NCBI GenBank assembly: GCA_026005175.1
Contig: BPKO01000005.1
Coordinates: 62,001-126,000, forward strand
Reading direction: 5' to 3'
Source of the DNA: Candidatus Tectimicrobiota bacterium
GTDB taxonomy: Bacteria > Tectomicrobia > Entotheonellia > Entotheonellales > Entotheonellaceae
DNA length: 64,000 nucleotides
Shown: piece by piece, positions 1 through 64,000 of the stretch
Layout of the letters: the number at the start of each line of letters is the position of its first letter
Numbering within the stretch: the first letter of the stretch is position 1
Translations under genes and position numbers: made by a program
The notes under the pieces: model-generated
The model's database searches: none
What the model was told of the DNA's origin: nothing
The model's input: the letters and a program-made list of their open reading frames with translations, nothing else

Positions 1-801
1 GTCGCGCAGGGAGACAATCTCAAAGTGGCGGGAAAACTTGCCAAAAGGCGACCAGTACGAGACAATGCCGTCGCCGGCTTCGAGGTGAAAGCCAAACGTG
101 TGCATCAGCGCCGCAATCTCTTCCCAGATGCCCGGCTGGCGGGCGGTCACCGCCAGTTCCTGCTCCACGTCGGGGAAAATGCGGTCGGCGCCGATGATCT
201 GCAAGTGGATGTGGGGCTGCGACGCTCCCGACTCCTTGCCCTGGTGCTTGCGGATGAGCACCGAGCGCACCGCGGGGTTGGCGAGCGACCGCTGCACCAC
301 CTCGGCTGCCACGCCCATTACGTGCGCGAAGTGGACAGGCGGCAAGGCGCCGGACCACATGAGGTCACGCAGAGAGGTGGCCTGCGGCAGGAAGTGGCGG
401 GCGTCTTCGATGAGCACGTACGACTCGTTGCGGCCGCCGGTACAGTCTTCGGGGATACGAGGCACGAGGTTGCGCACCACGCGCAGGGCCCACTGCTCGG
501 CAGAGACGCCATCGGGGGGTGGCTTCTCGCCGTAGATGGCCGCGTAGGGAAGGCGTAGCACTTCCTCGGTGGTCAGGTGCTCGTTGCCCGGGCAAAAGAC
601 GCACGCCTGCTGCACGCGGGCCATCTCGGCCTGCAGCGCCGCCGGCGACAGGGCCGCCGGCGGCGGGGGATCCTGTGGATGGGTCAGGCTGCGAAAGGCG
701 TGCGGCTTTTGGCGGATGTTGGTGAAGTAGGTGACGGTCCCGGAAAACGGATTGCGGATCCAGCGCAGCGTCCCGTGAATGATGCCGTATTCGAGGCTCA
801 T
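1..801 (-). CDS. GalT/HIT-like nucleotidyltransferase, C-terminus beyond window
   Basis: The reading frame is open from an ATG at 801 to the left edge (267 codons seen). It resembles galactose-1-phosphate uridylyltransferase and related HIT-superfamily proteins. CVFCPGNE at residues 67-74 matches the GalT zinc/CPFCPGNE region, and QPHIHLQ at about 196-201 is the HxHxQ histidine-triad active site that forms the nucleotidyl-His intermediate. Classical GalT has HPHGQ, so this may be an ADP-glucose/ATP-type or otherwise divergent family member rather than a true Leloir enzyme. The ribosome site is weak. The gene is transcribed away from the FmdB gene; about 240 bp between them hold nothing recognised. 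Confidence 0.72.
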   Translation of the reverse strand, partial: MSLEYGIIHGTLRWIRNPFSGTVTYFTNIRQKPHAFRSLTHPQDPPPPAALSPAALQAEMARVQQACVFCPGNEHLTTEEVLRLPYAAIYGEKPPPDGVSAEQWALRVVRNLVPRIPEDCTGGRNESYVLIEDARHFLPQATSLRDLMWSGALPPVHFAHVMGVAAEVVQRSLANPAVRSVLIRKHQGKESGASQPHIHLQIIGADRIFPDVEQELAVTARQPGIWEEIAALMHTFGFHLEAGDGIVSYWSPFGKFSRHFEIVSLRD

Positions 802-1042
802 AAGCGTCGCTTTCTGCTTGCAGAGGCGCCTTGCGCCTACACTGTACTGAACCGCCGGGCAAAATGCAACGGCAGCCGGCCGCGCTTGCAAAGACCAGGC
901 AGATTTTCTAATATCCCTGCACGATGCCGCGACCGAAGAGGTATCCTGAATTCCCCGCGGGGTGGCCCCCTGGCCTTCTCTTTTGCCAGGACAAAGCCCG
1001 AAGGCAGAGGGGCAGGGCGTTGGGTGAGGAAAGGGAAGTGCC

Positions 1043-1375
1043 ATGCCCATTTACGAATACCGCTGCCTGGCCTGTGGGCACATCACCTCACAGCTGGTGC
1101 TCAAGCCGGCCGAGGCCGCACAGCCGGTGTGCAAGGCATGCGCCAGCCCACAGGTGCAACGCCTCCTGTCGCGCTTTGCCTACCACCGCTCGGAGGCCAG
1201 TCGGCTGGCCGAGTTTGATACGCGGGCCACGTACGGCCCTGACTTTTACAAGGACTCGCGTAACGTGGGCCTGTGGGCCAAGAAGCGGGCCCAAGAGCTT
1301 GGGGTCGATCTCGGGCCGCAGTTTGAGGAGACGGTGGAAAAGGCGCGCACGGGGAAGATCCTCGACGAGCTCTGA
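1043..1375 (+). CDS. FmdB-family zinc-ribbon protein
   Basis: A 110-residue protein opening with MPIYEYRCLACGH, the hallmark of the FmdB/CxxC regulatory family. The ribbon is CLAC at residues 8-11 and CKAC at about 31-34. The first 45 residues form the conserved domain; the tail is charged and unconserved. Family members are small putative regulators named after FmdB of the formamidase cluster of Methylophilus, but the molecular role is poorly defined. A GAGGAAAGGGAAG ribosome site precedes the ATG. The next gene starts 17 bp downstream, so the two are likely co-transcribed. Confidence 0.85.
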   Translation: MPIYEYRCLACGHITSQLVLKPAEAAQPVCKACASPQVQRLLSRFAYHRSEASRLAEFDTRATYGPDFYKDSRNVGLWAKKRAQELGVDLGPQFEETVEKARTGKILDEL

Positions 1376-1392
1376 GGGGCGAGGAGGAGGGC

Positions 1393-1734
1393 ATGACCAT
1401 TGACGACGTCGTGCACAAGACGGTGATGATTCTGCTTTTCAGCCACGAAGGGCTAGAGCCGGCGGGTATCCGGGAAAAGCACTTCTATGCCAAAGTCGTG
1501 GGGCGCGATTCCATCGGCATCTGGATCGAGAACCCGCGGCTCGAGACCACCCGCATCCGCGACGAGCGCGGGTTTATCATTCCTCCCGAGCAGCGCAAGC
1601 ACGAAGAGCACGTGGCCAACATCCTCATTCCCTGGGGCAACATTCGCTCGATCATCCACTTCCCCATGCGCGAGGGCTTTGACACCCTCGAAGACGAAGA
1701 AGCCCGTTCCCTGGGGCGCGGCGTTTACCTCTAA
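1393..1734 (+). CDS. Conserved-looking hypothetical protein, 113 aa
   Basis: Not recognised. The protein is soluble and mixed alpha/beta. It has an acidic or charged middle (around residues 45-65, including PPEQRKHEEHV) and a beta-rich segment ILIPWGNIRSIIHFP near 76-90. No signal peptide, membrane helix or cysteine motif is seen. A strong GAGGAGG ribosome site precedes the ATG, and codon use matches the neighbours, which supports a real gene. It is probably in an operon with the upstream zinc-ribbon gene. Its stop overlaps by 4 bp the stop of the convergent methyltransferase gene. Confidence 0.65.
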   Translation: MTIDDVVHKTVMILLFSHEGLEPAGIREKHFYAKVVGRDSIGIWIENPRLETTRIRDERGFIIPPEQRKHEEHVANILIPWGNIRSIIHFPMREGFDTLEDEEARSLGRGVYL

Positions 1735-2801
1735 CCTTCCTCTGATAGGCCGTGCCGCGGCGTCGCGGCGGCGGGGACGCGGGCCCAGACCAGGCTGCTG
1801 TGGCCGGGCAAGAAAGGCTGCTGGGTGATGGCCGTAAAGCCCGCTTCCGCAAGCAGCGCCCGCAGCTCGGCCCCGCTGTACACCTGTCCCTCTTCTGACA
1901 CCAGCAACAAGTGCAGGGCGAGCAAGGCCGGGATGAGCGGCCCGCTGCGGTCGTCGTCGAGCAAGTAGTCGTGGATGAGCAGGCAGCCTCCGGGCGGCAG
2001 GAGGCAGCGCAGCTTGGCCAGCACTTGGCGGCAGCGCGCCGGGGAGCTGGCGTGCAGGTTGCCCGACCACAGGACCACATCGGCGCCGCGGGGCAAGGGA
2101 TCGCGTTCGTAGTCGCCTCCCACCAGCTGCACGCGTGCCAGCAAGCCGGCACGCGCGAGGCGGCGGCGGGCAAGGCGGCACACCTGCGGGAAGTCAAAGA
2201 GAATGGCGCGAAGGTGCGGATAGTGGCGCAGCAGCTCGATGGTATAGGCACCCGAGCCGCCACCGAGGTCGAGCAGGCAGGCATAGGGAGTAAAGTCAAA
2301 GCGGCGTGCCAGCGCCCGCCCCAGGCTGCGCGAACCAGCATGCTGGGCGGCCAGGAAGGTGCGCGCAGCGGCGGCATCGCTGGCCAGGTGCTGGTAGGGA
2401 TGGGCGACGTCGAGCGGCGCGTTGCGGCGCAAGGCGGTGAGCAACTCCCCCCAGCGCGCATAGCCCAGAGTATCAAAAAGGCGCAGGTAGCTGCCGATAA
2501 ACGTCGGCTTGCCTTCCACCAGATACTTGGCGGCCAGGGGGGCGTTGGCCACCCCCGCCGGAGTGCGCACCACCAGCCCCAGGGCCGCGCAGGCCGTGAG
2601 CAGGCGCTCCAGGGCGCGCGCGGCCAGTCCCGTGCGCGGTGCCAGCTGCTCTGGCAGAAGGGGGCCGCGGCGAAGGTGCGTAAAGAGCCGCAACTCCAGC
2701 GCCGTGTGCAGCGTGCGCGCGGCCATAAAACCCAGCGCCAGGGCATGCAGCGGCCCGGCATCGCCCCCCGCTCGCCCGCCTTGGCGCGTCTCGTCCGGCA
2801 C
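1731..2801 (-). CDS. SAM-dependent O-methyltransferase (family 2 type)
   Basis: A 356-residue two-domain methyltransferase. The N-terminal winged-helix dimerisation half (about 1-110) reads like acetylserotonin/hydroxyneurosporene O-methyltransferases. The C-terminal Rossmann half has the SAM motif LLDLGGGSGAYTIELL around residue 175, then GGDYERDPLP and a HDYLLDDD segment. I chose GTG at 2801 because AGGAAGGGGAA lies just upstream and the conserved domain begins soon after; an upstream ATG would run into the acetyl-CoA synthetase gene. The gene starts 19 bp after that synthetase, so they form an operon. The methyl acceptor cannot be told. Confidence 0.8.
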   Translation of the reverse strand: MPDETRQGGRAGGDAGPLHALALGFMAARTLHTALELRLFTHLRRGPLLPEQLAPRTGLAARALERLLTACAALGLVVRTPAGVANAPLAAKYLVEGKPTFIGSYLRLFDTLGYARWGELLTALRRNAPLDVAHPYQHLASDAAAARTFLAAQHAGSRSLGRALARRFDFTPYACLLDLGGGSGAYTIELLRHYPHLRAILFDFPQVCRLARRRLARAGLLARVQLVGGDYERDPLPRGADVVLWSGNLHASSPARCRQVLAKLRCLLPPGGCLLIHDYLLDDDRSGPLIPALLALHLLLVSEEGQVYSGAELRALLAEAGFTAITQQPFLPGHSSLVWARVPAAATPRHGLSEEG

Positions 2802-2820
2802 GCGGCTTCCCCTTCCTGCG

Positions 2821-4755
2821 CTAGCTGCCGGCCGGGGTTTCTTGCTCCAGGCTGGCACGCATTTCCTGCCAGGCCTGGCGTGCTTCTTCCACCGAGCCCT
2901 CGTCCTCGATGGTGGTGATGTCGCCGGGGTCGCGGTCGAGGGTGACCGCTTTGAGCACGCGGCGCATGATCTTGCCGCTGCGGGTCTTGGGCAGCATGGA
3001 GACGAAGTGGAGGTCTCCGATAACTGCCACCGGTCCCAGCTCCCGGCGCACCGTGTCGATGAGTTCTCGCTTGAGGGCCTCCGAAGGGGTGTGGCCCTGT
3101 TTGAGGGTGACAAACGCCGAGATCACCTCGCCCCGCACCGCGTCGGGACGGCCGGTGACCCCTGCTTCGGCCACCGCCGGGTGGGCGAGAAAAGCGTTTT
3201 CCACCTCGATGGTGCCGATGCGGTGGGCGGCGATTTTGATGATTTCGTCGGCGCGGCCGGCAAACCACACGTAGCCGTCCTCGTCGATCTGCGCCGAGTC
3301 GCCGGTGAAGTAGACGCGGGCCCCAGGGATGCGCTCCCAGTAGTCGCGGGCGTAGCGCTCCGGCTCGCCCCACAGCGCCGGGGTGAGGCTGGGGAACGGG
3401 CGGGTGATGACGAGGATGCCGCGCTCGCCCGGCCCGCACACCTGCCCTTCTGGGGTCATCACCGCTACGTCACACCCGGGCAGCGGCAGGCCGGCAGAGC
3501 CGGGCTTGATGGGCAAAAGCGCCACCCCGTAGGGATTGCCCACCACGGGCCCCCCGGTTTCGGTTTGCCACCAGTGGTCTACCACCGGAATGCGGTCCTC
3601 GAAGACCTCCTTCTGCAGCCACTCCCAGGCCGGCGGGTTGAGCACCTCGCCGGCGCAGACCACCCGTTCCAGAGACGAGAGGTCAAAGCGCCGGGCCGGC
3701 GCGCTGCCGTAGCGCATGAGCAGCCGCACCGCGGTAGGAGAAGTAAAAATGCCCGAGACCCGAAACTCCTGCACCAGCTGCCAGAAGGTCTCCGGTCCAG
3801 GATGGTCGAGGGCGCCTTCAAAGGCCAGCGTGGTGCAGCCCAGCAGCAGGGGCGCATAGACAATGTACGAGTGGCCCACCACCCAGCCGATGTCGGAAGT
3901 GGCCCACCACACCTCGCCGGCACGCATGCCAAAGCACCAGCGTCCCTGGCTGGCGATGCCCACCTGGTAGCCGCCGTGGGTGTGGACGGCCAGCTTGGGC
4001 TTGCCGGTGGTGCCGGAAGTGGCCAGCACGTAGGCGGGTTCGTTGGCTTCCATTTCCTCCCAGCCTCCGTCGGCCGCCGCAGCGCGGGCCACGAAGTCCT
4101 CCCAGAAAAGGTCTCGCTCCGGCTCCATGGGAGGCAGCTCGGGGCCGCGCCGCAGCACCACCACCCGCTCTACCGTGTTGTCGACGCGCCGCAGGGCCTC
4201 GTCAACGATGCCCTTGAGCGGGATCTCCCGCCCTTTGCGCCAGGTCAGGTCGGCAGTAAAGACCACCCGGCTGCCGCTGGCCTGGATGCGGTCGGCAAGG
4301 GCATTGGCGCCAAAGCCGGCAAACACCACGCCGTGGATGGCCCCCAGGCGCACGCAGGCCAGCATCAGGGCAATGGCTTCCGGACAAGTGGGCATGTAAA
4401 GGGTGACGCGGTCGCCCTTGCGGATGCCCAGGGCGCGCAGGGCGGCGGTGAGGCGCTCCACTTCCCAGAGCAGCTGCCCGTAAGTAAAGACGCGCCGCTC
4501 GCCCCGCTCGTTGGCGTAGACCAAGGCTGCTTGCCCGGCCCGCCCCTGCGCCACCTGCAGGTCCAAGGCGTTATAGCAGAGGTTGGTTTTGGCACCCAAG
4601 AACCAGCGGAAAGAAGGGAATTCCCACACAAAGACCTTGTCCCACTTGCGAAACCAGTGGAGCTGCTCGGCAGCGCGGGCCCACACCCCTTCGGGATCCT
4701 GCGCCGTCTCTTCCCGCCAGCGGCGTACCATAGGACTCACGAGTTGCGGACGCAT
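2821..4755 (-). CDS. acsA: Acetyl-CoA synthetase-like AMP-forming acyl-CoA ligase
   Basis: A 644-residue ANL-superfamily adenylating enzyme that activates a short carboxylate to acyl-AMP and then acyl-CoA. Visible features are the N-terminal ACS-type domain (FRKWDKVFVWEFPSFRWF near 35-52), the phosphate-binding loop SGTTGKPK at 247-254, the WWQTETGG motif, the hinge FTGDSAQIDEDGY and the C-terminal catalytic lysine in SGKIMRR near 600. The length is normal for acetyl- or propionyl-CoA synthetase. The substrate could equally be propionate or another short acid. A GGGGAGGAG ribosome site precedes the ATG, a promoter candidate lies 58 bp upstream, and the methyltransferase gene follows. Confidence 0.88.
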   Translation of the reverse strand: MRPQLVSPMVRRWREETAQDPEGVWARAAEQLHWFRKWDKVFVWEFPSFRWFLGAKTNLCYNALDLQVAQGRAGQAALVYANERGERRVFTYGQLLWEVERLTAALRALGIRKGDRVTLYMPTCPEAIALMLACVRLGAIHGVVFAGFGANALADRIQASGSRVVFTADLTWRKGREIPLKGIVDEALRRVDNTVERVVVLRRGPELPPMEPERDLFWEDFVARAAAADGGWEEMEANEPAYVLATSGTTGKPKLAVHTHGGYQVGIASQGRWCFGMRAGEVWWATSDIGWVVGHSYIVYAPLLLGCTTLAFEGALDHPGPETFWQLVQEFRVSGIFTSPTAVRLLMRYGSAPARRFDLSSLERVVCAGEVLNPPAWEWLQKEVFEDRIPVVDHWWQTETGGPVVGNPYGVALLPIKPGSAGLPLPGCDVAVMTPEGQVCGPGERGILVITRPFPSLTPALWGEPERYARDYWERIPGARVYFTGDSAQIDEDGYVWFAGRADEIIKIAAHRIGTIEVENAFLAHPAVAEAGVTGRPDAVRGEVISAFVTLKQGHTPSEALKRELIDTVRRELGPVAVIGDLHFVSMLPKTRSGKIMRRVLKAVTLDRDPGDITTIEDEGSVEEARQAWQEMRASLEQETPAGS

Positions 4756-4812
4756 GGCTCCTCCCCTTCTGGTAAAATGCCGACCGCGGTCAAGGGGGTC
4801 TGCTTCTCCAAG

Positions 4813-4841
4813 CTTGTAATCGATACCCCCTTTGCCGTCAA
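4813..4841 (-). promoter_or_regulatory. Candidate sigma-70 promoter for acsA
   Basis: On the minus strand TTGACG (4841-4836) and TACAAG (4818-4813) are separated by 17 bp, upstream of acsA. The same TACAA-type -10 recurs before other operons in this window. Confidence 0.4.
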
Positions 4842-4993
4842 GCCCTTTGCCTGATATGGCTAGAAACGGGAGGGCCGGCCACGGCCTTCTCGGGGCCTGG
4901 CTTGCCGTCAGGACAAGGATAGGCTATCGTGGCTGGCACCACCGGCTGCAGCCGGTGACGTTGAGAAGCTGCGGCCTACGCCTGGAGGAGACC

Positions 4994-5471
4994 ATGCGGC
5001 GCTGCCTGGCGAGCTTGCTAGGGACTTGGCGTCCTGCTGCTGCTTGCCGCAGACCACGCCCCTGCCCTTTACAGCGTGCGCGTCTTGCGCGCCGCCGCCG
5101 AGCTGGCCCGCTTTGCTGTGGAACTGGCAGATGAGCCCGAAGAGTGGCGCCGCGGGCTGATGCACCGCCCCGCTTTGCCGCCCCAAGGCGGGATGCTCTT
5201 CGTCTTCCCCGAGGCCGCGCCGCGCACTTTCTGGATGCTCAACACCCTCATCCCTCTCGATATCCTCTTTGCCGACGCCACCGGCCGCATCCTCAACATC
5301 CACCACCACGTCCCGCCCTGCTTGCCCCCACGGCGCTGTCCCACTTATCCCTCGGCCGGGGCGGCCAAGTACGTCCTAGAAATCGCCGGTGGTCAGGCAC
5401 GTGCCCTTGGCATCGCAGCCGGCGATACCCTGCAGCTCGACGAGCGCCTGGAGCACGGGACGCGCCGCTAG
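4994..5471 (+). CDS. DUF192 secreted protein, frame broken near its start
   Basis: DUF192 proteins are small secreted proteins of unknown biochemical role. The core is clear: a WRRGLMHRPALPP segment, a FVFPEAAPRTFWMLNT segment, IPLDILFAD and the terminal VLEIAGGQA region. From the ATG at 4994 (after GGAGGAG) the first nine codons encode MRRCLASLL; then one extra base around 5018-5021 shifts the frame. Read across it, the protein continues GLGVLLLLAADHAPALYSV, a complete signal peptide joined to the mature domain. Without the correction the only start would be an internal GTG at 5076 with no export signal. A one-base sequencing error is the simplest explanation. Confidence 0.75.
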
Positions 5472-5670
5472 TGCAGCCACAAAAAGCAGACGAGCCCCAG
5501 CAGCAAACATTCCAGAATGACGTCGTGAATGAGCGATCGATCCATAGGTTTTGTACAATCCATCGTTTTTGATCCTTGATGTTCCGCCTGTGTATTTCGG
5601 AATACGCGAGGTTGATCTTTATGATGAAATAGGTTGACAGGCTCTGAGTCGCGACGTACGGCAGGTGGCC

Positions 5671-5699
5671 TTGACAGGGCGGGGGGGATGGGATACACA
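5671..5699 (+). promoter_or_regulatory. Candidate promoter of the ferritin-like/ABC operon
   Basis: TTGACA at 5671-5676 and TACACA at 5694-5699 are spaced by 17 bp, 34 bp before the first ATG of the operon. The 5472-5732 spacer is noticeably more AT-rich than its surroundings, and I see no gene in it. Confidence 0.45.
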
Positions 5700-5732
5700 G
5701 AGGGGGTAACAACGCGGAGCGGAGGAGGCAGC

Positions 5733-6494
5733 ATGCAGAAGTTTATTGCTTACGACAAGCTGGCGCGCGAGGATCGTTTCATTCGCATGCGGGCGCGGCG
5801 GGTGGCGGAGATTCGCATGGAGCAGGGGCTGCCACCGTTTCCCGACCTGCGGGACCTCGAGTCACTGCGCAATCGCATCCACGGCATTCTCGTTGGCGAG
5901 CTGCAGGCCATGGAGGGCGCCGGGCGCACGGTGTTCGATTTTGCCGACGACACGCCGTGGGAGTTCGTCATGGACATGGCGCGGCAGGTGTGGGACGAGG
6001 CGCGGCACGTCGAGATCTACACCAAGCTGCTCGAGCACCTGGGCGGCTACCTGGGCGAGTACCCCGAGAGCACCCTGCTGTGGCGCTGTGCCTGCGCGGC
6101 GACGCCGGAAGAGCGCGTGGCCGGCGTCAATCGTGGCCTGGAGGGGCTGGCCTGCGACGTCTTTGCCCAGCTCATCCGCCTGGCCCAGAAACTGGACGAT
6201 CCGCTGCTCGAGCGGGCGGTAGACTACGTGCTGGCCGACGAGATCACCCACGTGCGCATGGGCAGCTACTGGCTGCGCCGGCTTACCGAAAACGCTCCCG
6301 AGCGCTTGCAAAAAGCGCTCGAGTTCCAGATGAGCATCGACGAGCGCTTCAACCTGGGCGGGGTGCGCGGGGCCGACGCGCGCGCCGAAAGCGAAGGCAT
6401 TCCCATTGCCCAGGACATCCGCCGCGAAGCCGGCTTCAGCGAGGACGAAATCGCCCGCCTGGTGGCCACCACGCAGCGCAGCCCCGTTTACTGA
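5733..6494 (+). CDS. Ferritin-like (DUF455/MiaE-like fold) protein
   Basis: A 253-residue all-helical protein. Candidate di-metal ligands are spread as in four-helix ferritin-like oxygenases: a Glu in VGELQAMEGAG, the WDEARHVEIY motif around residue 90, and DEITHVRMG around residue 172, where E..H pairs face each other. This matches DUF455-type and MiaE-related proteins, some of which bind a di-iron centre, but the substrate is unknown. The ATG at 5733 follows GGAGGAGG; the open frame continues further upstream but shows no conserved features there. It is the first gene of a five-gene operon ending in an ABC exporter. Confidence 0.7.
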   Translation: MQKFIAYDKLAREDRFIRMRARRVAEIRMEQGLPPFPDLRDLESLRNRIHGILVGELQAMEGAGRTVFDFADDTPWEFVMDMARQVWDEARHVEIYTKLLEHLGGYLGEYPESTLLWRCACAATPEERVAGVNRGLEGLACDVFAQLIRLAQKLDDPLLERAVDYVLADEITHVRMGSYWLRRLTENAPERLQKALEFQMSIDERFNLGGVRGADARAESEGIPIAQDIRREAGFSEDEIARLVATTQRSPVY

Positions 6495-6510
6495 GCCGGA
6501 GGACGCCACC

Positions 6511-7101
6511 GTGCCGCTTTACGACCGGCGTACCCTGGCCGGGGTATACAGCGTGGAAGAAAGCGCCAAGATGCTGCGCCACTACCGCTATGCCGAAGAG
6601 CACATGATGCGCATCATGGCGGGGTGGATCGCCCTTACCCCAGAGCTGCCGGTAAAGCTGGAGCTGGGGCGCCAGGTGTGGGACTGCGCCCAGCATGCCG
6701 ATCTGCTGGGCAAGCGCTTGCCGGAGCTGCGCGCGCGGGCCCAGACTTCCGAGCCGCCCAACGAGGCCTTCGTTGCTTTTATGCAGGCCTTGGCCGACCG
6801 CGAGCAGCCCGGGGAGACCATCGAGCGGCTGGTGGGCTTGTTTCGGGTGCTCAAACCCCATCTCCTGTGCGTCTACACCCAGCACCTCTCCGCCTGTAAC
6901 CCCCTCTACGAGGCGCCTACCGTGCGCATTTTGCAGCGCCTCATCCAGGAAACCCAGGAGCACGTCATCCACGGCCAGATCCTCCTCGAGGACCTGGCCA
7001 ACACGGTGGCCACCCGCGAGCGGGCCGTGCAGTGGCAACTGCACCTGGAAAAGCTGCTGGTGGCGGCTGGCGGCGTGCTGGGGAAAAGGGTAGCGGCATG
7101 A
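6511..7101 (+). CDS. Second ferritin-like helical protein
   Basis: A 196-residue helical protein with a similar spacing of possible metal ligands: EEHMM near residue 30, the pair WDCAQHADLL near 60, and QETQEHVIHGQILLEDL near 155. It looks like a second, shorter ferritin-like or DUF455-related fold rather than a copy of the preceding gene. The GTG start at 6511 follows CCGGAGGAC; no ATG in the frame fits the ribosome site. The gap to the previous gene is 16 bp, and its stop overlaps the next start (ATGA). It may act with the first ferritin-like protein as a hetero-complex, which is inference only. Confidence 0.6.
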   Translation: MPLYDRRTLAGVYSVEESAKMLRHYRYAEEHMMRIMAGWIALTPELPVKLELGRQVWDCAQHADLLGKRLPELRARAQTSEPPNEAFVAFMQALADREQPGETIERLVGLFRVLKPHLLCVYTQHLSACNPLYEAPTVRILQRLIQETQEHVIHGQILLEDLANTVATRERAVQWQLHLEKLLVAAGGVLGKRVAA

Positions 7102-7400
7102 GCGCTGCGGTGGAGCAGGCCGCCGCAGCCCACGCCCAGCACATCGTGGCGGGCGACCGCGCGGCAGTGCTGCAGGACTGCATCCCCGGCGTGCTGCAGA
7201 CGCCGGCCGACCTGTACGAGCGGCTGCTGGTGGCGCGCTTTGAGCGCTACGCCATCGTCGGCCACGCCAAGATCGGCTTCCAGCATGTCTTCAAGATCCG
7301 CTACTTCGGTCCCCGCGTCGTGACCCTCCACCACCGGCTGGGCGAGCGCGACGGCCGCTGGTGGGTGCTGGAAAGCGAAGTCGTGTCGGAGAACGGATGA
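7098..7400 (+). CDS. Small NTF2-like hypothetical protein
   Basis: A 100-residue protein whose pattern (an N-terminal helix AAAHAQHIVAGDRAAVLQD, then alternating strands ending GRWWVLESEVV) suggests an NTF2/SnoaL-like cone fold. This is a fold impression, not a family match. There is no signal peptide. The start overlaps the previous stop by 4 bp, which implies translational coupling. The exporter genes begin 27 bp later. Confidence 0.55.
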   Translation: MSAAVEQAAAAHAQHIVAGDRAAVLQDCIPGVLQTPADLYERLLVARFERYAIVGHAKIGFQHVFKIRYFGPRVVTLHHRLGERDGRWWVLESEVVSENG

Positions 7401-7427
7401 CGGGCGAGAGGCCGCCCCGCGGTGCCC

Positions 7428-9236
7428 ATGAGGCGTTCCTTGGCTGAACCGCAGCCCTACGAGGGACTTGCCACCCCGGCGCCGTGGCGCATCATGCGGC
7501 GCTTGCTGGCGCTTTACGCTGCAGCGCCCGGCTTGCTCTGCCTTGCTGCCCTGTGTACGGTGCTCACCGTGGCGGCGGACCTGGCGGTGCCCTGGCTGCT
7601 CAAGCGGGTGCTTGACGTCGGCCTGGCGCAGCGCCAAGTCGAGGTCCTGTATGTGGCCGGGGGCCTGCTCGCCGCGGTGACCGTGCTGCGCGGCTTTACG
7701 GCCTACGGCCAGCACTACCTGGCTGCCGTGCTTGCCCATCGCCTGGCGTTTGTGCTGCGCGAGCGCTTCTTTGCCCACGTGCAGCGGCTGAGCTTTGCCG
7801 AGCTCGACCGCCTGCACACCGGCGACCTCATGGCGCGCGCCACCGCCGACGTGGAGGCGGTGCGCCTGTTCTTTCACTTTGGCCTGCCGACGGCCTGCGC
7901 GCTGCTGCTGACCGGCAGCGGCACCCTGGTGGCCCTCTACGGGCTGGCGCCGCGCCTGGCCTGGGTGACCCTGGCCAGCTTCCCCTGCTTTGTGGCCGTG
8001 GCCCTGGGCGTTAGCCGGCGGCTGCGTCCCTTGCAGCAGCAGGTGCAGGCGCACACCGCCGCCCTCACCGTGGTCCTTCAAGAAAGCCTGGCCGGCATCC
8101 GCGTCGTCAAAGCCAGCGGCCGGGAAAAACGGCAGGCGCGCCGCTTCTGGCGGGCGGCGGCGGCCCTCTCCCGGGTCTACGTGCGCATGGCCCACCACCA
8201 GGCGCTGCACTTGCCGCTGCTCACCCTGCTGCTGGCCGCGGCCATGGCCGGCATTCTCTTCTTTGGCGGGCGGCAGGTGATTGCCGGCTCCCTCAGCCTG
8301 GGCACCCTGGTGGCCGGCACCGGCTACTTGGCGCAGCTGGCGCAGCCCCTGCGCCGCCTGAGCTGGCTGAGCGGCATGGCGTCCCGCTGCCAGGCCGGCG
8401 GCGCCCGCCTCTTTGCCGTCCTCGACACGGTGCCCTCGCTGCGCCCGCCGCCACAGCCCCGGCCGCTGCCGCGCCTGCGCGGCCGCGTCTGCTTCGAGCA
8501 CGTCTCTTTTGCGTATCCGGGCGGCGAGCCGGTGCTGCGCAACGTCAGCTTCACCGTCGAGCCGGGGCAAAAAGTGGCCCTCGTTGGGCCCACGGGCAGC
8601 GGCAAGAGCACCCTGCTGCAGCTCATCCCGCGCTTTTATGACGTCTGCAGCGGCCGCATCACCCTCGACGGCATCGACGTGCGCCGCGTGGCGCCTGAAG
8701 CGCTGCGCCGTCAGATCGGCATCGTCGAGCAGGAGCCGGTGCTCTTTGCCACTACCATCCGTGACAACATCGCTTACGGGCTAGAGGGAGTGCCCTTTGC
8801 GGCCATCGTCGCTGCCGCCAAAGCGGCGCAGGCCCACGCTTTCATCATGGCGCTTCCCGAGGGCTACGAGACCCGCGTCGGAGAGCGCGGCGTCACCCTC
8901 TCCGGCGGGCAGCGGCAGCGCCTGGCCATTGCCCGCGCCTTGCTGCGCGACCCGCGCCTGCTCTTGCTCGACGACGCCACGGCCAGCCTCGACGTGGAGA
9001 CTGAAGCGCTCGTGCAGCAGGCCCTGGCCGCCCTGATGGCCGGGCGCACCACGTTCCTGGTGACCCAGCGGCTGCGCCTGTTGCAGCAGGCCGACCTCAT
9101 TCTCGTCTTTGACGCCGGCCGCCTCGTGCAGCAGGGCACGCACGCCGAGTTGCTGCGCCAGCCTGGCCTCTACCGGCGCCTGCTGGCCGCCTCCTGGGCG
9201 CAACACGAGGCGCACGTGCTGGCCGGTAACGGGTAG
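7428..9236 (+). CDS. ABC exporter half-transporter with degenerate ATP site
   Basis: A full-length half-transporter of about 602 residues: six membrane helices (roughly 25-320) followed by a nucleotide-binding domain. Walker A is GPTGSGKST near 387 and the signature is LSGGQRQR. Walker B reads LLLLDDATASLD near 511, with Asp in place of the catalytic Glu, and the switch His is Gln (VTQRL). This is the pattern of the degenerate subunit of heterodimeric exporters such as TM287/288 and BmrCD. The partner with canonical residues follows 31 bp later. GTG at 7422 is an alternative start; neither start has a strong ribosome site. The substrate is unknown. Confidence 0.9.
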   Translation: MRRSLAEPQPYEGLATPAPWRIMRRLLALYAAAPGLLCLAALCTVLTVAADLAVPWLLKRVLDVGLAQRQVEVLYVAGGLLAAVTVLRGFTAYGQHYLAAVLAHRLAFVLRERFFAHVQRLSFAELDRLHTGDLMARATADVEAVRLFFHFGLPTACALLLTGSGTLVALYGLAPRLAWVTLASFPCFVAVALGVSRRLRPLQQQVQAHTAALTVVLQESLAGIRVVKASGREKRQARRFWRAAAALSRVYVRMAHHQALHLPLLTLLLAAAMAGILFFGGRQVIAGSLSLGTLVAGTGYLAQLAQPLRRLSWLSGMASRCQAGGARLFAVLDTVPSLRPPPQPRPLPRLRGRVCFEHVSFAYPGGEPVLRNVSFTVEPGQKVALVGPTGSGKSTLLQLIPRFYDVCSGRITLDGIDVRRVAPEALRRQIGIVEQEPVLFATTIRDNIAYGLEGVPFAAIVAAAKAAQAHAFIMALPEGYETRVGERGVTLSGGQRQRLAIARALLRDPRLLLLDDATASLDVETEALVQQALAALMAGRTTFLVTQRLRLLQQADLILVFDAGRLVQQGTHAELLRQPGLYRRLLAASWAQHEAHVLAGNG

Positions 9237-9267
9237 GCCGCAGCAGCCCGCTTGGGGAGAGAGACCG

Positions 9268-11046
9268 ATGCGCGGCGCAATCTCCACGTCGACTGAAGAG
9301 GGCTATGGCCGCGTCTACGACGCCCGGGTGATGCGGCGCCTATGGCCGTTTGCCGCCCGCTACAAGGTCAGCCTGCTCTTGGCAGTGGCCTGCATGCTGG
9401 GCAGCCTCGGCAGCAGCCTGCTTGCTCCTTACCTCGTCAAGCTGGGCATCGACGGAGCGGTGGCTCGTGGTGATGCCGCCCGCCTCACCCTGGTGGTGCT
9501 CCTTTACCTGGGCAACGCCGCAGCCGGCTGGCTGCTGCAGTACGGGCAAACCCTGCTGGCCACCCGCACTGCGCAGCGGGTGCTACTCGACTTGCGGCGC
9601 GCCCTCTTTGACCACCTGCTGCGGCTCGACCTGGGGTTCTACCAGCGCCATGCCGTAGGGCAGTTGATGTCGCGCGTGCACAACGACGTGGGCACGCTGC
9701 AGGACCTCTTTAGCGGCGGCCTGCTCACCACGGTGGCCGACCTGGTGCTGCTTGGGGGCATCGTGGCGGTGCTCTTTGCCCTTCAGCCCCGTCTTGCCCT
9801 GTTCACCTGCGCGGCCTTGCCGGCGGCAGGGCTCCTGACGGCCCTGTGGCGCCCGCGCTCGCGCCGCGCCTTTCAGCGCGTGCGGGCCAGGCTGGCACAA
9901 GTCAATGCCCACTTGCAGGAAGCCATCGCCGGCGTGCGCGTGGTGCAGGGCTTGGCTTGCGAGGCGGCCACGCAGCGGCGCTTCGCCCAAGTCAACGAGG
10001 GCTATCTCGCCAGCAACCTGCACGCCGCACGTCTCACCGCCTTGCTCTTTCCCGGCATGGAACTGCTCAGCGGCCTCACCGTGGCGCTGCTTGTGGTGGC
10101 CGGCGGCACCCTGGTCCTGGAGAGGCACCTGAGCGCCGGGGGCCTGGTGGCTTTTGTTCTCTATGCCTACCGCGTTTTCGATCCCCTGCGCGACCTCAGC
10201 TTCCGCTGGAACTACCTGCAGCTGGCCATGGCCTCGGGAGAGCGGATTGTCGCGCTGCTTGACACCCCGGCCGGGGTGCCCGAAGCACGCCGGCCGGTGG
10301 TGCTGCCCCGCCTGCGTGGCGAGGTGGCCTTCCACCGCGTCAGCTTCCACTACCGCCCCGGGGTGCCGGTGCTGCAAGACGTGTCGCTGCACGTTCCCGC
10401 CGGCCAGTGCGTGGCCCTGGTGGGGCGCACCGGCGCCGGCAAGACCACCCTCGTGCACTTGCTGGCGCGCTTTTACGACGTGACCTCTGGGGCAATTACC
10501 CTCGACGGCGTCGACGTGCGGCAGCTGTCCCGCGCCTGCCTGCGCCGGCAGCTGGTGCTGGTGCCGCAGGAGCCGTTTCTCTTTAGCGGCACGGTGCGCG
10601 ACAACCTGCGCTTTGGCCGCCCGGGAGCCCGCGACGCCGAGCTGGAGGCGGCGGCGCGGGCTCTCGGCGTCCACGAGCTCATTGAGCGCCTGCCCCAAGG
10701 CTACGACACCCCGGTGCACGAGCGCGGCGTGCGGCTCAGCCAGGGCCAGCGCCAGCTCCTCTGCCTGGTGCGTGCCTTGCTTGCCGACCCGCGCCTGCTC
10801 TTGCTCGATGAAGCCACCGCCAGCCTCGACGCCGAAAGCGAGCGGCTGGTGCGCCAGGCGCTGGCGGCACTGCGGCGCGGCCGCACCACCTTTGTCATTG
10901 CCCACCGCCTGGCTACGGTGCAGCTGGCCGACCGCATCGTCGTTCTCGACCAGGGCCGCGTGGTCGAAGACGGCACCCACGCTGAGCTATTGCAGCGCCA
11001 GGGGCTGTACGCCCAGCTTTACGCCCGCAGCCTGCTCGTTTCCTGA
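9268..11046 (+). CDS. ABC exporter half-transporter, catalytically canonical subunit
   Basis: A 592-residue half-transporter with six membrane helices and a nucleotide-binding domain: Walker A GRTGAGKTT near 386, signature LSQGQRQ, Walker B LLLLDEATASLD near 511 with the catalytic Glu, and H-loop IAHRL. It therefore supplies the competent hydrolysis site complementing the preceding subunit. The ATG at 9268 follows GGGAGAGAG; the upstream extension of the frame lies inside the previous gene and is not conserved. It ends the operon, and a new promoter follows for the TRAP receptor gene. Confidence 0.92.
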   Translation: MRGAISTSTEEGYGRVYDARVMRRLWPFAARYKVSLLLAVACMLGSLGSSLLAPYLVKLGIDGAVARGDAARLTLVVLLYLGNAAAGWLLQYGQTLLATRTAQRVLLDLRRALFDHLLRLDLGFYQRHAVGQLMSRVHNDVGTLQDLFSGGLLTTVADLVLLGGIVAVLFALQPRLALFTCAALPAAGLLTALWRPRSRRAFQRVRARLAQVNAHLQEAIAGVRVVQGLACEAATQRRFAQVNEGYLASNLHAARLTALLFPGMELLSGLTVALLVVAGGTLVLERHLSAGGLVAFVLYAYRVFDPLRDLSFRWNYLQLAMASGERIVALLDTPAGVPEARRPVVLPRLRGEVAFHRVSFHYRPGVPVLQDVSLHVPAGQCVALVGRTGAGKTTLVHLLARFYDVTSGAITLDGVDVRQLSRACLRRQLVLVPQEPFLFSGTVRDNLRFGRPGARDAELEAAARALGVHELIERLPQGYDTPVHERGVRLSQGQRQLLCLVRALLADPRLLLLDEATASLDAESERLVRQALAALRRGRTTFVIAHRLATVQLADRIVVLDQGRVVEDGTHAELLQRQGLYAQLYARSLLVS

Positions 11047-11058
11047 GGTGCTCAACGC

Positions 11059-11087
11059 TTGATACGGAGGTCGGCTGAAACTAAAAT
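11059..11087 (+). promoter_or_regulatory. Candidate promoter of the TRAP receptor gene
   Basis: TTGATA at 11059-11064 and TAAAAT at 11082-11087 lie 17 bp apart. This is one of the best sigma-70 matches in the window and sits 84 bp before the dctP-like start. Confidence 0.6.
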
Positions 11088-11171
11088 GGACTGCCTTCTT
11101 GAAAGTCTGAAAGAGGGCCATCCCCTACCTAGGAGGGTGGCGGGACGGTTGCTTGTAGAGGGAGGGGTGCC

Positions 11172-12290
11172 ATGAAGAGACGCGTGTCGTTGCACGCGCT
11201 GCTAGCGGTATTGGTTAGCATGCTGGTGATTGCTGGCCTCCAGCCGGTGGCGGTGGCCCAGACCAAGACGTGGAAACTGCGGATCCAGGGCAGCTGGCCC
11301 ACCGGGGCCTACGTGTTTCGCAACTTGAGAATATTTGCCGAGCAGGTGGAAAAGATGTCTGGCGGCCGGCTGGTTATCGAGCCGCTGCCGGCCGGGGCCA
11401 TCGTCGGCGCCTTCGAGGTGCTCGACGCCGCCCACCGTGGCGTCATCGACGGCGGCCATACCTGTTCCTACTATTTCATCGGCAAGCACAAGGCGGCGAC
11501 GCTCTTTACCGGAGCGCCCGGGGGTCCTTTTGGCATGGACTTCCTCGACTTTTTCGGCTGGATGTACTACGGCGGCGGCTGGGAGCTGCTGCAGGAGCTC
11601 TACCAGAAAGTCATCGGGCTCAACATCGTGGCCTTTCCCATGATCCCCTCGGGACCGCAGGCGATGGGCTGGTTCAAGAAGCCCATTAGCGGGGTGGCCG
11701 ACCTCAAGGGCCTGAAGTACCGCGTGCCGGGCATCGCCGGGGACGTCTACAAAGAGATGGGCATGTCCATCGTCGTGCTGCCGGGAGCCGAAATCGTGCC
11801 CGCTGCCGAGCGCGGCGTCATCGACGCCACCGAATGGGCGGTGCCGGCCGAGGACGTCAGCTTGGGCATCCACGACATCTGGAAGACTTTTTACACGCCG
11901 GGAATGCACGAGCCTACCACCACCTGCGAGCTGCAGCTGAGCAAGGCGGTGTGGGACCAGCTGCCTGCCGACCTGCAGCAGATCCTCAAGACGGCGACCG
12001 CGGCCATGTACATGCACTGGTGGGCCCTGCTCACCAAAGCGAGTGCCGAGACGCTCAAGGAAATGGTCGAGAAGCACGGGGTCAAAGTCTACAAGACGCC
12101 GCGCGACATCTACCCGGAGTTTCTGAAGGTGTGGGACCGGCTGGCCGCGCAGGAAGCGGCCAAAGACCCCTTCTTCAAGAAAGTGCTCGACTCGCAGCGG
12201 CAGTACGCGGCGCTCGTGGTGCCCTACCGGCGCCTGTGGAACGACGCCCTGCGCTTTGCTGCCGACTACTACTGGCCTGAAGAGAAGTAA
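11172..12290 (+). CDS. TRAP transporter solute-binding protein (DctP type)
   Basis: A 372-residue periplasmic receptor with a Sec signal peptide (MKRRVSLHALLAVLV..., cleavage after VAVAQ near 30). The DctP-family pattern follows: WKLRIQGSWPTG, FAEQVEKMSGGRL, the region around GLKYRVPGIAGDVYKEMG with the carboxylate-binding Arg, and the ERGVIDATEW segment. Such proteins capture organic acids for a sodium-driven TRAP permease. No DctQ or DctM gene lies beside it, and it stands as a single unit between its own promoter and a strong hairpin. The ligand is unknown; the WYYGGGWE-like aromatic-rich segment resembles receptors for 2-oxo or aromatic acids. Confidence 0.88.
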   Translation: MKRRVSLHALLAVLVSMLVIAGLQPVAVAQTKTWKLRIQGSWPTGAYVFRNLRIFAEQVEKMSGGRLVIEPLPAGAIVGAFEVLDAAHRGVIDGGHTCSYYFIGKHKAATLFTGAPGGPFGMDFLDFFGWMYYGGGWELLQELYQKVIGLNIVAFPMIPSGPQAMGWFKKPISGVADLKGLKYRVPGIAGDVYKEMGMSIVVLPGAEIVPAAERGVIDATEWAVPAEDVSLGIHDIWKTFYTPGMHEPTTTCELQLSKAVWDQLPADLQQILKTATAAMYMHWWALLTKASAETLKEMVEKHGVKVYKTPRDIYPEFLKVWDRLAAQEAAKDPFFKKVLDSQRQYAALVVPYRRLWNDALRFAADYYWPEEK

Positions 12291-12298
12291 GAGCAGAA

Positions 12299-12327
12299 CG
12301 CCCCGGGGCCTTGCAGGTCCCGGGGCG
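12299..12327. terminator. Strong hairpin between dctP-like and moeB-like genes
   Basis: The arms 12299-12310 and 12316-12327 pair over 12 positions (one G-U) around a 5-base loop. The stem is very GC-rich, has no U tract, and lies between convergent genes, so it can serve both strands. Confidence 0.65.
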
Positions 12328-12338
12328 TGCGAGGCGAG

Positions 12339-13529
12339 TCAAGTACTGGCCGCGGCGGGTTCTGGGGCGCGCAGCCCGCAGAACGCCTCGTAGTCGATGA
12401 GCTCGGTGATGGTGGGGTTATCCCCGCACAGGGCGCAGGCCGGATCGCGGCGGATGCGCACCTCGCGGAAGCGCATGCTCAGCGCGTCGTACATGAGCAG
12501 GCGTCCCACCAGCGGTTCCCCCTTGCCGATGATCAGCTTGATGGTCTCCGTGGCCTGAATCAGCCCAATGATCCCGGGCAAAACTCCCAGGACACCGGCT
12601 TCCCCTCACGAAGGCACCATGCCGGGCGGCGGCGGCGTGGGGAAGAGGCAGCGGTAGCACGGCCCTTCGTGGGGCTTAAAAACGCTCGCCTGCCCCTCGA
12701 ACTGAAAGATGCTGCCGTGCACCACCGGCTTGCCCAGCAGCACGGCGGCATCGTTGACCAGGTAGCGGGTCGGGAAGTTGTCGCAGCCATCGACGATGAT
12801 GTCGTAGTCCTGGAAGATGGCCATCACGTTGTCCGCCGTCAGGCGCTCGGGATACTGGCGCACCTGCACGTCGGGGTTGAGGGCGTTGATGGCGATGCGC
12901 GCCGACTCGGTCTTGGGCATGCCGACGCGGTCGGTGGTGTGCAGCACCTGCCGCTGCAGGTTGGAGATCTCCACGGCGTCGGCATCCACGATGCCCAGCG
13001 TGCCCACGCCGGCCGCAGCCAGGTAGAGCGCCGCCGGCGAGCCCAGGCCGCCGGCTCCCACCAGCAGCACTTTGGCATCAAGCAGCTTGCTCTGCCCCTT
13101 CTCGCCGATTTCGTTGAGCAGGAAGTGGCGGCTGTAGCGCTCGAGCTGCTCGGGGGTGAACTGGCGGTCGCGCACCACCGGATACCCCGACTCCTTCCAG
13201 CGCGTGATGCCGCCGGCCATCGAATAGACGCGCTGGTAGCCCATCTCGCGCAGGGCCTTGGCGGCCAGCAGCGAGCGTGCCCCGCCGGCGCAGTAAACGA
13301 CGATTTCCTTGTCCGGGTCGGGGATCTTGCTAGTCACCTGGAACTCGAGAAAGCCGCGCGGGATGGAGATGGCGCCCTCGATGTAACCACTGCGCACCTC
13401 GTCCTTTTCCCGCACGTCGAGCAGGATAAAGTCCTCGCCGCGCTGGCGGCGTTCGGCCACTTCCTCAACCGTCAGCTCCGGCACCTCGCGCCGGGCCTCC
13501 TCGAGGAAGTCCTGAGGTCTCTTGGCCAT
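12339..13529 (-). CDS. moeB: Rhodanese-ThiF/MoeB fusion with selenocysteine codon
   Basis: A 396-residue protein if TGA at 12608-12606 is read as Sec308. The N-terminal rhodanese domain (1-115) has active Cys80 in VVYCAGGARS. The ThiF/MoeB adenylation domain follows, with GAGGLGS at 158-164, a zinc site C291/C294 and C364/C367, and MVPS-Sec-GEAGVLGV where homologues have PSCAEAGVLG. In ThiF-type enzymes that Cys (Cys184 in E. coli ThiF) is the sulfur/acyl-transfer residue. It should adenylate and sulfurate a ThiS/MoaD-like carrier. The domain order is the reverse of MoeZ. The start ATG follows GAGGAGG. The frame is unbroken on both sides of the TGA. A plain annotator would split it in two. 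Confidence 0.85.
12572..12592 (-). promoter_or_regulatory. SECIS-like hairpin in the moeB-like mRNA
   Basis: In the mRNA, 20 nt after the UGA, a 7-bp stem (12592-12586 with 12578-12572, one G-U pair) closes a 7-nt loop AGUUUUG with G at loop position 2. Distance, stem and loop fit the published bacterial SECIS consensus (apical loop 16-37 nt after UGA, G among the first two loop bases). Confidence 0.7.
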
Positions 13530-13588
13530 AGACACCTCCTCTGCTTGCGTTGCCGCCTGACTCGGACGCCGAGCCAGGGTACTGTGGA

Positions 13589-13617
13589 ACACTACGGGTT
13601 CTGCTAAAAAATATCAA
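13589..13617 (-). promoter_or_regulatory. Candidate promoter of the moeB-like gene
   Basis: On the minus strand TTGATA (13617-13612) and TAGTGT (13594-13589) are spaced by 17 bp, 60 bp before the start codon. Confidence 0.35.
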
Positions 13618-13678
13618 GTCCGGCGCTGGGCGCAAAGCGAGAACTCTCCCGCGCTGGCCGGTTATTCCCAGAGGTGTC

Positions 13679-13707
13679 TTGACGCCACGGCGCGGCGGGG
13701 CTAGCAT
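13679..13707 (+). promoter_or_regulatory. Candidate promoter of the 2-oxoacid dehydrogenase operon
   Basis: TTGACG (13679-13684) and TAGCAT (13702-13707) are 17 bp apart and 58 bp before the E1 alpha start. Confidence 0.4.
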
Positions 13708-13764
13708 GGAGGCGGCGCGCCACGGAAGGGCGTGGCAGCTCGTTCATCAGAGGAGACCGAGGTT

Positions 13765-14748
13765 ATGGCGATTGCGACGCTATCGGCGGAAAAGCTCCTG
13801 GCCATGTATACCTGCATGTGGCGCATCCGCCTCTTTGAAGAGGAAGCCGAGTACCAGTCAAGCCAGGGCAAAGTCCTCGGCGCCCTGCACACTTACATCG
13901 GCGAAGAGGCGGTGGCCGTGGGGGTGTGCAGCCACCTGCAGCCCACCGACTATATTACCAGCACCCACCGCGGCCACGGCCACTGCATTGCCAAGGGGGC
14001 GGACCTCAAGCGCATGATGGCCGAGCTCTTCGGGCGCCTCACCGGCTACTGCAAGGGCAAAGGCGGTTCGATGCACATCGCCGATTTTTCGATCGGCATG
14101 CTGGGGGCCAACGGCATCGTGGCCGGCGGCTTCGGGCTGGCCACCGGGGCCGGACTGGCGGCCCAGCTGCGCGGCAGCGGCCAGGTGGCCGTCTGCTTCT
14201 TTGGCGATGGGGCGGCCAATCGCGGCCCCTTCCACGAAAACATCAACCTGGCGGCGGTGTGGCGCCTGCCGGTGGTGTACGTGTGCGAAAACAACCAGTA
14301 CGCGCAGTGGACGCCGCAGAGCGAGGTGACGCTGGTCACCGACATCGCCAACATGGCGCCGGCCTACGGCATCCCCGGGGTGCAGGTGGACGGCATGGAC
14401 GTGCTGGCCGTCTACGAGGCGGCAGGGGAGGCGATTGCCCGGGCGCGCCGGGGCGAGGGGCCGACGCTGCTTGAGTGCAAGACGTACCGTTTCCACGGCC
14501 ACAACTTCGGCGACCCGCAGCTCTACCGCACGCGCGAGGAAATCGCCGAGTGGATGGAAAAGCGCGACCCCATCAAGCGCCTGGCGGCTTACCTGCGCGC
14601 GCAGGGACTGCTCAGCGACGCGCAGGACGAGGCCATCCAGCAGCAGGTGCGGGAGGAAATCGAGGCGGCGGTGCGCTTTGCCGAAGAGAGCCCCTATCCG
14701 CCGCCGGACGAGCTTTACAAGGACGTGTACTCCTACGTGGTGACTTAG
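13765..14748 (+). CDS. acoA: 2-oxoacid (pyruvate/acetoin) dehydrogenase E1 alpha
   Basis: A 327-residue thiamin-diphosphate subunit. The ThDP/Mg motif runs from GDGAANRGPFHENINLAA (GDG near 150) to VYVCENN. STHRGHGHCIAKG and GKGGSMHI are the usual pyruvate/acetoin/branched-chain E1 alpha signatures. It decarboxylates a 2-oxoacid (or acetoin) with E1 beta and passes the acyl group to E2 lipoate. The compact length and split alpha/beta form favour the PdhA/AcoA type over E. coli AceE. The ATG at 13765 follows AGAGGAGACC. It is the first gene of an E1a-E1b-E2-Nudix operon with gaps of 10-16 bp. Confidence 0.9.
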   Translation: MAIATLSAEKLLAMYTCMWRIRLFEEEAEYQSSQGKVLGALHTYIGEEAVAVGVCSHLQPTDYITSTHRGHGHCIAKGADLKRMMAELFGRLTGYCKGKGGSMHIADFSIGMLGANGIVAGGFGLATGAGLAAQLRGSGQVAVCFFGDGAANRGPFHENINLAAVWRLPVVYVCENNQYAQWTPQSEVTLVTDIANMAPAYGIPGVQVDGMDVLAVYEAAGEAIARARRGEGPTLLECKTYRFHGHNFGDPQLYRTREEIAEWMEKRDPIKRLAAYLRAQGLLSDAQDEAIQQQVREEIEAAVRFAEESPYPPPDELYKDVYSYVVT

Positions 14749-14764
14749 CAAGAAGGACCGGCCC

Positions 14765-15736
14765 ATGCCCAAAGTGAGCTTTCGCGAAGCCATCCGCGAC
14801 GCCCTGCTCGAAGAGATGGAGCGGGACGAAAGCATCTTCATCCTGGGCGAAGACGTCATTGCCCACGGCGGCCCCTACGCCGTCACCCGCGGCATTTACG
14901 AGAAGTTTCCGCACCGCATCCGGCAGACGCCCATTTCCGAGGCGGCCATCGTGGGCACCGCGGTGGGCGCCGCCCTGTGCGGCGTGCGTCCGGTGGCCGA
15001 AATCATGTACGTCGACTTCGTCACTTGCGCCATGGACGAAGTGGTGAACCAGATGGCCAAGATCCGCTACATGTTCGGGGGGCAGACGGACGTGCCGGTG
15101 GTGCTGCGCCTGCCTTCGGGCTCGGCGCGCCTTATCGCCGCCCAGCACTCGCAGGCGCTCGAGGCCTGGTTCGTGCACGTGCCCGGCCTGCAGGTGGTGG
15201 TGCCTTCCACCCCTTACGATGCCAAGGGACTGATGAAGACCGCCCTGCGGGGCCGGGATCCGGTGATTTACATCGAGTACAAGCGCCTCTACAGCCAAGA
15301 AGGGGAGGTCCCCGAAGGCGACTACACCATTCCCTTTGGCCAGGCCGATATCAAGCGCGAAGGCCGCGACGTCACCATCGTGGCCACCGGCCCGATGGTG
15401 GGCAAAGCCCTGGAAGCGGCAGAAATCCTGGCCCAGGAAGGCATCGAGGTGGAAGTCGTAGACCCGCGCACCCTGGTGCCGCTGGATAAAGAGACCATCT
15501 TTGCCTCGGTACACAAAACCAACCGCGTCATCGTCACCGACGAAGAGGCCAAGCGCGCCGGCACCAGCGCCGAGATCGCCGCGCTGATTGCCGAGGAGTG
15601 CTTCGACGCCCTTGACGCCCCGGTCAAGCGCGTGGCGGCGGCCAACGTGCCCATGCCGTTTAGCCCCGAGCTGGAAAAGCTGGTGGTGCCCAAAGCCGAG
15701 CACCTGGTGGCGGCGGTGCGGGAGCTGCTGGGCTAG
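14765..15736 (+). CDS. acoB: 2-oxoacid (pyruvate/acetoin) dehydrogenase E1 beta
   Basis: A 323-residue transketolase-like beta subunit. Clear signatures are FILGEDVIAHGGPYAVTRG near 22-40, ISEAAIVGTAVGAAL, MYVDFVTCAMDEVVNQ and the C-terminal transketolase domain with VEVVDPRTLVPLD. It completes the ThDP active site with the product of the gene 16 bp upstream. The length is normal. The E2 gene follows after 12 bp. No dihydrolipoamide dehydrogenase (E3) gene is present here, so E3 must be shared from elsewhere. Confidence 0.92.
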   Translation: MPKVSFREAIRDALLEEMERDESIFILGEDVIAHGGPYAVTRGIYEKFPHRIRQTPISEAAIVGTAVGAALCGVRPVAEIMYVDFVTCAMDEVVNQMAKIRYMFGGQTDVPVVLRLPSGSARLIAAQHSQALEAWFVHVPGLQVVVPSTPYDAKGLMKTALRGRDPVIYIEYKRLYSQEGEVPEGDYTIPFGQADIKREGRDVTIVATGPMVGKALEAAEILAQEGIEVEVVDPRTLVPLDKETIFASVHKTNRVIVTDEEAKRAGTSAEIAALIAEECFDALDAPVKRVAAANVPMPFSPELEKLVVPKAEHLVAAVRELLG

Positions 15737-15748
15737 AGGGGGCAAGCG

Positions 15749-16962
15749 ATGGCCATCACCTTTGGCATGCCCAGCCTGGGGCATACCATGGAAAAGGGCA
15801 AGGTGGTCGAGTGGCTCAAGCAGGAAGGCGAGCCGGTGCGCAAGGGCGAGCCGCTGGTGGTGATCGAAACCGACAAGGTGATCACCGAAGTCGAGGCGCC
15901 GGCCGACGGGGTGGTGCTCAAGCTGCTGGTGGCGCCTGAGGAAGAGCGCCCTATCGGCGCGCCGCTGGCGGTGCTGGGTGCTCCCGGCGAGCACCTGAGC
16001 CCAGAGGAGCTGGCAGCCTTGCTCGCCAAAGCCGGTGCGCCCGCGGCGCCCGCGGGGCCGGCGCCTGCCCCGCCACCGCCTGCCCCGGCGGCGCCGCGTG
16101 AGGCGGCAGAGCGCCTGAAAATTTCCCCGGTGGCGCGCAAGCTGGCCGAGGAGCTAGGGATCGACCCCACGACGCTGCAGGGCACCGGGGCCCTGGGGGG
16201 CGCATTACCAAAGACGACGTGCTGCGTGCTGCCGAGGCGGCCAAAGCCGCCCCGGCCCCGCCGCCGCTGTCGGTGGCCCGCACCCTTCCCCTGCGCGGCA
16301 TCCGCGGCCGGGTGGCCGAGCGCATGGCGCAGAGCTGGCACACCATCCCGCGGGTGACCGAGGTGGTACAAGTAGACATGAGCGCCACCGTGGCCTTTCG
16401 CGAGGCCATGCTTCCCCAGTGGGAGCAGCAGTATGGGGTGCGCGTGTCGCTCAACGACATGCTCACCAAAGCGGTGGCGGTGGCCCTGCGCCGCCACCCG
16501 CGCCTCAACGCCACCCTTGTCGACAACGAGGTGCGCCTCCACGACCGCATCAATATTGGCATCGCCGTCAACCTCGACGAAGGGCTGGTGGTGCCGGTCA
16601 TCGCCCAGGCAGACGAAAAGGACCTGGGGCAGATTGCCCGCGAAACGCGGGAGCTGACGGAAAAAGCGCGCGCCGGCCGCTTGCAGCTCGCCGACGTCAG
16701 CGACGGCACCTTTACGATTACCAACCTGGGAGCGAGCGGCGTCGACTTCTTCACCCCCATCATCAACCCGCCGCAGGTGGCCATTCTCGGCGTGGGCGCG
16801 GTGCAGCGGCGGCCGGTGGTGGTGGGCGATGCCCTGGCGGTGCGGCCCACGGTCTACCTCTGCCTGGTGTTTGACCACCGCGCCCTCGACGGCCTGCCGG
16901 CGGCCAACTTCTTGCAGGAGCTGCAGCGCCTGCTGGCCCGGCCGCAGGACTTTGCCCTGTAG
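15749..16962 (+). CDS. acoC: Dihydrolipoamide acyltransferase (E2), one frameshift
   Basis: The N-terminal lipoyl domain carries the lipoylated Lys in IETDKVITEVEAP near residue 43. A Pro/Ala-rich linker (near 95-120) and the peripheral-subunit-binding segment ISPVARKLAEELGI follow. The catalytic domain ends with the FDHRALDGLPAA active-site motif. The frame breaks at about 16197 inside a run of six G. One base appears missing; on the other side ITKDDVLRAAEAAKAAP continues perfectly, so the shift is probably a sequencing error. In sum a normal E2 of about 404 residues, co-transcribed with E1 alpha and beta. Confidence 0.88.
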
Positions 16963-16972
16963 GGAGGGCGCG

Positions 16973-17620
16973 ATGGGCGATCCGCGGGTAGAAATTCTCG
17001 AGCATACCGTCTGCTATCAGGGGTTTTTTCGCATCGAGCGCTACCGCCTGCGCCACCGGCTGTTTGGCGGCGGCTGGAGCCGGGAGCTGGTGCGGGAGGT
17101 TTTCGAGCGCGGCCACGCCGCCGCCGTGCTTCCGTACGACCCTCATCTTGACCGCGTGGTGCTCGTCGAGCAGTTCCGCATCGGCGCCCTGCACGCCCCT
17201 GGTGGCCCCTGGGTGCTGGAGATCGTCGCCGGGGTCATCGACCCCGGCGAGACCCCCGAAGAGGTGGTGCGGCGCGAGGCGGAAGAAGAGGCCGGCTGTC
17301 AGGTGCAGGAGCTGGTGCCCATCTGCGAGTACCTGGTGAGCCCCGGCGGCACCTCGGAGCGGCTGACGCTGTTTTGCGGCCGGGTGGACGCCTCGCGCGC
17401 CGGCGGCATTCACGGCCGGGCCGAAGAAGGGGAAGACATCCGCGTGGTGGTCATGCCGGCAGAAGAAGCCTTTGCCCGGCTGCGCGCCGGTGAGATCCGG
17501 GCCGCCGCGCCCATCATCGCCTTGCAGTGGCTGATGCTCAACCGCGAGGCACTGCGTCGCCAGTGGGGCAGCGCGCCGCCCACTTGGCATCAAGGGCCAG
17601 AAACTCCTGCATGCCCATGA
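16973..17620 (+). CDS. nudF: Nudix hydrolase, ADP-ribose pyrophosphatase type
   Basis: A 216-residue Nudix protein. The Nudix box is complete: GVIDPGE then REAEEEAG near residues 85-108 (GX5EX7REUXEEXGU), with the upstream VVLVEQFRIG and PWVLEIVAG seen in ADP-ribose/NDP-sugar pyrophosphatases. It would hydrolyse ADP-ribose to AMP and ribose-5-phosphate. The start follows GGAGGGCGCG, 10 bp after E2. Its last 83 bp overlap the convergent PEP-mutase-like gene, and the final 25 residues look unconserved, so the tail may be recently extended. Confidence 0.88.
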   Translation: MGDPRVEILEHTVCYQGFFRIERYRLRHRLFGGGWSRELVREVFERGHAAAVLPYDPHLDRVVLVEQFRIGALHAPGGPWVLEIVAGVIDPGETPEEVVRREAEEEAGCQVQELVPICEYLVSPGGTSERLTLFCGRVDASRAGGIHGRAEEGEDIRVVVMPAEEAFARLRAGEIRAAAPIIALQWLMLNREALRRQWGSAPPTWHQGPETPACP

Positions 17621-18194
17621 GGTCAAAGACGTCGCGTACGCTGGCCATTTCGTCGAGCAGCGCCGCGGTGGTGCCCTGCGTTTTGAGGGTGCGCAGCACG
17701 CGGCAGGCCAGGGTGTAGCCGGCCAGCAGCAGGCTGCCCGGGAAAATCACCAGCTTGAAGCCGAGTTGCTCCAGCTCGGCCACCGGCAAGAGCGGCGACT
17801 TGCCGTGCTCTACGGCGTTAAAGAGCAAGGGCACGTCGAGCTCTCGCCGCACCCGCTCCATTTCCTCGCGGCTGCGCAGGGCCTCGACGAAAATCACGTC
17901 GGCCCCCGCCTCCACGTACGCCACGCAGCGCCGCAGGGTGTCGTCAAGGCCCGTAACCGCCAGGGCGTCGGTGCGGGCGATGAGCACCAGATCGGGGTCG
18001 GTGCGCGCGTCGCAGGCAGCGTGCAGCTTGCTCACCATTTCCTCGAGGGGAATCACCGTTTTGCCCTCGAGGTGGCCGCAGCGCTTGGGAAAGGTCTGGT
18101 CCTCGAGGTGCAGGGCGGCCACCCCGGCCTTTTCGTACTCGCGCACCGTGCGGTAGACGTTGAGCGGGCCACCGTAGCCGGTGTCGGCATCGGC

Positions 18195-19730
18195 GTAACC
18201 GTTCAGGTTCCCAAAATTCGTCTTGTCACACCCGTTGTTGATGCCGTATGATCGCTCCATGGCAATGCATCTACCTTTACCTCCTGAGATCTGGCATCGT
18301 ACACCGCGCGAAGCGCAGGACTATATCCTCGCGCTCGAAGCCCGTGTGGCGGCGCTGGAGGCCACCGTGCAGGAGCTGCGGGAGCGCGTGCAGCAGGACT
18401 CGCGCACCTCGTCGCGGCCACCTTCGAGTGATCCGCCCGCGCGCCAGCGACCACGTCGCCAGCCCAGTGGACGGCGTCGCGGGGGACAGCCCGGTCACCC
18501 GGGGCAGACCCGGACGCTGGTGCCCATGGAAGACGTGGATGTGGTGATCCCGCTCAAGCCCAAGGCATGCGCCCGTTGTCAGCAGCCCCTGGCGGGCGAA
18601 GACCCGCAGCCGCAGCGGCATCAAGTTGTCGAAATTCCTCCCCTCAAGCCGGTGGTGACCGAGTATCAGGTGCATCAGTTGGTGTGTGCGGCCTGCGGCG
18701 CCACCACGCGGGCGGCATGGCCTGAGGGAGTCCCAAGCGGGGTCTATGGGCCGCGGGTGCAGGCCCTCGTGGCGCTGTGTACGGGGGCCTATCGCCTCTC
18801 CAAGCGCACCACGCAGCAGCTGCTGGACGATCTCTTTGGCGTGTCGATGAGCCTGGGGACCATCCCTTCCCTGGAGGCGGCCACTGCCCAGGCCGTGGCG
18901 GTGCCCGTGGCAGAAGCGCGGGCTTATGTGCAGCAGCAGGCCAGCGTGTCGATGGACGAAACGGGCTGGCGCCAGGGGCGGCAGCGAGCTTGGCTGTGGG
19001 CGGCCGTGACAGAGGGGGTGACGGTGTTCTTGGTGCGCTTGTCGCGTGGGGGGCAAGTGGTGCGCGAGCTGCTGGGCAAGCCGTTTCGAGGCATCCTGGT
19101 GACGGATCGCTTTAGCGCTTACAATTGGTACCCGGTGCGCTGGCGGCAGCTGTGCTGGGCGCATCTGCTGCGCGATATCGAAGCGATGATTGCACGCGGT
19201 GGCCGCTCCCAGGAGCTTGGTGAAGCCCTGCGCGACGAGGCCCATCGGATGTTTCACTGGTGGCACCGGGTGCGCGACGGGACGCTGAAGCGCTCGAGCT
19301 TTCGCAATTACATGACCCCGGTGCGGCGCAAAGTCGAAGAGCTGCTGGAAGCTGGCACCCGCTGTGGCCACCCCAAGACCGCAGGGGTCTGCCGGGAGCT
19401 GCTGAAGCTGCATCAGGCCTTGTGGACGTTCGTGCACCTGGAGGGGGTGGAGCCGACGAACAACGCGGCGGAGCGGGCGCTGCGTCCTGGGGTGCTTTGG
19501 CGCAAGGGCAGCTTTGGCACGCAGAGTGCGCAGGGGTCGCGCTTTGTCGAGTCCATGATGACGGTGGTTGGCCACGCTGAAGCAGCAACGCCGCAATCCC
19601 CTTGCTTATCTCACCAGGCTGCGTGTGAGGCGGCGTTGCGGGGCGAAGCGGCGCCCTCCTTGCTGCCCGCAGACGACCTCGGCATGCCAGCGGGCAGCGG
19701 CATGATCCTTTGCCCCACCTGAACGGTTAC
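18195..19730 (+). mobile_element. IS66-family element, copy 1 (1536 bp)
   Basis: Terminal inverted repeats begin GTAACCGTTCAGG and end CCTGAACGGTTAC. The target sequence ggcatcggc is present on both sides (18186-18194 and 19731-19739). This makes a 9-bp duplication where IS66 elements normally give 8, perhaps one extra base. The element carries a single transposase gene and lacks the tnpA and tnpB genes of classical IS66, as in the ISBst12 subgroup. It is nearly identical to the inverted copy at 28182-29716. Confidence 0.92.
18259..19722 (+). CDS. IS66-family transposase (copy 1), frameshifted C-terminus
   Basis: The protein has an N-terminal coiled-coil helix (EARVAALEATVQELRERV), a basic linker and a zinc-binding region (CARCQQPL and CAACGATT). 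The DDE catalytic core has Asp in SMDETGW, Asp in LVTDRFSAYNWY and Glu in NNAAERALRPG. Compared with copy 2, the bases near 19570 read GG instead of A, a net +1. This replaces the native tail with an unrelated one after SMMTVV. The core is intact, so activity cannot be excluded. The ATG at 18259 is chosen because the conserved sequence starts there; a TTG at 18223 is upstream. Confidence 0.88.
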   Translation: MAMHLPLPPEIWHRTPREAQDYILALEARVAALEATVQELRERVQQDSRTSSRPPSSDPPARQRPRRQPSGRRRGGQPGHPGQTRTLVPMEDVDVVIPLKPKACARCQQPLAGEDPQPQRHQVVEIPPLKPVVTEYQVHQLVCAACGATTRAAWPEGVPSGVYGPRVQALVALCTGAYRLSKRTTQQLLDDLFGVSMSLGTIPSLEAATAQAVAVPVAEARAYVQQQASVSMDETGWRQGRQRAWLWAAVTEGVTVFLVRLSRGGQVVRELLGKPFRGILVTDRFSAYNWYPVRWRQLCWAHLLRDIEAMIARGGRSQELGEALRDEAHRMFHWWHRVRDGTLKRSSFRNYMTPVRRKVEELLEAGTRCGHPKTAGVCRELLKLHQALWTFVHLEGVEPTNNAAERALRPGVLWRKGSFGTQSAQGSRFVESMMTVVGHAEAATPQSPCLSHQAACEAALRGEAAPSLLPADDLGMPAGSGMILCPT

Positions 19731-19998
19731 GGCATCGGCAATCACCGGAATGGCCACCGTGGCGGCCACGGCACTGGCCGCTGCCGCCATTTCCGTAAGC
19801 GTGGTAAAGCCAAAGTCGGGCTTCCCCAGGCGGGTCACCGCCGTGCCCGCCCCGGTGAGGTACACGGCCGGGAAGCCTTCGCGCTCGATGAGCTTGGCGG
19901 TCAGGCAGTCGTAGGCGCCCGGGGCCACCACGATCCCCGGTTGCTGCAACAGCCGGCGCAGCGCGGTGGTGGTGCGCATGGCCACTTCCTCCTTGGTG

Positions 19999-20346
19999 CT
20001 AGACGAGTAGCGACTCCACGTACTTGTCGATCAGTTCGAGGTCCTCTTCGCTGAGCGACTGGAACTTGATGCCCATGCCGGAAGGGCCCAGGCCGGTGCG
20101 CGGATCGGCGTGGACGCTGTGCACGACGACGCCGGTGGTGACGATGAGGCGGTCGCAGTAGGGGAGGGCAAAGCCGATGCGCAGCTGCGTGCCCGGCGGC
20201 AGCGGCGTGTGGGTAGGGACGAAGATGCCGCCGCGCGAGAGGTTGTGAATGTAGTCGGTAAAGAACTGCTCGGCATCGCCGTACCTGAGCAGGATCTTCG
20301 TCGGCACGCGCCGCGCCCGGCGCCGCTCGCCACCCCGTTCCTGCAT
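19999..20346 (-). CDS. PilZ-domain protein
   Basis: A single PilZ domain of 115 residues. The c-di-GMP-binding motifs are present: an Arg-rich RRRARR segment near the start (RxxxR) and NLSRGG near residue 38 (D/NxSxxG). Stand-alone PilZ proteins relay c-di-GMP to motility, polysaccharide or pilus machinery. ATG 20346 is preferred over 20352 because AAGGAG then has a 9-nt spacing. It lies just upstream of the split PEP-mutase gene and downstream of the cyclase gene; spacing suggests its own transcription. Confidence 0.85.
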   Translation of the reverse strand: MQERGGERRRARRVPTKILLRYGDAEQFFTDYIHNLSRGGIFVPTHTPLPPGTQLRIGFALPYCDRLIVTTGVVVHSVHADPRTGLGPSGMGIKFQSLSEEDLELIDKYVESLLV

Positions 20347-20478
20347 GGCCATTTACTCCTTCCCGTCCCTGTGGCCTGTGGCTTCCTTCCCCAGGGTAAC
20401 GGCGGGCGCCGGGCGAAGTCAAGGCGGTTGCCAGCGGATCAGGTGACGTGACCCAGAGCGCACGGCACCGCTGCGGTC

Positions 20479-22002
20479 CTAGGGGGGTAGCTTGGGTGCC
20501 AAAAAGGCCTTCGCCTCCTCGGACACCGAAGTAAAGCGAATCACCACCCCACCTGCCGGCGCCACGGGCGCGCGCACCACTTTCGCAAAGAGCTCGCCCA
20601 CCAGGGCCCCTCACCGTGGCCTATCAGGAGCTGCAGCTTGAGATTACTCAGCAGCGCCACGGCATGTTCGGTCTGCAGCTCGGCAGCCCTGCGAGAGAGC
20701 CGCGTCAGCTGTCCGGCAAACACAGTTCGCCCTGCAAACTTTTCCTCTAGCACCGTGTAGCGCACCGCGATGGCTTCTGCGAGCGGGTGCAGGACTTCTG
20801 GGTCGTCGGGCAAGAACAGCCGGTAGGGGCCGCCGATGCCCCTAACTTCGTAGAGAGTGATGGGCTCCGGTACCCCCTTGGGTTCGACACTCATTTGCTG
20901 GACAACGGTAAGCAAGCCGGCCGTCTCGCTAAAGGTGGCGTTAGAAATTAGGATCTGGTCGTCCGTGGTGTAGGACTCGATGCGGCCGGCAAGATTGACG
21001 GCGCTGCCGACGACTCCGTACTTGGTGCGTTGTTGCGACCCGATGTTGCCGACGATCACCTCACCGGTGTGAATGCCGATGCCCATGCCCACTTCCGGCA
21101 GTCCTGCGACGCGGCTGTCGGCGTTGAGACGCTGCATTTGTAGCTGCATGGCTATGGCGCACGCTACGGCGCGCTGCGCGTCGTCGGGACGTTGAATCGG
21201 GGCGCCGAAAAGCACCAGGAGGCCGTCGCCGAGAATTTCGATAATAGTGCCCTGGTAATTCAGGATGACGGTTACCATGGCTTCCAGGTAGCGGTTGAGG
21301 AAGGTAAGCACCTCGTATGGGGCGAGGCGTTCGGCCAGGGCGGTGAACCCCCGCAAGTCGGAAATTAAAATCGTTACCTTGCGCTTTTCCCCGCCGAGCT
21401 CAAGCCCTTCTGGGGCATCGAGGAGTTGCCCCACGACCTCGTCCGAAATGTAGCGGCCGAAGATATCCCGGATAAACCGGTTGCGCGCTTCCAGGGATGC
21501 GGCTTTGCTTTGTAATTCGGCCTCGATGGCATCGGCGTGTTGTGTGGTCATCTCCAGCACCGTGGCCAGGTCGTCGCGCTCTTGATACAGGGCTTGGGCG
21601 AGGTGGTCGAAGTGGGCGGTAGTTACCTCTAGGGTGTGTTGCAGCTCGTCGCGCTCCTGCCGCAGCGCTTCGGCCAGCGCATCGAAGTGCGCGGTGGTGA
21701 CCCCCAGCGTGACGGCAAGCTGCTCTCGCTCGCGCTCGAGGGTGTCGGCGAGGTGGTCGAAGTGGGCGGTAGTTACCTCTAGGGTGTGTTGCAGCTCGTC
21801 GCGCTCCTGCCGCAGCGCTTCGGCCCAGCGCATCGAAGTGCGCAGTCGTCGTCTCCAGCAGCAGTTCCAGGTCGTCGCGTTCTCGCCGCAGGGAGACGGT
21901 TTGTTGGCGGAGGCGTTCCACTTCTGCCTGTAACGCCTGTCGTTCCTGGCGCAGAGCGGTGAGTTCTGCCAGCAGGGCCTGTTGCGAAGGCGGGGGAGTC
22001 AT
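20479..22002 (-). CDS. Coiled-coil class III adenylate/guanylate cyclase, two frameshifts
   Basis: The start ATG (22002) overlaps the STAS stop as TAATG. The N-terminal part contains five 25-residue coiled-coil repeats of the type RQERDELQHTLEVTTAHFD. A class III cyclase catalytic domain follows: VTILISDLRGFTALAERL near residue 190 (metal Asp), LGDGLLVLFG, GIHTGEVIVGNIG and YGVVGSAVNLAGRI. A C-terminal extension follows. One extra C at about 21826 and one missing G near 20600 break the frame. Read through, the tail becomes GELFAKVVRAPVAPAG and runs to a TAG at 20479. A probable output module of the signalling cascade encoded just upstream, making cyclic AMP or GMP. Confidence 0.82.
21526..21900. 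repeat. Five tandem 75-bp coding repeats
   Basis: Units 21601-21675 and 21751-21825 are identical over 75 bp, with divergent units between and beside them. Each encodes 25 residues (consensus RxERDxLxxxLExTTAHFDxL). The period is in frame, so unit number can change without breaking the cyclase frame. Confidence 0.85.
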
Positions 22003-22346
22003 TAGTCGATCTCTAACCGCAGGCCCGGCAGCAGGCGTTCGAAATTCTTCAGTGACTTCTGCTGCCACGGGAATTCGCTGCTGCCCTTGATCACCACCTG
22101 GCTGACGCGGTGCTGGCGAACCCGGAGGACAAATTTGGACAGGGTATTGATCCCGGAGCTGTTGAGGAACCGCAACCGGCGGAGGTCAACGACCAAGGTG
22201 AGGGGTTTCGCATCGGCGGCTGCGAGCAACAGGTGCAAGATCGGGGCGTATTCTTCCATACCGCGCAGGCGAAACGACCCCTGACAGGTCACCGTGGCAG
22301 AGTCCGGATCGTAGCGAACGACATACTCTTCATTGGCGATTTCCAT
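22002..22346 (-). CDS. STAS-domain anti-sigma-factor-antagonist-like protein
   Basis: A 114-residue single STAS domain. The phospho-acceptor region LVVDLRRLRFLNSSGINTL (residues about 51-69) contains the SSG motif where SpoIIAA-like proteins are phosphorylated. The family resembles the cyanobacterial slr1659-type regulators. It would be phosphorylated by the ATP-binding protein encoded upstream and dephosphorylated by the SpoIIE-type phosphatase. Its stop overlaps the cyclase start by one base, so the two are translationally coupled. Confidence 0.85.
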   Translation of the reverse strand: MEIANEEYVVRYDPDSATVTCQGSFRLRGMEEYAPILHLLLAAADAKPLTLVVDLRRLRFLNSSGINTLSKFVLRVRQHRVSQVVIKGSSEFPWQQKSLKNFERLLPGLRLEID

Positions 22347-22392
22347 AAGCCCATCCTTACTGTGATTCCAACGGCATGGCCACCTCCAAGGC

Positions 22393-22945
22393 TCATACCG
22401 ACAGGCAAACCATGGTGGTAACGGTCATGACCCTCGGCATCCTTGGCAAGGGATTCGAATTTCCAAGCCAGACTGGCGTTGTAATCGTGAAGCATGGTGA
22501 TGTATCCCAGACCAGAATCTGCGGTGCTGTCTGCTTCGGCATGGCGCGTGAGCTGTTCCATGTAGAGCTTATCGATATCCTCGCTCAGTAGGCGCCGAAC
22601 AAAATCTTGAAACGCTGCAGCCTCCCGCGAGGCGATGCTGTTCGTCACATAGAGGCTGATACTGTCGACTTCCAGGTACATATCGATACTGATAGCATAT
22701 TTTGGCGAAGCATAGCTGAATTTCATGGCGTTTTCCAGCAGTTCGTTGGCAATATAGCTGATGGCGCTCTTGATCTCGGCCTGGTGCTCGATGGAATCGC
22801 TGTCATCTCCTGGGAAAAACGTACTGAGGTAATCGGCGAGAAAATCGGCGGAAAGGCCATTGTTGCGCCAGCGCTGCTGAATGGGAAGGGAGGTGGGGGA
22901 AAATTTGATTTTCAGGTATTCGCAACTTTCTGAGGTTTTTTTCAA
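22393..22945 (-). CDS. ATP-binding protein of slr1658 type (switch kinase), frameshift at end
   Basis: The N-box ISYIANELLENAMKFSYAS (about 65-83) and the later DSGLGYITMLHDYNAS show a GHKL-like ATP-binding fold as in the slr1658/slr1659 pair. This is an atypical anti-sigma-factor/kinase partner of STAS proteins. An extra base near 22428 shifts the frame; corrected, the protein ends MTVTTMVCLSV with a TGA at 22395-22393, before the STAS gene. Left uncorrected, it overruns the STAS start to 22289. The base composition is lower in GC than the window average. It starts 38 bp after the phosphatase gene. Confidence 0.75.
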
Positions 22946-22983
22946 CGTAGTTCCCGATCACGTGTGCCATAGGCCGCCTCTTT

Positions 22984-24576
22984 CTACTTGATGCGCTTTA
23001 TCACAACCAGCGTGATGTCGTCGTAGACATGCTGGCTCCCAATGTGCCGCTGCAGGTCGGCGATCACCGCTGCCTTGATAGCTTCGGCTGCCTGCGTCCA
23101 GTGCTGGCTCGCCGTGCAGCACAGCCGCTCTAAGCCGTAGTGCTCTCCCCGCTTCGTTTTCGGCTTCGGTAATGCCGTCAGTGTACAGCACCACGCCGTC
23201 GCCGGGCTGGAGGGCTACCGTGGTCTGCCCGACGAAGGTGGCGATATCGTCGACGAGGGCGATGGGGAAGCCGAGGTCAACCGTGTCCACCCGTTCTACC
23301 GTGCCATTGCGGCGGATCACGAGCATTTCCTCGTGCTGGCCGCTAAGGTGCACGTATCCTGCGGCGTAGTCAAGCAGCGATAGGGTGAGATTCTTATCTG
23401 TGCCCATGCGTTGCACATTGCCGTATAGGGCGCGGTTCACGGCATCCAGAAACCGCACCGGGTCGGTTTCGCCCGATGGTCAGCAGGGCACGCACCACCG
23501 CCTGCGTCATGACCATGACCACCCCGCTTTCCAGGCCGTGGCCGGTAACGTCTCCGATGCCGATTTTGATCTGGCCGTTGTGCTGCAGCACGTCGTAGTA
23601 GTCTCCGCCCACCTCGTCGGCTGGCTCCATATAGCAAGCGATGTCCAGCTCCTCGATCTGCTTCAGCTCCTCCTCGGTGGGCAGAAGCATACGCTGGATT
23701 TTACGGGTCACGTCCAATTCGGCACCCAGCCGCATATTTTCCGCCTTGAGTTGTTCGTTTAAAGAGCTGATCTCGGCATTGGCCTGGGCCAGCTGCTCGG
23801 TGCGCTCGGCCACCCGCGATTCCAGGGTGCGGTTGGCTTCCTCAAGTTGTGTATTGCTGTAACGTAACTCCTCGAACAGCCGCTTAATGGCGTCGCGCAT
23901 GGCGTTGAGGTCGCGTGCCAGCAGGCCGATTTCATCGCGGCTGCTGGTGTCAATCTCGGCTTCCAGATCGCCGCTTGCCAAGCGGGAGGCCGACTGCTGG
24001 AGCTGCGACAGCGGACGTGCGATGGCGCGGCGGGTGATCAGCATCGAAGTCAGGAAAATCGCTACAATGAGCAGGACGGTCAGCGCCATGATGCCACCGA
24101 TGTTGAGCCAGAGTTCGTTCTGGATACTGGCGCGGGAAACGGCAAAGCGAATCGTCCCAACTTGGTTTCCCTCAAACAGAATCGGCGCCGTTTTGGTCAG
24201 GAATTTCGACGATTGCACAAAGTACTCAAAATCCTTGCCTCGAAATTTTGGGCGGGTTTTGGTGGTAATGACCGTGTTTTCCCCACCTCACGTCGGCGTA
24301 TACCAGGGCGTTGTCTAAAAACAATGCCTCGATGTAATCTCGCACGATGTCATTGTCCAGATTCCACAGCGGGGTAGGTAGACCGATCTGCGAGAGCGCC
24401 ACGATACCATCAAGCTTTTTTCGGAGCTCTGCCTCGAGCCGCGTCACATTCAAAAAGATCGCAATGGCAGCGAACACGAACAAAATGAAGGTGACGATAC
24501 CAACGAACCCGTAGCTAAACCGCCGGCTAATACTGTGAACCTTTGAGACAGGTTGGTCGCTGTCCCCTTTGATCAT
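22984..24576 (-). CDS. Membrane-bound SpoIIE-type serine phosphatase, three frameshifts
   Basis: Reassembled over small shifts near 24285, 23474 and 23145, this is one protein of about 530 residues. TM1 is near 22-45 (GIVTFILFVFAAIAIFL). A periplasmic sensor with the signature LPTPLWNLDNDIVRDYIEAL follows. TM2 (GGIMALTVLLIVAIFLTS), a HAMP domain (ARPLSQLQQSASRLASGDLE), a coiled coil and the PP2C/SpoIIE catalytic domain come next. The catalytic domain has DEVGGDYYDVL, IGIGDVTGHGLESGVVM, VLYTDGITEAENEAG and DDITLVVIKRIK at the end. It should dephosphorylate the STAS protein in response to a periplasmic signal. The binding protein is encoded 15 bp upstream. Confidence 0.85.
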
Positions 24577-24591
24577 GACAGAACCTCCCCT

Positions 24592-25342
24592 CTATTTCAC
24601 CTCAGGCGGTTCCATGTTGTAGGCTTTCAAAATCTCCTGCGCCTTGCCCCGGCGGTATAACGCCAGCAAGGCTTGGTTGAAGCGATCCACCAGCTTCTTG
24701 TCCGTGTGCTTCTTCGAAAAGCCAATGTAATACTTCAGTCGCTGCTGACTGCCGGCGTACCGGATATTGGTTAGCTTCAACTTGGCAATCAGCGCGTTTC
24801 CGACGTCGCGGTTAGAAAACACTGCATCTACACGCCCCAGCGCGAGTTTTTTGAAGCCTGCTTCATCATCAGGCCGCATGTCGATGGTCAGGTCGCCGAT
24901 CTGTGCCCGGATCTGCTCAAGCGCGGTCGCCGTGTTGGACGGGCCGTAGACAGCGACGCGATAGCCCTCTTTGACCGTCAGCCACGTCTTTGAATTGCAG
25001 AGGGTTGTCGTCACGCACGAAAAAACCGTATTCGGTGACCAGCAGCGGCGGCGAAAAATACAACCACTTGGCACGCTCCGCGTTCCAGCCGATGACGAAC
25101 ATGCCGTGCACCAGGCCCAGCCTGACCTCTTCCTGGGCGCGTTTCCAGGACAGCAACCTGAAGGAACAGGTGATCTGTATCTCGTCGCATACTTTGCGGA
25201 TCAAGTCGGCTACCGGGCCGGACACGACGCCGTCAATGGCGTAATTAAAGGGGAAAAAATCCTGTGTATTGAATTTCAACTCCGCGGCCTGTACACCACC
25301 CGCGAGGAACAACACCATCATAACGGCATATATCCTTTGCAT
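24592..25342 (-). CDS. Periplasmic amino-acid-type binding protein, frameshifted
   Basis: A family 3 solute-binding protein with signal peptide MQRIYAVMMVLFLAGGVQA (cleavage before AELKFN). Typical lobes follow: FFPFNYAIDGVVSGPVADLI, VRLGLVHGMFVIGWNAER and FKKLALGRVDAVFSNRD, with C-terminus ALYRRGKAQEILKAY. One extra base near 24978 breaks it; corrected, the join reads ADVKEGYRVAVYGPS. ATG 25342 follows AGGAGA. No permease or ATPase is nearby. The next gene downstream is the membrane SpoIIE phosphatase, so this protein probably serves as the ligand sensor for it rather than for transport. Confidence 0.82.
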
Positions 25343-25886
25343 GGTTATCTCTCCTATTGTTACTCCCAATCGACGTGCATTATCGCATCGTCTTGAATAT
25401 AACAATCCAGACTCCTAGGATGGCGACAACGCGTGTTTTCATGGAGCCGCCTCCTCGTGTAATTCCTGCGCGGCTGCATAGGTGTGGGCCGAAGGCGCCG
25501 CGTCTGGCACTACACGTGCTCGGCTACCGGCCAGAGGCGAAACGTCTTACAGTACGCATCAAAGCTCGACGGTTTGGCGGGGGACTACGCAGGCTAGGAA
25601 ACCACCGCACCGAGGAACTTCGACCAGCGCTACGCGACTGCTCGAGGTCTCCGCACTTGGGCAGCTCAGCAGGCTCGCTCCTTACAAGCGTCCCAGCCTA
25701 CATGCGTGGCTTTTTCCACCAGCAAGCGGTGCCGGTAGAAATAAATTGTATTTATAACAGGCCACATCTTTTGGATCAAGAAAAAAATGTTAAGTGTTGC
25801 CTCCTCCCTTGCGGCGGCTGCGTATTCGAGTCACAGCTCTTGCCGCTTCTGTCCCTCGCTGGGCGATGCAACAACTCATGTATCGA
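25343..25886. other. 544-bp spacer without a recognised gene
   Basis: This stretch lies between the binding-protein start and the alcohol dehydrogenase end. It holds open frames without domain, codon or ribosome-site support, and an AT-rich patch around 25740-25800. No tRNA or clear palindrome was seen. It may hold the promoter of the signalling operon and remnants of older sequence. Confidence 0.5.
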
Positions 25887-26982
25887 TCAGGGACGGGCGT
25901 GGGGCACGATGGCCACGTGGATGGCCGGCTCGCTGGGAAAGCGCCCGGCCAGGGTCTGAATGGCCCGCTCGGCTTCGCTGAGGTCGAAGCTGTGGGTGTG
26001 CAGCTTGTGCAAGGGATACTTCTGGGCTTCGATGAGGCGCACCGCCTGCTCGAACGAGGCCTCGTCCACCCCCCACACGCCGCGCAGGGTGAGCTCCTTG
26101 TGCAGCAATTCGTCGCTGTAGAACTCGGGCACCGGCCGCTGCCCCTTGAGGCCGGCGATGACCACCGTGCCGCGCGGCGCCGCCATGGCGATGGCCTGGG
26201 TGACCGCCTGCGGGGCGTAAGGGGTGGTGTCGAGCACCACACGGGCCCCGCCGCCGGTGGCTTCGCGCACCACGGCCACGGCGTCTTCGGCTTCGACGTT
26301 GATGGTGACGTCGGCCCCGAGCTCGCGGGCCAGCCCCAGCTTGTGCTCGTCGCGGGCCAGGCCGGTGATGAGGATCTGGCCGGCGCCCGCCTCGCGGGCA
26401 GCAATCACCGCACACAGGCCGCGCTGGCCGCAGCCCAAAATGGCCACCGTGTCGCCCGGACGCGTCTGCGGCACGTTGACCGCCCAGGCAAAGCCGGCCC
26501 CCAGGGGATTGAAGAGCACGGCGATTTCGGCCGGGATGTCCGGGCGCATCTTGCGCAGCGCCGAGGCCGGGGCAATGTAGAGGTACTCGGCGTAGCCGCC
26601 CCACAGCGCCGGCGGCTTGTCGATGCTGGTAAAGCCATAGCCGCCCCCCTGGGGACAGTGGCGGTAGTCGCGCCGCGCACAGGCCTCGCACTGCCCGCAG
26701 CCATAGCGCGAGCGCACCGCCACCCGGTCGCCTACTGCGACGCCCCAGCGCTCTTGCGCCCGCTCGCCGATCTCGGCCACGAGGCCCAGCGGCTCGTGGC
26801 CGGGAATGAGGGGCAAGGGCGAGGGAAACTCCCCCTCGTACTGCTCGTAGTCGGTGCCGCAGATGCCACAGGCCTCAAGGCGCACCAGGGCTTCGTCGGG
26901 GACCAATGGCGGGCAAGGGAAAGGTGCGCAGCTCCAGGCGTCTTGGGGCAGTGAGCACCGCCGCGCGCGCCGTCGTGGTCAT
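25887..26982 (-). CDS. Zinc-dependent alcohol dehydrogenase, frameshift near start
   Basis: A medium-chain dehydrogenase of about 365 residues. The catalytic zinc region is GICGTDYEQYEG and IPGHEPLG. The structural zinc Cys cluster lies in GCGQCEACARRDYRHC near 100-115. The Rossmann motif is VAILGCGQRGLCAV, followed by a long C-terminal lobe. From ATG 26982 (after GGGAGGACG) the frame reads MTTTARAAVLTAPRRLELRT, then an extra C near 26904 shifts it; corrected, the join is PAIGPDEALVRLEACGICG. It oxidises an alcohol or polyol with NAD(P). The LVPDEAL-type N-terminus resembles threonine/sorbitol dehydrogenase-like enzymes. Substrate unknown. Confidence 0.85.
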
Positions 26983-27016
26983 GGTTACGTCCTCCCTTTC
27001 CAGGGTGAGCCTCTGG

Positions 27017-27045
27017 CAGATACCCCACCGGCCGCCAGATGTCAA
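27017..27045 (-). promoter_or_regulatory. Candidate promoter of the alcohol dehydrogenase gene
   Basis: On the minus strand TTGACA (27045-27040) and TATCTG (27022-27017) are 17 bp apart. It faces away from the next promoter. Confidence 0.45.
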
Positions 27046-27068
27046 GCGCCTTTGCGCGGGGACGGCGC

Positions 27069-27097
27069 TTGACAGAGCCGCGGGCGCGGCATAACGT
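27069..27097 (+). promoter_or_regulatory. Candidate promoter of the M48 peptidase gene
   Basis: TTGACA (27069-27074) and TAACGT (27092-27097) are 17 bp apart and 56 bp before the start. The -35 is perfect, the -10 weak. Confidence 0.4.
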
Positions 27098-28181
27098 AAA
27101 TGACGTCCAAGGCGTGCCAGGCCTGGCACGCCGCCATTGCAGGAGGGAGGGTTATGTACACGCGAGCCTGGACGTGGCGGGTGGGCGTTTGCTTCCTCCT
27201 TCTGTGCCTGCTCAGTGCCTGTGCCACCACGCAACTGCCGCCCTTGGGCAGTGCCGCGCCGCCCCAGCGGCTGGCCCGCGACGAGGCGCGCCTCTGGGAG
27301 ATGAGCGCCAAAAGAACAGCAAAAGCTGGACAAGAGTGGCCGCATCTACGACGATCCGCTCCTTGAGGACTACCTCACCGGCCTCGTACGCCGCCTGGTG
27401 CCCGACGCGGTCAAGAAAGACGTGCCGTTTACCGTCAAAGTCATCAAAGACCCCAGCCTCAACGCCTTTGCGTACCCCAACGGCCGCATTTACGTGCACA
27501 CCCGGGCTGCTGGCGCGCCTGGAAAACGAGGCGCAGCTGGCCACCGTGCTGGGCCACGAGGCCATGCACGTCATCAACCGCGACGCCGTGCGCCACTTCC
27601 GCAGCACGCGCAACAAGCTCATCTGGGCCAACATTGCCGCTATTGCCGGCAGCATCGCGGTGGCGGCTGCGGCCGGCAGCGAGCTGGAAAAGGGCAACTA
27701 CGTTACCGCTTCGGTAATTAACCAGACGGCCCAGCTCATGCTGGGCCTGGGCTTGCAGCTGGGCCTGCTGGCTTCGGTCAACGGCTACAGCCGGGCGCTG
27801 GAAAACCAGGCCGACGAGGGGGCAATGCGCCTGCTCGTCGAGGCGGGCTACGATCCCAAAGAGGCCCCGAAAGTGCACGCCCTGCTGCTCGAGACTTACG
27901 GCGACCCGTCGAAACTCGAGAACTTTTTCTTCGGCAGCCACGCGCGCAACCAGGAGCGCCTTGCCCACTACCAGCAGCTCTTGCAGACGACGTACGCGCA
28001 GGCGGCGCGCGAGCCGCAGCGCCGGGTCAGCAGCGAGGCCTTCGCGCGGCGCCTGCGGGTGGTGGTACGGGAGAACGCCCTGCTCGACCTCGAGGCCGGG
28101 CGCTACAACACCGCCCAGGTGGCCCTGCAGCGGGTGCTGGCGCAGCAGCCCAACGACGCCAAAGCACACTATTACCTGGGA

Positions 28182-29716
28182 GTAACCGTTCAGGTGGGGC
28201 AAAGGATCATGCCGCTGCCCCCTGGCATGCCGAGGTCGTCTGCGGGCAGCAAGGAGGGCGCCCCTTCGCCCCGCAACGCCGCCTCACACGCAGCCTGGTG
28301 AGATAAGCAAGGGGATTGCGGCGTTGCTGCTTCAGCGTGGTAACCACCGTCATCATGGACTCGACAAAGCGCGACCCCTGCGCACTCTGCGTCCCAAAGC
28401 TGCCCTTGCGCCAAAGCACCCCAGGACGCAGCGCCCGCTCGGCCGCGTTGTTCGTCGGCTCCACCCCCTCCAGGTGCACAAACGTCCACAAGGCCTGATG
28501 CAGCTTCAGCAGCTCCCGGCAGACCCCTGCGGTCTTGGGGTGGCCACAGCGGGTGCCAGCTTCCAGCAGCTCTTCGACTTTGCGCCGCACCGGGGTCATG
28601 TAATTGCGAAAGCTCGAGCGCTTCAGCGTCCCGTCGCGCACCCGGTGCCACCAGTGAAACATCCGATGGGCCTCGTCGCGCAGGGCTTCACCAAGCTCCT
28701 GGGAGCGGCCACCGCGTGCAATCATCGCTTCGATATCGCGCAGCAGATGCGCCCAGCACAGCTGCCGCCAGCGCACCGGGTACCAATTGTAAGCGCTAAA
28801 GCGATCCGTCACCAGGATGCCTCGAAACGGCTTGCCCAGCAGCTCGCGCACCACTTGCCCCCCACGCGACAAGCGCACCAAGAACACCGTCACCCCCTCT
28901 GTCACGGCCGCCCACAGCCAAGCTCGCTGCCGCCCCTGGCGCCAGCCCGTTTCGTCCATCGACACGCTGGCCTGCTGCTGCACATAAGCCCGCGCTTCTG
29001 CCACGGGCACCGCCACGGCCTGGGCAGTGGCCGCCTCCAGGGAAGGGATGGTCCCCAAGCTCATCGACACGCCAAAGAGATCGTCCAGCAGCTGCTGCGT
29101 GGTGCGCTTGGAGAGGCGATAGGCCCCCGTACACAGCGCCACGAGGGCCTGCACCCGCGGCCCATAGACCCCGCTTGGGACTCCCTCAGGCCATGCCGCC
29201 CGCGTGGTGGCTCCGCAGGCCGCACACACCAACTGATGCACCTGATACTCGGTCACCACCGGCTTGAGGGGAGGAATTTCGACAACTTGATGCCGCTGCG
29301 GCTGCGGGTCTTCGCCCGCCAGGGGCTGCTGACAACGGGCGCATGCCTTGGGCTTGAGCGGGATCACCACATCCACGTCTTCCATGGGCACCAGCGTCCG
29401 GGTCTGCCCCGGGTGACCGGGCTGTCCCCCGCGACGCCGTCCACTGGGCTGGCGACGTGGTCGCTGGCGCGCGGGCGGATCACTCGAAGGTGGCCGCGAC
29501 GAGGTGCGCGAGTCCTGCTGCACGCGCTCCCGCAGCTCCTGCACGGTGGCCTCCAGCGCCGCCACACGGGCTTCGAGCGCGAGGATATAGTCCTGCGCTT
29601 CGCGCGGTGTACGATGCCAGATCTCAGGAGGTAAAGGTAGATGCATTGCCATGGAGCGATCATACGGCATCAACAACGGGTGTGACAAGACGAATTTTGG
29701 GAACCTGAACGGTTAC
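28182..29716 (-). mobile_element. IS66-family element, copy 2 (1535 bp), intact
   Basis: It has the same GTAACCGTTCAGG/CCTGAACGGTTAC ends as copy 1, flanked by a perfect 8-bp duplication acctggga (28174-28181 and 29717-29724). It is one base shorter than copy 1 owing to the transposase indel. Its orientation is opposite to copy 1, so the two form a large inverted repeat with 8.45 kb between them. Confidence 0.93.
28207..29652 (-). CDS. IS66-family transposase (copy 2), intact
   Basis: A 481-residue transposase. It has the N-terminal coiled coil, the basic linker, zinc Cys pairs (CARC, CAAC) and the DDE triad in SMDETGW, LVTDRFSAYNWY and NNAAERALRPG. The native C-terminus is VVTTLKQQRRNPLAYLTRL, lost in copy 1. 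No tnpA or tnpB accessory gene is present. ATG 29652 is chosen at the conserved MAMHLPLPPEIW. This copy is the likely active source. Confidence 0.92.
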   Translation of the reverse strand: MAMHLPLPPEIWHRTPREAQDYILALEARVAALEATVQELRERVQQDSRTSSRPPSSDPPARQRPRRQPSGRRRGGQPGHPGQTRTLVPMEDVDVVIPLKPKACARCQQPLAGEDPQPQRHQVVEIPPLKPVVTEYQVHQLVCAACGATTRAAWPEGVPSGVYGPRVQALVALCTGAYRLSKRTTQQLLDDLFGVSMSLGTIPSLEAATAQAVAVPVAEARAYVQQQASVSMDETGWRQGRQRAWLWAAVTEGVTVFLVRLSRGGQVVRELLGKPFRGILVTDRFSAYNWYPVRWRQLCWAHLLRDIEAMIARGGRSQELGEALRDEAHRMFHWWHRVRDGTLKRSSFRNYMTPVRRKVEELLEAGTRCGHPKTAGVCRELLKLHQALWTFVHLEGVEPTNNAAERALRPGVLWRKGSFGTQSAQGSRFVESMMTVVTTLKQQRRNPLAYLTRLRVRRRCGAKGRPPCCPQTTSACQGAAA

Positions 29717-29962
29717 ACCTGGGAGAGCTGTACCGGCGGCGGCACGCAGAGGCGCGCGACTTGCAGCTGGCCGAACAGGCATACCGGCAGGCCATCGCCC
29801 TCGACCCGCAGCTGGCCGAAGCCTACAAGGGCCTGGGGCTGGTGCAGTACCGGCTGGGCAAGAAAGCCGAAGCCCGTACCGCCTTCGAGCACTACTTGCA
29901 GCTGCAGCCGCAGGCCAAAGATCGCGACCAGATCAAAGAGTATCTTGTGGAGCTGAGCTGAG

Positions 29963-30559
29963 ATGGCACGGCACAAGGCAGGCCGGCAAGGCAAGAGGTG
30001 GGGCTGCCTCGGGCTGCTGGCCGCCTGTTTGCTGCTGGGCGGGTGTGCGGCCGGCTTCTTCACCGCCCAGGGGCAGCAGGCCCTGCAGGCCGGGCAGTAC
30101 CAGGCGGCAATGCAGGCATTTACGGCGGCGCTGGTGGAAAACCCCCGTAGCGTGGCGGCCCTGACCGGCCTGGGTATTGCCTACTACAAAACTGCCGCAT
30201 ACCGCGCCGCCATCGAGACCCTGGAAGAAGCCAAAGGGCTCGACGCCGACAACCCCGAAGCGCGCCTTTACCTGGGCCTGGCTTACCTGCGCAGCGGCCA
30301 GGATGCCCGCGCCCGCGAAGAATTGCTGGCCTACGCGCAGACGACGCGCCGCCGCGTGGCCAACCAGATCGCCGAAGCCCTGGCGGTGCTGGAGCAAGAG
30401 GGGGCAGAGGAAGAGGCGGTGCGCACCCTGGTGGCGCTTACCATCGAGGACTGGGCCTACCGCGAGCAGGAAATGCAGGCCCTTGAGCGCCGCCTGTGGG
30501 AGGCCACGGCTTTTGGCCGCCGCCGCAGCGGTATTGGCTTTGTCATCCGCCTGCGCTAG
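29963..30559 (+). CDS. TPR lipoprotein
   Basis: A 198-residue lipoprotein: signal peptide with lipobox LLGGC (Cys near 28), then tetratricopeptide repeats ([61 protein letters not shown]), then a helical tail ending GIGFVIRLR. It starts 1 bp after the M48 peptidase stop, so it was originally co-transcribed with that protease and may act with it in envelope quality control. The IS66 insertion upstream probably weakens its transcription. Confidence 0.85.
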   Translation: MARHKAGRQGKRWGCLGLLAACLLLGGCAAGFFTAQGQQALQAGQYQAAMQAFTAALVENPRSVAALTGLGIAYYKTAAYRAAIETLEEAKGLDADNPEARLYLGLAYLRSGQDARAREELLAYAQTTRRRVANQIAEALAVLEQEGAEEEAVRTLVALTIEDWAYREQEMQALERRLWEATAFGRRRSGIGFVIRLR

Positions 30560-30657
30560 GGCTCCTCGCTTTCCCCGCGCCCCTGCAAGGCGCCCTCCCA
30601 TGACGGCACAGGGAGTATAATTTGCGCCAGAAGGGCTAGTGCCGGAGGGGGGTTGCC

Positions 30658-30888
30658 ATGCTGGAGAGCCTGGGAAAGCTGCTGGTTGGTCTTGGCATCT
30701 TGCTTGTTCTCGTCGGGCTTCTTCTCTGGCTGGCCGAAGGCAAGCTGGGCTGGTTCGGCCAGCTGCCCGGCGACATTCGCGTCGAAAAGCCCGGGTTTCG
30801 CTTCTACGCCCCGCTGACTTCCATGCTCCTGCTCAGCCTCGCCCTCAGCCTCGCCCTCTGGCTGGTGGGCAGGTTCCTCAACAAGTAA
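30658..30888 (+). CDS. DUF2905 small membrane protein
   Basis: A 76-residue protein with two membrane helices (GLGILLVLVGLLLWLA near 11-26 and LTSMLLLSLALSLALWLVG near 53-71). The GWFGQLPGDIRVEKPGFRFYAPL loop between them, with PGDI and FxFY, is the DUF2905 signature. The function of the family is unknown. ATG 30658 is supported by a GGAGGGG ribosome site. A TATAAT box lies at 30616-30621 but no matching -35 was seen. A strong palindrome follows directly after the stop. Confidence 0.85.
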   Translation: MLESLGKLLVGLGILLVLVGLLLWLAEGKLGWFGQLPGDIRVEKPGFRFYAPLTSMLLLSLALSLALWLVGRFLNK

Positions 30889-30889
30889 T

Positions 30890-30935
30890 GGGGACAGGCT
30901 ACTTTTTCCATGCCGCCAAAAAGTAGCCTGTCCCC
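30890..30935. repeat. 18-bp-arm palindrome, probable bidirectional terminator
   Basis: Perfect arms 30890-30907 and 30918-30935 (GGGGACAGGCTACTTTTT and its complement) flank a 10-bp loop and are followed by T5. It lies between convergent DUF2905 and rarA genes. The arm sequence resembles REP-type repeats and differs from the other palindromes of this window. Confidence 0.75.
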
Positions 30936-30938
30936 TTT

Positions 30939-33140
30939 TTACTCGGCGAGGGCGACCACCACGGCGAAGGTGGTGCGCCAGGGAACCACCTGCTCGAGCA
31001 GTTGGCGGCGAAAGCAGGCCTCGACGCACGCCAGCTCGTCGGCTGTCAGCCAGCGGCGCAGGCGGCTGGCGTAAGTGCCCGGGGTGTCCCGGCCGAACCA
31101 GCGGTCGAGGTGGGCAGCAGTCAGGCAGCGCTCTTCTTCCTGCACTTCACAAAGCGGCGGCTGCAGGCAGCGAAAGCCTGCCGCCTGCAGGGCGGCTTCC
31201 AGCTCGGCCACGTCCCAGTTGACCAGCACATCTTCGGCGTCCTGGTAGAGGGCCGCTTCGGCAGCGAGCAGGCGCTGGCGCAGCGCGGGGTCGAGTTCGC
31301 CGGTATCCACCAGGGCAGAGAGGCGTTGCCCGCGGCGCGGGATCACCTCGGCAAGCACCAGGCGGCCACCGCGGCGCAGGCAGGCATGGACTTGCCGCAG
31401 CGCCCCCGCGCGGTCGGGGCAGCGAGTTAACACGTTGCGCCCCACGGCGGCGTCAAAGCGCACCTCGGCAGCGCCGTGGGCGCGCAGCAGTGCCGGCAGC
31501 TGCATCAGCTCTCCCACCAGCACCGTAGGCCGCTCGAGGGCGGGCAGGCGGGCCGCCTGCTCTTCTAGCGCCTGCGCCGCGCGGGCGTCGCCGGTGAGGG
31601 CCCACACGCCTCCCTCGGGCACGCGCCGCAGCGCTTCCCAGGTGAGCAAGCCGGTGGTGGCATTGAGATCGAGCACCAGGCTGTGGCGCTGCAAGGCGGC
31701 GGCGTCGAGGAGGCGGTCGCGTAGCGCCGCCAGGTGCGCGCTGGCGCGGCCAATGGCGCGCTGCAGCCACTGGTCGCGGGCGCGCGAGGGCTTGCTGTAG
31801 GTCAGGACCTCGCCCGCCGGGCTGGGCTCCATTTCCAGCATCGCCGCCAGCTGCGCCTCGCGGCGTCGGATCACCTGGCGGCGGAGGCGGCGCTCGTAGC
31901 CCAGGTTGCCGGGCTCGTAAAACACCTTGCCCTGCAAGTGCGCGGGCAGGTACTGCTGCGCCACCCAGTGCTCGCGGTAGGCGTGCGGGTAGAGATAGCC
32001 GGCCCCGTGGCCAAAGCTGGCCGCATCGCGGCTGGCGTCCTTGAGGTGGGCCGGCACTTCCCCCTCGCGCTCTTCTTCCACGGTGCGCAGGGCGTCGAAG
32101 AAAGCAAAGACCGAGTTGGACTTGGGCGCCGTGGCCAAGTAGAGGGCCGCCTGCGCCAGGGCGAAGCGCCCCTCGGGCAGGCCGATGCGCTCGAAGGCCT
32201 CGGCGCAGGCCAGGGTCACCTGGATGGCCTGGGGATCGGCCAGACCCACGTCTTCGCTGGCAAAAATGAGCATGCGGCGAAAGAGAAAGCGGGGGTCTTC
32301 GCCGGCGTAAACCATCTTGGCCAGCCAGTACATGGCGGCGTCGGGATCGGAGCCGCGCAGCGACTTGATGAAGGCGGAAATGGTGTCGTAGTGGTAGTCG
32401 CCTTCCTTGTCGTAAAGCACGGCCCGCTGCTGGATGCTCTCTTCGGCCACCGCCATGTCCACGACGATCACCCCCTCGGCGTTGGGGGGCGTGGTTTCCA
32501 CCGCCAGCTCCAGGGCGTTGAGCACGGCCCGCGCATCGCCGTTGGCCACTTTCACCAGGTGCGCCAGGGCATCGGGGTGCAGGTCAACGGCGCGCTTGCC
32601 GTAGCCGCGCTCCGGGTCGCGCAGGGCCTGCAGGACGATGCGCCGCAGGTCGTCATCGCTCAGCGGCTTGAGCTGGAAGATGCGGCTGCGGCTAGTAAGC
32701 GCCCGGTTGACGGCAAAGTAAGGGTTTTCTACCGTGGCGCCGATGAGCAGGATGGTGCCGTTTTCCACGTGGGGCAGCAGCGCGTCTTGCTGCGCCTTGT
32801 TGAAGCGGTGCACCTCGTCGATAAAGAGAATCGTGCGCTGCTGCCGCGCCTGGTAGCGCTGCTGCGCCTGCGCGATGGCCTGGCGGATGTCGGCCACCCC
32901 GGCCAGCACGGCGTTGAGGGTGATGAAGTGGCTGCGGGTGGTGTTGGCGATGATCATCGCCAGCGTCGTCTTGCCCGTGCCGGGGGGCCCGTAGAAAATC
33001 AGCGAGGAGAGCTGGTCGGCCTCGATGGCGCGGCGCAGCAGGCGCCCCGGCCCCACGATGTGCTCCTGGCCCACGAACTCGTCGAGGGTGCGCGGCCGCA
33101 TGCGCGCGGCCAGCGGCTGGGAAGAAAGCGGCGGAGACAC
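30939..33140 (-). CDS. rarA: RarA/MgsA AAA+ ATPase fused to a methyltransferase-like domain
   Basis: A 733-residue fusion. Residues 1-430 are a complete RarA/MgsA replication-associated AAA+ ATPase: GPPGTGKTT at 51-59, Walker [12 protein letters not shown] at 104-114, the sensor [12 protein letters not shown], and the C-terminal [21 protein letters not shown] segment that marks RarA. RarA acts at stalled forks with clamp loader and SSB. Residues about 470-733 look like a SAM-methyltransferase fold ([28 protein letters not shown]). Fusions of this kind are known from cyanobacterial RarA proteins. GTG 33140 was chosen for its AAGGAG site; the frame runs further upstream without conserved sequence. 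Confidence 0.88.
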
Positions 33141-33168
33141 GCGACGCGCTCCTTTGCCATGCCCAAAT

Positions 33169-33195
33169 CGGCTACAATCAAGTATACTGTAGCCG
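33169..33195. promoter_or_regulatory. Inverted repeat between rarA and metG
   Basis: CGGCTACA (33169-33176) and TGTAGCCG (33188-33195) form 8-bp arms around an 11-bp spacer that contains the palindrome GTATAC, in a short divergent promoter region. It could be an operator for either gene. No clear -35/-10 pair was found. Confidence 0.4.
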
Positions 33196-33242
33196 CCTTT
33201 CCGGCTGTGGAGGAAGACCCGCCGGCAACGCGAAGGAGGCTT

Positions 33243-35262
33243 ATGGCTGCGCCCATTCTCGTCACCAGCGCCCTGCCGTACGCCAACGGGCCGCATCCAC
33301 CTCGGCCATCTGGTGGAGTACATCCAGACCGACATCTGCGTGCGCTTCCTCAAGCTGACGCGGGCACGACGCCGTATTTACTTGTGTGCCGACGACACCC
33401 ACGGCACGCCGATCGAGATCAACGCCCGGCGCGCCGGCATTACCCCGGAGGCGCTGATTGCTCACTACTACGAAGAGCACCAGCGCGATTTTGCCGATTT
33501 CCACATCGCCTTTGACTGCTACTACACCACCAACAGCCCCGAAAACCGCAAGCACGCCGAGTACATCTTCGAGCGGCTGCGCGAGAAGGGCCACATCGTC
33601 ACCCGGCCGGTGGCGCAGTACTACTGCGAAAAAGACGGCCGCTTCTTGCCCGACCGCTACATCCGCGGCACCTGCCCCAACCCGCGGTGTCAGGCGGCCG
33701 ATCAGTACGGCGACGTCTGCGAGGTCTGCGGCACGACTTACAACCCCACCGACCTGCGCGACCCGCGCTGTGCCCTGTGTGGCAGCACGCCGGTGATCCG
33801 CGAGTCGGTGCATTACTTTTTCACCCTCAGCGCCTACGAGGACTTTCTGCGCCAGTGGGTGAATACCCCCGGGCGGCTGCAGCCCGAAGTGCGGCGCTTC
33901 ATCGAGACCTGGCTCGACGAAGGGCTGCGCGACTGGGACGTGAGCCGCGACGGCCCGTACTTTGGCTTCAAGATCCCGGGCGAGGAGAACAAGTACTTTT
34001 ACGTCTGGCTCGACGCCCCGGTGGGCTATATTGCCACCACAGAGAAGTTCTGCCGCGATACCGGCCGTGACTTCGACGCGTACTGGCACAACCCCGAAGC
34101 CCACATTTACCACATCATCGGCAAGGACATCGTTTACTTCCACACCCTCTTCTGGCCGGCCATGCTCCACGGCGCCGGCTACACGCTGCCGCGCAAGGTG
34201 CTGGTGCACGGCTTTCTCACCGTCAATGGCGAGAAGATGTCCAAAACCCGCGGCACGTTTATTACTGCCCGCACTTACCTCAACCATCTCGATCCGCAGT
34301 ACCTGCGCTACTACTTTGCCGCCAAGCTCAACGGCCAGCCCGACGACCTCGACCTCAGCCTTGACGACTTCGTCAATCGCGTCAATGCCGAGCTGATAAA
34401 CAAAATCGCCAATCTGGTCAGCCGCGTGGTGCCTTTTGTCACCCGCCACTTCGACGGTCGGCTGGGGCGGCTGCGGCCCGAGGTGCAGCCGCTGGTAGCC
34501 GACATCCGCGCCCGCATTCCTCGCATTTACGAGGCTTACGAGCGGCTCGAGTTCAGCCGCGCGGTGCAGGAAATCGTGGCCATTGCCGAAATCGGCAACA
34601 AGTACTTCCAGGAGGCGGCGCCGTGGGACCTCGTCGGTCGCGATCGCGAGGCGGCGCAGGCCGCCTGCACCTTTGTCGCCAACTGCTGTCGCGCCGTGGC
34701 GGCGCTGCTCAAGCCGGTGCTGCCGCGCTATGCGGCCGACGTGGAAGCCATCCTGCGCGTACCCCCCTTGCAGTGGGAGGACGCCTCCCGCTTCGATCTG
34801 GAAGACCACCCCATCGGCCCCTTCCGGCGCTTGCTGGAGCGCGTCGACGCCAAGCGGGTAGAAGCCATGCTTGCCGCCAGTGCCGCCGACCTCGAGGCCG
34901 CGCCGCGGCCGCTGGCGGCGGTAGAGCCCTTTGCCCCCGAGATCAGCCTCGAGGACTTTGCCCGCGTCGACTTGCGCGTGGCCACGGTGGTGGCGGCGGA
35001 GGCGGTGGCAGGGGCCGACAAGCTGCTGCGCCTGCGTGTCGATCTGGGGCGGGAGCAGCGCACGATTTTTGCCGGCATTCGGCCCTCATACGCGCCAGAG
35101 GAGCTGGTGGGCAAGCAGGTCATCGTGGTGGCCAACCTGGCGCCGCGGCGGATGCGCTTCGGGGTAAGCGAGGGCATGCTGCTGGCGGCCGGTCCCGACA
35201 GCCGTGACGTGGTCGTCGCCGAGTTTACCCGCCCGCGCCGCCCTGGCGAGCGGGTGCGCTAA
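33243..35262 (+). CDS. metG: Methionyl-tRNA synthetase, frameshift near start
   Basis: Class I synthetase charging tRNA-Met. It opens ILVTSALPYANG, then an extra C at about 33292 shifts the frame; corrected it reads GPIHLGHLVEYIQTDI, the HIGH-type site. Four-Cys zinc knuckles (CPNPRC, CEVC, CALC from about residue 145) and the KMSKT loop near 333 follow. The C-terminal tRNA-binding/dimerisation domain carries LEDFARVDLRVATVV. The length, about 673 residues, is that of the long, dimeric form. Because the gene is essential, the frame break is probably an error. AAGGAGG precedes the ATG. Confidence 0.93.
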
Positions 35263-35289
35263 AGCCACCCGCTTTGGCGGCGCGTGGGG

Positions 35290-35311
35290 CTGCCGGGTCG
35301 GTTCCCGGCAG
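35290..35311. terminator. Hairpin between convergent metG and chrA
   Basis: The perfect 8-bp stem CTGCCGGG/CCCGGCAG (35290-35297, 35304-35311) has a 6-base loop. No U run is seen on either side. Confidence 0.5.
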
Positions 35312-35335
35312 GCCCTGCCGATGCCGGCCTTGCTG

Positions 35336-36448
35336 TCACAGCGCCGCCAGCCCTATCCCGACGAGCCCGCCGCCCAGCACCAGCCAGGCGGCGTTGAGCC
35401 GGAAGCCAAACAGCAGCCCCGCGGCGCCCACGGCCAGCGCCGCCGTCACTCCGTCGACGATGGCTGCCCGCCCCAGCTGCCAGGTCACCCCGGCCATCAG
35501 GCCCAGGGCGGCCACGTTGACGCCGTCGAGGAAAGCAGCGGTCCACGGGGTGCGGCGCAGGAGGGGCAGCAGGCGGCCGAGCAGGGCCACAAAGCAAAAA
35601 GACGGCAGGAAAATCCCCACCGTCGCCACCACCGCGCCGGGCACCCCCGCCAGCACGTAGCCAACAAACGTGGCAGTAGTAAACACGGGGCCCGGGGTCG
35701 CCTGGCCGATGGCCACCGCGTCGAGCAGCTGCTGGTCGGTGAGCCAGCCCAGCCGCAGCACCAGGTCGTTGCGCAGAAAGGCCAGCAGCACGTAGCCGCT
35801 GCCGTAAAGCAGCGCCCCGACTTTGAGAAACACCAAAAACAGGTGGTCCAGCCGCACCGGGACGGCCTGTGCCAGCGCCACCGGCAGAGCGCCCGCCAGC
35901 GGCGCCAGGGCTGGCAGCCGCGCCGGGCGCTGCCGCACCGCCTGCAGGAGGGCGACCAGCCCGCCCAATCCGAAGAGCACCACCAGCTCGTGCACGCCTG
36001 CCAGGTAAAGGGCCAGCGCCATCGCGCCAACAACGCCCAGCAGCGGGCGTTTGAGCGCCGTCTGCCCCAGGCGCAGCAGGGCTTGCAGCACGATGGCAAT
36101 GATCACCGGCTTGATACCGTAAAGCAGCGCCGTGCCCTGGGGCGTCTGGCCATAGCGGGTGTAGGCCCAGGCCAGCCCGCCAACGATAAGCGCCGCGGGC
36201 AGGATAAAACACACACCGGCGACCAGCAGACCGCGCCAGCCCGCCCGGCTGTAGCCTATGTGGATGGCCATTTCGGTAGAGTTGGGGCCGGGAATTAAGT
36301 TCACGGCCCCCAGCATGTCCAGAAACTGCTGCGGCGCGAGCCAGCGCCGCCGCACCACCACTTCGTCGTGCATCATGGCGAGGTGCGCCGCCGGACCCCC
36401 AAAGGCAGTACAGCCCAAGCGAAGAAACAGCCAGGCCAGCTCGCGCAT
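35336..36448 (-). CDS. chrA: Chromate transporter ChrA family
   Basis: A 370-residue polytopic membrane protein of two homologous CHR domains. The first has FGGPAAHLAMMHDEVV and NLIPGPNSTEMAIHIGY; the second has VFLKVGALLYGSGYVLLAFL and AIGQATPGPVFTTATFVGY. About ten hydrophobic segments follow the usual pattern. ChrA pumps chromate out of the cell, although family members can have other anions. I chose ATG 36448, where the conserved MRELAWLFLRLG begins; the frame extends to 36490 only through the adjoining palindrome (DSDPIF), so that extension is repeat-derived. Confidence 0.9.
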   Translation of the reverse strand: MRELAWLFLRLGCTAFGGPAAHLAMMHDEVVVRRRWLAPQQFLDMLGAVNLIPGPNSTEMAIHIGYSRAGWRGLLVAGVCFILPAALIVGGLAWAYTRYGQTPQGTALLYGIKPVIIAIVLQALLRLGQTALKRPLLGVVGAMALALYLAGVHELVVLFGLGGLVALLQAVRQRPARLPALAPLAGALPVALAQAVPVRLDHLFLVFLKVGALLYGSGYVLLAFLRNDLVLRLGWLTDQQLLDAVAIGQATPGPVFTTATFVGYVLAGVPGAVVATVGIFLPSFCFVALLGRLLPLLRRTPWTAAFLDGVNVAALGLMAGVTWQLGRAAIVDGVTAALAVGAAGLLFGFRLNAAWLVLGGGLVGIGLAAL

Positions 36449-36449
36449 A

Positions 36450-36524
36450 AAAATGGGGTCAGAGTCAATTTCCGGAAGAGCCCGTCCCAAGCCGGAATAA
36501 AAAAATTGACTCTGACCCCATTTT
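36450..36524. repeat. REP-like palindrome with 22-bp arms (GGGGTCAGAGTC type)
   Basis: Arms 36450-36471 and 36503-36524 are perfect complements (AAAATGGGGTCAGAGTCAAT core) around a 31-bp loop. It lies between the chrA start and the PAC2 stop. The same core GGGGTCAGAGT recurs at 44361-44423 and 46654-46678. Confidence 0.85.
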
Positions 36525-36525
36525 G

Positions 36526-37428
36526 TCAGGAGGGGTCGGAGTCGGGGGGGGGCTGCCGCCGCCGGCGGCGGCGCAGGAACTGCTGAATTTCTTCCATCAT
36601 GGTGTCGGGCTCAGGAGCCTCTTCCTCTTCTTCTGCCTGATCGTAGGCCTGCTCGAGGCGCTTGATGTAGTCGGCCAGCTCCGGGTTGCTGTCGATTTGC
36701 TCGTGCAGCGTTTCTTCGAGTTCCTCGGCTTGCTCCTGCAAGGCACCCAGCTCAAGCGGCAGCTGCCACATCTGGCCGAGCAGGCGCAGAACCGCCTGGG
36801 TGACTTTGGGATACGCCCCTTGGATGTAGCTTGGCGCGCTCCCCCACAGGCTGATGCCTTCGATGCCTTGCTGCTGGCACAGCGACAGCAAGTAGGACTG
36901 GATGCTCGTTGGTCCTTCGTAGTCGGTCAGCTCCACCGCGTACGCCGCCAGCTCGCGCCGCAGAGCAGCATGGGTGACCACCGCCGAGATGCGCGGGGCG
37001 CGCGTGTGGGGCGCATAGTCGAGGTAGCCGCCGATGGTGTAAAGACGGCGCACCCCGAAGCGGCGCATGCACTCCAAAACGGCAGCGGCGTAGCGGTGCC
37101 AGTACAGGTCGGGCTCAACGCCTTGCAGCAAGAGGAGGTCGTGCGCGGCGTCGGGACGCTGCCAGGCAAACAGCTCGTTGCTCGGAAAGCGCAGCGCCTG
37201 CACCAGCCCCTGGCGGATCACCACCGTAGGCCGACTGGCCAGGGTTGGCGAGGAATAGATGTACAGCTCGTCTGCGGTGATTTCGCCGATGCGCTCTGCG
37301 CCCAAGTACGAGCGCAAAAAGTCAATGACGTCCGTCGACACGCTCCCGCCGTTGGGCCAGCCGGCAAAGCCGGCCACCAGGTACGGGGCCCGCAGCGGGG
37401 GCGTCTGGGTGAGGAGCAATTTTCCCAT
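36526..37428 (-). CDS. PAC2-family protein
   Basis: A 300-residue protein of the PAC2 (proteasome-assembly-chaperone-2-like) family: YLVAGFAGWPNGG near 16-28, RPTVVIRQGL, LYTIGGYLDYAPHTR, and a Glu-rich coiled tail (LEQAYDQAEEEEEAPEPD) ending RRRRRRQPPP. Bacterial and archaeal PAC2 proteins are thought to be carboxylate-amine-ligase-like or ATP-grasp-like, with no assigned reaction. ATG 37428 is placed at MGKLLLTQTP. Spacing to the chrA palindrome suggests independent transcription. Confidence 0.82.
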   Translation of the reverse strand: MGKLLLTQTPPLRAPYLVAGFAGWPNGGSVSTDVIDFLRSYLGAERIGEITADELYIYSSPTLASRPTVVIRQGLVQALRFPSNELFAWQRPDAAHDLLLLQGVEPDLYWHRYAAAVLECMRRFGVRRLYTIGGYLDYAPHTRAPRISAVVTHAALRRELAAYAVELTDYEGPTSIQSYLLSLCQQQGIEGISLWGSAPSYIQGAYPKVTQAVLRLLGQMWQLPLELGALQEQAEELEETLHEQIDSNPELADYIKRLEQAYDQAEEEEEAPEPDTMMEEIQQFLRRRRRRQPPPDSDPS

Positions 37429-37527
37429 GAGCCGGTGCTTTTCCCTCCTGTGTGGGACGCATGGGGGCCGGCAGCCTCATTGCCTAATTATACCCCATGC
37501 GGCAACGCCTCCTCGGACGATTGTTCC

Positions 37528-38500
37528 TCACGCGGCCTGTGGTGCCAGGGCCTCCAGGGTGCGCCGCAGCTCGGCGGCCGTGCCGCCAGGCGCGATGGGG
37601 AAGACCACCGGCAGCGAGATGCCGGCCGCGGCAAACGCCGCCAGGCGCTCCCGACACGCTGCCGCCGAGCCCACCAGCCCCAGGGCTTCCACCATGCGGT
37701 CGGAGATCTGCTGCACCGCCGCGGCTCGCTCGCCGCGCTGCCAGGCGCGTTGCATGCCCTCGATTTCCGCTTCAAACCCGTAGTGGCGAAAAACGCGGCT
37801 GTACACATCAGCCACCGCATAGCCGGTAAGGTCGCGGCGCAGCCATTGCCGCGCCGCTTCGGCGTCATCGGTGACGCAGGCGCGCAAGTACAGGGCAATG
37901 TCAACGCGACTGGGATCACGGCCGGCTTCTTCGGCCCCGCGCCGGATCTCGGCCACCACCTGCGGCACGGCCGCCAGCGGCACCCAGGTGAGCAAGACCC
38001 CGTCGGCCAGCGCCCCGGCCAGGCGCAGCATTTTCGGGTTGACCGCCGCCAGGTAAATCGGCACCTCGCCGGGAGGCTCGACGCCAAGGCGAAACTGGCG
38101 CAGCCGCTCGCCCCGCAGCCCTTGTCGTAGCAAGGGTACGTACTCGGCCATACGCGCCAGCGGCTTGCGCCACACCAGGGCCGTGCCAGTCCTCCACGAT
38201 GATGCGCGTGCTCACCCCCAGCCCCAGGATCAGCCGCCCCGGCGCCAGGGCGTGCAGCGTCGCCGCGGCCATGGTCATGAGCGTTGGCGGGCGCGTAAAA
38301 ATCGAGGCAATGCCGGGAGCAACACGGATGCGGCGCGTGTGGCTCAGCAGCACGCCAAGAAACGAGAAGACTTCAAAGCCGTTGGCTTCGCCCACCCACA
38401 GGCTCTCGTATCCGCGTTGCTCGGCCGCCTGTGCCAGGTCGAGGTAGTCGGCCATGCCGATGCCACGCTGTGGCACCAGCGCCAGTCCCAGTCGCTGCAT
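37528..38500 (-). CDS. LLM-class F420-dependent oxidoreductase, one frameshift
   Basis: A luciferase-like TIM-barrel protein of about 323 residues. The N-terminal half carries GYESLWVGEANGFEVFSFLG, HTRRIRVAPGIAS and LGLGVS; an extra C near 38184 breaks the frame. Corrected, the join reads EDWHGLVWRKPLARMAEYV. The C-terminal half has PIYLAAVNPKMLRLAGALADGVLLTW. F420- or FMN-dependent members oxidise or reduce many small organics; the substrate is unknown. ATG 38500 follows GGAGGAAAGCG. It is divergent from the aminotransferase gene. Confidence 0.83.
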
Positions 38501-38530
38501 CGCTTTCCTCCGTCGTATCGGGTCTGCGCT

Positions 38531-38559
38531 AGCATACTGCCCCGCCGCACGCAAGGCAA
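38531..38559 (-). promoter_or_regulatory. Candidate promoter of the LLM oxidoreductase gene
   Basis: On the minus strand TTGCCT (38559-38554) and TATGCT (38536-38531) are 17 bp apart. Confidence 0.35.
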
Positions 38560-38568
38560 GGTGCGCCC

Positions 38569-38597
38569 TTGAGCCCCTGGCCGGCAGCGGCTATGCT
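38569..38597 (+). promoter_or_regulatory. Candidate promoter of the aminotransferase gene
   Basis: TTGAGC (38569-38574) and TATGCT (38592-38597) are 17 bp apart, and the -10 is the same hexamer as in the divergent promoter. Confidence 0.35.
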
Positions 38598-38638
38598 GAA
38601 GAAAACGAACCCGTCCCGCTGCCAGAGGATGCAAGGCC

Positions 38639-39829
38639 ATGACCACTGCCATCGACTACCCAGCGCTGCTTGCCCGCCATGTGGCGACTTCCCCACGGCG
38701 TATGACCCCCGAGCTCTTCCCGTACGACTTTGCCGTCGGCAACCCACCCCCTGAAGCTCTGCCCCTGCAGGAGCTCATCGAAGCCACCGCCCGTGCCCTG
38801 GACCGAGAAGGGCGGGACCTGGCGCAGTACCTTGCGGCCGAGGGTTACCTGGGGTTGCGGCAAGTGATTGCCGACAAGATGGCCCGGCACGAGCGGGTCA
38901 CCGTAACCCCTGAGCAGATCATCGTTGGCAACGGCTCGCTGCAGCTCATCGCCATGCTCATCGACTGCTTTATTGACCCCGGCGATACCGTGATCGTCGA
39001 GGCCTTTACTTACGTGGGCACCTTGCGCCTGCTGCGCCGTGCCCGCGCCCGCCTCGTGGGAATTCCCGTCGATGAAGAGGGCATGCGCACGGACTGCCTG
39101 GCCGAGACGCTGCATGCCCTACAGCAGCAGGGAATTCGCCCCAAGTTCATCTACACCCTGACCAACTTCCACAACCCCCTGGGCGTCGACCTCAGCGCGG
39201 CGCGCAAGCGCCAGCTGTTGCAGCTGGCGACCACTTACGGCGTGCCCATTATCGAAGACGACGTCTACGGCGACCTGCGCATGGAAGGCGACACACCGCC
39301 CTCGATGCTTGCCATGGACACGGCGGGCAGCGTTGTCTGGCTGGGGACGTTTTCCAAGATCCTGGCCGCCGGGGTGCGGCTGGGCTGGGCGGTGGTGCCG
39401 CCGGCCCTCTTTCCGTATCTCATCGACCACAAGCTCGACAGCGCCACCAACACCTTTGCCAGCCTGGTGGTGGCCGAGTACCTGCGCGGGCGCCTCGACG
39501 AGCGCGTGCAAGAAGTGGTGGCCGTCTACCGCAGCAAGCGCGACGCGCTGCTGGCGGCGCTCGAGCGCCACTTTGCCGGCCGCGCCACCTGGACGCGGCC
39601 CAAGGGCGGCATGTTCCTGTGGCTGACCTTGGCCGATGGCACCGACACCGAAGCGGCACTCGAACAGGCCCGCCGTGCCGGCGTCAACTACTACCCGGGC
39701 GTTGCCTTTTCTGCCATGGGCGACAGCGGCCGCAACAGCCTGCGCCTGGCTTACGGCTACCCGCCGCTGTCGGCCATCGAGGAAGGCGTCGCCCGCCTGG
39801 CGGAAGTGCTGGCTACGCCGTCCCATTGA
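38639..39829 (+). CDS. PLP-dependent aminotransferase (fold type I, class I/II)
   Basis: A 396-residue aminotransferase. The pattern YLAAEGYLGLRQVIADKM, IIVGNGSLQLIAML, TNFHNPLGVDLS, IIEDDVYGDLRM and the PLP Lys in LGTFSKILAAGVRLGW near residue 240 is that of 2-aminoadipate/aromatic aminotransferases related to the MocR C-terminal domain. It lacks the DNA-binding domain of MocR. It may transaminate a 2-aminoadipate, aromatic or branched substrate. Its last 17 bp overlap the stop of the convergent FAD oxidase gene. Confidence 0.88.
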   Translation: MTTAIDYPALLARHVATSPRRMTPELFPYDFAVGNPPPEALPLQELIEATARALDREGRDLAQYLAAEGYLGLRQVIADKMARHERVTVTPEQIIVGNGSLQLIAMLIDCFIDPGDTVIVEAFTYVGTLRLLRRARARLVGIPVDEEGMRTDCLAETLHALQQQGIRPKFIYTLTNFHNPLGVDLSAARKRQLLQLATTYGVPIIEDDVYGDLRMEGDTPPSMLAMDTAGSVVWLGTFSKILAAGVRLGWAVVPPALFPYLIDHKLDSATNTFASLVVAEYLRGRLDERVQEVVAVYRSKRDALLAALERHFAGRATWTRPKGGMFLWLTLADGTDTEAALEQARRAGVNYYPGVAFSAMGDSGRNSLRLAYGYPPLSAIEEGVARLAEVLATPSH

Positions 39830-41207
39830 GGCCCAGCTTTCCCGGGTTGAGAATCCCCAGGGGGTCAAGGCTGCGCTTGAGGCGGCGCAGCACCTCGAGT
39901 CCCACGCCGTGCTCCCGCGCCATAAAAGGCGCCAGGCGCAGCCCCACGCCGTGGCAGTACTCCATGGCGCCCTGGGCCTGGTGGCACAGCTCGAGCAGCT
40001 CGCCGTGCACCGCCGCCAACGTCGCCACATCGGCCCCTGAGTACACCACGGAGAAGAGGCCGGCGTACACCCACAGCCCGGTTTGGTGCACGTGCAGGCG
40101 GCGCTCAAAAAGCCGCTGCAGGCACTGGCGGCGGTACGCCGGCACCGCCGAGGGGGGAAGGGCCACGTGCAGGAAGTCAAGCAGCGGGCGGCGCTCGTGC
40201 CAGGGCTTGCCGCTGGCACGTGCCTCGGCGTAGGCATCGCCGATGAGGTGGCGGTGCTCCCAGAAGGTTTCCACCCGGCGCTGCGGCAGCAAGCGTCCCC
40301 GATGCTGCCGGCAGAGGGCGGCGGCTTCCGCCGCTTCTGCCTCGGTGACGCGCTGGGGTCCCTCAAACCCCAGCATCAGGGCTGCCGGGGGATCGCCCGC
40401 TGGCGAGGGATCGTCGTCGCCGTAGTCGAGCAGCGCCGGCTGCAGCCCGGCGTCAAAGAGGGCTTGGATGGCGGCAAAGCCGGTGTCGAAGTCGGGGAAC
40501 TCCCACCCTTGCAAGCGGCGCGCCTGAGGCAGCGGGAAAAGCCGCAGGGTGGCGTGGGTGATGATGCCCAGGCAGCCTTCGGCGCCAACGAACAGGCGGT
40601 GCAAGCCCGGCCCGGTGGAAGCTTTTTCCACCGCGCGCGTCACCAGCACCTCGCCGGTGGGCAGCACCACTTCCATCCCCAGCACTTGGTCGCCCATGGC
40701 GCCGTACTTGCCGCCCAGGTACCCCAGGCTGTTGGTGGCGATGGTGCCGCCTACCGTGGCCACGGCCACCGTCCAGGGGTCGTGGCCGCACATGAGGCGG
40801 TAGGGGGCGGCCGCTTCGTTTAAGGCCTTGATCGTCACCCCAGCGCCCACTTCGGCCATGCGGTCGGCAGGCCGAATGCGGATGGCCTGCAGCCCTCGCA
40901 AGTCGAGCACGATCCCCGGCGTCACTGTCGCTGCGCCGCCCATGAGGCCGCTGCCTCCGCCCATGGGAATCAGCGGCGTGCGCGTGGCGTTGGCCACCCG
41001 CACCACGGCTGCCACCTCTGCCGTGGACTGCGGGCAGACCACGCACAGGGGGCGCACCGTCCGCGCCGCTTCGGGCAGCCGCGCCGGATGCAGGGCATCG
41101 CGCGCCAGCCGCGCCAGCACCCCTTCCTCAACCACGACCCGTGCTGGCGGAAGGGCGTCACAGAGGGCTCTTAGAATCTCATCTCGCTCAGCAGTTGTCA
41201 TCTTCAC
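39813..41207 (-). CDS. FAD-linked oxidase, GlcD/D-lactate dehydrogenase type
   Basis: A 464-residue flavoprotein. The FAD-binding PCMH domain shows TRTPLIPMGGGSGLMGGA near 82-98, VGAGVTIKAL, GTIATNSLGYLGGKYGAMGD and EGCLGIITHATLRLFP. The C-terminal FAD-oxidase C domain ends LDPLGILNPGKLGLNG. The family oxidises a 2-hydroxy acid (glycolate, D-lactate) or similar. It stands alone, with no GlcE or GlcF partner, so it may be a self-contained dehydrogenase. ATG 41207 is the first of the frame; MTTAERDE two residues later is an alternative start. Confidence 0.85.
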   Translation of the reverse strand: MKMTTAERDEILRALCDALPPARVVVEEGVLARLARDALHPARLPEAARTVRPLCVVCPQSTAEVAAVVRVANATRTPLIPMGGGSGLMGGAATVTPGIVLDLRGLQAIRIRPADRMAEVGAGVTIKALNEAAAPYRLMCGHDPWTVAVATVGGTIATNSLGYLGGKYGAMGDQVLGMEVVLPTGEVLVTRAVEKASTGPGLHRLFVGAEGCLGIITHATLRLFPLPQARRLQGWEFPDFDTGFAAIQALFDAGLQPALLDYGDDDPSPAGDPPAALMLGFEGPQRVTEAEAAEAAALCRQHRGRLLPQRRVETFWEHRHLIGDAYAEARASGKPWHERRPLLDFLHVALPPSAVPAYRRQCLQRLFERRLHVHQTGLWVYAGLFSVVYSGADVATLAAVHGELLELCHQAQGAMEYCHGVGLRLAPFMAREHGVGLEVLRRLKRSLDPLGILNPGKLGLNGTA

Positions 41208-41473
41208 TCCTGTTGCGGTTTCGCGTCCAGCCGTTGCGCGCTAGTATACCCTGATGCCGCCCGCCGGGCACCTTGCCTCGGCAGGCTTGCTTTCACCTGC
41301 GAGGCAGCGGTCTTGCGGGTGAGACGCCGGCCCGCACGCCGTGTCCTGCCGCCGGTGGCCTCTGCGGGCCTGGTGGCGCGGGTTGCGGCTTGCCGGCTCT
41401 CGCCACGTGGCGTTGGTATGGCTTTTGCTCTCCTGTAGCGGTGACACGACGACGCCACAAGGAGGAGTGGCAG

Positions 41474-41773
41474 ATGCCGGTACAGGAAAGCCCCAGACGT
41501 CACGTCATCGAAGAATTCCTGCGGGCCTGCCGCGCTGCCCGCGGGCCCCACCGGCCGCACGGCGACCCGCACGCGGCCGTCCTTCACGCCGCAGGACAAG
41601 CCACCCCTGCGTGCTTGCGGCTTCTGGGTCTGACCTGGCCGTGTACCACTGCCGAGGTCAAGCGCGCCTTTCGCCGGCAGGCCAAGCGCCTCCATCCCGA
41701 CGTGGGCGGCGACAGCGAGGCTTTTCAGCGGCTGTGCCGGGCCTACCACGAAGCCCTTGCCCTGCTGGCGTAA
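41474..41773 (+). CDS. Small J-domain protein
   Basis: A 99-residue protein. The C-terminal half is a truncated J domain: LRLLGLTWPCTTAEVKRAFR, RRQAKRLHPDVGGD with the HPD tripeptide that stimulates DnaK, then FQRLCRAYHEALALL. The N-terminus is a short basic region. There is no G/F region, zinc finger or membrane helix. GGAGGAG precedes ATG 41474; the open frame reaches further upstream without conserved sequence. It could target Hsp70 to a specific client or be a regulator. Confidence 0.82.
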   Translation: MPVQESPRRHVIEEFLRACRAARGPHRPHGDPHAAVLHAAGQATPACLRLLGLTWPCTTAEVKRAFRRQAKRLHPDVGGDSEAFQRLCRAYHEALALLA

Positions 41774-41817
41774 GGCCCAGCCATCCTTATCCAGAAACGA
41801 AGCCACGAGGAAAGCCC

Positions 41818-42096
41818 ATGCAGCAGAACCGCCGGCCACTGGCGACCCGGAGTGTCCAGCACCCCTCCGGTCAAGTCACGCAGGCGCTGGAGCGCCACCG
41901 GCTCCAGGCGCTCACTGAAGTGCGCAGCATTACTGCCCGCCTGCAAAACGCCCATGCCCTTTCCTTTGAGAGCCTTGTCGCCCTCACGCAGCGGCGCCAG
42001 GCCCTGATGGAGGTCCTTGCCCTGCTGGCGGCCCGCCTCGACGGGGCCCCTGCTGGCGCCGCCTTGCCGCTGCCGGCGGCCGGCTCCTCTTCATGA
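41818..42096 (+). CDS. Hypothetical helical protein, 92 aa
   Basis: Not recognised. The residues around ALERHRLQALTEVRSITARLQNAH and ALTQRRQALMEVLALLAARLDG are amphipathic helices, and the rest is low-complexity Ala/Pro. A GAGGAAAGCCC ribosome site precedes the ATG. It starts 44 bp after the J-domain gene and overlaps the convergent CoA-transferase stop by 6 bp. It may be a partner of the J-domain protein. The codon pattern is consistent with coding, but a shadow cannot be ruled out. Confidence 0.5.
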   Translation: MQQNRRPLATRSVQHPSGQVTQALERHRLQALTEVRSITARLQNAHALSFESLVALTQRRQALMEVLALLAARLDGAPAGAALPLPAAGSSS

Positions 42097-43302
42097 ATCA
42101 GGCGCCGGCTGCGGCGGCAGCACACCCTGGCGGCGCAGGGCCTCGATCTGGGCCGGGCTGTAGCCCAGCCAGGCCGTCAGCACTTCCTCGTTGTGCTCGC
42201 CAATTGCCGGGGCCGGGCGCAGCTCGGGGTGGGGATGGGCGCTCAGCGTCATGCCCAAGCGGGCCACCGGCACTTCCCCTAGGCCGGGCTGGGCAAGGCG
42301 GGGAAACATGCTGCGCGCCTGCATGTGGGCGTCGCCGGCCAAGTCGGCCACGGTGCTCACGCGCTCAAAGGGCAGGCGAAAGCGCTCGGCAGCGGCGAGG
42401 ATTTCGGGCGTGGTGCGGGCCGCCGCCCAGGACGCCACCAGCGGCAGCAGGGCGTCGCGGTGGGCATAGCGTGCCGCGTCGCTGGCAAAGCGCGGGTCGG
42501 CCGCCAGCTCGGGGCGATCGAGCAGGGCGCAGAGCCGCTTGAACATGCCGTCGCCAATGCAGTTAAAGAGCACGTACTCGCCGTCGCCCGCGCGCACGCA
42601 GTCGCCCAGGGCGTAGACCAGGGCATTGCCTTGCCGCTGCCGCGGCGGGCCGCCGCAGGCCACTTCGGCGATCATGCCGTAGGCGCCGATGAAGGCGCTC
42701 ACCGTTTCCATGAGCGACACTTCCACCACCTGCCCTTTGCCGGTGCGCTGCCGCTCGTAGAGCGCCGCCATGACGCCGAAGCAGCCGTAGAGGGCGGTGC
42801 TGAAGTCGACATAGGGCAGGTGGTTGAGGTAAGGCTGGTCGGTGCCGTTGCACGCCATGGCGCCGCTGCGGGCCTGTGCCAGGCCGTCAAATGCCACCCG
42901 CTTGGCATCGGGGCCCGTGGGGCCGTAGCCGGTGATCGACAAGACCACCAGGCGCGGGTTGAGGGCCAGGAGCCGCTCGCCGCTGAGCCCCAGCGCCCTG
43001 GCGGTACGGGGGGCGTAGTTCTGAACCAGCACGTCGGCGCGGGCCAGGAGCTGGTCAAGCAGCTGCCGGCCGGCCTCGGAAAACATCTCAAACGCCACCG
43101 ACTTCTTGTGGCGGTTCAGGGTGACGAAGTAAAGCGAAGCGCCTTGGTGGTAAGGGCCGCGCTGGCGGTCGGGCTCGGGCTGCGGCCGCTCGACGCGCAC
43201 CACTTCGGCGCCAAGGTCGGCCAGCAGCTGCGCCGCGTAGGGGGCAGCAATAAAGCGTCCTAGGTCGAGCACGCGAATTCCGGCGAGCAAAGGAAGCGAC
43301 AT
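42091..43302 (-). CDS. CaiB/BaiF-type CoA-transferase
   Basis: A 403-residue family III CoA-transferase: GIRVLDLGRFIAAPYAAQLLADLGAEVV at the N-terminus, VTLNRHKKSVAFEM, VLVQNYAPRTARALGL, SITGYGPTGP and the catalytic Asp region HLPYVDFSTALYGCFGVMAAL near 170. It moves CoA between carboxylic acids, usually in degradation of carnitine, bile acids, formate/oxalate or aromatics. Neighbouring genes do not reveal which. ATG 43302 begins the conserved core. Length is normal (about 400). Confidence 0.9.
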   Translation of the reverse strand: MSLPLLAGIRVLDLGRFIAAPYAAQLLADLGAEVVRVERPQPEPDRQRGPYHQGASLYFVTLNRHKKSVAFEMFSEAGRQLLDQLLARADVLVQNYAPRTARALGLSGERLLALNPRLVVLSITGYGPTGPDAKRVAFDGLAQARSGAMACNGTDQPYLNHLPYVDFSTALYGCFGVMAALYERQRTGKGQVVEVSLMETVSAFIGAYGMIAEVACGGPPRQRQGNALVYALGDCVRAGDGEYVLFNCIGDGMFKRLCALLDRPELAADPRFASDAARYAHRDALLPLVASWAAARTTPEILAAAERFRLPFERVSTVADLAGDAHMQARSMFPRLAQPGLGEVPVARLGMTLSAHPHPELRPAPAIGEHNEEVLTAWLGYSPAQIEALRRQGVLPPQPAPDS

Positions 43303-43333
43303 GGTGCAAGGCTCTCCTGTACACGGGGTTGGG

Positions 43334-44380
43334 TCAAGCCGGGGTCGGGGTCAAGGGCACGGTCTCTGGCGGCGCATCGAGCACTGCTGCTGGCAGGCGC
43401 GCCAGGGCCTCGTGCAGGCGCTGCAGCGCGACGCTGGCCGAAGGCGCCGGCTGGCTGAGCAGCTGCTTCCAGAGCCGTGATCCCGGCTGGCCGGCAAAGA
43501 GGCCCAGCATGTGGCGGGTGATGCGGTGCAGCGGCAGCCCCCGGGCCAGCCAGGCCTCGAGATAAGGCAGCATGGCCACCAGCACCTGGCGCCGCGTCGG
43601 CGGTGGCGTGGCATCGTCGTAAAACAGCGCATCGGCGCGGGCAAAAAGAAACGGGTTGTCATAGGCGGCACGGCCGATCATCACCCCGTCGACTCGCTGC
43701 AGGTGCTGCCGGGCTTGCTCCAGGGTGGTGACGCCGCCGTTGAGCTCGATCACCAGCTCGGGAAACTCGCGTTTGAGGCGGTAGACCTCGTCGTAGCGCA
43801 AGGGCGGAATGGTGCGATTGGCTTTGGGGCTCAGGCCTCGCAGGATGGCGATGCGGGCGTGCACGATGAAGCGGTCGCAGCCGGCCCGCGCCACGGTGCG
43901 CACGAAGCGCACGAGGTCGGCATAGTCCTGCCCTTCGATGCCCAGCCGGTGCTTGACCGTTACCGGCAAGGCGGTGGCCTGGCGCATGGCGGCCACGCAG
44001 CGCGCCACCTGCTCGGGCTGCGCCATGAGACAGACGCCGAAGCGGGCTTCCTGCACGCGCTCGCTCGGGCAGCCCACGTTGAGGTTGACCTCGTCGTAGC
44101 CCCACGCTTCGGCGAGGCGGGCACAGGCAGCCAGCTGCGCCGGGTCGTCGCCGCCCAGCTGCAGCGCCAGCGGGCGCTCGCAGGCGGAAAAGCCCAGCAG
44201 CGCCTCGCGGTTGCCGCGCAAAATGGCGCCGGTGGTGAGCATTTCCGTATACAGCAGGGTATGGCGCGTGATCTGGCGCATGAAGTAGCGGTAGTGGCGG
44301 TCGGTACGGTCCATCATCGGCGCCACGCTCAGCGGCCACCTCCGCCCCCGCCGCTGCCCAAAAATGGGGTCAGAGTACAT
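43334..44380 (-). CDS. dusA: tRNA-dihydrouridine synthase, DusA type
   Basis: A 348-residue flavin enzyme that reduces uridine in tRNA D-loops. Clear motifs are LSVAPMMDRTDRHYRYFMR, LLYTEMLTTGAILRGNRE, ALQLGGDDPAQLA, EVNLNVGCPSERVQ, the catalytic-Cys region ARFGVCLMAQPEQVA, TVKHRLGIEGQDYADLV and ELNGGVTTLEQARQHL. The start ATG at 44380 lies inside a REP-like palindrome and gives the N-terminus MYSDPIFG. A GAGGAGG ribosome site sits in the palindrome loop at the right distance, so the repeat supplies the initiation signals. The gene overlaps the hydrolase stop. Confidence 0.88.
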   Translation of the reverse strand: MYSDPIFGQRRGRRWPLSVAPMMDRTDRHYRYFMRQITRHTLLYTEMLTTGAILRGNREALLGFSACERPLALQLGGDDPAQLAACARLAEAWGYDEVNLNVGCPSERVQEARFGVCLMAQPEQVARCVAAMRQATALPVTVKHRLGIEGQDYADLVRFVRTVARAGCDRFIVHARIAILRGLSPKANRTIPPLRYDEVYRLKREFPELVIELNGGVTTLEQARQHLQRVDGVMIGRAAYDNPFLFARADALFYDDATPPPTRRQVLVAMLPYLEAWLARGLPLHRITRHMLGLFAGQPGSRLWKQLLSQPAPSASVALQRLHEALARLPAAVLDAPPETVPLTPTPA

Positions 44381-44423
44381 TTTTTCTCGCCTCCTCTGTA
44401 AAAATGTACTCTGACCCCATTTT
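44361..44423. repeat. REP-like palindrome with 24-bp arms
   Basis: Perfect arms 44361-44384 and 44400-44423 (AAAATGGGGTCAGAGTACAT core) surround a 15-bp loop. The left arm overlaps the start of dusA and the end of the hydrolase gene. Confidence 0.9.
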
Positions 44424-45254
44424 CTTGCGGGCGCGTTGCACCCAGGGGCTATGCACGTCTGCGCCCTGGAGGCTGATCTGGAAGTGGTCGACGCCGGGAA
44501 GGTCGAGCAGCTCGTAGGGGCTGCCTGCCGCCTTGAGGGCGGCGGCCATGGCGTAGGCTTGCTGCCGCAGCACCGGAAAGTCGTGCTCGCCGACCACCAG
44601 CAGCAGCGGCGTGCGATTGCCCGCCACGTAGGCGATGGGGCTGGCCTCGGCTGCGCTCACCTGGGGCGGCAGAAAAGCCCGCAGGCGATCCTGGGGAAGG
44701 TCACCGCTGAGGTCGTAAACGCCGCTGACGGCAATACAGCCCTTGATGGCCGCGGCGGGCAGGCCCCAGGCAATGAGCAGGGAAGGCCGCAGGGTCATGA
44801 GGGTGGCCAGGTGGCCACCGGCCGAGTGGCCGCCGACAAAGAGGCGCTGCGGATCGCCGCCGTAATCGGCCACGTGGTGGTATGCCCAATGCAGAGCGGC
44901 CAGGCAGTCCTCAAGGGCCGCCGGGTACTTGGCGGCGGGCGCCAGGCGATAGCCCACGGAAATAAAAAGAGCCGGCAGCGAGGTGAAGGCTGGCGCCATA
45001 AAGCCCATCCACTCCTTGTGGCCATGCGTCCAGTAGCCGCCGTGCATAAACAGCAGGGTGGGCAGGCCAGAGGCGCCGGCCGCCTCAGGCAGGTAGAGGT
45101 CGAGCTTCTGCCAGGGGTCAGGGCCAAAAGCCATGTCGAGCACGTGCCGCGTCCGCGCCTGCACCGCCGCCGTGGCCCGCAAGCATTCTGCGGCATAGGC
45201 TTCGGCTGCCGGCGACATGGGCGGCTGCGGAGGGAGCCAGGCAAAAGGCCGCAT
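44370..45254 (-). CDS. Alpha/beta hydrolase (esterase/kynurenine formamidase-like)
   Basis: A 294-residue alpha/beta hydrolase: oxyanion LLFMHGGYWTHGHK near 75, nucleophile elbow VGGHSAGGHLATL near 145, acid LVVGEHDFPVLR and His in LPGVDHFQI. The HGGYW and GHSAGGHL combination is typical of kynurenine formamidase-like and HSL-type esterases. The tail KKMGSEYIFTEEARKNVL is read from the adjacent palindrome and is not native. ATG 45254 follows GAGGAGAACCCC. The substrate is not determinable. Confidence 0.85.
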   Translation of the reverse strand: MRPFAWLPPQPPMSPAAEAYAAECLRATAAVQARTRHVLDMAFGPDPWQKLDLYLPEAAGASGLPTLLFMHGGYWTHGHKEWMGFMAPAFTSLPALFISVGYRLAPAAKYPAALEDCLAALHWAYHHVADYGGDPQRLFVGGHSAGGHLATLMTLRPSLLIAWGLPAAAIKGCIAVSGVYDLSGDLPQDRLRAFLPPQVSAAEASPIAYVAGNRTPLLLVVGEHDFPVLRQQAYAMAAALKAAGSPYELLDLPGVDHFQISLQGADVHSPWVQRARKKMGSEYIFTEEARKNVL

Positions 45255-45269
45255 GGGGTTCTCCTCGTC

Positions 45270-46643
45270 TCACGTCTCGGCCAACAGCGGCGCTGCCTGA
45301 AGCACCTGCGTCAGGGCGTCGAGGGTCCGGCGCAAGGCCGTGGCCGCTTCGCGCCCTGCGGGAGGCAAACACGCCGGTGGCGAAAGGAGAAGGCGGTCGA
45401 GGGCACACTTGGCCCACAGCAGGTGGTAGTGCTGGCGGTGGCGACTGCTGCGCCGCTTGTCTGGTGTCAGGGCTTGCAGCTCGTTGCGCTTGCAGTAGCC
45501 CACGTACTGCAAGTGGCGAAACACGCGGGTGGCCTCCAGGAGCAAGCGCTGGCGCTGGGCGTCGCTGTCGCATGGCAGAGCCGGCAAGTATCGCCGCTGC
45601 CAGCGCTGGCTGACAGCCAGGAAGTCGCGCAACAGCCGTCCGCCCTGGGCGTGGCTGAGGTAGTTGTGGGCCGCCAGCGCTGCCCAGGCGCGGCGGTGGC
45701 GGCGGCGCCAGGCGGCCGAAGGCACGGCCGCGCCGCAGGCAGGGTAGTCGGCGGTGGCGTCCCAGTGCGCCAGTTCCAGTCCGTTCTCCAGCAAGGTGAC
45801 GGCATCGAGCCAGCGGCTGCGCAGCGTCTCTTGCTCGAAGTCGATCTCCACCTGGATGTCATCCACGAGGATGATGTTGCGAGGGTTGCTGCCGCGGTAG
45901 TAAAGGCCGGCGTGCGCGCCGTCGGCAGCCAGCAACTCGGCAAGCCATGCGGCATTGGGCAGGAGCGCCGCGGGCAGTGCCGTGTCGCCGGCGGCAAAAG
46001 GCGGCAGCAGGGCGCGTTCGAGCTGCGCCAGCAGGTACGTCCGCGCCTCAGGTTGCGAGAAAGTCACCAGCTCGAGGTCTCCGCTTTCGTGGCCGTAGCG
46101 TCCCAGCACCTGCACCCGCGCCAGGGTGCGCAGCGCCTGGCGCAGTAAGGAGACGACTTGCGGGTCATGGCGCGGCAGGTGCTGCAGCCGCTCGTAAAGC
46201 GTTGGCCCTGCCAGGTAAGGCATGAGGGCGACGCTGACCGGCGTCGTCGCAGCGGGCGTCACCACCGCCAGGATAGGGCCCACGCGGCCGTGGGGCGGCA
46301 GGTGCTGGCAAAAGTACGCGTTCATGCGCTGCTCGACAGCGGCAAGGCGCTGGCGGGAGCCAAGGTACCATTTGCACACCAGGCGGTAGGCCGGCATGCC
46401 GGGCAGGCGGGTGTCAACCACGTAGATCGGGCTCTTGCTGTCGCTTTCTAGCTGCCATTCGCGACGCGGCAACCTTTCGAGGCCATGGCAGGCGACAAAG
46501 CCGGCAATGGCCTGCACCGCGGCTGCCGGCAGGCCGGCAGCGCGCAGCGTTGCCGGACAATACATCGCCGCCAGCAGCTGCCGGTAGCCGGCAGCGCCAA
46601 GCTGCGGCAACCACGCCGCCCGCATCGCCAGTGGTGGCTGCAC
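45270..46643 (-). CDS. Atypical kinase-like protein
   Basis: A protein of about 457 residues. The N-lobe may run through ESDSKSPIYVVDTRLPG and LVCKWYLGSRQRL (possible Lys). A catalytic-loop-like YYRGSNPRNIILVDD and IDFEQETLRSRW follow, with Asn and the metal Asp of an aminoglycoside-phosphotransferase/Fructosamine-3-kinase-like fold. The expected HxDxxxxN catalytic Asp is replaced by Ser (YRGSNPRN). It is thus either an unusual kinase or a pseudokinase. The C-terminal third is helical and unrecognised. GTG 46643 (GGGAAGGGGT upstream) or ATG 46625 is the start; the frame beyond runs into the repeat. Confidence 0.55.
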   Translation of the reverse strand: MQPPLAMRAAWLPQLGAAGYRQLLAAMYCPATLRAAGLPAAAVQAIAGFVACHGLERLPRREWQLESDSKSPIYVVDTRLPGMPAYRLVCKWYLGSRQRLAAVEQRMNAYFCQHLPPHGRVGPILAVVTPAATTPVSVALMPYLAGPTLYERLQHLPRHDPQVVSLLRQALRTLARVQVLGRYGHESGDLELVTFSQPEARTYLLAQLERALLPPFAAGDTALPAALLPNAAWLAELLAADGAHAGLYYRGSNPRNIILVDDIQVEIDFEQETLRSRWLDAVTLLENGLELAHWDATADYPACGAAVPSAAWRRRHRRAWAALAAHNYLSHAQGGRLLRDFLAVSQRWQRRYLPALPCDSDAQRQRLLLEATRVFRHLQYVGYCKRNELQALTPDKRRSSRHRQHYHLLWAKCALDRLLLSPPACLPPAGREAATALRRTLDALTQVLQAAPLLAET

Positions 46644-46653
46644 ACCCCTTCCC

Positions 46654-46678
46654 AAAATGTACTCTGACCCCATTTTTT
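46654..46678. repeat. Single arm of the GGGGTCAGAGTAC palindrome
   Basis: The sequence AAAATGTACTCTGACCCCAT and its flanks at 46654-46678 match the right arm of the palindrome at 44400-44423 but no second arm is nearby. It lies just upstream of the kinase-like gene start. Confidence 0.75.
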
Positions 46679-46736
46679 GCTGGCCTACGGGGTGATGATG
46701 CCCGAGGCGGCGAGGCGGGTCAAGCCCCGGCGGCGC

Positions 46737-46765
46737 TTGACCGCCTGCAAGCCGTTGTGTAGAGT
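46737..46765 (+). promoter_or_regulatory. Candidate promoter of the haem operon
   Basis: TTGACC (46737-46742) and TAGAGT (46760-46765) lie 17 bp apart, 30 bp before the hemE start. Confidence 0.45.
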
Positions 46766-46794
46766 TAGGAAACGCCTGCTTGAGGACGTGTCTC

Positions 46795-47865
46795 ATGCCA
46801 CCTTCTTCTTCGCCGCCAGTCCTGGCGCAGGCGCCGTTTTTGCGCGCCTGCTGGCGCCAGCCCACGCCTTACACGCCGGTGTGGCTGATGCGCCAGGCCG
46901 GCCGCTATATGCACGAGTACCGCCGCCTGCGGCAGCGGGTGTCGCTGCTAGAGCTCTGCAAGACCCCCGAGCTGGCGGCCGAAGTGACGGTGCGCGCCGT
47001 GGAGCGCCTGGGCGTGGACGCGGCGATCATTTTCGCCGATATCCTGCTCATCCTGGAGCCGATGGGGCTGCAGCTGGCCTTTGCCGCCGGTGAGGGCCCG
47101 GTGCTCCACAATCCGCTGCGCGACGCCAGCGACATCGGCCGCCTGCGCGAGGTGGTTCCCGAGGAGTCGCTGGCGTTTGTCTTGCAGGCCATTGCCCTGG
47201 CCCGTGCCCAGCTTAAGCCCGAGGTACCCCTCATCGGCTTTGCCGGGGCGCCCTTTACCCTGGCCTCGTATATGCTTGAAGGCGGCTCGTCGCGCCACTA
47301 CGCGCGCACCAAGGCCTTTATGTACCGGCAGCCGCAGGCCTGGCATGCCCTGATGGCCTTTTTGGCCCGCAACACGGCACGCTACCTCAACAGCCAGATC
47401 GCCGCTGGGGCGCAGGCGGTGCAGCTCTTTGACAGCTGGGTGGGGGCCTTGTCGCCGCACGACTACCGCACGTTTGTCTTGCCCCACGTGCGCGCCCTCA
47501 TTGCCAGCCTCCCCTCCCAGGTGCCGGTGATTCACTTTGGCACCGGCACCGCTGCTTTGCTCGAGCTGATGCGGGAAGCGGGCGGCACGGTGATCGGCGT
47601 CGACTTTCGCGTCGAGCTCGACGAGGCCTGGCAGCGCCTGGGGGCCGTGGCCATCCAGGGCAACCTCGACCCGGCGGTGCTGCTGGCCGATCTGGCTTAC
47701 ATCCGCCAGCGCGTGCAGCGCCTCCTGGCACAAGCCGGCGGGCGCCCGGGCCACATCTTCAACCTCGGCCACGGCGTGCTGCCTGCCACCCCGGAGGAAC
47801 ACGTGGTGGCGCTGGTGGAGTATGTGCACGAGCTGAGCGCGCGGGAGGCAAGCCGTGCCCGGTGA
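46795..47865 (+). CDS. hemE: Uroporphyrinogen decarboxylase
   Basis: A 356-residue UroD that removes four carboxyls from uroporphyrinogen III to give coproporphyrinogen III. Signatures are PVWLMRQAGRYMHEYR near 30-46, FADILLILEPMG, GFAGAPFTLASYML, FDSWVGALSPHDY, IHFGTG, GVDFRVELDEAW and FNLGHGVLPATPEEHV. ATG 46795 was chosen for the GAGG upstream; a TTG at 46780 is less likely. The 3' end overlaps hemH by 11 bp, so hemE, hemH and hemY form one operon in the hemEHY order known from Bacillus. Confidence 0.95.
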   Translation: MPPSSSPPVLAQAPFLRACWRQPTPYTPVWLMRQAGRYMHEYRRLRQRVSLLELCKTPELAAEVTVRAVERLGVDAAIIFADILLILEPMGLQLAFAAGEGPVLHNPLRDASDIGRLREVVPEESLAFVLQAIALARAQLKPEVPLIGFAGAPFTLASYMLEGGSSRHYARTKAFMYRQPQAWHALMAFLARNTARYLNSQIAAGAQAVQLFDSWVGALSPHDYRTFVLPHVRALIASLPSQVPVIHFGTGTAALLELMREAGGTVIGVDFRVELDEAWQRLGAVAIQGNLDPAVLLADLAYIRQRVQRLLAQAGGRPGHIFNLGHGVLPATPEEHVVALVEYVHELSAREASRAR

Positions 47866-48808
47866 CGGCGTGCTGTTCGTTGCATTTGGCGGCCCCACGC
47901 CCGGCTGCTGCCGCCGCTTCGACCCCTGCCCGGGCTCGGAGGCACGCTGCTTCGTGCGCGCCGTGGTGGGCGAGCGGCCGGGGGCCGAAGCACGCATTGC
48001 CGAAGTGGTGGCCCACTACGAGCAGCTGGGCGGCTTTTCGCCGTTCCAGCCCTTGACCCTGAAGCAAGTGCAGGGAGTGGCGGCGCGGCTGGCGCAGCAG
48101 GGCCTGCCGGTGCCGGTGCGGGTGGGAATGCGCTACTGGCCGCCGTATATTGCCGAAGCGCTGCAGGCGCTGGCCGCCCTGGGCTGCCGCCGCCTGGTGG
48201 TGGCCATTCTCTCGGCGTTTCAGAGTCCGGCCAGCTGGGACGTCTACCAGCGGCTGGTGGCCGAAGGCCTGGCCGCCGTGGCGCCCGAGGTGGCGGTGAC
48301 GTACCTTGACCCCTGGTACGAGGAGGCGGGCTTTGTGACGGCGTGGGCCGACCACATTCGCCAGGCTTACCGCGCCCTTGCGCCGCTTGCCCCTGCCGAG
48401 GTGTTGCTTGTCTACACGGCGCACGCCCTGCCGGTGGCCATGGCCGCCGCGTCTCCTTACGTGCAGCAGTTTACCCAGGCCGCGGCAGCGGTCGCTCGCT
48501 GCCTGGGGCAGCCTCCCTACCGGCTGGCCTACCAGAGCCAGGCCAGCGGCACCGGCGTGCCCTGGCTGCAGCCGGACGTCAACGACGCCCTCCGCCAAGC
48601 CAAAGCCGAGGGCTACCGCGGCGTCGTCGTTGCCCCGCTGGGCTTTCTCTGCGACCACGTTGAGGTACTCTACGACCTCGATGTTGAAGCGCAGGCCACC
48701 GCCCGCGCCTGCGGCCTGGCCTTTGCGCGGGCGCCGACGGTGGGCACGCACCCGGCGTTTCTGGCCATGCTGAGCGAGCGCCTGGCGGCTTGCTTGCGCG
48801 CCGCCTGA
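47855..48808 (+). CDS. hemH: Ferrochelatase with N-terminal cysteine cluster
   Basis: A 317-residue ferrochelatase inserting iron into a porphyrin. Core motifs are the active-site His in LLVYTAHALP, YQSQASGTGVPWLQPDV and VVAPLGFLCDHVEVLYDLD with the catalytic Glu. FSPFQPLTLKQ and YWPPYIAEAL are also present. Unusually, PTPGCCRRFDPCPGSEARC at residues 14-32 has four Cys (18, 19, 25, 32) where ordinary ferrochelatases have no such cluster; it could bind an iron-sulfur cluster or iron. GTG 47855 overlaps hemE. hemY starts 10 bp after the stop. Confidence 0.9.
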   Translation: MPGDGVLFVAFGGPTPGCCRRFDPCPGSEARCFVRAVVGERPGAEARIAEVVAHYEQLGGFSPFQPLTLKQVQGVAARLAQQGLPVPVRVGMRYWPPYIAEALQALAALGCRRLVVAILSAFQSPASWDVYQRLVAEGLAAVAPEVAVTYLDPWYEEAGFVTAWADHIRQAYRALAPLAPAEVLLVYTAHALPVAMAAASPYVQQFTQAAAAVARCLGQPPYRLAYQSQASGTGVPWLQPDVNDALRQAKAEGYRGVVVAPLGFLCDHVEVLYDLDVEAQATARACGLAFARAPTVGTHPAFLAMLSERLAACLRAA

Positions 48809-48817
48809 GGAGGGACG

Positions 48818-50263
48818 ATGCCCCCAAAGCACCTCGTCGTCATTGGCGGCGGCATCAGCGGCCTCACGGCTTGCTACCGCCTGTGGCAGGAAATCCGCAC
48901 CCGGCGGCTGCCGGCCAGGGTGTCGCTCTTGGAAGCCAGCGGGCGCCTGGGGGGAGTGATTGCCACTTCGCACGTCCAAGGGCTGCTGCTCGAGCATGGC
49001 CCGGACTGCTTTCTGACCGCCAAGCCCTGGGGGCTGGCGCTGTGCCGCGAGCTGGGCCTTGATGACGAGCTGCTGGGCACGACGCCGCAGCACCGCCGCA
49101 GCTTCGTGGTGCGCCAGGGCCGGCTGGTGCCGCTGCCCCCGGGCATGTACCTCATGGCCCCTTCTTCGCTCTGGTCGCTGCTGGCCACCCCGCTTTTGAG
49201 CTGGCCCGGTAAGTTGCGCATGGCCCTGGACTTGGTGCTGCCGCGGCGGCGCGCCACTGGCGACGAGTCGCTGGCGCAGTTCGTCACCCGGCGCCTGGGG
49301 CGCGAGGCGCTAGAGCGCCTGGCGCAGCCCCTGGTGGGGGGGATCTACACCGCCGATCCAAACCAGCTGAGCATGCAGGCCACCTTGCCGCAGTTTGTGG
49401 CCATGGAGCAGCAGCACCGCAGCCTGATTTTGGCCATGCGGCGCCTGCGCCGGCAGCAGGCGCTGGCGCAGGACGTCAGCGGCCCGCGCTACGGGCTCTT
49501 TGCCACTTTGCGCCAAGGCATGCAGACGCTCGTCGATGCCCTGGCCGCGCGCCTGCCGGCCGAAGCGGTGCGCCTAAATGCCCGCGTGCAGGCTATCCGC
49601 CGACAGGCCTCCGGCGGCCGCTGGCAGGTGTGCCTGCCAGACGGCGCGGTGATGGCCGACGCCCTCTGCCTGGCGCTGCCGGCGCCGCAGGCCGGGCAGC
49701 TCTTGGCGGCGGTGGACGCCGAGCTGGCAGCCCTCCTGCAAGCCATCCCCTATGCGGCGGCAGCAGTGGTCAACCTGGCCTACGAGCGCCAGGCGGTGGC
49801 CCATCCCCTCGACGGTATGGGGTTCGTGGTTCCGGCGGTGGAGCGCCGCGCCTTGCTGGCTTGCTCTTTTAGCAGCGTCAAGTTTGCCGGCCGCGCCCCG
49901 CAGCACCTGGTGTTGCTGCGCGTCTTTGTGGGAGGCGCCCAGCAGCCCGAGGCGTATGCCCTGGCCGACGAGGCCCTGATCCGCGCCGTGTGCCAGGACC
50001 TGGCGCAACTGCTGGGTATCCGCGCCGCTCCGGTTTATGTTCACCTCAGCCGCCACCCGCAGGCCATGGCCCAGTACCCCGTGGGCCATCTTGAGCGCGT
50101 GGCGCGCCTCGAAAAGCGCCTCGCGCGGCTGCCCGGCCTGGCCCTGGCCGGCAATGCCTACCGCGGCATTGGCGTGCCCGACTGCATTCACAGCGGCCAG
50201 GCCGCCGCCCAGCGCCTCATCGCCTGGCTCACCGCGCCGCAGCCTGCCCCCAGCCTGGCCTGA
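48818..50263 (+). CDS. hemY: Oxygen-dependent protoporphyrinogen/coproporphyrinogen oxidase
   Basis: A 481-residue flavoprotein oxidising the porphyrinogen ring. The FAD-binding GGGISGLTACYRL is at 10-22, with VSLLEASGRLGGVI and HGPDCFLT. The large amine-oxidase domain follows, and the terminal LALAGNAYRGIGVPDCIHSGQAAA closes the FAD site. It may act on protoporphyrinogen IX or, in the Bacillus-type pathway, coproporphyrinogen III. ATG 48818 follows GAGGAGGGACG. It is the last gene of the haem operon; a promoter for the next operon follows. Confidence 0.93.
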   Translation: MPPKHLVVIGGGISGLTACYRLWQEIRTRRLPARVSLLEASGRLGGVIATSHVQGLLLEHGPDCFLTAKPWGLALCRELGLDDELLGTTPQHRRSFVVRQGRLVPLPPGMYLMAPSSLWSLLATPLLSWPGKLRMALDLVLPRRRATGDESLAQFVTRRLGREALERLAQPLVGGIYTADPNQLSMQATLPQFVAMEQQHRSLILAMRRLRRQQALAQDVSGPRYGLFATLRQGMQTLVDALAARLPAEAVRLNARVQAIRRQASGGRWQVCLPDGAVMADALCLALPAPQAGQLLAAVDAELAALLQAIPYAAAAVVNLAYERQAVAHPLDGMGFVVPAVERRALLACSFSSVKFAGRAPQHLVLLRVFVGGAQQPEAYALADEALIRAVCQDLAQLLGIRAAPVYVHLSRHPQAMAQYPVGHLERVARLEKRLARLPGLALAGNAYRGIGVPDCIHSGQAAAQRLIAWLTAPQPAPSLA

Positions 50264-50271
50264 AGCCGGGG

Positions 50272-50300
50272 TTGCCCCGCCTGCCGCGCTGCAGTACAAT
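50272..50300 (+). promoter_or_regulatory. Candidate promoter of the secretion/pilus operon
   Basis: TTGCCC (50272-50277) and TACAAT (50295-50300) lie 17 bp apart and 40 bp before gspI. Confidence 0.45.
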
Positions 50301-50340
50301 CGCGGCACGCTGGCAGGAATCGGCAAGCGGGACGAGGGAG

Positions 50341-50745
50341 ATGGGATCCGGGACGCGGCGGCAAAAAGGCCTGAGCCTGATCGAAACCCTGGTTGCCTTG
50401 GTGGTGCTTGTGGTGGGGCTGGCGGCGGTGCAGCGGCTCTTTCCGCAGGGGCTGGCCACGGGCCGGCAGGCGCTGGCGCGCACCCAGGCGACGCTGCTTG
50501 CCAAAGGGCAGCTGGAGCAGCTCCGCCTCCAGGGCTTTGCGCACTTGGCAGGCCTCAGCGGGGCACCCACCCCGCCCGCGCCGTTTCGCGACAGTGCCCA
50601 ACAAGTCATCTTCCCGCGCTTTCGCTGGCAAGTGGAGGTGCAGCGTGTGGCCGAGGACTTGCTGGCCGTCTCCCTGCGGGTGCGGTGGCCATGGCCGCGC
50701 CACACCGGTCAAGTGGAGCTGGTGACGTATGTCAGCCGGCCGTAG
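50341..50745 (+). CDS. gspI: Type II secretion/type IV pilus minor pseudopilin (GspI/PilV-like)
   Basis: A 134-residue prepilin. Prepilin signal RRQKG|LSLIETLVALVVLVVGLAA, with cleavage after Gly and Glu at +5, is cut by the prepilin peptidase. The rest is a short globular domain with no Cys pair. Position before GspJ and GspK identifies it as the GspI-like minor pseudopilin, though PilV-like is not excluded. ATG 50341. It overlaps gspJ by 17 bp. Confidence 0.78.
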   Translation: MGSGTRRQKGLSLIETLVALVVLVVGLAAVQRLFPQGLATGRQALARTQATLLAKGQLEQLRLQGFAHLAGLSGAPTPPAPFRDSAQQVIFPRFRWQVEVQRVAEDLLAVSLRVRWPWPRHTGQVELVTYVSRP

Positions 50746-51319
50746 CCGGCGAGCCTGCGCCGGCCTGACCCTGGTGGAGATCCTCGTTACCCTGGCGGTG
50801 AGCAGCCTGCTGCTGACGGGCGCCTGGCGGCTGGTGCACGCCGGGCTGCGCGCCTACCGCCGCGGCCTGCAGGAAGTGGCGGTGGCACAAGAAGCCCGCG
50901 CGGTGCTGGCGGTGCTTGGCCGCGACGTGCAGCGCGTGGGTGCCGCGGGGCCCGGGGCCTTGCGCGGCGAGGATCACCACGAGGCCACTGCGGCAAAAGC
51001 GCCGGTGGCCGCTGACCGCCTTACGCTGCTGGCCGTGTTCGGGGATACCGCCCCGGCACCGCGCCGCGTGCGCTACACCCTGGTGCTTCCCGGTGGAGAA
51101 CAGCCCCCGGGGCTGACGCGCACCGTGGTCTTGCCCGGCAGAGAGCAGCAGATGGTGCTCGGGAAGCGGGTGCGGGCTTTCAACGTGCGCTACTTCGACG
51201 GCCAGGCCTGGCACGACGCCTGGCAGCGGGCCGAGCTGCCGCGTGCTCTGGAGCTGACGTTGACGTTCCAGGGCGAGCCGCAGCTGCACCCCTTTGTGAC
51301 CGTGGTGGCCCTGCCATGA
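50729..51319 (+). CDS. gspJ: Minor pseudopilin GspJ/PilW-like
   Basis: A 196-residue prepilin with signal CAG|LTLVEILVTLAVSSLLLTGA, a normal +5 Glu and a globular domain ending TLTFQGEPQLHPFVTVVALP, as expected for GspJ. It should sit at the tip of the pseudopilus with GspI and GspK. The start overlaps gspI, and the stop overlaps the gspK start (ATGA). No GspG major pseudopilin is in the window. Confidence 0.8.
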   Translation: MSAGRSRRACAGLTLVEILVTLAVSSLLLTGAWRLVHAGLRAYRRGLQEVAVAQEARAVLAVLGRDVQRVGAAGPGALRGEDHHEATAAKAPVAADRLTLLAVFGDTAPAPRRVRYTLVLPGGEQPPGLTRTVVLPGREQQMVLGKRVRAFNVRYFDGQAWHDAWQRAELPRALELTLTFQGEPQLHPFVTVVALP

Positions 51320-52197
51320 AGCCTGCCGGCGGCAACCAGCGCGGCTTTGTTCTGGTGGTGGTGCTGGGGCTGCTGGCCGTGCTGTTTATCCTGGCGCTGT
51401 CGCTGGGCGCGGCGGTGCGCGCCGACTTGGCCCGCGCCCGCCGCTTCCAAGACGCGGTGGCAGCCGAATTCCTCGCCAAAGCCGGCATGGCGTGGGCCGT
51501 GCACTACCTGCAAGCGCTGGAGCGCGCCGGCAGGCTGTGGCAAGCGCCCTGGCGCTTTGAGCCGGCGCGCTTTGGCGACCAGCCCCTGGGTGCCGGAACG
51601 TTTTCCCTCACGTACGTCGATGCCACGGGGCAAGCGCGCTTTGGCCTGCAAGACGAAGAGGCGCGCCTCAACGTCAACACCGCGCCCCGCGCCTTGCTGG
51701 AGGCCTTGCTTCAGCCAGCCGCGGTGGACGTCGAGCGCCTGCTGCAGCAGCGTCCTTTTGCCACGCCCGAAGACTTGCTCGTGCGGGGCGGCCTGGAGCC
51801 GGCGGTGTTTTACGGGCAGGCCGGGCGGCCGGGCCTGGAAGCGTTCCTTACCGTGTGGGGTAGCGGCAAGCTCAACGTCAACACCGCCCCCTGGCAGGTG
51901 CTGGCCTTGCTGCCGGGCATGACGCCGGCCCAGGCCCAGGCGTTGGTGGCCTACCGCCACGGCGCCGACGGGCAGCCTGGCACCGCCGACGACCGCTTCT
52001 TTCCCACGCTGGCGGCGCTGCGGCAGGTGGTGCCCCTTGATCCGGCCTGGGAAGGCCTGCTCACCGTGGCGCCGACTGCCTTTCGCACCGTGGTGAGCGG
52101 GCAAGTGGGCACGCCGCCCCACGTGCAGCGGCACCGGCGCCTGGTGGTCATCGACCTCGCCGGCCAGGTGCGCTACTGGCGGCCGCTGCCGCAATGA
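51316..52197 (+). CDS. gspK: Minor pseudopilin GspK
   Basis: A 293-residue protein. The prepilin-type signal QRG|FVLVVVLGLLAVLFILALS lacks the +5 Glu, a GspK trait. Two SAM/helix-hairpin-helix-like LNVNTAP motifs (ARLNVNTAPRAL near 118 and KLNVNTAPWQVLALLPG near 195) are GspK signatures. It caps the pseudopilus tip. It overlaps gspJ by 4 bp. Confidence 0.87.
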   Translation: MKPAGGNQRGFVLVVVLGLLAVLFILALSLGAAVRADLARARRFQDAVAAEFLAKAGMAWAVHYLQALERAGRLWQAPWRFEPARFGDQPLGAGTFSLTYVDATGQARFGLQDEEARLNVNTAPRALLEALLQPAAVDVERLLQQRPFATPEDLLVRGGLEPAVFYGQAGRPGLEAFLTVWGSGKLNVNTAPWQVLALLPGMTPAQAQALVAYRHGADGQPGTADDRFFPTLAALRQVVPLDPAWEGLLTVAPTAFRTVVSGQVGTPPHVQRHRRLVVIDLAGQVRYWRPLPQ

Positions 52198-52208
52198 GGG
52201 AGGACGGC

Positions 52209-54263
52209 ATGGACGACGCCAACCGCTGCCTGGCGGCCTGGTTGCAGCAAGCTGGGGTGCTTTCGGCCGCGGCGGCCGAAGCCGCCTTGACGCAGTGCCA
52301 GCAGAGCGGGGTGCCGCTGCTGCAAGCGCTGCTGGCCACCGGGGCGCTTTCTTACACCGCGGTGCAGGAGCTCCTCCTGCGCGCCGCCGTGCCTCCCGCC
52401 GAGGCCCAGGCGATGCCAGAAGAGACGCTCCGCGCCACGGAGGACGACCCCTTTCTCGACGATCGCCACCTGCAGGCGGCGCTGCTCGCCAGCAGTCGCC
52501 TTAGCCCGGCGCAGCTGCAGACCGCGCTGGCCGAGCAGCAGCGCACCGGCCATCCCCTGTGGCGCACCCTGCTCAACCTCGGGCTCCTGGCACCCTACGA
52601 CCTCGTCGAGCTCATGCACACCCCCTTGCCTCCCGGGTACGTGCAGGATCCTCTGCTGCTGGAAGCCCTGCGCGCCCTGGGCGGCCTTGCGCCCGAGCAG
52701 CGCGAGGAGCTCGAAACGCGCGGCCGCGCGCGCGACACCTCGCTGGTGCAGTACTGCCTGGACAAGGGCTGGCTGACGCGCGAGGCGGTGGGACAGCTCC
52801 TGGCCCGGTATCTTCAGTGTCCCTTTGTCGACGTGCGCCGCGAGCCGCCCGACGAGGCCCTGCTGCGCCTTTTGCCGCGCCGGCCGCTGTGGACGCGCCT
52901 GCTGGTGCCGCTGCGCCTCGAAGGCGACGCGCTGCTGGTGGCGATGGCCAACCCGCGCGATCAGGCAAGCCAGGAGTGGGTACAGCAGCGAACCGGCTAC
53001 CGGGTGCGGCCGCTGCTGGCCCTCGAGGACGACCTGCGGGAGGTGCTGCGCCGCCATGGGGCGGCGGCCGCGGCGGTAACCCCTTACCGCTTTCTTGAGG
53101 GCCGCGAGGCCGCCACCGCGGTGGAACTGGTGGACGCCATTCTCGAAGGGGCGGTGCGGGCCCAGGCCACCGACATCCACATCGAGCCGCATTTGCCGCG
53201 CATGCGCGTGCGCTACCGCGTTGATGGCCGCCTCTTCGACGTGGCCACCGTGCCGCCGGCGCTGGAAATGGCGGTGATTTCGCGCATCAAGATCCTGGCC
53301 GACATGGACATCACCGAGCGGCGCCTGCCCCAGGACGGGCACCTGACGGCACGCTTCGAAGGCCAGGAGTACCACATGCGGGTAGCCACCATTCCCACCC
53401 CAGAAGGCGAAAAGCTGGTCATCCGCCTCCTCAGCCGCCACAACGTGCTCATGGGGCTCAAGCAGCTCGGGCTCGAGCCCGAAGACGAGCGGCGTCTGCG
53501 CGCCCTCATCGCCACGCCCCAGGGGATGATTCTGGTCACCGGGCCCATAGGCAGCGGCAAAACCACCACCCTGTACGCCGCCCTCAACGAGATCAACGTC
53601 CTTACTCGCAACATCGTCACCATCGAAGACCCCATCGAGTACCGCCTGGCCGGCATCACCCAGGTGCAAGTCGACCCCAAGGCGGGCCTCACCTTTGCCA
53701 GTGGCCTGCGCTCCATGCTGCGCCAGGATGCTGACGTCCTCATGGTGGGAGAGATCCGCGACGTGGAAACGGCCACCGTGGCCATCCGCGCCGCCCTCAC
53801 CGGGCAGCAGCTCTTCAGCACCCTGCACACCGCCGATGCCCCCAGCGCCATCACCACCCTGGAGTACTACGGCATTCAGCCCTACCTGGTAGCCAGTGCT
53901 TTAAGCGGCGTGGTGGCCCAGCGGCTGGTGCGCACCGTGTGCCCGCAGTGCCGGCAGTGGTACACGCCGAGCCCGGCCCTGGTGCGGCAGCTGGGGCTGC
54001 CTCCCTCGCAGGCATACCGCTTTGCCTATGGCGCCGGCTGCGCGGCGTGCTATGATACGGGGTACCGCGGGCGCACGGGGATCTTCGAGATCTTGCAGGT
54101 GACCGACACCATCCGGCGGCTCATCACCGAGCGGGCGCCCGAAACGGCGATTCAGGCGGCAGCGGTGCGCGAGGGAATGAGCACGCTGGTGCAAAGCGGT
54201 ATCAAAAAAGTCTTGCGGGGCCTTACCACCCCGCAGGAAGTGATGCGGGAAGTCTTCCTCTAG
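52209..54263 (+). CDS. gspE: Type II secretion/pilus assembly ATPase GspE/PilB
   Basis: A 684-residue hexameric ATPase (counted from ATG 52209; ATG 52194, 4 bp inside gspK, is an alternative). Two N-terminal MshEN-like segments (about 1-150 and 150-270) precede the ATPase: AQATDIHIEPHLPRM, GPIGSGKTTTLY (Walker A), MVGEIRDVETATVAIRAALTG (Walker B and Asp box), STLHTADAPSAITTLEYYG (His box). The four-Cys zinc finger is CPQCRQWY and CAACYDTGYRGRTGIFE. It powers pseudopilus extension. No secretin or GspL is nearby. Confidence 0.93.
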   Translation: MDDANRCLAAWLQQAGVLSAAAAEAALTQCQQSGVPLLQALLATGALSYTAVQELLLRAAVPPAEAQAMPEETLRATEDDPFLDDRHLQAALLASSRLSPAQLQTALAEQQRTGHPLWRTLLNLGLLAPYDLVELMHTPLPPGYVQDPLLLEALRALGGLAPEQREELETRGRARDTSLVQYCLDKGWLTREAVGQLLARYLQCPFVDVRREPPDEALLRLLPRRPLWTRLLVPLRLEGDALLVAMANPRDQASQEWVQQRTGYRVRPLLALEDDLREVLRRHGAAAAAVTPYRFLEGREAATAVELVDAILEGAVRAQATDIHIEPHLPRMRVRYRVDGRLFDVATVPPALEMAVISRIKILADMDITERRLPQDGHLTARFEGQEYHMRVATIPTPEGEKLVIRLLSRHNVLMGLKQLGLEPEDERRLRALIATPQGMILVTGPIGSGKTTTLYAALNEINVLTRNIVTIEDPIEYRLAGITQVQVDPKAGLTFASGLRSMLRQDADVLMVGEIRDVETATVAIRAALTGQQLFSTLHTADAPSAITTLEYYGIQPYLVASALSGVVAQRLVRTVCPQCRQWYTPSPALVRQLGLPPSQAYRFAYGAGCAACYDTGYRGRTGIFEILQVTDTIRRLITERAPETAIQAAAVREGMSTLVQSGIKKVLRGLTTPQEVMREVFL

Positions 54264-54278
54264 TAGGAGGCCAGCGGG

Positions 54279-55346
54279 GTGAAGGGAGGGCGAGGTCTTG
54301 CGGCCGTGGGCCAGCGGGTGGCGCTCAAGGAAGCGGCCGTGCTCTGGCGCCAGCTGGCCCTGCTGATCGGGGTGGGCGTGCCCCTGCTGCGGGCGTTGCG
54401 CCAGGTGGCCGAGCGCACCAGCAACCGGCTGCTGCGGCAGGCGGTCGGCCAGGTGGCCGACACCATCGAGACCGGCAGCAGCTTTTCCGAAGCCCTGGCG
54501 CAGCACCCGCGCGTTTTTTCGCGCCTGACGGTGCAGCTGGTGCAGGTGGCCGAGCGCGGCGGCGTGCTCGACGACGCCCTGCAGCTGGTGGCCGAGGAGC
54601 TCGAGCGCCAGGTGGAAGTGCGCAGCAAGGTCAGGCGGGCCCTGGCCTATCCGGCGGTGGTGGCCCTGGTGGGCGCCCTGGTGGCGCTCTTTGTCCTGGT
54701 GGTGGTGATTCCCCAGTTCACCGCCTTGCTCCAGGAGCAGCAAGTGCCGCTGCCGCTGCCCACGCGCCTCGTCGTCGGCACGGGCCACTTCCTGGCCGCC
54801 TACTGGTGGCTGTGCCTGCTAGGGGTGGCGGCGCTGGTGGCCGGCTGGCGCCTGGCCCTGCGCACCCCGCGCGGGCGGCTGCTGTGGGATCGCTGCAAGC
54901 TGCGCCTGCCGCTGGTGGGAAACCTGCTGGTCAAAGCCGGGGTGCTGCGCTTTGCCCAGACCCTGGGCACCCTGCTGCGCGGTGGCGTGCCCATCCTCGT
55001 TTCGCTCAGGCTGGTGCAGGAACATGCCGAGAACCAGGCCCTGGCGCAGGCGCTGGCGCGCGCCTACCGCGCCGTTGACCAGGGCAGCCGGTTAGAAGAG
55101 CCGCTGCGCCAGTCGGCGCTCTTCCCGCCGCTGGCGGTGGACGTCATTGCGGTGGGCGAGGAAGCAGGGCGGCTGGATACCGTGCTGTTCAAGCTGGCCG
55201 AGATGTACCGGGGGGAAGTGGACCAAGCGGCAGCCATCTTTTCCAGCATCATCGAGCCCTTGCTGCTGTTGTTGATGGGGATCTTCGTCGCCCTCATCGT
55301 GTGGGCCGTCTACTTGCCTTACTTCTTGCTGCCGGGAGGCTTTTAG
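54279..55346 (+). CDS. gspF: Inner-membrane platform protein GspF/PilC
   Basis: A 355-residue platform protein: two T2SSF domains (about 20-135 and 225-345), membrane spans ALVALFVLVVVIPQFTALL near 130-148 and WLCLLGVAALVAGWRLAL, and the final PLLLLLMGIFVALIVWAVYLP. Motifs GVGVPLLRAL and LRFAQTLGTLLRGGVPIL are typical. GTG 54279 follows TAGGAGG. It recruits the GspE ATPase to the membrane. pilT starts 3 bp after its stop. Confidence 0.92.
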   Translation: MKGGRGLAAVGQRVALKEAAVLWRQLALLIGVGVPLLRALRQVAERTSNRLLRQAVGQVADTIETGSSFSEALAQHPRVFSRLTVQLVQVAERGGVLDDALQLVAEELERQVEVRSKVRRALAYPAVVALVGALVALFVLVVVIPQFTALLQEQQVPLPLPTRLVVGTGHFLAAYWWLCLLGVAALVAGWRLALRTPRGRLLWDRCKLRLPLVGNLLVKAGVLRFAQTLGTLLRGGVPILVSLRLVQEHAENQALAQALARAYRAVDQGSRLEEPLRQSALFPPLAVDVIAVGEEAGRLDTVLFKLAEMYRGEVDQAAAIFSSIIEPLLLLLMGIFVALIVWAVYLPYFLLPGGF

Positions 55347-55349
55347 GCC

Positions 55350-56423
55350 ATGGCGCGCCCCGCGCCGACCGCCATTGACGCCCTGTTGCGGCAGGCCCTG
55401 GAGCACGGCGCTTCGGATCTGCACTTGCGGGTGGGCATGCCGCCGCGCATCCGCGTGCACGGCCAGCTGCGGCCGCTGCCGGGGGCAGAGGCGCCATGGC
55501 ACGACGGCCAGGGGCTGCTTGAGCTCCTTGATGCCGAGCAGCGGCAGCGCTTCCAGGCCGGCCACGAGCTCGACTGCGCGTACGAGATTCCGGGAGTGGC
55601 GCGCTTTCGCGTCAACGTGCTGCGGCAGCGCAACACCATCGGCGCCGTGTTCCGCGTCATTCCCTCGCACATCCGGCCGCTCGAAGAGCTGGGGCTGCCG
55701 CCGGTGGTCTTCGAGCTGGCCCGGCTGGAGCAGGGACTGGTGCTGGTGACCGGGCCCACCGGCTGTGGCAAGTCGACCACCCTGGCGGCGATCATCGACT
55801 ACATCAACCGCGAAAGCCACAAGCACATCGTCACCATCGAAGACCCCATCGAGTTCGTCCACAGCAACAAGAAAAGCCTCATCACCCAGCGCGAGGTGGG
55901 CCGAGACACGCTGTCTTTTGCCGCCGCCGTGCGCGCCGTGCTGCGCGAGGACCCGGACATTATCCTTATCGGCGAGCTGCGCGACCTCGAGACCATCTCG
56001 CTGGCCATTACCGCTGCCGAAACCGGCCACCTGGTCTTTGGCACCCTGCACACCCGCACCGCGGCGTCGACCGTCGACCGCCTCATCGACGTCTTTCCGC
56101 CGGCGCAGCAGGGCCAGATCCGCACCATGCTGGCCGAAACCCTCAAAGGCGTTATTGCCCAGCAGCTCCTGCTGCGGGCCGATGGCCAGGGGCGGCTGCC
56201 GGCCGTGGAGATCCTCATCGGCACCCCGGCGGTGGCCAACCTCATCCGCGACGGCAAGACTTACCAGATCCCGTCTGTCATCCAGACCGGGCGGCGCGAG
56301 GGCATGCAGACCATGGACCAGGCCATCCTGGAGCTTCTGCGCCAAAAGCGCATCACGCCGCAAGAAGCCTACCGCAAGGCGGTGGACAAAGAGACGTACC
56401 AGCAGTACTTGCAGAGGCTATGA
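55350..56423 (+). CDS. pilT: Twitching ATPase PilT (pilus retraction)
   Basis: A 357-residue retraction ATPase: HGASDLHLRVGMPPRIRVHG, TGPTGCGKSTTLAAIIDYIN (Walker A near 135), IEDPIEFVHSNKKSLITQREVG, DPDIILIGELRDLETI and GTLHTRTAASTVDRLIDVFP, plus the C-terminal AIRNLI-like AVANLIRDGKTYQI region. PilT depolymerises type IV pili, so its presence in a cluster of GspI/J/K type points to a retractile type IV pilus or a hybrid system. The next gene starts 3 bp later. Confidence 0.93.
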   Translation: MARPAPTAIDALLRQALEHGASDLHLRVGMPPRIRVHGQLRPLPGAEAPWHDGQGLLELLDAEQRQRFQAGHELDCAYEIPGVARFRVNVLRQRNTIGAVFRVIPSHIRPLEELGLPPVVFELARLEQGLVLVTGPTGCGKSTTLAAIIDYINRESHKHIVTIEDPIEFVHSNKKSLITQREVGRDTLSFAAAVRAVLREDPDIILIGELRDLETISLAITAAETGHLVFGTLHTRTAASTVDRLIDVFPPAQQGQIRTMLAETLKGVIAQQLLLRADGQGRLPAVEILIGTPAVANLIRDGKTYQIPSVIQTGRREGMQTMDQAILELLRQKRITPQEAYRKAVDKETYQQYLQRL

Positions 56424-56426
56424 GCC

Positions 56427-57170
56427 ATGCAGGCCGAGTGGACCCTCCCTCCTGAGTTGCCCCGGCGCCGGCTACCTGCCGGCACCGCCCTCTTTCACGA
56501 GGGCGAAGTGGGCGAGCACATGTACTTGGTGGTGGACGGCCGCCTCCAGGTCAGCAAGCAGGTGGTGGCCAGCGCCGACAAAGTGCTCAGCGTGCTTGGC
56601 CCGGGGCAGTTCGTGGGCGAAATGAGCCTGCTGACCGGCGCCAAGCGCTCGGCCACGGTGACGGCACTTACGGACAGCGAGGTGGCGGAGATCGACCGCG
56701 AGGCCTTCGTGCAGCTGCTGCACGACCAGCCGCAGGCTGGCCTCGAGCTCATGCGCCAGATGGCGCAGCGCCTCGAAGAAACCAACGAGGAGCTGGTGCT
56801 CACTGCCCTGGAAGCGGCGCTGATGCAGCGCCGTCCCCAGCGCCTGCAGCCGGCGCCGCAGCGCCTGCGCTTTGTGGCCACGGGGTCGTTTGCCGCCGAG
56901 AAGGCCGGGGAAGTGCTGCGCCTTGCCGGCGAGCATGCCGCCAGCGGCCAGCATCCCGCGATTGTCGCCAGCCTGTGGCGCCCCGGCCGCGTGCAGGACG
57001 CCCTTATCTACATCGTGGAGACCGACAACCCCCGCGACTTGCTGGAGCTGGTGTGGCCGTTTGCCGGCCTAGTGCACTGGGACATCACCCCGGCCCTCGA
57101 CGTGCAGGCACTCGCCCCGGCCGCCGCGCCCAAGGAAGAGGCGCGCCCGGCTCCCTTTCTCCTTCCCTGA
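56427..57170 (+). CDS. Cyclic-nucleotide-binding-domain protein without HTH
   Basis: A 247-residue protein. Residues 15-120 are a CRP-type cNMP-binding beta-roll: PAGTALFHEGEVGEHMYLVVDGRLQV, VLGPGQFVGEMSLLTGAKRSATVTAL with the phosphate-binding GEMSLL, and REAFVQLLHDQP. The remainder (about 140-235) is unrecognised and has no helix-turn-helix. It is co-transcribed with pilT and so may couple cAMP or cGMP to retraction; the window also encodes a class III cyclase, but no direct link is shown. Confidence 0.8.
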   Translation: MQAEWTLPPELPRRRLPAGTALFHEGEVGEHMYLVVDGRLQVSKQVVASADKVLSVLGPGQFVGEMSLLTGAKRSATVTALTDSEVAEIDREAFVQLLHDQPQAGLELMRQMAQRLEETNEELVLTALEAALMQRRPQRLQPAPQRLRFVATGSFAAEKAGEVLRLAGEHAASGQHPAIVASLWRPGRVQDALIYIVETDNPRDLLELVWPFAGLVHWDITPALDVQALAPAAAPKEEARPAPFLLP

Positions 57171-57240
57171 AGGGAAGAAGGGACGGCCGGCTGCCGTTTC
57201 TTTGCCATAGCGAATCACCCCCTTCCGAGGAGAATCCCGC

Positions 57241-58047
57241 ATGGGCGACGACCCGGTACTGACCCGCTTTCGCCAGCAGTACGGCGCCTGGCTGGCCGCC
57301 GCGCGGCCCTTGCTGGAAGCCGGCGACTTCAAGCGGGCCTTTGCCACTTACCCCTTCTTGCGCTACGCCGACGCGCCCTGGACACCGCTGCGGCGCCCGC
57401 TAGCCCAAAGCACGCTGGCCCTGGTGACCACGGGCGGCCTGTACCTCCAGGGGCAGCAGCCGCCCTTTAACGCGGCGCACATCGAGGGAGATACTTCCTA
57501 CCGGGTGTTTTCCAGCCGCGTGTCGCCAGCGACGCTGGCCATTGCCCATACCCACTTCCCGCATCACTTCGCCGAGCAAGACCTCAATACCATTTTGCCG
57601 CTGGCGCATTTGCATCGCTTCGCCAGTGACGGTATTATCGGGTGTGTGGCAGAAAGCGTCTACAGCATTACCGGGTACCTCACCGATGTGGCGACCTTTG
57701 CGGCGAGTTCGGCCCGTGCCATCGCCGCGCACATGGTGGCAAGCGGGGTAGAGGCAGCCCTCATCGTGCCGGTTTGACCCGTCTGCCACCAGTCCGGTGG
57801 ACTGCTGGCGCGCGTTATTGAAGCGGCAGGAATCGCCACGGTGGTCCTGGGGCAGACGCCCCACATCCTCGAGCAGGTGCGGCCGCCGCGCGCCGTGGTG
57901 ACCGCCTTTCCACGCGGGGCCACGGTGGGCGCGCCGGGCAATGCCGAGCAGCAGCGCCAGGTGCTGCTCGACGCCCTGGCGGTGCTCGAAGAAGCCGAGA
58001 CGCCCGGGGTGCTGTACGTACTGCCGTACCGCTGGGAGGAGCCATAG
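57241..58047 (+). CDS. GrdB/PrdB-like selenoprotein with UxxC motif
   Basis: A 268-residue protein if TGA at 57775-57777 is Sec179. Upstream of it lie PWTPLRRPLAQSTLALVTTG, GDTSYR and the GCVAESVYSITG segment. The motif is VPV-Sec-PVCHQSGGLLARVI, i.e. U-x-x-C-H, as in the selenoprotein-B family of glycine/betaine/sarcosine/D-proline reductases. Then come GIATVVLGQTP, VRPPRAVVTAFPRGATVGAPG and a terminal helix. The frame is open on both sides of the TGA, and the downstream half is as conserved-looking as the upstream half. Its reductive role and partner are unknown; no GrdA, GrdC or PrdA gene is nearby. GAGGAG precedes the ATG. Confidence 0.85.
57785..57809 (+). promoter_or_regulatory. SECIS-like hairpin in the GrdB/PrdB-like gene
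   Basis: CAGTCC (57790-57795) and GGACTG (57799-57804) form a perfect 6-bp stem with triloop GGU. A further 4-bp GCCA/TGGC stem lies beyond one mismatch. The loop starts 18 nt after the UGA and begins with G, which fits the bacterial SECIS consensus. Confidence 0.72.
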
Positions 58048-58080
58048 GCACGATTGCAACGGGGAGCGCAAGGCACTTTC

Positions 58081-59019
58081 ATGATCTCGGAACACGAACG
58101 GGCGAAGTGGATCAAGCGGTACCCCTTGCTGGGAACGATCGGGCATACGCCGCTGGTGCGAGTCGACGTCCTGCGCGAGGAATTCCCGGAGGTCGAAGTC
58201 TACGCCAAGCTGGAATACTTCAACCCCGGCGGGTCGCTCAAAGACCGGCCGGTGTGCCAGATTCTGCTCGACGCCCTGGCCAGCGGCGCCCTGCGCCCGG
58301 GGAAAGTCATTCTTGACTCGAGCTCGGGCAACGCAGGCATTGCGTACGCCATGCTGGGGGCAGTGCTGGGCTATCCGGTAGAGCTGGTGGTGCCGGAAAA
58401 CGCCAGCCGCGAGCGGCTAAAGCGCATCGTGGCCCATGGGGCGCGGCTGATCACCACCGACGCCCTCAAGGGATACGATGAGGCGCTGCGGGAAGTGCAC
58501 CGGCGGGCGGCCAGCGATCCGGAGCGCTACTTTTTTGCCGACCAGTACAGCAACCCCAGCAACTGGCAAGCCCACTACCATGGCACGGCGGTGGAGATCC
58601 TCGAGCAGACCGGCGGCCAGCTCACCCACTTCGTGGGCGGCATCGGCACCGGCGGCGCCATTACCGGCATCGGCCGGCGGCTCAAGGAGCACAACCCGCA
58701 CATCGAAGTGGTGGCCGTCATTCCCGAGGAGTTCCCGGGCGTCGAGGGGCTCAAGCCGCTGCGCAGCCCCGATGCCATCATCCCGGCGATTCTCGACGAG
58801 AAGGTCATCGATTACCGCGTCGACGTGACGGTGGAGGAAGCCCACATCATGTGCTGGCGCCTGGCACAGGCCGGCTTCTTTGTCGGCCAGTCTTCCGGTG
58901 CCTACATGCAAGGGGTCTACCGCGTGGCCCAGCGCATCCGGGCCGGCCGCATCGTGACGCTCTTTAACGACCTGGGCGAGCGCTACGCCAGCACCCATCT
59001 GTGGGAGAAGCCCTGGTAA
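58081..59019 (+). CDS. cysM: Cysteine synthase-like PLP enzyme
   Basis: A 312-residue beta-family PLP enzyme: IGHTPLVRVDVL, YFNPGGSLKDRPVCQILLDA with the PLP-Lys near 54, SSSGNAGIAYAMLGA, GIGTGGAITGIGRRLKEHNP, and a C-terminal VGQSSGAYMQGVYRVA. This is O-acetylserine/O-phosphoserine sulfhydrylase or cystathionine beta-synthase-like. CysM-type enzymes can take sulfide from a MoeZ-activated carrier, and a ThiF-rhodanese protein is encoded at 12.3-13.5 kb, but no carrier is seen. ATG 58081; a TTG further up is unlikely. It follows the selenoprotein gene by 33 bp. Confidence 0.85.
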   Translation: MISEHERAKWIKRYPLLGTIGHTPLVRVDVLREEFPEVEVYAKLEYFNPGGSLKDRPVCQILLDALASGALRPGKVILDSSSGNAGIAYAMLGAVLGYPVELVVPENASRERLKRIVAHGARLITTDALKGYDEALREVHRRAASDPERYFFADQYSNPSNWQAHYHGTAVEILEQTGGQLTHFVGGIGTGGAITGIGRRLKEHNPHIEVVAVIPEEFPGVEGLKPLRSPDAIIPAILDEKVIDYRVDVTVEEAHIMCWRLAQAGFFVGQSSGAYMQGVYRVAQRIRAGRIVTLFNDLGERYASTHLWEKPW

Positions 59020-59041
59020 GCCGCCCGGGCAGGAGGAAGCC

Positions 59042-60214
59042 ATGCATTTTGCCAGCGCGTTATCGCATGACCCGGACACGGCTGCAGCGGTCCGCGAAGC
59101 CCTCGCAGGCGTCAGCAGGGAGGTGCCGCAAGCCGACCTGTGCTTCCTCTTTGCCTCGCCGCACCACCTCAAGAGCTTGCCCGCCTTGCTGGCCGAGGTA
59201 CAGGAACGCCTGGCGGCCCCCACGCTGATTGGCTGTACCGGCGGCGGGGTGATCGGGGCTGGCCGGGAAGTGGAAAACCGCCCTGCCTTGGCCCTTCTTG
59301 CGGCGGCGCTGCCAGGGGTGACGGTACGCCCCTTTCACCTCGAGCAGGCCGACGTGCAGGCCGGCTGGCCCGACGCCTACTGGTACGAGCAGCTCGGCGT
59401 GCGTGCCGAGGAGGCGCCCAGCTTCGTGCTGCTGCCCGATCCCTTCACCATCGACCCGCAGGCGCTGCTCGACAAGCTCAACGCCCTTTTCCCGCGGCGC
59501 CCGGTGCTTGGCGGCCTGGCCAGCGGCGGCCGCACTTCCGGCAGCTGCGCCCTTTTCCTCAACGAAGCGGTGGTCCACGGCGCCGTGGGGGTTGCCCTGT
59601 GCGGCCCCATTGTCCTGCGCACCCTGGTCTCCCAGGGCTGCAAGCCCATTGGCCAGCCCTTTGTCATTACCCGCTGCGACGGCCAGATCATTTACGAGCT
59701 CAGCGGCCGCCCGGCCCTTGAGGCCATCCGCGATACCCTTGCCCGCCTCTCCCCGGCTGACCAGCAGCTGGCGCACACGGCGCTGCTCATGGGGCGCGTC
59801 ATCGACGAGTACAAAGAGGACTTTGGCCGCGGCGACTTCCTCATCCGCACCCTGCTGGGGGCCGACCCCGACAGCGGGGCGATTGCGGTGGGCGACGTGT
59901 TTCGCCCCGGGCAGACGGTGCAGCTGCACGTGCGCGATGCCACCACGGCGCGCGAAGACCTGCACGCCCTCCTGCGCCAGCTGGCCCCCGAGCTGCAGCA
60001 GCGCCCGGCACGCGGCGCCTTGCTCTTTTCCTGCAACGGCCGCGGCATCCACCTCTACGGCGAGCCCGACTACGACAGCCGCACGGTGCTGGCCACCACC
60101 GGCGCCATTCCCCTGGCCGGCTTTTTCTGCAACGGCGAGATCGGCCCCATCGGCGGCACCAACTTCTTGCACGGCTTTACCGCCAGCCTTGGCCTCTTTC
60201 AGGAGCAGCCCTAG
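59042..60214 (+). CDS. FIST-domain sensory protein
   Basis: A 390-residue protein with FIST N (about 25-215: LIGCTGGGVIGAG and VLGGLASGGRTSG) and FIST C (about 230-385: FLIRTLLGADPDSGAIAVGD, ALLFSCNGRGIHLYGEPDYD and GFFCNGEIGPIGGTNFLHGF). FIST domains are thought to bind small ligands such as amino acids and usually sit beside histidine kinases or chemoreceptors. This one stands alone, next to a cysteine synthase, so a role in sulfur or amino-acid sensing is possible. It starts 22 bp after cysM. Confidence 0.85.
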   Translation: MHFASALSHDPDTAAAVREALAGVSREVPQADLCFLFASPHHLKSLPALLAEVQERLAAPTLIGCTGGGVIGAGREVENRPALALLAAALPGVTVRPFHLEQADVQAGWPDAYWYEQLGVRAEEAPSFVLLPDPFTIDPQALLDKLNALFPRRPVLGGLASGGRTSGSCALFLNEAVVHGAVGVALCGPIVLRTLVSQGCKPIGQPFVITRCDGQIIYELSGRPALEAIRDTLARLSPADQQLAHTALLMGRVIDEYKEDFGRGDFLIRTLLGADPDSGAIAVGDVFRPGQTVQLHVRDATTAREDLHALLRQLAPELQQRPARGALLFSCNGRGIHLYGEPDYDSRTVLATTGAIPLAGFFCNGEIGPIGGTNFLHGFTASLGLFQEQP

Positions 60215-60220
60215 CCGGCG

Positions 60221-60249
60221 TTGAGGCGGCGGCGCCAGGCTGCTACAAT
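60221..60249 (+). promoter_or_regulatory. Candidate promoter of the methyltransferase gene
   Basis: TTGAGG (60221-60226) and TACAAT (60244-60249) are 17 bp apart; the -10 matches the pilus-operon promoter. Confidence 0.5.
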
Positions 60250-60276
60250 CTCCTCGCTGCTGCGAGGATCGCCGCC

Positions 60277-62978
<2,702 letters not shown>

Positions 62979-62979
62979 C

Positions 62980-63009
62980 TTGTGCCGGCAAGCACCGCTG
63001 GCCTATAAT
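62980..63009 (+). promoter_or_regulatory. Candidate promoter of the DsbA-like selenoprotein gene
   Basis: A perfect TATAAT (63004-63009) lies 18 bp after TTGTGC (62980-62985), 20 bp before the ATG and immediately after the ligA stop. Confidence 0.45.
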
Positions 63010-63028
63010 CTGGCCGGGAGGAGAGGCC

Positions 63029-63646
63029 ATGAGCACGCCCGTACGCATTGTGGCGTTTTCTGATTACCTGTGACCCTGGTGCTACCCGGCGGCGGTTCGC
63101 CTCCAGCGGTTGCACCAGCGCTACGGCGCGCGTATCCAGCTCGAGCACCGCGCCTTTCCGCTGCGCCCCCAGCCCGACGCCTCGGTGAAGTTTCAGGGGA
63201 CGTACCGCGAGGCGGCGTGGCAGCGCGCGGCGGCCCTGGCGGCGGCAGACGGGATCCGGTGGCGCATGTGGACTCGCGACGATTTTCCCCAGTGGAGCCT
63301 GCCGGCTCTGGAAGCGGCCAAGTGCGCGGCGCTTCAGGGGGAAGCGGCCTTTGCCGACATGAACCTGCGGCTGTTTCGGGGCTTTTTCGAGCAGGGGGTT
63401 AACATCGCCGAGCCCGAAGAGATCCTGACGCTGGCGCGGGAGGCGCCCTTGGATTACCCGCGCTTTGTCGACGACTTCCTGAGCGGCGGCATGCGCCAAG
63501 AGGTGCTGCGCGACTACGAAGAGGCGCTCACCCGCTACGCCGTGCACGCCATCCCCACCGTGGTCTTTGCCGAGCGCGAATGGGTGGTGGGGGCGGTGCC
63601 CTTGGCCAAGTACGAAGAGGTGCTGGCCAAGTTCGGCGTCACGTGA
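63029..63646 (+). CDS. DsbA/FrnE-family thioredoxin-fold selenoprotein (UPWC)
   Basis: A 205-residue DsbA-like protein if TGA at 63071-63073 is Sec15. The N-terminus reads MSTPVRIVAFSDYL-Sec-PWCYPAAVRL, i.e. SDYxCPWC with the first, attacking Cys as Sec. The helical insertion (QGTYREAAWQRAAALAAADG, FAKMNLRL-like) and the cis-Pro segment VHAIPTVVFAEREWVVGAV belong to the DsbA/2-hydroxychromene-2-carboxylate isomerase/FrnE group. No signal peptide is visible, so it is probably a cytoplasmic thiol-disulfide oxidoreductase. GGAGGAGAG precedes the ATG. Without Sec decoding the first start would be past the active site. Confidence 0.87.
63076..63118 (+). promoter_or_regulatory. SECIS-like nested hairpin in the DsbA-like gene
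   Basis: Perfect outer arms CTGGTGC (63076-63082) and GCACCAG (63112-63118) enclose an inner stem GGCG/CGCC (63091-63094, 63098-63101) extended by GG/CC beyond one mismatch, with triloop GUU. The apical loop begins 21 nt after the UGA and starts with G. Confidence 0.7.
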
Positions 63647-63655
63647 GGGAACACG

Positions 63656-64000
63656 ATGACCCAACCGCAGTTGCGCCGGGCCCTGGCCATTTTGCAGCGC
63701 GAGGTGCCGCGGTGGAAGGTGCCGGTGGTGAGCCTGATGGCGCAGGAAAAGCGCGACCCGTACCGCGTCCTGATCGCCACGCTGCTGAGCCTGCGCACCC
63801 AGGACCAGACCACGGCGGCGGCGGCCGAGCGGCTCTTTGCCCTGGCGGCGACGCCGCAGGCGATGTGCCAGCTGGACGCCGACACCATCGCCCGGGCGAT
63901 TTACCCGGTGGGCTTTTACCGCACTAAGGCGCAGCAGATCCTGGCCATCTCGCAGCGGCTGGTGGCGGAATTTGGCGGGCGGGTGCCCGACGACCTCGAC
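63656..64000 (+). CDS. nth: Endonuclease III (partial, runs off the window)
   Basis: The first 115 residues are present: PYRVLIATLLSLRTQDQTTAAAAERLF is the typical Nth helix region, and the DNA-glycosylase HhH motif and the four-Cys iron-sulfur cluster should follow beyond the edge. It excises oxidised pyrimidines. The ATG at 63656 is 9 bp after the selenoprotein stop, so the two genes share a transcript. Confidence 0.85.
   Translation, partial: MTQPQLRRALAILQREVPRWKVPVVSLMAQEKRDPYRVLIATLLSLRTQDQTTAAAAERLFALAATPQAMCQLDADTIARAIYPVGFYRTKAQQILAISQRLVAEFGGRVPDDLD

Follow-up and report, generated by a model that had tools for sequence, protein, structure and literature searches.

The window, the whole 64,000-nucleotide stretch of DNA analysed here, carries a rhodanese-MoeB/ThiF gene interrupted by one internal TGA, and the question raised by this locus is whether that codon is read as selenocysteine (Sec) at the catalytic position of an E1-like enzyme and, if so, what the enzyme would do. 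The gene, with all of its features described below, lies on the minus strand. It runs from an ATG at 13529, preceded by a Shine-Dalgarno-like AGGAGG (13535–13540) that ends 5 nt upstream, to a terminal TGA at 12341–12339, and with readthrough the coding sequence (12339–13529) specifies 396 residues. The only in-frame TGA, at 12608–12606, is codon 308. The continuous frame, its coordinates, its start and its stop all agree with the first-pass annotation.

Two domains make up the predicted protein. A rhodanese domain occupies residues 21–113 (13191–13469; PF00581, E = 3.1e-20) and includes the catalytic Cys80 codon TGC (13290–13292) in the loop CAGGARS. An E1-like adenylation domain of the ThiF/MoeB type follows at residues 132–365 (12435–13136; PF00899, E = 1.6e-87), and its Pfam match runs collinearly and unbroken across the TGA. 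The protein has the adenylation fold, the conserved ATP-site residues and two invariant CxxC pairs, Cys291-x-x-Cys294 (12648–12659) and Cys365-x-x-Cys368 (12426–12437), which form the two halves of a zinc-type Cys set. In Foldseek searches, the solved folds closest to the model were ThiF, Uba4 and MoeB, with a TM-score of 0.95–0.96 on the target for ThiF 1zud. The first-pass annotation correctly placed the rhodanese domain at the N terminus, and the protein thus differs from the MoeZ/Uba4 type, in which rhodanese is C-terminal to the E1 domain. Its further claim that this order is unusual did not hold: N-terminal rhodanese followed by MoeB is a named, common arrangement, as NCBIfam NF006444 (PRK08762) matches residues 7–385 with 588.1 bits against a cut-off of 449, and many Cys homologues share the order.

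We then compared position 308 (12606–12608) with enzymes of known structure. In alignments with PDB chains, U308 falls on the Cys of SCGEAG in Chaetomium Uba4 (CtUba4) and of NCRTAG in E. coli ThiF. In Uba4, C202 is the thioester-forming active-site Cys of the crossover loop, and C397 is the persulfide Cys of the rhodanese domain (PMC7527816); the aligned Uba4 Cys is taken here as C202 on the understanding that the chain numbering is shifted by two residues. The column contained C or U in 18/18 aligned sequences, and the codon is TGC or TGT in dozens of relatives. Both halves of the protein align collinearly with its homologues, and the match continues past residue 307. In the AlphaFold model, residues 309–312 are the sole internal stretch of low confidence, as would be expected of a mobile crossover loop. 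The earlier proposal that the TGA stands at the sulfur-transfer Cys of ThiF-type enzymes is borne out by these alignments. Matches from Streptomyces and similar genomes align only from about residue 123 onward; we set them aside, as the frame upstream of their E1 is not rhodanese and has stop codons.

The TGA is shared well beyond the window. It was present at codon 308 of the rhodanese-MoeB gene in 5/5 searched genomes of the window's phylum, namely the window genome, three further members of its family, two of which appear by position and sequence to be Entotheonella MAGs, and one member of its class. The genomes outside the phylum with Sec at codon 308 comprise a Tectomicrobia MAG (L026) and MAGs of planctomycetes, Brocadiia among them. 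Comparison of the window gene with L018 or L019 gave dN/dS of ~0.15–0.16 before the TGA and 0.17–0.19 after it, which indicates protein-level selection on the downstream part. In a 52-protein tree, the window protein and the Entotheonella proteins share a starred clade of four rows. Close to it are most of the remaining Sec forms, with L126 and L134 placed elsewhere among the planctomycetes. Three changes are needed to account for the Sec/Cys label. Single TGAs that seemed to be in frame in several planctomycete rows turned out to be the terminal stop.

A predicted bacterial SECIS stem-loop follows the TGA (entire stem, 12562–12600). The 53-nt stretch that starts with the TGA has a predicted folding energy of –22.2 kcal/mol (z = –2.3), with a 7-bp core stem and a 7-nt apical loop, AGUUUUG (12579–12585), which begins 20 nt after the UGA and has G, followed by U, at its second position. 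The bSECIS model describes a loop of 3–9 nt, a stem of 4–16 bp, a G among the first two loop nucleotides, a spacing of 16–37 nt and an MFE of –7.5 or lower (PMC13188914). The SECIS-like hairpin that had been noted at this place falls within these ranges, with a loop of 7, a core stem of 7–8 bp, G at position 2, a spacing of 20 and a folding energy of –14.4 to –22.2 kcal/mol. No Rfam family matched at the site; this is no argument against a SECIS element, because bacterial SECIS elements share little sequence (PMC13188914).

A hairpin was found at the equivalent place in 15/15 distinct Sec genes. One stem pair appears as C-G, A-U and G-C among them, as expected for compensatory changes, and the stem is retained in alternative loop registers through different synonymous codons; because of these differing registers, the comparison took the stem one pair at a time and made no use of an alignment-wide covariation count. 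When synonymous codons were randomised, the 15 Sec genes had a mean hairpin z of –1.4 and 36 fused Cys genes one of –0.07. Taken alone, the window gene gave p = 0.17, and most other single genes also exceeded 0.05. The individual values are modest because a hairpin is already favoured by the VLGVLPG peptide. The randomisation signal is a collective one, drawn from related sequences that are not independent.

The Sec machinery on which readthrough would depend is encoded in the window genome: selA, selB and tRNA-Sec (anticodon TCA) lie on contig C3 and selD on C9, all over curated cut-offs. This selD (L015, C9:120631–121554) has an in-frame TGA of its own, a feature of those selenophosphate synthetases that contain Sec. 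All other genomes tested that carry Sec had selB matches, which passed the cut-off except in G146 (a match at a contig edge) and G161. Their tRNA-Sec passed its cut-off in every case but G008, and these three exceptions are draft MAGs.

Relatives with a second candidate Sec codon were the less expected finding. In three planctomycete genes, L033 (6001–7128), L113 and L125 (genomes G008, G096 and G146), TGA occurs both at the rhodanese Cys (UGGGSRS) and at the E1 Cys (APNUEEAGV or APGUNEAGV), with a hairpin downstream of each. Most relatives with Cys or Asp have a weaker structure at this place than the stem-loop that these genes form 26 nt past the first TGA. G096 has both selB and tRNA-Sec; G008 is the genome lacking tRNA-Sec over the cut-off, and in G146 the selB match is partial. 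A clade of five proteins (L029, L110, L111, L114 and L115) has Asp for the rhodanese catalytic Cys (YDAGGNRS) and keeps the E1 Sec. Judged by these residues, Sec persists there alongside a putatively inactive rhodanese, and a relay through the rhodanese domain therefore cannot be general. Among planctomycete fusions of the Cys type, L136 and L137 have Ser for the rhodanese Cys, a second loss of this nucleophile.

We next examined which carriers the enzyme might serve. In 4/5 genomes of the phylum (G000, G001, G002 and G004) it was the sole PF00899 protein found, though the window genome is 77.5% complete and could hold an undetected second E1; G003 has two further PF00899 proteins, both without TGA. 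The window genome encodes a ThiS that adjoins ThiG- and ThiE-like ORFs (both named by ORF reading), a free 85-residue ThiS-family (ThiS/MoaD-like) carrier, and a nitrite/sulfite reductase (L156:1498–3255, contig C5 near 32 kb) whose C-terminal domain is of the ThiS family and ends in MSGG, a reductase that would thus bear a sulfur carrier of its own. Next to it lies a PAPS-reductase-like ORF, also named by ORF reading. A sulfite reductase-ThiS fusion was noted earlier in actinobacteria (PMC1779556), and in Thermus one E1 serves several carriers (PMC3980101). Given the several carriers and the single E1 found, the enzyme probably serves all of them. The carrier partners sought on the strength of the first-pass annotation thus exist in the genome but not beside the gene: reading of the ORFs around the gene in the window and six relatives showed no ThiS/MoaD carrier gene adjacent to the E1 gene, and the neighbours vary between genera with no conserved operon.

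Elsewhere in the window, ~8.5 kb separates two inverted and practically identical IS66-type elements (18192–19730 and 28182–29719). A gene resembling isocitrate lyase/PEP mutase seems to be split by one of them, and the other may have cut short a gene of the M48 peptidase type.

Taken together, we believe that the gene is likely to encode a general, Sec-using E1-like enzyme that thiocarboxylates ubiquitin-like carriers, a reading in which both Sec insertion at codon 308 and enzyme function are deduced from sequence. The hairpin that begins to loop 20 nt after the UGA would direct SelB and Sec-tRNA to read this codon as Sec. The ThiF domain, to judge from its conserved E1 residues, would adenylate the C-terminal Gly of the carrier, and Sec308 in the crossover loop would then either take the carrier as a selenoester or attack as a perselenide. 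By analogy with Uba4 and Urm1, the Cys80 persulfide, or sulfide itself, would free the carrier as a thiocarboxylate. A selenolate should be both a better nucleophile and a better leaving group than the Cys thiolate, and more resistant to oxidation. The carriers would be ThiS, the MoaD/CysO-like carrier and the ThiS domain fused to sulfite reductase, all of them probably served by this enzyme in the manner of Thermus TtuC. Counting against this explanation, E. coli MoeB reportedly works without a catalytic Cys at the aligned place.

Sec may be inserted mainly to protect the E1 site from oxidation, or for conjugation of the urmylation kind, and not to speed thiocarboxylation. Under oxidative conditions, C202 guards Uba4 against covalent attachment of thiocarboxylated Urm1 (PMC7527816), and the Asp-rhodanese clade retains its Sec without a rhodanese relay, which is in keeping with such a role. 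However, with a sole ThiF-family protein found in four of the five genomes of the phylum and ThiS adjoining thiG and thiE in the window genome, carrier thiocarboxylation is either carried out by the Sec enzyme or absent, so that protection would be an added role and not the main one; we consider this alternative unlikely. It is less likely still that the enzyme is specific to molybdopterin synthase (MoaD), with thiamine synthesis or sulfur assimilation proceeding by other routes. The NF006444 annotation does name a molybdopterin-synthase adenylyltransferase MoeB, but four of the five genomes have no other PF00899 protein, and the window genome holds thiS-thiG-thiE and the sulfite reductase-ThiS fusion. 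A further rival takes the TGA for a genuine stop, an error of sequencing or a mutation in a pseudogene, so that the gene would be dead or its product a truncated rhodanese-E1. Table 11 does read TGA as stop, and a downstream TTG could start a separate short ORF (12339–12581). This reading is nevertheless very improbable: five independently assembled genomes, and planctomycetes as well, have TGA at this codon, where neither TAA nor TAG occurred among the sequences read; dN/dS after it is ~0.17–0.19; the genome has the Sec machinery; and a truncated product would lack half of the zinc Cys as well as the last part of the crossover loop.

Returning to the Sec-using, general E1, we lean, with less confidence, towards a broader picture that includes the relatives. 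Nature may hold a Sec-to-Sec relay, with Sec in one polypeptide both at the rhodanese station, which carries the persulfide, and at the E1 station, which accepts the acyl group, in three planctomycete genomes on two separate branches, and with a sister clade that has an Asp rhodanese and retains the E1 Sec. The single-Sec form would be the general E1 of the window's phylum, for thiamine, for a free sulfur carrier and for a carrier bound to sulfite reductase. E1 enzymes for ubiquitin-like proteins are not classical redox enzymes, and Sec at the thioester site therefore tests what selenium contributes to acyl and sulfur transfer. With the natural series Cys/Cys, Cys/Sec, Sec/Sec and Asp/Sec (rhodanese/E1), the order of the steps that lead to the thiocarboxylate can be tested on natural variants. 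By implication, these bacteria may need selenium to make thiamine, and probably for further sulfur chemistry that relies on carriers.

The first-pass annotation had mentioned Sec-containing MoeB-like proteins from metagenomic surveys, and these are indeed published: 11 Sec MoeB sequences were reported from the Sargasso Sea in 2005 (PMC1088965), Sec MoeB was reported again in the GOS survey of 2008 (PMC2398784), and a 2026 review lists MoeB with one Sec (PMC13188914). Its suggestion that this fusion order with Sec may be undescribed fails, since Sec MoeB is published and the order itself is known from NF006444; a partial literature search found no paper that names Sec in a rhodanese-MoeB fusion, two Sec in the fusion, or the sole-E1 status, with published Sec MoeB proteins (for example MBT7809913.1) compared by description only.

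The Sargasso and GOS selenoprotein MoeB (COG0476) likewise has Sec in an E1 of the MoeB/ThiF family, Cys homologues and a bacterial SECIS. Those are metagenome sequences with unstated domain context, whereas here the Sec lies in a rhodanese fusion, in a genome with the machinery and a sole E1 found, and with double-Sec relatives. NF006444 has the same domain order and matches over the full length, but the family names no Sec form. Uba4/MOCS3 and MoeZ share the two active sites, an E1 Cys and a rhodanese persulfide Cys, and differ in carrying rhodanese at the opposite, C-terminal end and Cys where the window protein has Sec. E. coli ThiF, the closest solved fold (1zud), has Cys at the aligned site, lacks a rhodanese domain and serves ThiS only. 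TtuC of Thermus thermophilus is likewise its genome's single E1 for several carriers (PMC3980101), but draws its sulfur from cysteine desulfurases, with no Sec reported.

Follow-up and report, generated by a model that had tools for sequence, protein, structure and literature searches.

The locus at the centre of this analysis raises the question of whether a TGA codon near the start of a reading frame ends translation or encodes selenocysteine (Sec). The frame was found in a stretch of DNA of 64,000 nucleotides, referred to here as the window. It begins with ATG at 63029, contains an internal TGA as codon 15 (63071-63073) and ends with a terminal TGA at 63644-63646. Its read-through product, designated P0001, has 205 residues and carries DYL-U-PWC (U, Sec) at residues 12-18. 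A sequence-only reading of the window had noticed SDYL-TGA-PWC at the CPWC position of DsbA/FrnE proteins. The frame, the alignment and a Pfam match all agree with this placement; the match is to the DSBA domain (PF01323), which spans residues 7-199, i.e., crosses the TGA (4.9e-20, 72.6 bits against a cut-off of 25.6). The features of the locus are as follows.

63029-63646, plus strand: predicted gene for a DsbA/FrnE-like selenoprotein, 205 residues if the TGA is read through (translation, Pfam DSBA, AlphaFold model, FrnE-like fold)
63071-63073, plus strand: in-frame TGA, predicted Sec15 of the UPWC active site (recurrence of TGA at the Cys column of homologues)
63080-63082, plus strand: TGC, predicted resolving Cys18 of UPWC (translation, alignment)
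63088-63104, plus strand: SECIS-like apical hairpin with loop GTT at 63095-63097, inside a longer fold at 63076-63118 (folding, group comparison with Cys homologues)
63004-63009, plus strand: TATAAT, a possible -10 element lacking a convincing -35 (read directly)
63016-63028, plus strand: purine-rich ribosome-binding site GGGAGGAGAGGCC preceding the ATG (read directly)
63656-64000, plus strand: nth (endonuclease III), the next gene, running beyond the window (named by reading of the sequence)

In the reading that we prefer, with a probability of about 0.95, 63029-63646 is predicted to encode a cytoplasmic-type, FrnE/HCCA-isomerase-like thiol-redox protein of the DsbA family with Sec as the nucleophilic first active-site residue; judged from sequence, the TGA at 63071-63073 almost certainly encodes this Sec. 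The explanation is built on the reading frame, the recurrence of TGA at the Cys column, the Sec machinery, homology and the predicted fold; from these we infer actual Sec insertion, a function for the hairpin, a reductase-type activity and a cytoplasmic location.

The recurrence of the TGA was assessed by searching 386 genomes with P0001, which gave 13 matches at E <= 1e-15 in 12 genomes. The sequence-only reading had proposed checking homologues for Cys or Sec at residue 15, and both were found. Of the 12 matches of the P0001 type, nine are UPWC genes whose Cys column holds TGA (G000, which is the window's own genome, G001, G004, G028, G035, G052, G089, G141 and G278), and three have Cys there (G032, G040 and G215); the thirteenth match is a CYVUPY paralogue in G052. 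The eight TGA relatives are 32-61% identical to P0001, and the frame continues past the TGA at the UPWC loci, of which the one in G035 is truncated to 67 residues by the end of its contig. Three of the nine TGA loci (G000, G001 and G004) come from the window's own phylum, represented by five genomes in the set. In a named collection from other phyla, TGC or TGT occupies the column in 61 of 61 loci, a set gathered in part with a search pattern that includes DYLCPWCY, which biases it to Cys, so that it gives no estimate of Sec frequency. Likewise, Cys18 is invariant in an alignment of 32 rows, many of which were found by a pattern containing Cys18. A quick version of the tree requires three label changes for the Sec rows, which may have a single origin.

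These data bear on the possibility that the TGA is a real stop, followed by a downstream restart that gives a protein of at most 178 residues, or that the locus is a pseudogene. An open reading frame for a restart is present, since the longest table-11 ORF in the P0001 frame without read-through is 63110-63646, with a TTG start; however, its product would have neither strand 1 nor any of the UPWC active site. Homologues with a stop and restart had been named beforehand as evidence that would count against Sec; instead, the nine loci keep the frame across the TGA. In addition, G000 and G001 differ over the first 60 codons at 13, 11 and 34 sites in codon positions 1, 2 and 3, respectively, and over the 14 codons before the TGA at 3, 4 and 8 sites, a pattern indicating that the sequence is translated on both sides of the TGA. 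We therefore regard a stop, with or without restart, as improbable. An error in sequencing or assembly that turned TGC or TGT into TGA would be in keeping with the Cys found at this column in many homologues, but the same TGA occurs in nine separate genomes, nearly all with SelA, which makes such an error very improbable.

Reading of the TGA as Sec requires a dedicated machinery, whose components were found in the window's own genome (77% complete, 14 contigs). SelA (637.8 bits), SelB (391.5 bits), SelD (378.9 bits) and tRNA-Sec (76.5 bits) all score over their cut-offs, and ARAGORN assigned the tRNA the anticodon TCA (UCA). Decoding of TGA as some other amino acid, by suppression or a changed code, for which we found no supporting point, is hardly credible given this tRNA-Sec and the use of TGA to terminate genes here, both in ligA, which ends at 62978 upstream of the selenoprotein gene, and in the selenoprotein gene itself. 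Among the 11 other genomes with the TGA form or the paralogue, SelA matches were detected in ten, nine of them over the cut-off and the one in G001 a fragment; no SelA match was found in G035, a genome that is 86% complete and whose UPWC gene is the contig-edge fragment. Among six genomes with Cys forms taken for comparison, SelA scored over the cut-off in two, matched weakly in two and gave no match in two; thus, SelA alone does not separate Sec from Cys carriers. The selenoprotein interpretation is supported by the recurrent TGA and the Sec machinery together, along with the loss of the active site that a restart would entail. The SelD gene of the window's genome (L113, C9:120631-121554, minus strand) has one internal TGA, and this SelD is probably itself a selenoprotein.

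Bacterial SECIS elements are hairpins after the UGA with a G in a small apical loop, and such a structure occurs in the window gene. A nested hairpin had been reported 21 nt downstream of the TGA, and the apical loop GTT, with G first, indeed begins at this distance. The 49 nt from the TGA (63071-63119) fold at -25.3 kcal/mol compared with a mean of -17.7 for dinucleotide shuffles (z -2.68). When synonymous codons were shuffled, mean z was -1.31 in 12 Sec loci versus -0.35 in 77 Cys loci (p 0.002), and within the UPWC group alone six Sec loci were more stable than 43 close Cys loci (p 0.024); the loci are related, and the p values are accordingly optimistic. Individually, four of the 12 Sec loci reached p < 0.05 in this comparison, and one (L007) ran in the opposite direction, being less stable than its own shuffles (z +1.19). 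A hairpin score, which was designed after the folds had been seen and is thus post hoc, separated 12 Sec from 43 Cys loci with p 4e-4 (UPWC alone, 0.009). The pairing, shuffle and hairpin-score tests covered 12 of the 17 TGA loci (6 of 9 UPWC and 6 of 8 UP[YF]), and one Cys locus (L094) was left out as too short. UPWC loci added later varied in folding, i.e., strong in L119 (-21.4 kcal/mol), moderate in L121 (-12.9) and weak in L120 (-6.6). RNAalifold found no common consensus structure over the 12 Sec loci. Counted in a fixed register, all four core pairs were present in three of the 12 Sec genes and three of the 77 Cys genes, a count that is uninformative because the apical loops of most UPWC and most CYVUPY genes lie 1 nt apart. 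Overall, the hairpin in the window gene is a probable SECIS element, backed as a trend of the group. In the proposed mechanism, UGA 15 would be decoded by SelB, Sec-tRNA(UCA) and this hairpin immediately downstream.

The fold predicted for P0001 suggests what the Sec residue may do. The AlphaFold model has a mean pLDDT of 94, and among PDB structures it comes closest to FrnE of Deinococcus radiodurans (5cnw, E 7.9e-10, TMq 0.80), with YjbH, HCCA isomerase and kappa GST next; in sequence searches with phmmer, a YjbH-type protein, SCO1869 and FrnE were retrieved at 1e-5 to 7e-5. P0001 shares with D. radiodurans FrnE the predicted fold, a CPWC-type active site and the cytoplasmic type, and differs from it in having Sec for Cys; the two are about 22% identical in the structural alignment. 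The FrnE subfamily is recognized by its fold and a CP(W/F)C active site, both seen here with Sec replacing the first Cys. The C-terminal CXXXXC of the D. radiodurans protein is absent from the P0001 translation; according to the accessible text of PMC8945050, this motif is found in many FrnE proteins and some are without it. HCCA isomerase and kappa-class GST (3fz5, 2imd, 1r4w) have the same overall fold as P0001 (TMq 0.71-0.76) at 17-21% identity.

In the model, strand 1 already begins at residue 5, too close to the N terminus for a signal peptide to fit, and P0001 is thus predicted to lack this hallmark of periplasmic DsbA. In the same accessible text, FrnE is described as a predicted cytoplasmic member of the DsbA family, a disulfide-reductase role is proposed for the D. 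radiodurans form, and a D. radiodurans frnE mutant is reported to be sensitive to cadmium and diamide (PMC8945050). By analogy, the most likely activity of P0001 is the reduction or isomerisation of disulfides, or the reduction of other electrophiles; Sec15 would be the nucleophile and Cys18 the resolver. From its position where helix 1 begins, the selenol would attack a disulfide or another electrophile, and Cys18 would then resolve the resulting selenenylsulfide.

DsbA-like selenoproteins have been described before. As far as the available text of these sources goes, nine DsbA-like UXXC selenoproteins were listed under COG2761 from the Sargasso Sea in 2005 (PMC1088965), the family was listed again in three later papers (PMC1794560, PMC2398784, PMC5029168) and in a 2026 review (PMC13188914), and a Sec-containing FrnE was reported in algae (PMC6627142). 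The sequence-only reading had noted as known that Sec recurs at the first Cys of CxxC motifs in thioredoxin folds. The window gene encodes the DSBA domain, places its TGA at the column of the first CxxC cysteine and has Cys homologues, and its genome carries the genes for Sec synthesis and decoding; it belongs to the DsbA-like UxxC kind published since 2005. With the published "DsbA-like form 1" (UxxC, PF01323) it shares, in the available descriptions, Sec at the first UxxC position, the DSBA domain and a downstream bacterial SECIS; its placement there is by domain and motif. In contrast to form 2 (DxxUP) and DsbA 3 (UxxV) as described there, P0001 keeps a Cys three residues after Sec. The window gene adds to a published family a well-supported member with TGA relatives within its phylum and outside it. 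Standard gene calling would either start this gene past the TGA, with loss of the active site, or overlook it.

The surroundings of the gene were also compared with earlier claims. The ribosome-binding site was confirmed, GGGAGGAG being located immediately 5' of the ATG at 63029. Of the perfect -10 element claimed upstream, the TATAAT hexamer at 63004-63009 stands, but a promoter is unproven: TTGTGC, the hexamer 18 nt 5' of it, was judged a poor -35, and a promoter consensus scan of this region returned 0 sites, with no sigma-70-like site passing. As had been noted, the gene adjoins nth, which starts 10 nt past the selenoprotein stop. The order selenoprotein gene, nth and next gene is also present in the relative G001; nth was not found in the sequence stretches around the selenoprotein genes of G004, G052, G028 and G035, and its linkage is thus local to close relatives.

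Outside the window, the same genome carries another DsbA-like gene interrupted by TGA (P0004, CYV-U-PYAW, G000 C8:134633-135292; L028 1348-2007 / L123), which is more unusual than the window gene. All eight members of this paralogue group among the 386 genomes have TGA at the column and a residue other than Cys three after Sec, and seven have Cys three before it, whereas the nine UPWC genes all have Asp three before Sec and Cys three after. The one exception, L130, resembles the published form 2 (DxxUP). A TAG, possibly situated beyond the true end, is also present in two of the eight paralogue matches. Both groups occur together in five genomes (G000, G001, G052, G141 and G278). In the available descriptions, form 2 (DxxUP) and DsbA 3 (UxxV) share with the paralogue a DSBA domain, one Sec and no Cys three after it; form 2 has Asp where seven of the eight paralogues have Cys. 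A CxxU or CxxUP DsbA selenoprotein was not found in the literature searched, of which supplements and most subscription papers were outside reach. Since loss of the downstream Cys is accompanied by an upstream Cys in seven of eight members, the sequences suggest, as a tentative and still rather doubtful reading, that the genome pairs DsbA-like selenoproteins whose partner Cys has switched sides, and that in CxxU the selenenylsulfide would form from the opposite side of the helix start. The CYVUPY group could serve to test whether a resolving Cys placed on the other side of Sec can work in a DsbA fold.

The window gene had also been called the third Sec case in 64 kb. Two further frames interrupted by TGA were found in the window.

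12339-13592, minus strand: rhodanese-MoeB/ThiF frame, PS-U-GEAGVLG, with TGA at 12606-12608 (MoeB NF006444, 587.8 bits, over the cut-off)
57241-58047, plus strand: PrdB/GrdB-like frame, PV-U-PVCHQSG, with TGA at 57775-57777 (PrdB TIGR04483, 144.5 bits, below the cut-off of 300)

The TGA of the first frame falls at what we take to be a conserved Cys of MoeB. Both frames were spotted by eye, the automatic scans for Sec genes having missed them because their halves scored as separate genes. MoeB and PrdB are both listed as selenoprotein families in the available text of a review (PMC13188914), and the count of three is plausible. At 22289-23491 on the minus strand, two frames are split by a TGA near 22960; the sequence here suggests a phosphatase-type gene that has been broken, not a Sec gene.
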